Below, piece by piece: positions 1 to 36,505 of a stretch of DNA of 36,505 nt; positions within the stretch are counted from its first letter, which is position 1, and each line of letters begins with the position of its first letter. This DNA is from a virus: positions 1 through 36,505 of IMG/VR virus record IMGVR_UViG_3300007735_000679. One strand, 5' to 3'. A program made the translations under genes and the position numbers. A model generated the notes under the pieces. That model was not told the origin of the DNA. It saw nothing but the letters and a program-made list of their open reading frames with translations, and did not search any database.

Positions 1-6717: not shown

Positions 6718-8538
6718 GTGCCTTATTATTCAGATAATTTAGACGACCTGCTGGCCATAGCAGGATCTTCCAGCTTTGAGGGTGGGCAGGTATCTGGCGT
6801 TACGCCAAATCTTATTGCCAATAACCAGGCAAGCGAATTGATTAACATGACCATCAGCCCAAGCGGAAACCTTGAATCCCGCATGGGCATTGAGTCCATG
6901 TCAACGAATGTGTCTGGCGGATCTGCTGTCCAGGGCATGCACTACATGGACACGCCAAGCCTGGAGCGGTTATTGGTGGCAACCAATGGAACAATTTATA
7001 AGTCCACAAGTTCAAATACATTTGCGACCACCGGAGGAACTGTGACCAATGCAATTGTTCCTGTGGATTTTTCTCAATTCAACAACCGAGTGTATTACAC
7101 CGATGGAACCGGTTATTTGCAATTTTCAAACGGAACAAATGATTATCGGCAAGGAACCAGCGTTCTTTCGATTACCGTAACCAATGACGGATCTGGATAT
7201 ACCGGAGTACCCACCGTAACCATTTCTGCACCAAATCTTGCCTACGGAACAACGGCAAGCGCAACCGCAACTGTAGTATCAAACAAGGTAAGTTCAGTTA
7301 CGGTTACAAATGCTGGATCTGGCTACACGTCCGCACCGACTGTTTCATTCTCTGGTGGAGGCGGAAGCAATGCGGCGGCAACAGCCAGCGTATCGGCCTT
7401 GGCCCCGCAGGCGTTAAGGCTGGTTCGCCAGTTTACCAACAGGCTATTTGCCGTTGGGTCTGGAACAGAGCGTAACACACTTTACGCATCCGACATCCTT
7501 GACGCTGAAATTTGGAAGACAACAAATAGCATCATTGTAGGGGGCGACGATGGTGAGGACATTGTGGCTATCCAGCCTTTTTATGATTACGAGATTCTTG
7601 TCTTCAAGCCAAACAAGATTTATTTGGTCACAGCAGATCCAACCGCAACCACGGCGGCTGGATGGACTGTGCGGTTGTTAAACGACAGGATTGGGTGCGT
7701 TTCTGGGCGGTCAGTAAACTTTGTTAATAAAGACGTATTCTTCCTTGCCAATGACGGAATACGCTCTGTGGCCAGGTCTGTGGCGGATGATTTTTATATT
7801 GTTGGAACGCCAATCAGCGAGCCGGTCAAGAATATCATTGCAAGAATCAACAAGAATTATGTCACGTTGTGCAATGCCGCGTTCTACAATAACCGATACT
7901 TCCTGGCCATCCCGCTGGATACGGCAACCACACCAAACTATATCCTTGTCTACAATGCGTTGTTTAACGCATTTGAGGGGCTATGGAGCATTGCGGCATC
8001 AAGAATGGTGATTACTAATTTTTCAAGCGGATTTGCAACCAATGCCTTAAAGCTTGCCATTGGAAGCCCGACCAGCAAGGTTGGTCATTATCTTGGCTAT
8101 AAGGACGCTGATAGTGCTGATGCCACCACGGATTATGTGGACTACATATCAACTGGAAGCTACACCAGTTCCGTGACTTCCAAGGCGTATGAATTTGATG
8201 ACCGCATAGCCCAGAAGTTTGGGTCGCATTACGAGATTGAGTTTTATAACTCTGGATCAACCAATGCCAGCATCAGCATGAGGCGGGATACGGATGGCGC
8301 AAATGTCGGAATAGCATCAAGCATTGATACGCGTTCTTCGGGTGGTATTACCCTTCCATTCACGCTTCCTGCCACCCTATCCGCACAGACCGTTAAGCGT
8401 GTGGCTGACAGCCTTCGATCCTACCAGAAATGGCGCAATATGCGCATGATTGTGTCAGCACCTTCGAAGAAGCTTTCTATTCGTGGTATTTTGCTGGCCG
8501 CCAACCCAGACACCATTGAGGTGCAAAAGAACGTATGA
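6718..8538 (+). CDS. Tail tubular protein B / stabilisation-like protein
   Basis: 606 residues from GTG 6718 with GGAGG 9 bases upstream. Features include a LINMTISPSGNLESRMGIES start typical of podovirus nozzle or stabilisation proteins, beta-propeller-like segments (NRLFAVGSGTERNTLYASD, later FFLANDGIRSVAR), and a C-terminal beta domain. Residues about 145-230 hold two related insert units built on VTNDGSGYTGVPTVTIS and VTNAGSGYTSAPTVSFSG, an Ig-like repeat often grafted into virion proteins. It should form the tail tube or nozzle below the adaptor encoded just upstream. Confidence 0.75.
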   Translation: MPYYSDNLDDLLAIAGSSSFEGGQVSGVTPNLIANNQASELINMTISPSGNLESRMGIESMSTNVSGGSAVQGMHYMDTPSLERLLVATNGTIYKSTSSNTFATTGGTVTNAIVPVDFSQFNNRVYYTDGTGYLQFSNGTNDYRQGTSVLSITVTNDGSGYTGVPTVTISAPNLAYGTTASATATVVSNKVSSVTVTNAGSGYTSAPTVSFSGGGGSNAAATASVSALAPQALRLVRQFTNRLFAVGSGTERNTLYASDILDAEIWKTTNSIIVGGDDGEDIVAIQPFYDYEILVFKPNKIYLVTADPTATTAAGWTVRLLNDRIGCVSGRSVNFVNKDVFFLANDGIRSVARSVADDFYIVGTPISEPVKNIIARINKNYVTLCNAAFYNNRYFLAIPLDTATTPNYILVYNALFNAFEGLWSIAASRMVITNFSSGFATNALKLAIGSPTSKVGHYLGYKDADSADATTDYVDYISTGSYTSSVTSKAYEFDDRIAQKFGSHYEIEFYNSGSTNASISMRRDTDGANVGIASSIDTRSSGGITLPFTLPATLSAQTVKRVADSLRSYQKWRNMRMIVSAPSKKLSIRGILLAANPDTIEVQKNV

Positions 8539-8924
8539 CGGCCATGGAATATGTGGAGGCATCCGGTGTGCCTGAGACTAGGTGGCCTAATTTTAGGGAA
8601 TGGTTTGGGTGGTATGAGAAGAATAACCTTGTTGGAGTGGTCAAGGATGGCGGCGAAGTCGTTGGCGTGGCTATTGCTAGGGCGGTTGACGCATCGCAAG
8701 ATGTTGCCCATTATAAACATGACTACAATGCACCCGATGCTTTTGTGGACTTGACTGTGACCTCTATTGATGGTAAACTTAATGCCCGTAGCCTTTTGGC
8801 TATGAAACGCCTGCTGTCAATCCTTTGGGATGAACTTGGCCCCCGCAGGAGCCTAATCTTTAACCGAAACGGAATAAGGAAACAATACGATTATATGAAG
8901 TTTATGCGAAAGGCTATGGCTTAA
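8535..8924 (+). CDS. Hypothetical virion-module protein, possibly acyltransferase-like fold
   Basis: 129 residues, ATGA-coupled to the tail protein gene. It has the strand pattern of a small alpha/beta protein (LVGVVKDGGEVVGVAIARAV, later DAFVDLTVTSIDGK, then a helix LLAMKRLLSILWDELGPR and IFNRNG). The order of strands and the 'VGVAIAR' segment faintly recall GNAT-like proteins that occur in podovirus structural modules, but no acetyl-CoA loop is visible. The position between the nozzle and internal proteins points to a virion role. Confidence 0.6.
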   Translation: MTAMEYVEASGVPETRWPNFREWFGWYEKNNLVGVVKDGGEVVGVAIARAVDASQDVAHYKHDYNAPDAFVDLTVTSIDGKLNARSLLAMKRLLSILWDELGPRRSLIFNRNGIRKQYDYMKFMRKAMA

Positions 8925-8925
8925 C

Positions 8926-9405
8926 ATGGGTGGCGGACCTTCCATTCCAGCACCTCCTCCTCCTCCCGATCCCAATGCGGTGGCGCAGGCGAATGCCGAT
9001 GCGTACAAGAAGAATGTTGAAACCTATATTTCCAAAGCACCCGAAATGGCTGCCTTGGAAAACAAGCTTCGCGTCCAATATATGCCACAGCAACGTTCTT
9101 TGGAACGCCAGCTTTCTGCTCTTGACCAACAATCGGCCGCTCTTGCTGGATTGCAACTTGAGCAACAGTACGGAAGGCAACGCACAACCGAGGCATTGCG
9201 CCGCCAGTATGAATATAATCCTGCGGCCTATGCTTTGAACCGAGCCACCGGCCAGCAGTTGACCCGCCAATTCCAACAGCTTTATGGAACCTCGCCCTTC
9301 GGCGCGGTTGAACCCAATGTGGCATATCCTTCGCAAGGAATGCCTCCTCCCGACATCTACGGGACAATCGGAACCGCAATATCCAACCCAAGATTACAGG
9401 CCTAA
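8926..9405 (+). CDS. Internal virion protein-like (Pro start, Gln-rich)
   Basis: 159 residues. The start MGGGPSIPAPPPPPDPNAVA is a polyproline leader seen in phage internal proteins. It is followed by a long Gln/Ala helical region (QRSLERQLSALDQQSAALAG) and a Pro/Gly-rich tail. It is the first of four consecutive genes with ejection-protein character, and probably resides inside the head or neck. Assignment rests on composition and order. Confidence 0.65.
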   Translation: MGGGPSIPAPPPPPDPNAVAQANADAYKKNVETYISKAPEMAALENKLRVQYMPQQRSLERQLSALDQQSAALAGLQLEQQYGRQRTTEALRRQYEYNPAAYALNRATGQQLTRQFQQLYGTSPFGAVEPNVAYPSQGMPPPDIYGTIGTAISNPRLQA

Positions 9406-9408
9406 ATT

Positions 9409-10947
9409 ATGCCAGATTTTGCAGTAACCAAGATGACGGTTTACGATGTTGACCCTCAAGGCAATGTTGTTCCTCGTGAAATTGATGACAAATTTCCAGT
9501 AAACAGAAATGGATATAGAACCGGACAGGGATCAATAGAAGATCAAACCAAAAGGCGCAGGGCTGATTTGGTTGGATCTTCATTTGAGTCAAAACAAGAT
9601 GCCATCAACCAAAGTATGTCGGTCAAGATGGCCAACCAACAGGCGCAGTACAATCAAAGAATTGCCGAGCTAACCGGACAGGAAAACACGCGCAATGCCC
9701 TTGCACAACAAATAGCCGCGCTTACCGCTGGTGGAGGTGGTGGTCCACAGAATCCATTGTTGAACAATCAGGCGGTTGCCGCCTTGTCGCAGGGGCAAAA
9801 CTATGGTGCTTCTGCGCTTGGGAATAAACTAAACTTTCAGGTATCCGATCAGCAGATTCTTGACGATTACAACAATACCAAAGTATCCAAGCTGAACAGC
9901 ATTGTATCCCAGGGTAATGCCCAGATTGCTGGAATCCAACAAAGGATCAATGCGGCCAATCAGCTATTAAACCAGCTTCCGCAGAACGATCCTCGTTACA
10001 CATCCTCAAAAGTGTATGTGGATCAGCTTAACAACGATCTAAACAGCGTCACAGAGGCAGTCAAATCAGCCAGCGATCAGATCACCAATTTCAAGCCCAT
10101 TGCAGTTGGATCTCCCGAAGCCGCCAGCCAGATCACTTCCTTCAGAGAATACTTGCAGTTACCGGAAGAAAAGGCAACCCAGCAGTTGCGCCAGATTGAC
10201 CCTGAGTCCTATCAAACCGCCGTTGAGCTTGGTCAGAAATATCGCGAGATGGCTACCGCTCCTATCGGTGAAACCAAATCTGCTCAAACCGAACAACTCC
10301 GTAGCAACCTGGAACAGGAAGCCATCAACCAGCTTGCCCTTGGCTCGCAGTTGGGTGCGGAGGAGCAGAGGCAGTACCAGCAAGCCGCCCGCGCCGCCCA
10401 GACCGCCCGTGGCAACATCTTTGGAGTTGCCCCTGCGGTCGAAGAGGCGGTCACTACGGGCGCAGCCGGTGAGCAACGCAAGCTTGCGCGTTACGGGGCT
10501 GCTGCCCAATTCCTTGGATCCGGCCAGACCACATCCGATGCGCTCAAGGCCGACCTCGCCTTCCGTGATGCGTTACTCCAGAACCGCCTTGGTGCGGCCT
10601 CTGGATTCATCGCTGGCGGTCCTTCGCTCTATAACCTCGGCCAAGCCAGAACAGGCGCACAGCAGTCGGCGTTCCAGAACTATATCCAAGCCAACCAAGC
10701 GTTGCCTGGTCAGTTTGGACAGGCTCCGAGTACGGCATCTCCTTTTTATCAGGCCGTGGATCAAAGTGTTCCTGTCAATCTTACCAATACGTTTGCCAAC
10801 CTTTATGGGTCGATGGCTGATTATCAGGCCAAAACCTATGGTGCGTACACTGCGGCACAGGCTAGCAGGCCGACATTTGCACAGCAGTTTGGCGCGATTG
10901 CAAGCGGAATTAGCGGATTTATACCTTCATTCAGCTTTTCAAAATAA
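9409..10947 (+). CDS. Internal virion (ejection) protein, 512 aa
   Basis: 512 residues, very rich in Gln, Ala and Asn and predicted mostly helical, with coiled-coil stretches (QGNAQIAGIQQRINAANQLL; LGSQLGAEEQRQYQQAARAA). The C-terminus turns Ala/Gly/Phe-rich (FGAIASGISGFIPSFSFSK), a possible membrane-active tail. Such proteins are packed in podovirus heads and ejected to form the DNA conduit through the envelope. No enzymatic motif is seen. A long opposite-phase frame inside the gene is judged a shadow. Confidence 0.7.
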   Translation: MPDFAVTKMTVYDVDPQGNVVPREIDDKFPVNRNGYRTGQGSIEDQTKRRRADLVGSSFESKQDAINQSMSVKMANQQAQYNQRIAELTGQENTRNALAQQIAALTAGGGGGPQNPLLNNQAVAALSQGQNYGASALGNKLNFQVSDQQILDDYNNTKVSKLNSIVSQGNAQIAGIQQRINAANQLLNQLPQNDPRYTSSKVYVDQLNNDLNSVTEAVKSASDQITNFKPIAVGSPEAASQITSFREYLQLPEEKATQQLRQIDPESYQTAVELGQKYREMATAPIGETKSAQTEQLRSNLEQEAINQLALGSQLGAEEQRQYQQAARAAQTARGNIFGVAPAVEEAVTTGAAGEQRKLARYGAAAQFLGSGQTTSDALKADLAFRDALLQNRLGAASGFIAGGPSLYNLGQARTGAQQSAFQNYIQANQALPGQFGQAPSTASPFYQAVDQSVPVNLTNTFANLYGSMADYQAKTYGAYTAAQASRPTFAQQFGAIASGISGFIPSFSFSK

Positions 10948-10956
10948 GGAGTAAAC

Positions 10957-11910
10957 ATGCCGTTCAAGTTTGATATTGAGGGACCGGAGACACAAGCAGA
11001 GAATGAGCTTCGGAGAAAGCTTACAGACCTTTCCATAAGAAAGCTTGCCGCAGATCCGCAGACAATGGACCCAATGGCTCGCGCCAATATTATTGACCAA
11101 GAACAGGCAATTTACAATGATCCAAATACGACTCCTGGCAGAAGGGCTGTCGCCGGCCAGAGAATGATGGATTACGGTGGTGCAGTCAATGTTCCGGGTC
11201 TTGGGAATATACCGGCAGTAACTTCACCGGATGCTGTAAGCAGAGCCATGGCATCAAAATTTGAAACAGCCGCACAGGGGCTTGCTTATGCAAATCAAAA
11301 AATTGCCGAAGCAAATGCATCAGGGAATCAACAATTAGCCCAAGCACTCACGGTTGCAAGGGACGATATGTATAAATCGGCAAAGGATAATTTCAAAAAA
11401 CTTCCTGTAAAAGAAATTAACGATCTTTCGGAATATAAATCACTTGTTGATCTTGGGAAAACTGCAATAGATTCAATTACCGGAGAAGAACTTTACGGAC
11501 CAGTAAGGGGAAGAATCAACCCCTTAATTGCTTCTACATCAGGATACCCTGATTATACAAAAATGATGCAAGCATTTTCTGGCGTTAATAACCAGATATT
11601 GAAAGCAAGGTCTGGTGGCGCCGTGACGGATGACGAGGCAAGAAGATTTCAGGCAGAAATAGGTGATCCAAACGCCAATGATTTTCCAGATAGAATGAAG
11701 GCATTTACATCACAAAGAAAGCGCGAATACATGACCAAATTGCAGGCATTCAGGGATTCTGGTTTTGAAATTCCTGATAGTTTGCTTCCTGATGACATCA
11801 GGCAGATTATTTCTGAAAATAAAAAAACAGCAAATCAACCACAACAAGCACAACAACAGGTAATTCAAACTACGATTGATAAAAACGGAAGAATTGTCCT
11901 GCCACAATAA
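10957..11910 (+). CDS. Internal virion protein, 317 aa
   Basis: 317 residues with an AAGGAG Shine-Dalgarno. Mostly helical and polar, with NELRRKLTDLSIRKLAADP near the start, a central helix bundle, and a Gln-rich linker (QPQQAQQQVIQTT) before the end. Its start codon region and the TAATG coupling to the next gene place it in the ejection-protein operon. The genes from here to 14696 use more A/T-ending codons than those before 10947. The function is inferred from position. Confidence 0.65.
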   Translation: MPFKFDIEGPETQAENELRRKLTDLSIRKLAADPQTMDPMARANIIDQEQAIYNDPNTTPGRRAVAGQRMMDYGGAVNVPGLGNIPAVTSPDAVSRAMASKFETAAQGLAYANQKIAEANASGNQQLAQALTVARDDMYKSAKDNFKKLPVKEINDLSEYKSLVDLGKTAIDSITGEELYGPVRGRINPLIASTSGYPDYTKMMQAFSGVNNQILKARSGGAVTDDEARRFQAEIGDPNANDFPDRMKAFTSQRKREYMTKLQAFRDSGFEIPDSLLPDDIRQIISENKKTANQPQQAQQQVIQTTIDKNGRIVLPQ

Positions 11911-13985
11911 TGCCAATTCTTGATGTACCTGGAGTAGGTCGATTTGATCTTCCGGAAAATTCAACTCCGGAGCAGATCAATCAATTTGTATCTGATTTAA
12001 ACGAGTCAAGGACTGCGTTACAGCCTCAAAGCACCAAGGATTATCTACAAAGACAGGCTGGCCTTATGACAAGGGCAGTAATCAATCCTGTTACCACCGG
12101 AGCCGCAATTGGGGCTGCAGCAGGCGCGCCATTGGCGGGGGTTGGGGCCATCCCTGGTGCATTGGCCGGAGCAACTGCTGGCGCGGTTACCGATATTGCA
12201 CCAAGAATTTACAACACAATTGCTGGAATGGTTGGAGCAAGTGGAAGGCTTCCGGCATTGGGTGATGTTCTTGAAAGAATTAAAAATGAAGCCGGACTTC
12301 CAAGCCCAATAACTCCAGAAGAGAAAATTGCACAAGCAGCAGTTGAAGGCGCATCTTCCGCTGTTTCAACTCTTGGGGCTGGGCAGGCCGCACTTCAATC
12401 CGGAAGGCCAATCATGCGGGCTATTGGAAATATTTTGACCGAAAGACCGGCACTTCAAACAGGACAAGGGATTATCGGTGGACTTGCATCAGAGGCCGCA
12501 AGGCAGGCAGGAGCAGGGCCGGTGGGTCAAATGGTTGCCGGAGTTGGAGCAGCCGGAATACCTGCAATTGCAACTGGTGGAGAGCAGGCATTAAAAACAA
12601 TTGCAAGAGGTGGCGCAAAACCATCTGAAATTTTGGGTAACATACGGGCTTTTGGGGATGTTGGACTTACTCCGTCAGCCGGGCAGGCAACTCAAGCGAC
12701 TCCAATTAAGGCAGTCGAGGCATCCATGGGGAAAGTTCCTTTTTCATATGATGTAATGAGGGATTTTGGAACATCCCAGCAAAAAGTTTTACAGGAAAGA
12801 TTGAAGGGAATTGCTGAAGAATTATCATTAGTTACAGAGCCAAGCGTTGCTGGGGCTGGAATTAAAGAGGGAGTTCCAAAAGTTTTTGGACAAAAACGCT
12901 TGGTTGAATCAAGGCTTTACAGGAACCTTGATCAACTTCTTCCTGCAAAAACACAGACAAAACTGGATAATTTCAAAACGACTCTTGATGAAATAACTGG
13001 CGGGATCAAGGGCGCGCCTGCATTAAGCGAGCAATTTCAGAATCCAAAAATTGCATCCATTAAGAATGCATTTGATGCAGATGTAAACAAAAAAACAGGA
13101 ACTCTTAGCCTTGAGGCCGTAAAAAAAATAAGAAGTGAAATAGGGGAAGCCCTTTCCGGAATCAAAATTCTTAATGATGTGCCAAGGCGTGAATATAAAA
13201 TGCTTTATGGCGCTCTTTCTGAAGACATGAAAAACATTGCGGCTCAGAAAGGACCTGATGCGCTTCGCGCTTTCAACAGGGCAAATGCATACTCAAAAGC
13301 TCTGCATGAAAGGGCTGACAGGCTACAAAGTTTTATACAAAAAATTGAGCCAGAAGCAGTTTATCAGGCAACCATATCTGGCGCAAAATCCGGAGGAACA
13401 AGGATTGCGGCTGTTATGAAGAGCATTCCTGTTGAAGACCAGAAGGCCGTAACAACAGCATTTGTTGACAGAATGGGCAAGGCTCTTCCTGGGCAACAAA
13501 CCGACATAGGCGACGCTTGGAGTTCAAATACATTCCTTACAAATTGGAATAAATTAAGCAATCCAGCCAAACAGCAACTTTTTGGAAGATACGGATCTAG
13601 TTTCATGAAGGACATGGAAAAGATTGCCAGAGCATCATCGCTTATCAGAAGCGGTGGTAATGTGCTGGCAAATCCATCCGGAACGGCTGCTGGGCTTGCA
13701 CCAGTTGCAACGGCGGTTGCTTTGGCAAGCTCGGCTGGTGCTGGAAAATTTGGAGTGGCAAAAGGAATAGTGGGATTTGTTGGGTCAAGCTATCTTGGAT
13801 CAAAATTGTTCACCAATCCAAAGTATGTTCGCTGGCTTGCAAAGAATGTGGATATTACGCCAAATCAAGTTCCTGCGGCAGTCATGGATTTACAAACCAT
13901 AGCAAATGACGAAGACGATCCAAATCTTGATGCTGTGGCAAAAATGATGAAAGCATCAGCAATACAAAACTCCTTGGGCAAATAA
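11910..13985 (+). CDS. Large internal virion (ejection) protein, 691 aa
   Basis: 691 residues, TAATG-coupled to the previous gene. It begins MPILDVPGVGRFDLPENSTP, a motif common at the head of phage ejection or virion proteins ('PGVGxFxxPxxxT'). Residues about 55-95 and several later blocks are Ala/Gly-rich and membrane-compatible (AAIGAAAGAPLAGVGAIPGA; GIIGGLASEAARQAG), suggesting membrane insertion during DNA delivery. The C-terminal half is helical. No lytic transglycosylase motif was found, so wall cutting may fall to the next gene's product. Confidence 0.7.
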   Translation: MPILDVPGVGRFDLPENSTPEQINQFVSDLNESRTALQPQSTKDYLQRQAGLMTRAVINPVTTGAAIGAAAGAPLAGVGAIPGALAGATAGAVTDIAPRIYNTIAGMVGASGRLPALGDVLERIKNEAGLPSPITPEEKIAQAAVEGASSAVSTLGAGQAALQSGRPIMRAIGNILTERPALQTGQGIIGGLASEAARQAGAGPVGQMVAGVGAAGIPAIATGGEQALKTIARGGAKPSEILGNIRAFGDVGLTPSAGQATQATPIKAVEASMGKVPFSYDVMRDFGTSQQKVLQERLKGIAEELSLVTEPSVAGAGIKEGVPKVFGQKRLVESRLYRNLDQLLPAKTQTKLDNFKTTLDEITGGIKGAPALSEQFQNPKIASIKNAFDADVNKKTGTLSLEAVKKIRSEIGEALSGIKILNDVPRREYKMLYGALSEDMKNIAAQKGPDALRAFNRANAYSKALHERADRLQSFIQKIEPEAVYQATISGAKSGGTRIAAVMKSIPVEDQKAVTTAFVDRMGKALPGQQTDIGDAWSSNTFLTNWNKLSNPAKQQLFGRYGSSFMKDMEKIARASSLIRSGGNVLANPSGTAAGLAPVATAVALASSAGAGKFGVAKGIVGFVGSSYLGSKLFTNPKYVRWLAKNVDITPNQVPAAVMDLQTIANDEDDPNLDAVAKMMKASAIQNSLGK

Positions 13986-14696
13986 ATGGCATCATTCCAA
14001 GTATACGGAGCGGAAAGGCAGACAAATTTTCTCCCAAAGAAAATTGAAAGGGACATTATGGATGCATCAATAAAGAGAGAGATTGAAACACCTAAAAATG
14101 AGATGCTTCAAAAGTTGACTGTTGCCATACCTCCGACAAAAGAGGAGCTTGATCCGCTTATTTCTGCGGCAATGAAGACGGTTGATTTTGAGGGAAGAAG
14201 GGATAAAAGCGGTAATCTTGCAGTCTATAAATTGCCGTCGGGAGATATGGGCGGTAAATATGAGGTGGCCGGAATAAATGATAAATATCACCCAGATGCA
14301 TTTAAGGCAATTTCATCACTACCCCCGGAACAAAGAGATAAGGCAGCGGCAGAATATGTCGTCAAATACACATCACCATTCACCCAAAAGCTTCCAGATG
14401 CAATCCGCCCATTCGCACAGGATCTTGCGTTTAATCGAGGCGTGGGCGGTGCAACAAAGTATATGCAACAGGCGTTGAATAATCTTGGTGTTCCAGTAAA
14501 AGTTGACGGAGCTATTGGGCCAAAAACATTAAACGCAATCAACATGGTTGATCCAAAGAGCTTAATGCTTGAAACAAGCAAGGCTCAGTGGAATGACGAA
14601 ATTCGCATGGCAACCCAAAACCCAAGCAGGCAAAAGTTTTTGAATGGATTACAGAACAGGATTAACAATAGATTCGCCGTATTTGGCCAAGGATAA
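13986..14696 (+). CDS. GH108-like muramidase with peptidoglycan-binding domain
   Basis: 236 residues. The central part (about 60-130) reads MKTVDFEGRRDKSGN, then GGKYEVAGINDKYHPDAF, and the end carries FAQDLAFNRGVGGATKYMQQ followed by VPVKVDGAIGPKTLNAIN. The second block is the PG_binding_3-type module that accompanies GH108 N-acetylmuramidases (relatives of ZliS). The usual catalytic EGG appears as EGR (Glu69-Gly-Arg). The N-terminal 55 residues are non-catalytic and may anchor it in the virion. Placement at the end of the internal-protein operon suggests a virion-borne wall hydrolase; it may double as the endolysin because no other lysozyme is visible. Confidence 0.75.
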   Translation: MASFQVYGAERQTNFLPKKIERDIMDASIKREIETPKNEMLQKLTVAIPPTKEELDPLISAAMKTVDFEGRRDKSGNLAVYKLPSGDMGGKYEVAGINDKYHPDAFKAISSLPPEQRDKAAAEYVVKYTSPFTQKLPDAIRPFAQDLAFNRGVGGATKYMQQALNNLGVPVKVDGAIGPKTLNAINMVDPKSLMLETSKAQWNDEIRMATQNPSRQKFLNGLQNRINNRFAVFGQG

Positions 14697-15038
14697 TCAC
14701 CTTTTATTTGATTCAAATAAATAAGTTGATCCAGCCGTACCGGAATAATAATTGCCATTCTGAATTTTTGTTCCATTTGATCCATAGAACAAATATCCTG
14801 TTTTTGTCACAATTTCGCCATTGCCGTAATAAACATTACCGCAAGATGAATAGCACCCGCTCGGCGTGAGTTTTAATATGCCACTATCAACCGCCAATCC
14901 ATTTTGCGTGATTGCAACGCCTCGCCCACCGCTAAATACGGCACTTCCGGAGTTGTATACCCCTCCGGCAAATTCATCCAAATCTTCAGCCATCACCGGT
15001 GCAACCAGCACCGCCATTGCTATTAGTATGTTTTTCAT
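14697..15038 (-). CDS. Small exported protein on the reverse strand
   Basis: 113 residues from ATG 15038. The N-terminus MKNILIAMAVLVAPVMAEDL is a clear signal peptide with a likely cleavage site after AMA-like VMA. The mature part is Gly/Tyr/Ser-rich with repeating short beta units (GGVYNSGSAVFSGGRGVAI; GYLFYGSNGTKIQNGNYY) and one Cys pair (CYSSC). The frame stays open further upstream but those starts would lose the signal peptide. It is convergent with the muramidase gene with no gap, and head-to-head with a nuclease gene. It is probably an independently expressed cargo gene acting in the envelope; the function is unknown. Confidence 0.75.
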   Translation of the reverse strand: MKNILIAMAVLVAPVMAEDLDEFAGGVYNSGSAVFSGGRGVAITQNGLAVDSGILKLTPSGCYSSCGNVYYGNGEIVTKTGYLFYGSNGTKIQNGNYYSGTAGSTYLFESNKR

Positions 15039-15044
15039 GTAAAA

Positions 15045-15073
15045 AGTCTGCGTGTTGAAACCAACCATGTCAA
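15045..15073 (-). promoter_or_regulatory. Putative promoter for the reverse-strand exported protein
   Basis: On the reverse strand a perfect -35 box TTGACA (15073-15068) is followed after 17 bases by a weak -10 (CAGACT, 15050-15045). The predicted transcript start would fall at or next to the ATG at 15038, and no Shine-Dalgarno is visible, so the message could be leaderless. Only the -35 is strong, so this is tentative. Confidence 0.35.
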
Positions 15074-15456
15074 TTAAGAAATTATCAAGTCGCCAGATTG
15101 GTGCGGTTGGTGTGGCTAGGGTTGCTGGAGCCTTATTCCGCAATGGCTACAGCGTGCTCACGCCGATGGAAGATTTTTCTGGGTATGATTTGGTGGCCGA
15201 AAGGGGCGGGAAGTTTGTCCGCATTCAGGTAAAGACTACCACAAAACCAGAAGGCGAGAAGTTGTATTATCGATTTATGACCAGCGTTGGAAGCGAAGGC
15301 AAGACAGCCTACACCAAGGACAAGGTTGACATCTTGGTCTGCTGGGCCATGGACGAGGACTTGTTTTGGATTATTAAACCACAGGATTGTCGCGGACCAA
15401 CCAAGAAACTTTACCCTAAAACTGGTTCCTCATGGCGCATAATCAGCGATCTTTGA
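15067..15456 (+). CDS. PD-(D/E)XK family endonuclease-like protein
   Basis: 129 residues from ATG 15067 (a GTG at 15052 is also in frame). The pattern GAVGVARVAGALFRNGYSVL, then SGYDLVAERGGKFVRIQVKT, gives the nuclease core Asp41 and Gln54-x-Lys56, as in the small PD(D/E)XK endonucleases related to intron or archaeal nucleases (PF11645-like). The usual Glu of the first helix (GExG) is Val here (GAVG). It is the first gene of the forward nucleic-acid module, so recombination, repair or homing-like roles are possible. Confidence 0.7.
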   Translation: MSIKKLSSRQIGAVGVARVAGALFRNGYSVLTPMEDFSGYDLVAERGGKFVRIQVKTTTKPEGEKLYYRFMTSVGSEGKTAYTKDKVDILVCWAMDEDLFWIIKPQDCRGPTKKLYPKTGSSWRIISDL

Positions 15457-15623
15457 AAGAGTCGGTCAGAGCATGGCGCACGTTTGAAGATGCGCTGAAA
15501 AACTTGGATTCATTTGAGGCTTGTGCCAAGTGGGTCATTGATAACCCGCAGATTTGCAAGAAGTTATCTGGAATGGGACTTATGGCCGTAATGAAAGAGG
15601 ATTTAAGCATAAAAAAAGATTGA
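15432..15623 (+). CDS. Hypothetical helical protein (63 aa)
   Basis: 63 residues, overlapping the nuclease gene by 25 bases. It is charged and helical (ESVRAWRTFEDALKNLDSFE, then WVIDNPQICKKLSGMG) with no catalytic motif. Overlapping placement and protein-like composition support coding. The function is unknown. Confidence 0.55.
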   Translation: MAHNQRSLKESVRAWRTFEDALKNLDSFEACAKWVIDNPQICKKLSGMGLMAVMKEDLSIKKD

Positions 15624-15654
15624 CTGAGTTTTGACACCACGTCTAGCGTTGGGC

Positions 15655-16110
15655 ATGGCAATCAATTCAAGACGTAAGGGAGCGGCGGGGGAGCGGGAAC
15701 TAGCGGGATATTTAAGGGAGCAGGGCTGGCAAAAAGCCAGACGCACACAGCAGTACGCTGGCAATCCCGAGGGCGGTTCTGGGGATGTGGTTTGCGACAA
15801 CTTTCCATTTCATATCGAGGGCAAGCGTTGCCAGCAAATCAAACCAGAGCAGTGGATGGCGCAGGCCAAGGCAGACTGCCCAGCAAACAAAATCCCATCC
15901 GTCTTCTTTCGGCGCAACGGCGAGAAGAAGTGGCTTGTGATCCTCCAAGCCGATGACGTTTGCGAGATTGCCCGACACATCGCCCCGCCAAACTTGAAGA
16001 TTGACATCGTTCATCCCGCGCCTTATTGCACCACCGTGGCACAAGGAATTTCAATAACTTCACCAACCATACAACAACAACCAACCATCAATCAAGGAGA
16101 CATGATATGA
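15655..16110 (+). CDS. Holliday junction resolvase-like PD-(D/E)XK nuclease
   Basis: 151 residues from ATG 15655. The core INSRRKGAAGERELAGYLRE, RRTQQYAG, GSGDVV and FHIEGKRCQ gives Glu13, Asp44 and Glu55-x-Lys57, the active-site set of Hjc/VRR-type resolvases found in phages. The middle stretch continues the fold (IPSVFFRRNGEKKWLVIL). The last ~35 residues are a Thr/Gln-rich tail. It likely resolves branched DNA before packaging. The next gene starts four bases before its stop. An in-frame ATG at 15631 adds eight residues without Shine-Dalgarno support. Confidence 0.75.
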   Translation: MAINSRRKGAAGERELAGYLREQGWQKARRTQQYAGNPEGGSGDVVCDNFPFHIEGKRCQQIKPEQWMAQAKADCPANKIPSVFFRRNGEKKWLVILQADDVCEIARHIAPPNLKIDIVHPAPYCTTVAQGISITSPTIQQQPTINQGDMI

Positions 16111-16760
16111 GCCTAACCATCAGCGCAACTGAATTGAAGAACGGAGACCGCCAACTGCCCGAAGCTGGAGCCACCATCGGGGTGTGTTTCAGCATCGTGG
16201 ATCTTGGCACGCAGAAAACAAATTGGGACGGAGACGAGAAGTGGACCCCGAAGGTTCGTTTGGCGTTCGAGCTTCCCGACCAGACTATTGAAGGCGAAGT
16301 TACCGAAAACGGAAAGACCACCAAGGTTACCAAGCCAATGGTCGTCAGCATGGAGCTAACCCGCAGTCTTGGCGAGCGTGCAACTCTCCGCAAGCACTTG
16401 GAGACTTGGCGCGGACAAAGCTTCACCAGCAAGGAATTGGCGGCGTTCAACATGAAGAACCTTCTTGGTAAGGCCGCTATGCTTACTCTGGTCCGCAAGA
16501 CCAGCCAAGCTGGACGTGAGTACTGCGCCATCCAAGGATTGGCCAAACTACCCAAGTCGGTCAAGGCTCCGACTACCACCGAGAACACCCAGGTGTTTTA
16601 CGAGATTGAGGAAGGAAGAGGTGGCGCGTTTGCCGAGATGCCAGAATGGCTACAGGGAAAGATTCTAGAGAGCAAAGAATTGTCCGGTGCGTCAGGTACG
16701 CCAGTGGCGCACAAGGCCGCAACCAGCACTGATGTTGACGGCAACACGATGCCATTCTGA
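16107..16760 (+). CDS. Putative ssDNA-binding / recombination-associated protein
   Basis: 217 residues from ATG 16107, preceded by AAGGAGA. It begins MSLTISATELKNGDRQLPEAG and has VGVCFSIVDLG-type beta strands, an ERATLRKHLETWRGQSFT segment, and an acidic end (TSTDVDGNTMPF), a pattern known for phage proteins encoded just before a Cas4/RecB-like nuclease. An acidic-aromatic C-terminus (here MPF) is typical of OB-fold ssDNA-binding proteins. I infer ssDNA binding; the family name is uncertain. Confidence 0.65.
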   Translation: MSLTISATELKNGDRQLPEAGATIGVCFSIVDLGTQKTNWDGDEKWTPKVRLAFELPDQTIEGEVTENGKTTKVTKPMVVSMELTRSLGERATLRKHLETWRGQSFTSKELAAFNMKNLLGKAAMLTLVRKTSQAGREYCAIQGLAKLPKSVKAPTTTENTQVFYEIEEGRGGAFAEMPEWLQGKILESKELSGASGTPVAHKAATSTDVDGNTMPF

Positions 16761-17602
16761 TGTCGCTCACAGTAACAATCAATGATGGTAAAGTCCATCT
16801 GGACGGAAAGCGGTTTGTAACAAAACTTGTTAAGACCGAAGATTCTGGCCATTGGTACACAGAAAATGGCGAGTCAGCGCACGTTGTCATTGGAAAGAAT
16901 GGCAACGAGCGTAACACCACGGTTGCCGATGCACGCAAAATGGGATTGCTCCCATCCGTCACCAGCGTGCTTGGAATTATGGACAAACCGCAACTTACGG
17001 CGTGGAAGATTGAGCAGGCCATCATGTCCTCGCTCACGTTGCCAAAGGAGGATGGTGAAACACTTGAAGAATACGCAAAGCGCGTCGTCCGCGATTCCAA
17101 AGAATCGACAAGCAGGGCTGCAGAACACGGCACCAGAATGCATGAGCAAATGGAGCATATCCTATTGGGACGATCTCACTCGCAGGATGAAGCCATCCAG
17201 CCATACATCAAAACATTCAAGGAATGGGCTGAAGACAACGTAGAGAAAACCTACTGGTGCGAAAAGGCATTGGTAGGCGCAGGCTACGCTGGTAGGTGCG
17301 ATGCCTACGTCCGGTTGAAGGGGATTGGGGACGCTATCATCGACTTGAAGAATAGGAAGGTGAATCCCAAGTATGATCCGTTCTATGATTCTGATTGCGC
17401 CCAGTTATGGGCCTACAGGATCGCCTCCGACAACCCGAAATGCGCTTGCGTTTCGGTGGTCTTGGCTGCCAATGACCCAGAAACTCTGGTCATTCACCGT
17501 TGGTCAGATGAGGAGTTATACGAGGCAGGGATTGCGTTTAACGCCATGCTGAAGGTCTGGGCTTGGTCAAAGAAGTATACCCCGCCAGGGATGAAGCTGT
17601 AA
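16760..17602 (+). CDS. Cas4/RecB-like PD-(D/E)XK exonuclease
   Basis: 280 residues, TGATG-coupled to the putative ssDNA-binding protein. Ordered motifs: GTRMHEQ (His128), CEKALVG (Glu168), GYAGRCDAYV (Asp181), IIDLKNRK (Asp195-x-Lys197) and QLWAYR (Gln215...Tyr219), the full RecB/Cas4-like nuclease signature. No iron-sulphur cysteine cluster is apparent. With the upstream partner it probably forms the phage end-resection and recombination pair. Confidence 0.82.
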   Translation: MSLTVTINDGKVHLDGKRFVTKLVKTEDSGHWYTENGESAHVVIGKNGNERNTTVADARKMGLLPSVTSVLGIMDKPQLTAWKIEQAIMSSLTLPKEDGETLEEYAKRVVRDSKESTSRAAEHGTRMHEQMEHILLGRSHSQDEAIQPYIKTFKEWAEDNVEKTYWCEKALVGAGYAGRCDAYVRLKGIGDAIIDLKNRKVNPKYDPFYDSDCAQLWAYRIASDNPKCACVSVVLAANDPETLVIHRWSDEELYEAGIAFNAMLKVWAWSKKYTPPGMKL

Positions 17603-17901
17603 TGGAAAACCCTCCCACAATCGAAGAGATGGGTAATGCTGCCTCGGAAATTGTGTGGAGGGTGATGGGCAACGGGTCCGCCAAATCTGCTTACGGAGAG
17701 TGGTTCTGGAAAGACAAGCCCACCTACGATTATCACATTACCCGCTGCATTAAACACGCGGTCACCGCACAACAGCAGATTCACCTAAACCACCCAAACC
17801 CAGACGAGTCCGGTGAGAATGCGCTTGACCATTTGGAACGAGCGGTGGTAAGAGCATTGTTTGCATGGATGCAATTAAAGAAAGGACTACCTAGATTATG
17901 A
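17602..17901 (+). CDS. Hypothetical protein, resembles dATP/dGTP diphosphohydrolase-type small domain
   Basis: 99 residues from ATG 17602, which overlaps the nuclease stop (TAATG). The helical pattern YGEWFWKDKPTYDYHITRCI, HAVTAQQQIH and DESGENALDHLERAVVRALF resembles phage domains of the DUF5664 / diphosphohydrolase N-terminal type (Tyr-His...His...Asp...His). The match is loose and from memory; an enzymatic role in nucleotide pools is only a suggestion. Confidence 0.6.
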   Translation: MENPPTIEEMGNAASEIVWRVMGNGSAKSAYGEWFWKDKPTYDYHITRCIKHAVTAQQQIHLNHPNPDESGENALDHLERAVVRALFAWMQLKKGLPRL

Positions 17902-18080
17902 GATGGATTAAAAAAGAAATAGATGAGGACGGAAAGACAGGTTGGGCTGTTTATTATGATGAGACGGGAGATGGCAACCAAGAGGAGTGGAAGCACAGGG
18001 ACACTTACGAAACAAGGGAAGATGCTGTTGCAGCTTGCCGCATTTTTGAGTGGGAAGATTACGATTGCAGCGACAAATGA
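17898..18080 (+). CDS. Small hypothetical protein (60 aa)
   Basis: 60 residues, ATGA-coupled on the left and on the right. Acidic with several Trp and Tyr residues (GWAVYYDETGDGNQEEWKHR), probably a small beta-alpha fold. One of a run of very short coupled genes; the function is unknown. Confidence 0.6.
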   Translation: MRWIKKEIDEDGKTGWAVYYDETGDGNQEEWKHRDTYETREDAVAACRIFEWEDYDCSDK

Positions 18081-18214
18081 AAATCACCCGTGCTGAAAAG
18101 ATCGAGGGAGGTTGGGTTTTATACGGCATCAACGAAAAAGAAAAGAAGGAGATGCAGGTTGGTTTTTGCGGCGAGAACCTTCCGCTGGAAGCATGGGTAA
18201 AGATCGAGAAATGA
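18077..18214 (+). CDS. Small hypothetical protein (45 aa)
   Basis: 45 residues: starts MKITRAEKIEGGWVLYGINE, ends LPLEAWVKIEK. Both ends use ATGA overlaps with neighbours, which strongly supports coding despite its length. Likely a small beta protein; no family is recognised. Confidence 0.6.
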   Translation: MKITRAEKIEGGWVLYGINEKEKKEMQVGFCGENLPLEAWVKIEK

Positions 18215-18357
18215 AGCTTGCTATTGCATGGATCTGCTACCGGATCGGTGATTTCATCAGCATCACGATCATGCGGTACGGATATGGTTATTCACTTTAC
18301 AACAAGTTAATGCTTCTCAGCAGCGATCTGGACGATAAAGGAGTTATCTGGAAATGA
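18211..18357 (+). CDS. Conserved small phage protein (48 aa)
   Basis: 48 residues from ATG 18211 in an ATGA overlap. The sequence includes CYRIGDFISITIMRY and YNKLMLLSSDLDDKGVIWK. The pattern 'YRxGDxxS...YNxLMxxSxDLDxxGxIWK' is common in tiny proteins of many siphoviruses and podoviruses, so I accept it as real. The N-terminal half could lie on a membrane. Role unknown. Confidence 0.65.
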   Translation: MKLAIAWICYRIGDFISITIMRYGYGYSLYNKLMLLSSDLDDKGVIWK

Positions 18358-19034
18358 AGAAAGCATTAGTCACGCAGGCATTCGGGGATAAGTGGCACAA
18401 GGTTCTGGAGATAACCAAACCGCGCATGGAGTCATATTGCAAGCGACACAAGATTGATTTGATTTCGTTTGAAAAGCCATTGGTAGAGCCGGTACAATAC
18501 AGCAAGCTGGCAATTGGGAACATCATTGCGACCAAGGGTTATGAGCAAGTCACGTTCTTGGATTGTGATGTGCTTGTTGCTGAAGATTGCGATGAAATTG
18601 GTGATTTGCTGGAGCCGGATTGCTCGTTTATGGCGTTTGACGAAGGCCAATACCTTGACAGAAGGATTGGGTTGAAGGGATTGGCTGATGCATTTGGTTT
18701 TATCAAGGGATGGGAACCTACTTTTTACTTTAACACCGGAGTGTTTGTAATCACGCCAATGGCGGTTGGCGCACTAAGCCAACCCCCGATTGGATTGTTC
18801 CCCAACCACTTCGCCGAGCAGACATGGATGAATCTGCAACTGCACCTATGGTCCACGGCGACTTGCAACCTTGACCCAGCCTATAACTGCATGACCAGTG
18901 TTGAGGAACACTTCGGGCTGGATCGTTACAAGGACGCGCAGATTATTCACTATGCAGGGCAAAGTGCGGATCTTGATAGGCTGATGAAAGATATTAAGGC
19001 AGACGATGCCAAACTGAAAGAACTTGGTCGATGA
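18354..19034 (+). CDS. Glycosyltransferase, GT8-like (GT-A fold)
   Basis: 226 residues. The DxD metal/nucleotide-sugar motif is FLDCDVLV (Asp70, Asp72), preceded by YSKLAIGNIIATKGYEQV, and followed by FYFNTGVFVI and, near the end, IIHYAGQ, which is the layout of GT8-type retaining transferases. The acceptor is unknown: it could be modified phage DNA, virion proteins or host surface glycans. It lies in the same forward operon as a 2OG oxygenase, a C5 cytosine methyltransferase and a second glycosyltransferase. Confidence 0.75.
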   Translation: MKKALVTQAFGDKWHKVLEITKPRMESYCKRHKIDLISFEKPLVEPVQYSKLAIGNIIATKGYEQVTFLDCDVLVAEDCDEIGDLLEPDCSFMAFDEGQYLDRRIGLKGLADAFGFIKGWEPTFYFNTGVFVITPMAVGALSQPPIGLFPNHFAEQTWMNLQLHLWSTATCNLDPAYNCMTSVEEHFGLDRYKDAQIIHYAGQSADLDRLMKDIKADDAKLKELGR

Positions 19035-19252
19035 CCCCTGTGCGAGTTCAACCGGAGAATGGCAAGTGGCGTGTAACCACGATGGCCGGTAATCCGATTG
19101 GACCGCGCCTGTGGGGTGCTGTTCCGCCAAATGGTCTACCATCAATCGAGGATTTGTTTGAGGATAAAACCAAGGCACAGGATGCAGCCGACCTGTGGAA
19201 TGCATATGCCATGTGGTGCCAGGATCGTAGCGGAAAGCGTAAACGCCGATGA
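19031..19252 (+). CDS. Small hypothetical protein (73 aa)
   Basis: 73 residues with ATGA overlaps at both ends. It is a short beta segment (VQPENGKWRVTTMAGNPIG) followed by a helix with Trp residues (DAADLWNAYAMWCQD) and a basic tail. It may be a regulator or inhibitor; no family is recognised. Confidence 0.6.
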   Translation: MTPVRVQPENGKWRVTTMAGNPIGPRLWGAVPPNGLPSIEDLFEDKTKAQDAADLWNAYAMWCQDRSGKRKRR

Positions 19253-19563
19253 TTTCAGCACAATTCACAAGAGGAGATCAGGATGACAGAATCAAACAAC
19301 TTGCTGGAGAAGTCGCAATCCGAGCCATGCAGGACATACGGCTACTACAGCGCAGAGGTGTGCTGGATGGACTCAGGGTCACCAAAAACCGCATTGGTAA
19401 ACTTTCGGATTGCAACTGCTACAGGGACGTTAAGGAAGTCAGGTCACTTGTGCGGGACATCAAGAACGGGACGGTATTATTCTGGTGCAAGGTCGCTGGG
19501 GTCAGGATTGACCAAGCGACTCTAAACAGAGTGATTAAAAAAGGATTGGGTAATGTTAATTGA
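19249..19563 (+). CDS. Hypothetical protein (104 aa)
   Basis: 104 residues, ATGA-coupled. It is basic and helical (EVAIRAMQDIRLLQRRGVLD, then CNCYRDVKEVRSLVRDIKNG) and ends with RIDQATLNRVIKKGLG, which could be a DNA-contacting helix pair. It is embedded in the nucleic-acid module. No specific family is recognised. Confidence 0.6.
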   Translation: MISAQFTRGDQDDRIKQLAGEVAIRAMQDIRLLQRRGVLDGLRVTKNRIGKLSDCNCYRDVKEVRSLVRDIKNGTVLFWCKVAGVRIDQATLNRVIKKGLGNVN

Positions 19564-19714
19564 ATACGCAAAATTTGCGCTTGACGTATTGGCGCAGGTC
19601 GGAATCATGGTCGTCTTATGCGGGATAACAGTATCCATGATTGCGTTCCTGGGGGGCTTTCTATTCTGGCTTGTAAAAAAGGCGACAACCGAAAAATCAA
19701 AATGGATGGATTAG
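19553..19714 (+). CDS. Small membrane protein (53 aa)
   Basis: 53 residues starting inside the end of the previous gene. It has two adjoining hydrophobic stretches (DVLAQVGIMVVLCGITVSMI and AFLGGFLFWLV) followed by a basic, Lys-rich end, so one long or two short membrane spans. The short length, late basic tail and overlap suggest a phage membrane effector; superinfection or lysis roles are both open. Confidence 0.55.
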   Translation: MLIEYAKFALDVLAQVGIMVVLCGITVSMIAFLGGFLFWLVKKATTEKSKWMD

Positions 19715-19941
19715 GCCATATTAAGATCCTTGCCGAGCGCAAGGTACAAATGTACGAGATTGATGTTGACGTGGACGAAGAGACAAGAAGAAAAGTATGC
19801 TATGCCGCATGGTGCGAAATATCCAAGGACGATGATGCTCTGTTCAACTACGGATTCAACCAAGCCTTAAAACGATTCATTCAAACCAAAGGAAAGAAAT
19901 GCACCAAGAAAAATTTAAACAAAAAACGCTCACGGCGGTAA
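19702..19941 (+). CDS. Hypothetical acidic-to-basic small protein
   Basis: 79 residues from ATG 19702, overlapping the membrane protein by 13 bases. It has an acidic centre (YEIDVDVDEETRRKVCYAAW) and a Lys/Arg tail. The frame is also open upstream, but starting there would swallow the membrane protein, so I prefer this start. Function unknown. Confidence 0.55.
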   Translation: MDGLGHIKILAERKVQMYEIDVDVDEETRRKVCYAAWCEISKDDDALFNYGFNQALKRFIQTKGKKCTKKNLNKKRSRR

Positions 19942-20474
19942 CTGTACCCAAGGTTTTAACCTCCTCGCAGTGCGAGTTGGTGATCCATGATGCCGACAAG
20001 ATCGGCATGAAGCGCGCTCCGGTATTAGCCAAGGATGGCACTCATGTAAAAAGCTGGAACCGAACCTGCGCCTCATGCTGGGTTCCAAAGTCCAGCCTGT
20101 TTGAATGGCTGTATAGCTATGTGGCCGCAGTCACAGACGAAGTTAACAATGAGCATTATAACTTTGACATTACCGATATGCAACAACTGCAAGTCTTGCG
20201 CTATCGCCCAGGGCAATGGTTTCGCTGGCATTTTGATGCTATTGAAACGCAGGGCGATATTCGCAAGATGACGATGGTTATCAATCTCTCGCCAGCCAAC
20301 GGATACATTGGCGGTGGATTGCAGGTGGATGGCAACTGGCACAACCATCAGCGCGCAAGAGAGCAGGGATCGGCAAGCTTCTTTCCGTCTTGGATAAAGC
20401 ATCGCGCCAAGGCTCCGATATGGGGGACAAGATGGGTGCTGGTGGCATGGATCACTGGACCGGCATGGCGATGA
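19899..20474 (+). CDS. 2-oxoglutarate-Fe(II) oxygenase, PKHD/prolyl-hydroxylase-like
   Basis: 191 residues, overlapping the previous gene by 43 bases. Iron ligands His111-x-Asp113 (WHFD) and His168 (SWIKHRA), and the 2OG-binding Arg178 (GTRW), are all in place. The surrounding text (LRYRPGQWFRWHFD, MTMVINLSP, GSASFFPSWIKHRAKAP) is closest to the PKHD/prolyl-4-hydroxylase branch, not clearly TET/JBP. It hydroxylates a protein or nucleic-acid substrate that cannot be told from sequence. Neighbouring glycosyltransferases and methyltransferase make DNA or glycan modification worth testing. Confidence 0.82.
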   Translation: MHQEKFKQKTLTAVTVPKVLTSSQCELVIHDADKIGMKRAPVLAKDGTHVKSWNRTCASCWVPKSSLFEWLYSYVAAVTDEVNNEHYNFDITDMQQLQVLRYRPGQWFRWHFDAIETQGDIRKMTMVINLSPANGYIGGGLQVDGNWHNHQRAREQGSASFFPSWIKHRAKAPIWGTRWVLVAWITGPAWR

Positions 20475-20548
20475 ATGATTGGTTGATCTTTTGCATTTGG
20501 ATGGTGGTCTTCACCGCGCTTGTGCTTTTCCTTGGTGATAAAGAGTAG
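20471..20548 (+). CDS. Possible tiny membrane peptide (25 aa)
   Basis: A 25-residue frame in an ATGA overlap with the oxygenase stop: MNDWLIFCIWMVVFTALVLF then a charged end. Almost the whole peptide is one membrane span. Coupling and hydrophobicity support it, but at this size chance is possible. Confidence 0.4.
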   Translation: MNDWLIFCIWMVVFTALVLFLGDKE

Positions 20549-20552
20549 ATAT

Positions 20553-20780
20553 ATGGCGTATATACAGCAGCTAAAACCAGAGATTTGGATGATGACCCCA
20601 AAGGGTGAGGGTATGGCGATCCTAGCTACAGATTACGGCATGGATCATAATAAGATATTCACGGTGATGCTCAACACCGGCGAGATCTTAGACTTTGACA
20701 TCCGCGATTGTCGGCGTTGTGAAAATCCTTCTTTTTGCATTGACGCACCCAAGCAGCCAAGGCCACACTATGCGTCATGA
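20553..20780 (+). CDS. Hypothetical protein (75 aa)
   Basis: 75 residues from ATG 20553. It has two short beta/loop segments (WMMTPKGEGMAILATDYGMD; VMLNTGEILDFDIRDCRRC) and a Cys-rich end with three Cys (CRRCENPSFC), which might bind a metal. A TTG further upstream is possible but overlaps the tiny membrane peptide. Function unknown. Confidence 0.55.
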   Translation: MAYIQQLKPEIWMMTPKGEGMAILATDYGMDHNKIFTVMLNTGEILDFDIRDCRRCENPSFCIDAPKQPRPHYAS

Positions 20781-21021
20781 AAAAGAACCGGACACAAGCA
20801 AAGCAGTTTTTATTGATGGTCGCCTTGTCAAGGGCGGGAACTGGACGGTGTGCATGGATGCAACGCCAGAAACTTCGGCAGTCTATTATTGGAAGAACGG
20901 TTACACCTACTGCTCGTTCTTGTCGCAAGTAAAATGTTTTGCCCAATCGAAATCACGCGTAAAGACATCAAAGCACTTGAGGAGATTCTTAAAAAAGAAG
21001 ATGTCGAGCCAGGGAGGTTAA
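20770..21021 (+). CDS. Hypothetical basic protein (83 aa)
   Basis: 83 residues from ATG 20770, overlapping the previous gene by 11 bases. It is a short beta domain (AVFIDGRLVKGGNWTVCMDA, then AVYYWKNGYTYCSF) followed by a strongly basic helix (SKHLRRFLKKKMSSQ). The basic tail could contact nucleic acid. Its end overlaps the next frame substantially. Confidence 0.5.
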   Translation: MRHEKEPDTSKAVFIDGRLVKGGNWTVCMDATPETSAVYYWKNGYTYCSFLSQVKCFAQSKSRVKTSKHLRRFLKKKMSSQGG

Positions 21022-21143
21022 TGAGTGACGATATGGGATATCTTACATTCATAATAAACCAAATGCTATACGACAAGTTTCACGGACACGGATACAAGCT
21101 GGATCTTGTAACCGGACAGTTCGTAAAAACAAAAGGAGAATAA
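20934..21143 (+). CDS. Hypothetical helical protein (start uncertain)
   Basis: 69 residues if started at ATG 20934, which overlaps the previous gene by 88 bases. An alternative ATG at 21021 sits in a TAATG overlap after GGGAGG, giving 40 residues. The longer form has a natural amphipathic helix (ITRKDIKALEEILKKEDVEP), so I keep it as first choice. The end reads FHGHGYKLDLVTGQFVKTK. No family is recognised. Confidence 0.5.
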   Translation: MFCPIEITRKDIKALEEILKKEDVEPGRLMSDDMGYLTFIINQMLYDKFHGHGYKLDLVTGQFVKTKGE

Positions 21144-21146
21144 ACA

Positions 21147-21329
21147 ATGCCATTAGGTAAAGACATTGGTAAAAACATCCGCGAACTGCGGGCTGACAAC
21201 AAAAAGAAAGGTTCCGCACGCGGAGCCGGCGGAACGCCTCGCAGCGAGAAGCAGATCCTAGCCATCGCACTTCGCTCGGCTGGGGTTAAGCCAAAGGCCG
21301 GTGGACGCAAGTTCAAGATGAAGGGCTAA
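21147..21329 (+). CDS. Small basic conserved phage protein
   Basis: 60 residues, very rich in Lys, Arg, Gly and Ala (GKNIRELRADNKKKGSARGA, then SEKQILAIALRSAG). The 'SxxQxLAIAL...G' helix after a basic Gly-rich segment recurs in small proteins of aquatic phages (DUF6496-like). It is probably a nucleic-acid-binding or virion-associated peptide. AAAGGAGAA lies before the start, and the next gene is TAATG-coupled. Confidence 0.65.
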   Translation: MPLGKDIGKNIRELRADNKKKGSARGAGGTPRSEKQILAIALRSAGVKPKAGGRKFKMKG

Positions 21330-21538
21330 TGATCGTTTCGGAAACTCAACGCCTCTCGTGGCAACGCGACATCCTAAACGAGGCCAGAAGGCAACTGGTA
21401 AAATTGCGGGGTAGCGTTGGCCACGGGCAGGTCATCGACATCAACGCGATCATCGCGCAGGTGGATTCTGCGATGGTGATTGCATGGGAACTGATTGGAA
21501 AAGGAGAAAAGAAAAATGAACACACTAGACCAGATTAA
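21329..21538 (+). CDS. Hypothetical helical protein (69 aa)
   Basis: 69 residues, start overlapping the previous stop. Two amphipathic helices (SWQRDILNEARRQLVKLRG; IDINAIIAQVDSAMVIAWEL) separated by a Gly/His loop. The coding end overlaps the following gene by 23 bases. Function unknown. Confidence 0.55.
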   Translation: MIVSETQRLSWQRDILNEARRQLVKLRGSVGHGQVIDINAIIAQVDSAMVIAWELIGKGEKKNEHTRPD

Positions 21539-21863
21539 CCCTATCCATGTGTTGACCGCCAGGGTCAACAGCCTGGAGCAGGCCACCCGCCGACTTGAGG
21601 CGGCAAGGTTGGAGCTGCACGCAAAGATGGCCATGATGATGGAAATGAAATCCATCCCAGAAACTAAAGAACTTAAAATATCCGAATCGGTGAAGATGGA
21701 CGGCAATTCACCAGATGCGGTGGACAAGCGATACCGCATCTGGCAGGTGCTTTACGAGAATGGCTACACGGTGTCGTCCATCGCCCGAGCATGGAAGACG
21801 GACCGTGGTTCGATCCAGCACGCCAAGAAGCAGGGATGGAGGTCGAGGTATTTGAGTAAATGA
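21516..21863 (+). CDS. HTH DNA-binding protein with coiled coil
   Basis: 115 residues from ATG 21516, with AAGGAG just upstream. Residues about 10-45 form a coiled coil (VNSLEQATRRLEAARLELHA). Residues about 75-112 hold a helix-turn-helix (YENGYTVSSIARAWKTDRGS then IQHAKKQGWRSRY). It probably binds DNA as a dimer. ATGA overlap with the methyltransferase gene hints that it may regulate or cooperate with it. Confidence 0.68.
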   Translation: MNTLDQINPIHVLTARVNSLEQATRRLEAARLELHAKMAMMMEMKSIPETKELKISESVKMDGNSPDAVDKRYRIWQVLYENGYTVSSIARAWKTDRGSIQHAKKQGWRSRYLSK

Positions 21864-22876
21864 ATGAAAAAACACACCTCGACTTATTCAGCGGGATCGG
21901 TGGATTTGCCTTGGCCGCAAGATGGAACGGATACAGAACTGTTGGGTTCTGCGACTGCGAACCCTACGCCCAAGCCGTCCTCAAAAAACACTGGCCGGAA
22001 GTCCCGATCCACAAAGACATACGCGAGATACGAGGCGACGTATACGCAGGAGTCACTCTTCTCACAGGAGGATTCCCCTGCCAACCATTCTCCGTTGCCG
22101 GGGAGCGAAGAGGCAAGGATGATAACCGCTACCTCTGGCCGGAAATGCTCCGAGTCATACGCGAGGCCAAGCCGCGTTGGATCATTGGTGAGAATGTTGC
22201 TGGCATCGTCAACATGGCACTCGACCAAGTGCATTCTGACCTGGAAGGTGAAGGTTACGAAGTCGAAACGCTCATTATTCCAGCTTGCGCCGTCGATGCC
22301 CCGCACAGAAGGGACAGATGTTGGATTGTGGCTAACTCCAAATGCAATGGACAGTCTTCCGGCTCGGGACGAGGAGGCGTTGAGGAAGCAGTACGAATCG
22401 AACAGGTCTGGGAGAACAACCCATTCAACTCTTCGGGAACAGGTTGCGTATCCTCCCCCAAGCATGATGTGGCCGACTCCATCAGCATGCCCGAGGGGGG
22501 CGCATACAGGAAAGATCAGCGGAAGTGTGAGCGAGGACGGAAAGAGCAGGGTATCTGCCAACGGAACCAAGTGGGGAGCAACCCTCCAGACGGCAGTGAA
22601 GATGTGGCCGACTCCGACCCAGAGGGATGGGAAGGGTGGCTACAAGGGCGGCCGGATAAGGAATGGGAAGATATCCAAAGACACCTTGGACGTTGCGGTT
22701 CAGCATACGGACAATCAGGGGAAGCAATCTGGCTCCCTGAACCCAACATGGGTCGAGTGGCTCATGGGGTACCCAACCGGACACACCGCCTTAAGGGATT
22801 GGGCAACGCCATCGTCCCGCAAGTCGCGTCGGAAATCATTAAATGCATAAATTTGCTGGAAAAATCCATCCAATAA
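21860..22876 (+). CDS. C5 cytosine-specific DNA methyltransferase
   Basis: 338 residues. Canonical motifs: I at LDLFSGIGGF (8-17), IV at GGFPCQPFS with catalytic Cys74, VI at GENV (110-113), VIII at HRRDR (149-153), and a late RVAHGVPNR then RLKGLGNAIVPQVA for motifs IX-X. The target-recognition region (about 160-295) is short, polar and low in hydrophobics. It transfers a methyl group from SAM to cytosine. The specificity cannot be read from sequence. No cognate restriction enzyme is visible, so an orphan, anti-restriction or modification-starting role is likely. Its second frame is open for almost the full length. Confidence 0.9.
   Translation: MNEKTHLDLFSGIGGFALAARWNGYRTVGFCDCEPYAQAVLKKHWPEVPIHKDIREIRGDVYAGVTLLTGGFPCQPFSVAGERRGKDDNRYLWPEMLRVIREAKPRWIIGENVAGIVNMALDQVHSDLEGEGYEVETLIIPACAVDAPHRRDRCWIVANSKCNGQSSGSGRGGVEEAVRIEQVWENNPFNSSGTGCVSSPKHDVADSISMPEGGAYRKDQRKCERGRKEQGICQRNQVGSNPPDGSEDVADSDPEGWEGWLQGRPDKEWEDIQRHLGRCGSAYGQSGEAIWLPEPNMGRVAHGVPNRTHRLKGLGNAIVPQVASEIIKCINLLEKSIQ
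21864..22850 (+). CDS. Overlapping open frame inside the methyltransferase gene
   Basis: A 328-residue frame, shifted +1 from the methyltransferase, starts 4 bases after its ATG and runs nearly to its end. The first ~65 residues look like a shadow, but then come EDSPANHSPLPGSEEARMIT, ILTWKVKVTKSKRSLFQLAP, SMPRTEGTDVGLWLTPNAMD, two WPTP segments and GSLNPTWVEWLMGYPTGHTA. These resemble segments I remember from phage methyltransferase-associated proteins. Part of the match (EWLMGYP) could be an automatic echo of the conserved VAHGVP motif in the other frame. Translation is unproven. Confidence 0.4.
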   Translation: MKKHTSTYSAGSVDLPWPQDGTDTELLGSATANPTPKPSSKNTGRKSRSTKTYARYEATYTQESLFSQEDSPANHSPLPGSEEARMITATSGRKCSESYARPSRVGSLVRMLLASSTWHSTKCILTWKVKVTKSKRSLFQLAPSMPRTEGTDVGLWLTPNAMDSLPARDEEALRKQYESNRSGRTTHSTLREQVAYPPPSMMWPTPSACPRGAHTGKISGSVSEDGKSRVSANGTKWGATLQTAVKMWPTPTQRDGKGGYKGGRIRNGKISKDTLDVAVQHTDNQGKQSGSLNPTWVEWLMGYPTGHTALRDWATPSSRKSRRKSLNA

Positions 22877-23133
22877 CCAAAGTCATTCCGGATGATGACA
22901 CAACCATCATCATGAATGGATTTGACGATGCTCTTTTGGGCGCGTCATTTATAGGCGACAAATACCATGCCGTTTACTCGGTGGAATGGGTAATCAAGTC
23001 GCTTATGAAAAGAAACCGATGGAACAGGCAGGATGCTATTGATTTCGCGTATTACAACGTGATTTCAAATAATTATTCTGGCCAAATGCCGATTTTTGTA
23101 GATATGATGCCGAACATAAGGAGAACCAAATGA
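22843..23133 (+). CDS. Conserved phage protein of unknown function
   Basis: 96 residues, overlapping the methyltransferase end by 34 bases. Core pattern: GFDDALLGASFIGDKYHAVY, then VIKSLMKRNRWNRQDAIDFA with YYNVIS and a final PIFVDMM. The 'DDAxxG...YxxxxxIxxLMxx...xxAxxFxxxN' arrangement is common in small proteins of phage replication modules, always of unknown function. ATGA coupling to the following glycosyltransferase. Confidence 0.65.
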   Translation: MHKFAGKIHPITKVIPDDDTTIIMNGFDDALLGASFIGDKYHAVYSVEWVIKSLMKRNRWNRQDAIDFAYYNVISNNYSGQMPIFVDMMPNIRRTK

Positions 23134-24254
23134 AAATATGGACAAACAACACAAATCAAATCCATAAGGTCGATGATAATATGCTTCACGTCCGAAACAC
23201 CTACGTGCTTCCGGATGAGTTGACCGGACCCACCTGGGACGATTCGATCCCTTGCCCGCACAAGATCAAGCCATACTACAAAGGCCGCGCAACGGGCGGA
23301 GCCACGGCGGTCTACCGCTCCGGAGCAATCGGGGATGCGGTCATAGCAACGGCCTTCGTACATTACCTTGTCCAAGAGTCTGGTGGTGTAGTGGACGTTT
23401 ACGCACCCGCTCGTAACCTTCCTCTTTACGCTGGGCTAGGCGCAAAGCTGTGGCCGCTGCCCTGCTCATTGGAGGCTTGGGACAGCTACGATGCCCATCT
23501 GCCAACGGACGACCTATTCAGCGGACAGGTTGGTAACACCAAGCTGGGGACAGGTCCGGGCAACTGCTACAAGCGGATCTACGAATGGATGGGTGTTTGG
23601 GATGAGAAGACCATGGCCAAGTATTGCCGCCCCTATCTTTACCTAATCGACCCAGATCACAACGAGCTAAAGGAACTAGGAAAATGGCCGCTGCCTGTGC
23701 CTTACTTCGCCTACCATGTATCGTCAAGCGGTCCGACCCGCACCTACCCGCCCAAGATGGGTCAGGACGCGGTGCTGGCGTTGCTGGAAGCCCACCCACA
23801 CCATCACGCTGTCATTATTGGGCTGGATAACAGCAACAACTTCAAAGTTGACCATCCTAGGGTGATCGACCTGTTCAACACAACCAAACAGATCCGCTCG
23901 CTGTTCCCGATAATCGCCAATGCAGACTTTGTGGTGGCTCCTGATAGCAGTGTCAACCACATAGCAGCGGGGCTAGACACGGCCTGCGTGTCGTTGTGGG
24001 GAAGCTACGACCCGATGGATCGGGTGACCTACTACCCTAAGAACGTGTCGGTGTTCAAGCCAGACACCTGTCCACACGCGCCGTGCCGTCCGCATGCGGG
24101 TCTACCGCAGGCGAAGTGCAAGGATGCTAGCAACAAGACCAAGGGAACACAATACTTCTGCAATGCCCTTCGCAACATCACAGCGGAGGACATTGTGGAG
24201 GCTTCGCACAAGGCGAGGGAGTTGGAGGATAAATCACATGAGGAGAAGAAATGA
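23130..24254 (+). CDS. Glycosyltransferase family 9-like (heptosyltransferase type)
   Basis: 374 residues. The N-terminal Rossmann part has SGAIGDAVIATAFVHYL (about 64-80), matching the GxGD...T loop of ADP-heptose:LPS transferases. The C-terminal half has ADFVVAPDSSVNHIAAGLD and VSLWGSYDP, the usual donor-side signature (DSxxxHxAxAL...FG). It therefore adds a sugar from a nucleotide-sugar donor. It may alter the host envelope, or glycosylate modified DNA or virion proteins. It is ATGA-coupled to a small membrane protein. Confidence 0.8.
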   Translation: MKIWTNNTNQIHKVDDNMLHVRNTYVLPDELTGPTWDDSIPCPHKIKPYYKGRATGGATAVYRSGAIGDAVIATAFVHYLVQESGGVVDVYAPARNLPLYAGLGAKLWPLPCSLEAWDSYDAHLPTDDLFSGQVGNTKLGTGPGNCYKRIYEWMGVWDEKTMAKYCRPYLYLIDPDHNELKELGKWPLPVPYFAYHVSSSGPTRTYPPKMGQDAVLALLEAHPHHHAVIIGLDNSNNFKVDHPRVIDLFNTTKQIRSLFPIIANADFVVAPDSSVNHIAAGLDTACVSLWGSYDPMDRVTYYPKNVSVFKPDTCPHAPCRPHAGLPQAKCKDASNKTKGTQYFCNALRNITAEDIVEASHKARELEDKSHEEKK

Positions 24255-24418
24255 AAAGAATACTATCAGAAACATTTAACATTATGTTTGTAATATGTGT
24301 GCTTATCTTGCCGATATTGTATACATTGAAAATAATCACCTGTGCGGCGGGAATAACCAAGATTGATTGGTTTGATGCCACGTTCCTTATTGGTTATACA
24401 TTTTTATTGAGAGACTAA
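24251..24418 (+). CDS. Small membrane protein (55 aa)
   Basis: 55 residues in an ATGA overlap with the glycosyltransferase stop, with GAGGAGAAG as Shine-Dalgarno. Residues about 9-36 are hydrophobic (FNIMFVICVLILPILYTLKI, then ITCAAG), and a second hydrophobic patch follows (ATFLIGYTFLL). It probably inserts in the inner membrane; coupling suggests it may anchor or assist the glycosyltransferase. Confidence 0.62.
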   Translation: MKRILSETFNIMFVICVLILPILYTLKIITCAAGITKIDWFDATFLIGYTFLLRD

Positions 24419-24427
24419 ATCAAGCAA

Positions 24428-24510
24428 AATCCGGCGAATGGTACGCAGGGAGATCCTGCGGCGGGAGTCCTCCTAGTGTGTTCGCCTCTTGAAACAAAGC
24501 CGGATTGATT
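24428..24510 (+). ncRNA. Structured leader or terminator-like RNA before the primase gene
   Basis: The 96-base gap holds a nested fold: outer 8-bp stem AATCCGGC (24428-24435) with GCCGGATT (24499-24506), a perfect inner 6-bp hairpin CGCAGG/CCTGCG (24444-24449/24455-24460), and a further GC-rich helix from about 24461 to 24485. The outer stem is followed by GATTTTTT, then the primase ATG at 24515. It may be a terminator with a long apical structure, or a cis-regulatory leader. No known riboswitch or ribozyme core was matched. Confidence 0.45.
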
Positions 24511-24514
24511 TTTT

Positions 24515-25444
24515 ATGAGTGAAGTACAGCGCAACGCGGAAAACATAGTCGGCAAGGTGGATTGGCAGTCCGAACATCACGGACTGTGCCATTGCCCGGG
24601 TGAACACGCGCATACAAGCCATACAAGGTTGCGAGACACAACCGTGTTTGTGGATGGTGTGCCCACAATCTTCTGCTGGCATTCATCTTGCCAAGCGTGG
24701 AGGGATGAGGCCAACCGCAAGTTACGCAAGGCCATACTCAAGGATTATGTCATGGTTGCACCAATGTCCGGCGGGACATCCATGCCAACCAAGCTGGTAA
24801 TCCAGAAAGACCCAGAGTCAGAGATCCTTGACCGAATCAAGACAATCGCCGAATCAAACAAGCAACGCTACCTAACCCACTACAACTGGGACCCAGCCGA
24901 CATGTACGAGGAGAGTCCGGTAAGGTTTGAGACCCCTGGGGAACAATATCAGGCATTCCTGTCCATGTTCCACGATGCCGACATCACATGGATCGGGGAC
25001 GTGAAGGATAGTGGCAGGCATCCCCAGAACTTCCGCAGGGTGGGGGAGTGGAGGGAGTTGTCACTGCCAGTCGGTCAGTTTACGACCGGGGCAGTGTTTG
25101 TCCCTGGAACCATCAGCAGATCGAACGAAAAGGTGGATAAGCGTTTGTATCTGGTGGTCGAGTCCGACACGCTGACCAAGCCACAGATGGGGGCGGTATT
25201 CCAGGCCATGCGTGATCTGTTCCGCATGAAGCTGTATGCCGTGGTCGACACGGCGGGGAAGAGCCTGCATGGATGGTTTGAGGTGCCACCCAAGAAAGAA
25301 TGGGAGGACAGATTAAAAGCTTTTCTTGTGCCGTTGGGGTGCGATCCTGCAACTTTCAAACCAAGCCAGCCGGTGCGGATTCCGGGGGCAAAAAGAAATG
25401 AAAAGACGCAGAGCATTTTATGGTTCTGCAAGGAGGGCAAATGA
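24515..25444 (+). CDS. AEP-like DNA primase with N-terminal zinc finger
   Basis: 309 residues. Residues 20-60 hold Cys25, Cys27, His31/His33, Cys54, His56 and Cys59, a probable zinc-binding primase finger. The catalytic-like part has LYLVVESD (216-218), VVDTAGKSLHGWF with the SxH motif (250-252), and PVRIPG (287-291), the order expected of archaeo-eukaryotic primase-type proteins. It would make primers for phage DNA synthesis. The next gene, an ATPase, starts in its stop codon, so the two likely form a primase-helicase pair. Confidence 0.72.
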   Translation: MSEVQRNAENIVGKVDWQSEHHGLCHCPGEHAHTSHTRLRDTTVFVDGVPTIFCWHSSCQAWRDEANRKLRKAILKDYVMVAPMSGGTSMPTKLVIQKDPESEILDRIKTIAESNKQRYLTHYNWDPADMYEESPVRFETPGEQYQAFLSMFHDADITWIGDVKDSGRHPQNFRRVGEWRELSLPVGQFTTGAVFVPGTISRSNEKVDKRLYLVVESDTLTKPQMGAVFQAMRDLFRMKLYAVVDTAGKSLHGWFEVPPKKEWEDRLKAFLVPLGCDPATFKPSQPVRIPGAKRNEKTQSILWFCKEGK

Positions 25445-26457
25445 TAGATCCGGCGGTAGCATTGGGCATAACAAGGGAAGAGAGGCAGTGGCCACCAATC
25501 AAGAGATATGGTGAGCTTGTCAACGAAACCATACCTGAGCCGGACGTTCTTATCGAGGGAGTCCTGCACCAAGGGGGCAAGCTTTTGCTTGGCGGTGGAA
25601 GCAAGGCTTACAAGTCGTGGAGCTTGATAGACCTGGCGGTGTCATTGCAGGCCGGAGTTCCGTGGTGGAACCAGAAGTGCGCCAAGGCCAAGGTGCTGTT
25701 TATTAACTTTGAAATTCAGGAGTGGAGCTTTAGAAAGAGGCTCGCAGACGTGATTGCGGCCAAGGGGTTGGAGGGCAAGGTTGACGATTTTGATGTATGG
25801 ACGCTCAGGGGCTACGCAGCAGACCTGACCCTTATACGGCCTATTATCGAGCAACATATTGAGGGCAGGGGGTATCAGGCCGTGATCCTAGACCCAAATT
25901 ACATGCTTATGGGTGACAGGGATGAGAATAGCGCAGGCCAGATGGGTGCGCTTATGAACGAATTTGAGTGCCTTGCCACAAAACATAACCTGTCGGTTAT
26001 CCTGTCCCATCACTTCAGCAAGGGCAATAAGTCGCAATCCGAGTCTATTGATAGGTTCTCAGGGTCAGGGGTGTTCGCCCGCAATCCGGATAGCCTTGTG
26101 GTGCTTACAGCCCATGAGGAGGATGAGCGTAGTTTCACTTGCGAAATGACACTAAGAAACTTCCCACCGGTTGACCCTTTTGTAATACAGTGGAAGTACC
26201 CCAGGTTTGAGGTCAATTACAACCTGAACCCAGATAACCTAAAGAAGAACAATGGACCCAAGAAACTGGTCGGGGATGACAGGTTGCTTAGAGAGATGGG
26301 TTCACGCGGGTTCACGGCGTGTGACCTATTCAGATTTGTGGCCGAAAAGTTCCAAGTGTCAGACTCAACAGCCAAAAGGAACGTTAAACGCCTTTTGCAA
26401 GCCGGTAAGTTGTTGAAGGAAAACGGATTGTATCTGGCCAACCAAACCACTTTCTAG
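25441..26457 (+). CDS. RepA-like replicative ATPase/helicase
   Basis: 338 residues from ATG 25441 in an ATGA overlap, with AAGGAGGG upstream. Walker A GGGSKAYKS (51-59), Walker B AVILDP (147-152), and a later SHHFSKG sensor-type motif are those of the RecA-fold AAA_25/RepA helicase group. A winged-helix-like end follows (FRFVAEKFQVSDSTAKRNVK then RLLQAGKLLK), suitable for origin DNA binding. It would unwind DNA with the upstream primase. An in-frame ATG at 25420 lacks this Shine-Dalgarno. Confidence 0.8.
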   Translation: MIDPAVALGITREERQWPPIKRYGELVNETIPEPDVLIEGVLHQGGKLLLGGGSKAYKSWSLIDLAVSLQAGVPWWNQKCAKAKVLFINFEIQEWSFRKRLADVIAAKGLEGKVDDFDVWTLRGYAADLTLIRPIIEQHIEGRGYQAVILDPNYMLMGDRDENSAGQMGALMNEFECLATKHNLSVILSHHFSKGNKSQSESIDRFSGSGVFARNPDSLVVLTAHEEDERSFTCEMTLRNFPPVDPFVIQWKYPRFEVNYNLNPDNLKKNNGPKKLVGDDRLLREMGSRGFTACDLFRFVAEKFQVSDSTAKRNVKRLLQAGKLLKENGLYLANQTTF

Positions 26458-26470
26458 CCCGTTAAAAGCG

Positions 26471-26529
26471 GTGTCAAAACAGTGTCATTTACTCTGGTGT
26501 CATACCTTATATATATAAAAAAATGACAC
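26471..26529 (+). promoter_or_regulatory. GTGTCA repeats around an AT-rich promoter or origin core
   Basis: Three direct GTGTCA units (26471-26476, 26482-26487, 26497-26502) and one inverted TGACAC (26524-26529) flank TTATATATATAAAAAAA. Within it, TTTACT (26488-26493) and ATATAT (26511-26516) are 17 bases apart like a sigma-70 promoter. The layout suits either operator-controlled transcription or an iteron-type origin right after the primase/ATPase genes. Confidence 0.45.
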
Positions 26530-26541
26530 CGCGAAGGGATT

Positions 26542-26583
26542 GTAGTGGTAGGACTCCTTAGTCCGTCCTACCCCTACCACTAC
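26542..26583 (+). repeat. Hairpin with two mutually exclusive foldings
   Basis: Long arms GTAGTGGTAGG (26542-26552) and CCTACCACTAC (26573-26583) pair perfectly over 11 bp. The inner arms GGTAGGAC (26547-26554) and GTCCTACC (26565-26572) also pair over 8 bp, and GGACT/AGTCC (26551-26555/26560-26564) can form a small stem. The three helices compete for the same bases. This suggests a switching leader, terminator-antiterminator or origin structure. Confidence 0.5.
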
Positions 26584-26640
26584 GTTCCATCCCGTAGCGT
26601 TTTTGGGATCATCAGAAGAAACCGCCCGCACCCGGCTTGC

Positions 26641-26665
26641 GGGTGGGGGTTGGGGCAGTTGCGGG
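26641..26665 (+). other. G-quadruplex-type run
   Basis: Four G-runs (GGG, GGGGG, GGGG, GGG) separated by one, two and seven bases fit the standard G3+N1-7 pattern on the forward strand. A small stem CACCCG/CGGGTG (26629-26634/26640-26645) competes with it. It lies between the hairpin region and the next promoter. Folding is untested. Confidence 0.4.
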
Positions 26666-26668
26666 CTA

Positions 26669-26677
26669 TGCTATACT
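26669..26677 (+). promoter_or_regulatory. Extended -10 promoter before the YANI-type small gene
   Basis: TG (26669-26670) plus one base plus TATACT (26672-26677) is a good extended -10 element; a weak TTGGGG (26650-26655) is 16 bases upstream. The predicted start of transcription falls at about 26684, exactly the ATG of the next gene, and there is no Shine-Dalgarno there. A leaderless message is therefore possible. Confidence 0.42.
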
Positions 26678-26683
26678 ACTTGA

Positions 26684-26827
26684 ATGAAACAAGGCTTATA
26701 CGCGAATATCAACGCCAGACGCAAGGCTGGGACTAGCAGACCAAAATCAAAGTCCACCATAAGCCCGCGCACCTGGAGGCTTATGAAAGCCAAGAAGGGT
26801 GGGTTTAGTGAGTCCAAACAAGACTGA
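26684..26827 (+). CDS. Conserved small basic phage protein (YANI-type, 47 aa)
   Basis: 47 residues: starts MKQGLYANINARRKAGTSRP, continues with KSKSTISPRTW and ends Lys-rich. The 'GLYANIxxxRKKxGxSRxKxxST' pattern is widespread in aquatic podoviruses (small virion or nucleic-acid-associated protein of unknown function). It is preceded by an extended -10 promoter and overlaps the next gene. Its short length is normal for the family. Confidence 0.7.
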   Translation: MKQGLYANINARRKAGTSRPKSKSTISPRTWRLMKAKKGGFSESKQD

Positions 26828-27050
26828 TCTGGCTTGGGCGTATATTGAGCTACTGATAACAGAAAACAGCAGGCTACATAGAACTATTGGCCTTGTTGAC
26901 CGATTCTTTGGGGATGTATTGGCAAATTGCTCCAAAGAGGTTTATGACGCCAATATGGAGACATTAACAGAAGACCTTGAAGAATTGGCGGTTTTTCTGG
27001 ACAAGCACCAGTATAAGATTAAACTCTTGTCTGAACAACTGAAGTCATGA
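26808..27050 (+). CDS. Hypothetical helical protein (80 aa)
   Basis: 80 residues from GTG 26808 (GTG 26799 is also possible), overlapping the previous gene by 20 bases, with a G-rich AAGGGTGGG upstream. Helical, acidic-amphipathic (LAWAYIELLITENSRLHRTI, then LEELAVFLDKHQYKIKLL). ATGA coupling to the next gene. Probably a small helical bundle; no family is recognised. Confidence 0.6.
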   Translation: MSPNKTDLAWAYIELLITENSRLHRTIGLVDRFFGDVLANCSKEVYDANMETLTEDLEELAVFLDKHQYKIKLLSEQLKS

Positions 27051-27283
27051 GTACACAAGATTTACCCTGTAACAGCCCTAGGCGCACCCCTGGTGGCAAT
27101 AAGAAGTTCGTGGTTCGTGCCTGCCAGAACGGCGAATCCAAGACGATTCACTATGGTGATCCGGACATGAAGATCAAAAAGTCCAATCCAGACCGGCGCA
27201 GAAGCTTCAGAGCCAGGCATCAGTGCGACTCTAAGCCACCCAGCAAAATGTCGGCTAGATACTGGAGTTGCAAGAACTGGTAA
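27047..27283 (+). CDS. Conserved phage protein ending in ARYWSCKNW
   Basis: 78 residues, ATGA-coupled. The core HYGDPDMKIKKSNPDRRRSF followed by RARHQCDSKPPSKMSARYW and SCKNW matches a widely distributed small family of aquatic phages (DUF5754-like). Several Cys and His residues (CNSP, CQNG, RHQC, SCKNW) could coordinate metal. Function is unknown; presence beside a YANI-type gene is typical. Confidence 0.72.
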   Translation: MSTQDLPCNSPRRTPGGNKKFVVRACQNGESKTIHYGDPDMKIKKSNPDRRRSFRARHQCDSKPPSKMSARYWSCKNW

Positions 27284-27287
27284 AACA

Positions 27288-27470
27288 ATGCGCCAGAATG
27301 CCTCAAAATCGAGCAAGGATGCCCCTAGAAAGCGTCTTCATGGCGCAGTAGATAGGAAACAGCGGGCTAACGATAAAAACGAATATAGCGTCAAATTTAA
27401 GGTAGATGCCCAACCGATGCCAGATATGCCATTAGGCAACCGGGCATGTTGCTGTTGGATAGGAAAGTAA
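27288..27470 (+). CDS. Doubtful small basic ORF
   Basis: 60 residues starting 5 bases after the previous stop. The N-terminus is Lys/Arg/Ser-rich, and the end is Pro/Met-rich with three consecutive Cys (NRACCCWIGK). No Shine-Dalgarno is evident and no family is recognised. It is kept because it continues the operon direction with little gap; chance is a real alternative. Confidence 0.3.
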   Translation: MRQNASKSSKDAPRKRLHGAVDRKQRANDKNEYSVKFKVDAQPMPDMPLGNRACCCWIGK

Positions 27471-27603
27471 TATATCCTTAACTTTTGATTGCTTCAGATT
27501 TTCAAATTTGGGGCAAAAAAAATTTCAAATTTCTGGCTTCTGGCGCGTCCCAAGTTCCTCCTTATAGGGACAATTTTAATTTGAATATATAAGTAAAAAT
27601 AAA

Positions 27604-27631
27604 AAAAAATTAAACGGTTTAATTGAACCGT
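27604..27631 (-). terminator. Terminator for the reverse-strand island
   Basis: Arms AACGGTT (27612-27618) and AACCGTT (27625-27631) form a 7-bp stem. Read on the reverse strand, the hairpin is followed directly by a T-rich run (complement of the A-run at 27595-27611). That fits a factor-independent terminator for the leftward genes. The stem is only moderately GC-rich. Confidence 0.5.
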
Positions 27632-27698
27632 TCGGGTGCCGGTTAAAATTATGTTTAAAAACTTTTAAATGAAAGTATCAATTCGCACTGTGCCGGGG

Positions 27699-27780
27699 AA
27701 ACCATAAAACCAAAACGCTAAAAAGTTTTTTTAATTTTGACCTACCGGGCAAACCATAAAACCAAAACGCTAAAAAGTTT
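27699..27780 (+). repeat. Two direct 30-base repeats, 52 bases apart
   Basis: Identical 30-base units at 27699-27728 and 27751-27780 (AAACCATAAAACC..., ending CTAAAAAGTTT), each preceded by a CCGGG-type flank. Their 26-base core recurs with 22 of 26 matches at 30649-30674 beside the small-terminase gene. Both are in the same orientation. They lie just outside the reverse-strand island. Confidence 0.75.
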
Positions 27781-27781
27781 C

Positions 27782-28009
27782 TTAATTCTGCCCGCCCTGG
27801 TGTGCTGCGCTTGCCGGATTTTCTATCAGAATCCTTGTCATGTCGGATACAAAGGAGAAATACTTTTCTCCAAAAATATCCGCTAACCCCCTTTGCGTTT
27901 TACCATAATACGTCTCCGGACGTACTTGGAACCTACCACAGGCGGAAAGGAATGGATTTGTTATCCATACCCCCCGCTTTTCATCTTTGAATCCATCTTT
28001 TATGTGCAT
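27782..28009 (-). CDS. Hypothetical protein of the amidoligase island (75 aa)
   Basis: 75 residues from ATG 28009 on the reverse strand, preceded by a clear GGAGG (complement of 28014-28018). It reads MHIKDGFKDEKRGVWITNPF, then LSACGRFQVRPETYYG and IFGEKYFSFVSDMTRI. A 'WxTNPFLSxCGRFxVxPExYYG' core looks conserved in style but I cannot name it. It is the last gene of the island, before the terminator. Possibly an island substrate or partner. Confidence 0.6.
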   Translation of the reverse strand: MHIKDGFKDEKRGVWITNPFLSACGRFQVRPETYYGKTQRGLADIFGEKYFSFVSDMTRILIENPASAAHQGGQN

Positions 28010-28061
28010 GGAACCTCCACTTTTACTTTGATTAGGCAAACCCTATCGGGTCAAACCTTTG

Positions 28062-28085
28062 CGCCCCCCATGCTATAAGGGGGCG
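28062..28085 (-). repeat. Strong GC hairpin between island genes
   Basis: CGCCCCC (28062-28068) and GGGGGCG (28079-28085) form a perfect 7-bp stem with a 10-base loop. It lies between the small membrane peptide gene and the last island gene. No T-run follows in either direction, so it is more likely an RNA-processing or stabilising element than a terminator. Confidence 0.5.
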
Positions 28086-28096
28086 ACAAGGTTAGA

Positions 28097-28186
28097 CTAT
28101 TTTCTGTTATCCCAAAGCATCCAAACGAAAACCACGATCAAAACTCCCAAGATCAGTCCATGGGCAAATATTATCGGTGTATTCAT
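28097..28186 (-). CDS. Tiny membrane peptide (29 aa)
   Basis: 29 residues: MNTPIIFAHGLILGVLIVVF plus VWMLWDNRK, one membrane span with a charged end. Its ATG overlaps the previous stop (ATGA) on the reverse strand and AGGAGGATG is nearby, so translation is likely coupled. This could bring the island's products to the membrane; that is inference. Confidence 0.5.
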   Translation of the reverse strand: MNTPIIFAHGLILGVLIVVFVWMLWDNRK

Positions 28187-28320
28187 TCTTCATCCTCCTT
28201 TACGATGTGCCAATCTTTCCACTCCCCATCATTCCTCATAAGCCATTCATAGGCTATTTTGGATGATGGGAAGCCGGATTTTACGAGTTTCCCGTCTGAT
28301 TCTATTACATTCCAAATCAT
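28183..28320 (-). CDS. Small protein of the amidoligase island (45 aa)
   Basis: 45 residues, ATGA-coupled to the amidotransferase stop: MIWNVIESDGKLVKSGFPSS, then KIAYEWLMRNDGEWKDWHIV and an acidic end. A small beta-beta-alpha pattern with several Trp residues. The acidic end could be a modification target, but nothing proves it. Short coupled genes at both sides support coding. Confidence 0.6.
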   Translation of the reverse strand: MIWNVIESDGKLVKSGFPSSKIAYEWLMRNDGEWKDWHIVKEDEE

Positions 28321-29366
28321 GAGACTACCCCTTCCGGAATGTTTCTTTCCAATTCACCATCTTTGTATCCCTCCTCATATCCGGCTTGGTAGTTTTTATC
28401 TAGCGATGCGGGGGGTTTTGGTGCCCCAATCAAACCATCATCGCATCCGGACAAATAGCCATCCTCCCATGCTTCAGAGTTAGTATTTATTCCGGACTTT
28501 TTCTCGTAGTCGGGAAACAACTCTTTTTGGGATTTCGGTTCACCGGATGATGCCTTGGAGGATGTTGGCCAATACTCTCCGGTGTAATATCCGGAACCAT
28601 ATCCGGATGATCCCAAGGATAAAGAATCCTTCGATCCATAGGATCGTGAGGGCATAGGTTTGACGTGCTCCTTCTCAATTATCTCCCCATTCCGGCACGT
28701 TGTGGCCACGTCCGGTTTAAGCAACCAAGGCACATTCTTGGATGAATCAAAGATGGAAGCCAATTTCACAACGTCACTAAACGCTGTGCCTACTACCAGT
28801 CCTCCATTCACCAATGAGATATACAGATTGGGCGAACTATCTCTATAGATTGTTAAGGCACCATTCTTCCGGAGGATAAGGAGGCCAGCGTATCCGGTGT
28901 AATACTTGTGCAACTCCTTCCACCCCTTGCCAATCGTGAACGTATTAAACAAATCCTCAGAATCGCAAACACCAAGTTTTTTGCGCTTTTTTCCGGAGTA
29001 CGTCACGATGCCATTGTGAACTAGGGCAAGTTCCGAGTTTACGAACGGATGCGTATTTTCAACTCCAAGGGAATTGGTGGACGTTCTGCCATGGAAGATT
29101 CCCGCCGTACATGGCGCGATTTTTCCCCTAGCTTGGTATGGCTGGTCAACCAACCCGCTCCAATCCTTTGGATCGGGGTAATTGAATCCCGCCAAGCTTC
29201 CGGAGGTCAACCGGAGGGATGTGATTTCCTTAATATCCCCACCGGACAGAGCATATCCAAAACCATCTTTTTGATCCTTTAAGAGATCGCGTGACGTTTG
29301 GATGATCTCGCAGATTTTATCTTCCGATACTTTTTGACTAACTGTGAACCCTAATAATTTGCACAT
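28317..29366 (-). CDS. Class II glutamine amidotransferase (Ntn hydrolase)
   Basis: 349 residues, with AAGGAG 8 bases before the ATG. Cys2 is the expected N-terminal nucleophile after Met removal; HGRTST (92-97), NTHPF (104-108) and HNG (117-119), plus DSEDLF, are the glutamine-binding and oxyanion residues of the family. It would release ammonia from glutamine. Residues about 230-349 form a Ser/Gly/Tyr-rich tail with repeats DGYLSGCDDG and GYEEGYKDGE. The gene follows the amidoligase by 16 bases, so the two probably act on one peptide modification. The typical synthase domain is absent. Confidence 0.85.
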   Translation of the reverse strand: MCKLLGFTVSQKVSEDKICEIIQTSRDLLKDQKDGFGYALSGGDIKEITSLRLTSGSLAGFNYPDPKDWSGLVDQPYQARGKIAPCTAGIFHGRTSTNSLGVENTHPFVNSELALVHNGIVTYSGKKRKKLGVCDSEDLFNTFTIGKGWKELHKYYTGYAGLLILRKNGALTIYRDSSPNLYISLVNGGLVVGTAFSDVVKLASIFDSSKNVPWLLKPDVATTCRNGEIIEKEHVKPMPSRSYGSKDSLSLGSSGYGSGYYTGEYWPTSSKASSGEPKSQKELFPDYEKKSGINTNSEAWEDGYLSGCDDGLIGAPKPPASLDKNYQAGYEEGYKDGELERNIPEGVVS

Positions 29367-29382
29367 ATATGTTCTCCTTTAT

Positions 29383-30477
29383 TTAACTAATCGCCATTCC
29401 ATCGGTTAGATGGATATTATTTTCATTTACCAATTTTTCCCGCAATGCGTTTGCGTGATTGGAATTGAATTGCCGGAAACGTTTCCACACATAAAGCCGA
29501 AGACTATCCGGCATTGATTCCATGCGGATCAGGTTTTCGATGCTTACGGATGCATAATATCCTTCTGCCATATTTGCGATCCGATCTATTTCCGTGGAGT
29601 TTTGGATAAACTGACAGAGCTTAATCCAACCCAATATCTTCCAAAAATCCAACGTTCCGCCATGCAACCGGACTTCACAAGTCCGGTGTTTACGATAGGC
29701 GGGAATGTAATTTATCATCCGATACCTATCGGATGAAAACCGATATTTCCCGCTCTTGGGGATAGGATGGTTTTGCTGGCAGAATCTATTGGATAGGCGC
29801 GATGGCGGTACCAATTTGACCAATGCGGGAAGACATTTCACCAATCTTTTCGCCCGCTTGGTTGCTGTCACCTTGGAAATACCTCTTTGATCCAAGTGTA
29901 TATGCATCCCGCAGGTTTGGTTGACCTCACCGCCCATAGAAGAAAGCTTTTCAGTCACCTTCTTTAAGCTTTGGGGATTATCCGTACGCATCGTCAATTT
30001 GTACTCTCTTCCGGAGCCGGATTCATCGTTCTCACTTTGGTAAGTCACGGATGCATCTCCGGTGACTTCGACAAGGCAAGATGGCAAATCCCTTTGGCTT
30101 GGCGGGATATAGTCGGAATGGAAAACGCATTCCAATTCCACGGAAACCAAGTTTCCGGAAAACTTTTTGAAATACTTTTCCTTTAAGGATTCCTTCTCAA
30201 TTGGGTTACCCTTTAGAAGATACCGCGTTTGCCTCATGATATCCCTACCCTTGCGGATATGGAATTTCACGTTATCCGATCCGGCTCGTTGCATGAAACG
30301 TGAACGAATCGAAAAGGCATTTTGATCGTAAAGATCACCTAGGCCATGAAGTCCTAGGATACGCTTTGCCATGATGGTTTTACGCTCTTCCCGGTTCTTG
30401 CGATTATCTTGGGCGGTAATCACTTCCGCGCTACTAGTTGTGTTTTCCATGGGGTAACTTTGGGCGGTTTTTCCCAT
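29383..30477 (-). CDS. Amidoligase-family protein (PF12224-like)
   Basis: 364 residues from ATG 30477 (the frame is open to 30567; starts at 30450 and 30372 are also possible). Characteristic blocks: VSVELECVF, GDASV, CGMHIHLDQRG, and TCEVRLHGGTLDFWKILGWI, matching the glutamine-synthetase-like amidoligase family which forms amide or isopeptide bonds using ATP. About 65 extra N-terminal residues (including ENTTSSAEVITAQDNRKNRE) are less conserved and may be tag-like. Together with the class II amidotransferase it makes the known two-gene amidoligase module; the target is unknown. Confidence 0.82.
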   Translation of the reverse strand: MGKTAQSYPMENTTSSAEVITAQDNRKNREERKTIMAKRILGLHGLGDLYDQNAFSIRSRFMQRAGSDNVKFHIRKGRDIMRQTRYLLKGNPIEKESLKEKYFKKFSGNLVSVELECVFHSDYIPPSQRDLPSCLVEVTGDASVTYQSENDESGSGREYKLTMRTDNPQSLKKVTEKLSSMGGEVNQTCGMHIHLDQRGISKVTATKRAKRLVKCLPALVKLVPPSRLSNRFCQQNHPIPKSGKYRFSSDRYRMINYIPAYRKHRTCEVRLHGGTLDFWKILGWIKLCQFIQNSTEIDRIANMAEGYYASVSIENLIRMESMPDSLRLYVWKRFRQFNSNHANALREKLVNENNIHLTDGMAIS

Positions 30478-30580
30478 CCCGACAAGGTTTTTCTGCTGGA
30501 AAGGTGTGGTAGTTTTATTGGGGTATGGACTATCTAGGCACCTTATCAAAATCAATCGTAGGGGCATTTGCGGAAGATTT

Positions 30581-30603
30581 TTTTAAGAGTTACCCTCTTA
30601 AAA
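30581..30603. promoter_or_regulatory. Perfect 9-bp dyad between divergent genes
   Basis: TTTTAAGAG (30581-30589) and CTCTTAAAA (30595-30603) are perfect inverted repeats separated by 5 bases. The AT-rich stem is a poor terminator on either strand, while its position between two outward-facing genes suits an operator for a dimeric regulator. Confidence 0.4.
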
Positions 30604-30648
30604 CCTATTTTTACCCCAAAACCAATTCCCCCGGTAGGCAGTAAAAGA

Positions 30649-30674
30649 ATAAAACCAAAACCAAATAAAGTTTT
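30649..30674 (+). repeat. Third copy of the island-bracketing direct repeat
   Basis: The 26 bases match the core of the left copies (27704-27729) at 22 positions, in the same orientation: ATAAAACCAAAAC, then four or five different bases, then AAAGTTTT. It stands right before an ATG at 30675 in the terminase frame. Upstream, CCCGGTAG is the reverse complement of CTACCGGG found before the second left copy. Confidence 0.6.
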
Positions 30675-30710
30675 ATGGATTCGGCAGCAACTCCAGGGAG
30701 AGGTAGTGAT

Positions 30711-31388
30711 ATGAAAGAAAACCATGAAGAATCTTTGCAAATAGCCTTACCCGGAAGGAATCAAACCGGACGTCCTCCTACATATTCCAAAGAGATCATG
30801 GAAAAGGTTTGCGAGTATATCAGGAAAGGTTTGACCTATGATAAAGCGGGCGAAGTCCTAGGAATATCACCGAAAACTATCCAATCTTGGCAAAATAGGT
30901 ATCCCGCTTTCGCGGATGCTATAAAAAAGGCGCGGAGAGAGTTAGAAGTCTTCCTATTGGAATCAATTACCAATGCTGGTGAGAAATCATGGCAAGCGCG
31001 GGCATGGATGTTAGAGCGTAACTTTGGATACGCGCAACCCTCTGCGCGAGTGGATGTTAAGCAAGAAATTCAGCATGGACTTTCGCCAACCTTGGCCAAT
31101 CTTCTTGCCGGATATAATTCCAAAAAGGCACAAGTGATTGATTCAAAACAAATAGTAAAATCTGAATCGGAAGTAATTGAACTGCAAGATGTTAACTCTA
31201 CTAAATATAATAATCATTGTGCGGCAAATGATGCCCCGGCGGAAGGTGCCTTGGTTTTACAGAAAAGAAAACGTCATAAACCTATGAGACGCAAGAAGTT
31301 ACGCAAGGACACCACCACACCCGACCGGCAGCCCCCATCCGCTGATAAAAACGTTGATACCCCCCTAAGTAATTGCGACACAAAATAA
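30711..31388 (+). CDS. Terminase small subunit-like HTH protein
   Basis: 225 residues from ATG 30711, which has GGGAGAGG 8 bases upstream (an in-frame ATG at 30675 lacks one). Residues about 18-75 hold an HTH: RPPTYSKEIMEKVCEYIRKG, then LTYDKAGEVLGISPKTIQSW. A helical oligomerisation part follows (WQARAWMLERNFGYAQPSA), and the tail is strongly basic (KRKRHKPMRRKKLRKD). It should recognise packaging sites and load the large subunit encoded next. The C-terminal tail is longer than in compact small terminases. Confidence 0.78.
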   Translation: MKENHEESLQIALPGRNQTGRPPTYSKEIMEKVCEYIRKGLTYDKAGEVLGISPKTIQSWQNRYPAFADAIKKARRELEVFLLESITNAGEKSWQARAWMLERNFGYAQPSARVDVKQEIQHGLSPTLANLLAGYNSKKAQVIDSKQIVKSESEVIELQDVNSTKYNNHCAANDAPAEGALVLQKRKRHKPMRRKKLRKDTTTPDRQPPSADKNVDTPLSNCDTK

Positions 31389-31402
31389 AAAGAGGTTTAT
31401 AG

Positions 31403-32833
31403 TTGAAGCCTCCAAAATCTAAGCAAAAGTCGCCAGAACAGATTTTAGCTGAAATAGCAAAGCCTGTTGGATTCGCGCAATATGTTATAGGACTAAAGCT
31501 TTACGACTGGCAAAAGAAGGTATTGTCAGCCCTGGAGCCAAGGGACTGCCGCGTAGCATTGAGAGCTGCCAATGGATCTGGAAAGACCTCAACAGTAATA
31601 TCTTCCATATTGCTATGGCATTGTTTCACATTTCAACGTTCTGTGGCGGTAACAACCGCAGGCGTATTCAGACAAGTTGAAAGCCAGCTATGGCCTAACT
31701 TAAGATCGCACGTATCGAAGTTAGGAGCCGGATGGGAGGTCACTTCAGGCGAGATCCGCTACATGCACCCTAACGGCAATACATCGCGCATTATAGGCTA
31801 TTCTGCGACCGATCCTGGCCGTGCTGAAGGCTGGCACGCAGAAGACCACGAACACCACCCATTGCTCATGGTGGTGGACGAAGCCAAGACGGTAGCCGAC
31901 CCCCTCTTTGAGGCCATCAGTCGATGTCAACCAACGCGACTGCTAATCGCCTCATCTCCAGGGGGCAGCAGTGGTGCGTTCTACAGGGCCTTCACCAAAG
32001 AGGCCAATATGTGGTCAAAGCACGCTGTTACCGCCTTTGACTGCCCCCATATTACGCAGGCGCAGATAGACGAGGTTATCCAGCGGTATGGTGAGAAGCA
32101 CCCGCTGACCAGGTCAATGATCTATGGCGAGTTTGTGGACATAGGCAACGAGAGTCTGGTTATTAGCCTTACCCAGCTTCAGAATTGCTTTAACAGCCCA
32201 CCACAGTTCAAGCCAGGAACTAGGGTAGCTGGGGTAGATTTTGCCGCTGGTGGCGATGCCAACGTACTCTGTATTAGGGATGGCAATAAGGTGCTACCCA
32301 TGATTGCATGGCGCGAAAGGGATACGATGGCGGCTGTGGGTAGGTTTATTGTGGAGTTCAAGAAGGCGGGGTTGGAAGCAGGCAACATTTACGCTGACGC
32401 AAGCGGTCTAGGAATGGTTATGTGCGATGCCTTGGCGGAATCAGGCTGGCCGGTCAATAGGGTTAACTTCGGGTCAACCGCCTATGACAACGAGGCGTAT
32501 ACCAACAGATCGGCTGAGATGTGGTATGGCATGGCCAAGAAGATTGAGGATGCCGAGATCATTTTACCGGAGGATGACGAACTAACGGCGCAACTGACCT
32601 GTCGGCGCAGCATGACCAACTCCAAAGGTAAGCTTGGCGTTGAATCAAAGGACTCGATGCGCTCAAGGGGTCTGGCAAGCCCAGACAGAGCCGATGCCCT
32701 TGCTCTGTGCCTGGATGGTGGTAACATGAAATGGGATTTGACTTTTCCCGTTGAGAAGCCAACGTGGAAGTCGCTTCTGTCCATGATTGAGTCGCACGAC
32801 CCCGTTATGGCTGGATTTGACCCAGGAGGTTAA
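31403..32833 (+). CDS. Terminase large subunit
   Basis: 476 residues from TTG 31403, with AGAGGT upstream. Walker A AANGSGKTS (55-63), Walker B LLMVVDEA (154-161), and the C-terminal nuclease acidic residues in VAGVDFAAGGD (Asp279), YADASGLG (Asp332) and SPDRADAL place it firmly. It is the ATP-driven DNA packaging motor and cuts concatemers. The SSPGG segment (about 184-188) is the coupling motif. A small holin-like gene follows by three bases. Confidence 0.9.
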   Translation: MKPPKSKQKSPEQILAEIAKPVGFAQYVIGLKLYDWQKKVLSALEPRDCRVALRAANGSGKTSTVISSILLWHCFTFQRSVAVTTAGVFRQVESQLWPNLRSHVSKLGAGWEVTSGEIRYMHPNGNTSRIIGYSATDPGRAEGWHAEDHEHHPLLMVVDEAKTVADPLFEAISRCQPTRLLIASSPGGSSGAFYRAFTKEANMWSKHAVTAFDCPHITQAQIDEVIQRYGEKHPLTRSMIYGEFVDIGNESLVISLTQLQNCFNSPPQFKPGTRVAGVDFAAGGDANVLCIRDGNKVLPMIAWRERDTMAAVGRFIVEFKKAGLEAGNIYADASGLGMVMCDALAESGWPVNRVNFGSTAYDNEAYTNRSAEMWYGMAKKIEDAEIILPEDDELTAQLTCRRSMTNSKGKLGVESKDSMRSRGLASPDRADALALCLDGGNMKWDLTFPVEKPTWKSLLSMIESHDPVMAGFDPGG

Positions 32834-32835
32834 TT

Positions 32836-33006
32836 ATGAACGTATGGAATTGGATTACTTCAAACTGGACCGAGATTGTCGCCGCTGTTGGTGGCGTGGT
32901 CTTGGCCGCTCGCATCATTGTAAAACTTACCCCAACCCCAGCTGACGATTCTTTCCTTGAGAAAGTTGTCAACTTTTTAAAGGGTGTCGGGCTGAACATC
33001 AAATAA
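32836..33006 (+). CDS. Holin-like small membrane protein (56 aa)
   Basis: 56 residues with a strong CAGGAGGT. A short start MNVWNWITSNW leads into one membrane span (TEIVAAVGGVVLAARIIV), then TPTPADDSFLEKVVNFLKGV. The 'TPTPxDDxxxxKVxxxLxxxG' part is typical of small phage holin-like proteins. It begins a compact lysis-type cluster before the portal gene. Confidence 0.7.
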   Translation: MNVWNWITSNWTEIVAAVGGVVLAARIIVKLTPTPADDSFLEKVVNFLKGVGLNIK

Positions 33007-33012
33007 TCAATA

Positions 33013-33219
33013 GTGATCGGTGCGATACTTAACATCATCGCATCGATTCTTCGCCTCATACCCGGCTGGCGGGAAAAGCGCATTGACAAGATTGAGGGCG
33101 AGTGGCGCAACAATCATCAAGCCATTGATGATGATCTTGGTCCTAAGCCTTGGTGGTTGCGCCAGTACAACGACACCGTACGCGAAGACAAGCGGAGCCG
33201 TGACGGATCTGATGCTTGA
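33013..33219 (+). CDS. Inner-membrane spanin-like protein (candidate)
   Basis: 68 residues from GTG 33013. A hydrophobic start (MIGAILNIIASILRLIPGW) precedes a charged, helical stretch (REKRIDKIEGEWRNNHQAID). It overlaps a lipoprotein-type frame, the common arrangement of phage i-spanin/o-spanin pairs. It is shorter than most i-spanins, so this is tentative. Confidence 0.5.
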   Translation: MIGAILNIIASILRLIPGWREKRIDKIEGEWRNNHQAIDDDLGPKPWWLRQYNDTVREDKRSRDGSDA

Positions 33220-33334
33220 TGAGCACTATCCTGAAATCCGCAATGGCAGCCCTGGGGTCAAGGCTTGGGCAAGAAAAGCTTTACATTATGTCAACGATTT
33301 GTCATACGAACTGAACAGGGAGCGAGAGAAATAA
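33128..33334 (+). CDS. Outer-membrane lipoprotein, o-spanin-like (candidate)
   Basis: 68 residues from ATG 33128 (33131 is equivalent), in another frame overlapping the previous gene by 92 bases. MMILVLSLGGCAS contains a lipobox (LGGC), so Cys12-13 would be lipidated, and the rest is helical (GVKAWARKALHYVNDLSYEL). The overlap with a membrane-anchored protein and the neighbouring holin-like gene suggest outer-membrane disruption at lysis. Its stop overlaps the portal start. Confidence 0.6.
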   Translation: MMILVLSLGGCASTTTPYAKTSGAVTDLMLDEHYPEIRNGSPGVKAWARKALHYVNDLSYELNREREK

Positions 33335-35211
33335 TGGCCGACAACAATCCGCGGGCAACGTATTACCAGAGAATCCTAGAGGCGTTAAACCAGCGTGAAA
33401 GCTGGGAGAACCGCCAGCGGTTGTTTTATCAGGCCCGTTACTTTGGTGTTCGCCGGAAGATCAAGCCTTGGCCTACCGCCGCCGATCTTCACGTTCAGTT
33501 GATTGATACTGCCATTGAGAAGCTCAAACCCAGCTTCGTCAATAGCGCAATCGGCAACGACATCCTTTCCAGCTTTGTCCCCATGCGCCAGCAGTTGACT
33601 CCGATCACGGTGTCAGCCGAGCGTTGGTTTGATTACAACATGCGCGAGAAGACCAATTTCCAGAAGGAGATTGTTTCTGTTATCGACAACATTCTTTTGT
33701 TTGGCCGTGGCGTTGCCAAGGTAATTTGGGATGAGGACAAGAAGCAGATTAGGTTTGACGCTATTGACCCTTTCCATATTATTGTTCCTTCATACACCAA
33801 GGAGTTCAAAGATGCGGATTTCATCGTACACATCATCTCGACTAGTGTCGACTCCTATAAGGCAAATCCCGCTTACAAGCAGAACGAGGAACTCATCAAG
33901 ATCATTTCTGGTAAACCCTCCAAATCGGTGGGCTTACGAAGTGAAATTCAGGATGAGATTTATCGGCGTGAGGGAATTACTCAGGAAGGTGAGAATGATC
34001 GCATCATTCTTTGGGAAATGTATACGCCGACCAAGGACGGCTGGAAAGTAGAGACCTACAGCCCGCTTCAGATCCAGACCGATATCCGCAAGACTTTCAT
34101 TTTGCCGTACAACCACGGCGAACCACCTTTCGTTGATTTCCCCTATGAAGTAACAGGGGGCGGTTGGTATAGCCCAAGAGGAGTGGCCGAAATCCTACTC
34201 CCAGGCGAGAACCTGCTGAATAAACTAAAGAACAGCCTCTCGGACTATGTGGAGCTTGCCAACCGACCCGTTTTTGAAGCACAGAACCCGATCTCGCTCA
34301 ACACGGCGAATCTGAAGATGCAACCTGGCCAAATCCTTCCTCAGGGATTAAAGCCGGTCCAATTCAGCCAACCTCCTTTCGACTTCCAGCGTTTGATGCT
34401 GGAGGAGCGCATGCTAGCTGAACAGCGCATGGGTCAGTTTGATATGAGTTCTGCTGGTCAATACACCGGAGCAGATCGCAAGACTGCAACCGAGGTGCAG
34501 GCTATCCAAGGTCAAGCAGCAGCGTCTGGCGATTTGAGAAACCGAATTTTCCGCATGAGTTTGGCGCATTTGTTCAAGCAGTGCTGGTCGCTTTACACGC
34601 AGTACAACAAGAAGGACTTGATGTACCGCTATGCCGAGGAAACTGGGCAGATGGTTCCGGAAGGTATTCATGCCGAGTATTCCATCGAACCCAAGGGTGG
34701 ATTGGACTTTATCAATCGCCAGTTTGCCCTGCAAAAGTCCGTGGCTCGGATGCAGATGTTCCAAAACAATCCTTTCGTCAACCAAGGCGAATTGGTCAAG
34801 TCGGTGCTGGAGCAGGACGATCCTTCGCTGGTTCGCCGGTTGTTCCAAGATCCGCAGGCCGCCTCTGGCGACCAAGCAGAGGATCAGGCCACCGAAATTG
34901 CCACCATGCTTGCAACCGGATTCCCTGTGGCGATCAAACCTTCGGACGATCACAAGGCGCATATCTCTGTGCTATTTGCCTTTAACCAAGCGGCGCAAGC
35001 CCGTCAGCAGCCTGTAGACCAGGCAGCCATGCAGGTACTCATGGCGCATCTCCAACAGCACTTGGCTGCTTTGGAGAAGATCGACCCCAACACATCCCGC
35101 GCTATTCAAAAACAGCTTCGTGATGCGGCTAAAGCCCAAGTCCAACAGCAGGCACAGCAGTTGCCTCCTGGTGCGATGCAAGGGCAAGCACCCGCTCCGA
35201 TGCCTGCTTGA
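33334..35211 (+). CDS. Portal protein
   Basis: 625 residues from ATG 33334 (TAATG with the spanin-like stop). It begins MADNNPRATYYQRILEALNQ, then has FYQARYFGVRRKIKPWPTAA, a long alpha/beta body (FDAIDPFHIIVPSYTKEFKD), SPRGVAEILLPGENLLN and RKTATEVQAIQGQAAASGD, typical of podovirus portals. The end is Gln/Ala/Pro-rich (AQVQQQAQQLPPGAMQGQ). It forms the 12-mer vertex through which DNA is packaged. Being close to terminase and capsid genes supports this. Confidence 0.85.
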   Translation: MADNNPRATYYQRILEALNQRESWENRQRLFYQARYFGVRRKIKPWPTAADLHVQLIDTAIEKLKPSFVNSAIGNDILSSFVPMRQQLTPITVSAERWFDYNMREKTNFQKEIVSVIDNILLFGRGVAKVIWDEDKKQIRFDAIDPFHIIVPSYTKEFKDADFIVHIISTSVDSYKANPAYKQNEELIKIISGKPSKSVGLRSEIQDEIYRREGITQEGENDRIILWEMYTPTKDGWKVETYSPLQIQTDIRKTFILPYNHGEPPFVDFPYEVTGGGWYSPRGVAEILLPGENLLNKLKNSLSDYVELANRPVFEAQNPISLNTANLKMQPGQILPQGLKPVQFSQPPFDFQRLMLEERMLAEQRMGQFDMSSAGQYTGADRKTATEVQAIQGQAAASGDLRNRIFRMSLAHLFKQCWSLYTQYNKKDLMYRYAEETGQMVPEGIHAEYSIEPKGGLDFINRQFALQKSVARMQMFQNNPFVNQGELVKSVLEQDDPSLVRRLFQDPQAASGDQAEDQATEIATMLATGFPVAIKPSDDHKAHISVLFAFNQAAQARQQPVDQAAMQVLMAHLQQHLAALEKIDPNTSRAIQKQLRDAAKAQVQQQAQQLPPGAMQGQAPAPMPA

Positions 35212-35222
35212 AAGTACCGGTA

Positions 35223-35738
35223 ATGCGGGATGCCTTCCAGCAGGAAGGCTTAAAACATCTTTGCGAGTGGGCTAACCAGCATGGAGCGGTTGGTAAGGCG
35301 GTTGAGATTGGATCTTACAGCGGGGAAGGTACGGTTGTCATTGCCAAGCATTTCAAGGAAGTATTAGCCGTAGATCCTTGGCTGAACGGGTACGACATTA
35401 ACGATAGGGCAAGCCAACAATGCCCGATGAAATTTGTTTTTGAGGCTTTCCAAGAACGCACCACTCCGCTTGGAAATGTTTTCTACAGCCGTGGGAAAAG
35501 TCTTGACGCATTACAGCATGTAAAGGATGGTGATTTAGATTTTATTTATGTGGACGGTGATCATAGGTACGAAGCGGTCTTGGCTGACATCAAAGGCTGG
35601 AGGCCGAAGCTTCGTGATGGAGCGGTCCTTGCTGGACACGATTGGAGTTTCAAGGATGTACAAAAGGCTATACACGAGACGCTTACAGGTAAGGAAGCCG
35701 TACTTTTCCAAGGTGATTCCTGGGCGGTAAAGCTATGA
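35223..35738 (+). CDS. Class I SAM-dependent methyltransferase
   Basis: 171 residues from ATG 35223 (a TTG at 35208 overlapping the portal stop is possible). GKAVEIGSYSGEGTVVIAKH is the SAM-binding Gly-rich loop, LAVDPW the acidic partner, and FIYVDGDHRYEAVLADIKGW plus GAVLAGHDW are usual for Methyltransf_24-type small-molecule or sugar methyltransferases. Substrate unknown. Sited between portal and scaffold-like genes, it may modify virion glycans or proteins. Confidence 0.8.
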   Translation: MRDAFQQEGLKHLCEWANQHGAVGKAVEIGSYSGEGTVVIAKHFKEVLAVDPWLNGYDINDRASQQCPMKFVFEAFQERTTPLGNVFYSRGKSLDALQHVKDGDLDFIYVDGDHRYEAVLADIKGWRPKLRDGAVLAGHDWSFKDVQKAIHETLTGKEAVLFQGDSWAVKL

Positions 35739-36058
35739 GAAAACTAAAAGCAGCACTGGCGTTCATTCGGGATCAGGAATGGGTTGAAGAACCCAAATGG
35801 CTTGAGGAAGACGAGAAGGCGTGGACTGCGTTCCTTGGCACTCCCACCGGAAAGCGGTTGAGCCTAATCTTACTTAATCTTACTTTACGGCAAAATGCCT
35901 CTGCAATAATGAAAAAACCAGATGGACTTGCAGAGGCTTGTGGGCGTGCTAATGGTTATAGGGCTTGTGTGGCAACTCTTGAGTCGCTTGCAAGCACAAA
36001 ACTAAACTCCGCCATTGCTGGCTACGGTGATGGAGAGGATGAACCAGTGGCAAACTAA
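35735..36058 (+). CDS. Hypothetical protein (107 aa)
   Basis: 107 residues, ATGA-coupled to the methyltransferase. A helical N-terminus (KAALAFIRDQEWVEEPKWLE) is followed by TGKRLSLILLNLTLRQNASA and GLAEACGRANGYRACVATLE. The 'GxAxGYxxCxxxLExL' end is often seen in small proteins encoded between portal and scaffold in podoviruses. Function unknown, probably head assembly. Confidence 0.65.
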   Translation: MRKLKAALAFIRDQEWVEEPKWLEEDEKAWTAFLGTPTGKRLSLILLNLTLRQNASAIMKKPDGLAEACGRANGYRACVATLESLASTKLNSAIAGYGDGEDEPVAN

Positions 36059-36107
36059 CCTAGTGCTTTGACTGACTCCCAGAGCAATTAGTGTAAGAAA
36101 GGGTCAA

Positions 36108-36505
36108 ATGGCCAATTCAAATAACCTGACGGAAGTTGACATGTTAGCAATGGCAGCCGCAGCCGATGAGGGAAGGGATTATAGCCCCGAACCCAAAAAG
36201 GATGAGGAAGCCAAGGTTGAGCAAGTAGCTTCTGAAAAGGCAAGCGGAGATACCGAGCAGAAACCCGCGCCTGCTGAAGAAGCCGAAACAAACAAACAGG
36301 ATGCTTCGAGTGAAGCACCCGCAACCGAGGAGAAATCCAAGGATGCGAAAAGTTCTTTAACAACGCAACTTGAAGAATCCAAGTCGGAGTCGGCTTCCGA
36401 AGAGAAGAAGCCTACCCGTTACGAGAAGGCCAAGTCGCGTCTCGAAAAAGAGTGGGAAGATGTCAGGGCTGAGAAAGCAAGATTAAAAGCGGAGCGTGAT
36501 GCCAT
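36108..36505 (+). CDS. Scaffold-like acidic protein (3' end cut by window)
   Basis: The frame is open from ATG 36108 to the end of the window (over 130 residues). It is Glu/Lys/Ala/Ser-rich with almost no hydrophobic core, starting MANSNNLTEVDMLAMAAAAD and continuing with acidic coiled-coil stretches (KSRLEKEWEDVRAEKARLKA). This is typical of podovirus scaffolding proteins that precede the capsid gene. The capsid gene at the left edge of the window is thus its likely neighbour across the missing junction. AAAGGG lies before the start. Confidence 0.75.
   Translation, partial: MANSNNLTEVDMLAMAAAADEGRDYSPEPKKDEEAKVEQVASEKASGDTEQKPAPAEEAETNKQDASSEAPATEEKSKDAKSSLTTQLEESKSESASEEKKPTRYEKAKSRLEKEWEDVRAEKARLKAERDA

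Follow-up and report, generated by a model that had tools for sequence, protein, structure and literature searches.

A putative amidoligase and glutamine amidotransferase gene pair as interchangeable cargo beside the terminase small-subunit gene of a freshwater-type phage

In podophages of the phiEco32/LUZ24/RIO-1 type, a gene for an amidoligase of family PF12224 lies near one for a class II glutamine amidotransferase (GATase), and the cassette to which they belong (ORFs 21–29 of UFV-P2, ORFs 40–47 of PSA-HP1), which includes the same enzyme classes as the locus described here, is presumed to have a non-structural role (PMC3890496, PMC5498523). In the related phage SU10, mass spectrometry detected a GATase, an ATP-grasp enzyme and a YtfP-type protein of the cassette, which appear among the early gene products (PMC4281155), and the same two families also occur together, with function unproven, in the marine OM43 phages MEP401 and MEP402 (PMC10580990). 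Superinfection exclusion through modification of the cell wall is a published guess for related cassettes that goes back to Iyer et al. 2009, as cited in PMC10580990 and PMC5498523. Phages of unrelated hosts repeatedly carry amidoligase/GATase cassettes, for which the literature that we found offers predictions only. The amidoligase adjoins a class II GATase in Arthrobacter phage Edmundo (gp97–gp98) and in the uncultured phage ctgrD200, and is separated from it by one small ORF in ctUh1700, also from an uncultured phage, in each case in the order seen in our sequence; the GATases of these three phages were assigned by profile, weakly so for Edmundo and ctgrD200, and the amidoligases of the latter two share 24–26% identity with ours over part of the protein. 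All three phages differ from ours in host and in the genome location of the pair.

We analyzed a 36,505-nt IMG/VR virus record (IMGVR_UViG_3300007735_000679; hereafter the window), a freshwater-type phage that encodes a terminase, a portal and a primase/helicase-like protein. Searches with the terminase gave hundreds of IMG/VR relatives but no near match among GenBank phages, where the portal had only a ~30% match. No integrase was noted among the window proteins inspected, Rfam and tRNA scans gave no matches, and in pattern scans promoter-like matches were not above shuffled sequence and terminator-like matches were ~1 sd above it. Other genes in the window encode a GT8 glycosyltransferase (18354–19034), a 2OG-Fe(II) oxygenase (19899–20474), a C5 cytosine methylase (21860–22876) and a GT9-type glycosyltransferase (23130–24254). 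Unlike the phiEco32/LUZ24/RIO-1 cassettes, the locus contains two enzyme genes only, situated by the terminase small-subunit gene (terS) in an exchange slot. The COOH-NH2 ligase PF14395 and the gamma-glutamyl cyclotransferase (GGCT) PF06094 were each found in 0 of 6 records (the window and five pair-bearing records, several of them incomplete), with positive controls matching in both searches, and no ATP-grasp ligase was recognized among the window proteins scanned. By analogy, the locus would work like the core of such a cassette rather than the full cassette; what it adds is a further member of a known, functionally predicted cassette type, in its simplest two-gene form. The features of the locus are as follows.

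About 27300–31350, no strand: block that appears exchanged (mosaic), comprising cargo slot and terS (blastn profile, 250-bp bins)
27693–27731 and 27745–27783: two 39-nt AT-rich direct repeats, ~52 nt apart, at the 3' end of the reverse operon
27782–28009, minus strand: 75-aa small ORF, of a family present in slots without the pair too (pN/pS 0.26, three sequences)
28097–28186, minus strand: 29-aa single-pass membrane peptide, MNTPIIFAHGLILGVLIVVFVWMLWDNRK (slot homologues; pN/pS 0.28)
28183–28320, minus strand: 45-aa soluble small protein (homologues in slots with and without the pair; pN/pS 0.39)
28317–29366, minus strand: predicted class II (Ntn-type) glutamine amidotransferase, 349 aa, catalytic Cys2 (residues, Foldseek; pN/pS 0.20)
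29383–30450, minus strand: Amidoligase_2 (PF12224), 355 aa (Pfam and PHROG matches, conserved start and motifs; pN/pS 0.30)
30500–30575, minus strand: conserved non-coding element, ATGCC...CCATACCCC..AAAATAGCACACC (DNA alignment of 9 loci)
30675–31388, plus strand: terS (PHROG search, terL survey)

Read along the minus strand, the order is amidoligase, amidotransferase, 45-aa ORF, 29-aa membrane peptide and 75-aa ORF; the two enzyme genes are separated by 16 nt (29367–29382), and the 45-aa gene overlaps the 3' end of the amidotransferase gene by 4 nt. The enzyme motifs, gene order, strand and 16-nt gap were as first described, and the description of the cluster as opposite to every neighbour holds locally but not for the whole window, which has another minus-strand ORF at 14697–15143. 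That ORF is isolated and has a signal-peptide-like start and no Pfam match; an internal Met (MKNILIAMAVLVAPVMAEDL...) as start would give a secreted protein of ~110 aa. All five reverse ORFs of the cluster showed pN/pS of 0.20–0.39, indicating purifying selection; they are therefore genes and not chance ORFs.

The first enzyme matched PF12224 above the curated cut-off (E=9e-12; 45.8 vs 22 bits) as well as PHROG 2443 'amidoligase' (E=2e-15), so that HMM search bore out the amidoligase identity that the original prediction had taken from the letters of the sequence. The protein carries E-x-E at 105/107, HxHxD at 183–187 and R261 within EVRLHGG, which we take to be the ExE, HxHxD and (E)xR motifs of Amidoligase_2, with the roles presumed for them in that family; E105, E107, H183, H185, D187 and R261 were invariant across 14 homologues with 42–62% identity to the window protein. 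Its structural model was poor (pLDDT 59), and a fold search with such a model gave no meaningful PDB match; a PDB sequence search likewise found nothing. The start codon is most likely at 30450, judging from an ATG kept in all relatives checked. Two other starts, 30567 (longest ORF) and 30477 (the one first proposed), were dropped, as the upstream extension, an open frame to 30567, contains stop codons or frameshifts in several of the relatives and is probably non-coding. The conserved element at 30500–30575, upstream of the gene, is likely a leader or promoter region.

Viral contigs gave no matches when scanned with the window amidoligase and GATase as single sequences, and relatives of the pair were reached via the terminase large subunit (terL) and then by profiles. 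The terL-anchored survey comprised 80 loci; in ten of them the pair, or as much of it as the contig still includes, lies on the reverse strand immediately upstream of terS. Profile scans yielded 16 amidoligase and 18 GATase loci, which fall into three lineages: that of the window; a second one with a diverged pair in the same slot (L113–L115; 46% identity to the window for the amidoligase and 59–60% for the GATase); and a third one in larger phages of 34–65 kb (L101–L104 and L116–L119; 42–43% and 48–49%, respectively). Wherever a homologous locus had sufficient flanking sequence, in all three lineages, both genes were present and adjacent, with the amidoligase first; together with the block profile described below, this neighbourhood survey upheld the original view that the pair is real and travels together as cargo. 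No match to the amidoligase profile was obtained in the bacterial genome contigs scanned. Bacillus and Porphyromonas phages in GenBank have an amidoligase without a recognized GATase neighbour, and no close relative of the window GATase was found among GenBank phages, which separates the window from the OM43 phages. A small protein (L116, 6096–6761, plus strand) with weak likeness to the ATP-dependent DNA ligase domain PF01068 and a KxNG motif is encoded ahead of the pair in the larger phages.

The amidotransferase gave no match above Pfam or NCBIfam cut-offs and a weak PHROG match; its similarity to GATase_6 (E=0.004; 17.6 bits vs a cut-off of 27) is sub-threshold in Pfam. We assigned it to the class II GATases by fold and residues, because the Pfam cut-off is a tool threshold and not a biochemical criterion; the class originally named thus fits in these two respects but not in profile score. 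The residues C2, R94 (the arginine of HGRxST), H106, H117-N118-G119 (HNG) and D135 (the aspartate of CDSED) were invariant in 13 homologues. An AlphaFold model of moderate confidence (pLDDT 62) matched the glutaminase domains of GlmS, PRPP amidotransferase (PurF) and EgtC in Foldseek (E ~1e-8, probability 1.0), and the sole match in a PDB sequence search was a weak one to GlmS. The C-terminus carries repeats of the GYxxGYxDG type. The protein is thus predicted to be an Ntn glutaminase that has a complete glutamine site and lacks a synthase domain of its own.

Since the sole constant partner of this glutaminase is the amidoligase, ammonia feed from one to the other is the most economical reading, and we infer such a transfer. 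We favour, at a probability of roughly 0.55, a minimal glutamine-fed two-enzyme cassette that forms amides. The amidotransferase would split glutamine, and the amidoligase, as an ATP-dependent ligase of the GS/GCS2 type, would be its synthase partner and activate a carboxylate with ATP; the released ammonia would then turn this carboxylate into an amide, or an amino acid would be ligated to it. The most likely product would be a host molecule whose modification aids takeover, blocks a defence or changes the wall. The main rival to this scheme rests, like the scheme itself, on family knowledge: in ergothioneine synthesis, EgtA (GCS2 family) and EgtC (class II GATase fold) attach and then remove a gamma-glutamyl group. 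By analogy, the phage amidoligase could add a gamma-glutamyl or amino-acyl group that an EgtC-like hydrolase, in place of an amidotransferase, later removes. EgtC was among the top PDB matches of the model, but GlmS and PRPP amidotransferase matched slightly better or equally, every glutamine-binding residue is kept, the EgtC-specific profile TIGR03442 scored far below its cut-off (10.6 vs 218.7 bits) and no ergothioneine genes were recognized here. Related phage cassettes contain a GGCT (PMC3890496, PMC5498523), and therefore point to gamma-glutamyl chemistry, but the window and the pair-bearing relatives tested yielded none. We regard a ligase followed by a de-blocking hydrolase as rather unlikely, and retain the glutamine-fed amide-forming cassette as the working interpretation.

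Comparison with pair-less phages by blastn (250-bp bins) revealed 73–84% nucleotide identity in the flank on the replication side and 87–92% on the terL side, but no detectable nucleotide similarity between ~27.3 and 31.35 kb; this ~4-kb block matched pair carriers only, at 66–76%. The extent originally given, 27782–30477, was therefore too narrow. The terS allele travels with the cassette, with ~57–62% identity to pair carriers vs ~30–47% to others, and these alignments are most simply read as a joint exchange of cassette and terS in a single block. The pair occupied 10 of 83 unique slots; of the 73 others, 39 contained an ArdC-like (PF08401 and PF18818), GP88 (PF17338) or DUF7227 (PF23872) protein, in every case on the reverse strand, and the 10 pair slots contained no such protein (hypergeometric estimate ~0.001, a figure that is descriptive only because the slot phages are related). 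Both of the two full-length ArdC proteins tested have ArdcN and a metallopeptidase domain; some of the short ArdC matches in the census are fragments and do not count as full ArdC genes. These distributions indicate that the amidoligase–GATase pair is exchangeable cargo of an accessory slot on the reverse strand by terS. A further slot ORF (L081, 2274–2822, minus strand) shows weak likeness to the central domain of the DNA polymerase III beta subunit (sliding clamp), at 22.9 vs 27 bits.

Occupancy of the same slot by ArdC is no proof of a common role. That the pair is a counter-defence alternative to ArdC, acting on a host defence component or on phage DNA by amidation or aminoacylation, is a tentative proposal that we consider improbable rather than probable; PADLOC models gave no match for the pair or for the 45-aa or 75-aa protein. 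Its narrower form, in which an amidated or aminoacylated base shields the phage DNA in place of ArdC, would agree with the presence of this anti-restriction factor in the same slot of sister phages and with phage 9g, where dG+ synthesis reportedly involves a GATase, but no deazaguanine or other base-building genes were recognized among the window genes scanned, and we judge such nucleotide modification quite unlikely. The locus occurs among matched phages that naturally carry or lack the pair, and this contrast, in a slot shared with ArdC, makes counter-defence and wall modification directly testable against each other.

The small genes were distributed differently from the enzymes. The 29-aa membrane peptide was found in 59 of 73 slots without the pair and in all 10 with it (69 of 83 slots overall, L002–L081 and L113–L115, whatever the cargo), and the 45-aa gene in 64 of 73 and 5 of 10, respectively; taken singly, the short-peptide profile matches behind these counts are weak (E up to 0.01), but every one is on the minus strand and their positions agree. 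In the larger-genome lineage, neither gene turned up beside the pair. The 29-aa peptide and the 45-aa gene are thus slot backbone and not pair-specific, and the peptide is a separate function of that backbone, possibly related to lysis or exclusion. The original prediction had joined the pair and the tiny genes into one self-contained system and had placed it at the envelope through the membrane peptide. A single strand with overlapping or near-adjacent ORFs would suit five reverse genes forming an envelope-targeted system with the peptide as anchor or substrate, but both small genes are present in most pair-less slots and were not seen beside the pair in larger phages, so that we consider such a system very improbable. 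On the slot census we reject an anchoring role of the peptide for the pair, and, with the peptide being slot backbone, the argument that it places the pair at the envelope fails. Small neighbour genes are accordingly not automatically partners.

This result also bears on modification of the cell wall or surface for superinfection exclusion, as proposed for phiEco32 and repeated for RIO-1-like and OM43 phages. These phages have the same enzyme classes (PMC5498523, PMC10580990), and glutamine-dependent amidation of peptidoglycan Glu is real elsewhere, by MurT/GatD (PMC3267633); but the 29-aa peptide, the sole local membrane link, is not tied to the pair, the COOH-NH2 ligase and GGCT of the full cassette did not turn up while their controls did, and the role is a prediction in the literature found. 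We hold wall or surface modification for exclusion to be possible though doubtful.

The two 39-nt direct repeats may act as signals for packaging or replication. As general recombination sites for cargo exchange they are unsupported, because their exact pattern occurred in the window and L031 only (L031, 5492–5579, for a similar pair). A weaker copy lies at 30638–30676, near the start of terS. In another phage of the survey (L039, 5437–5492), three iteron-like repeats spaced by 17 nt (CACACATGTGAAATATCCACAC) lie downstream of the slot, where the genes converge.
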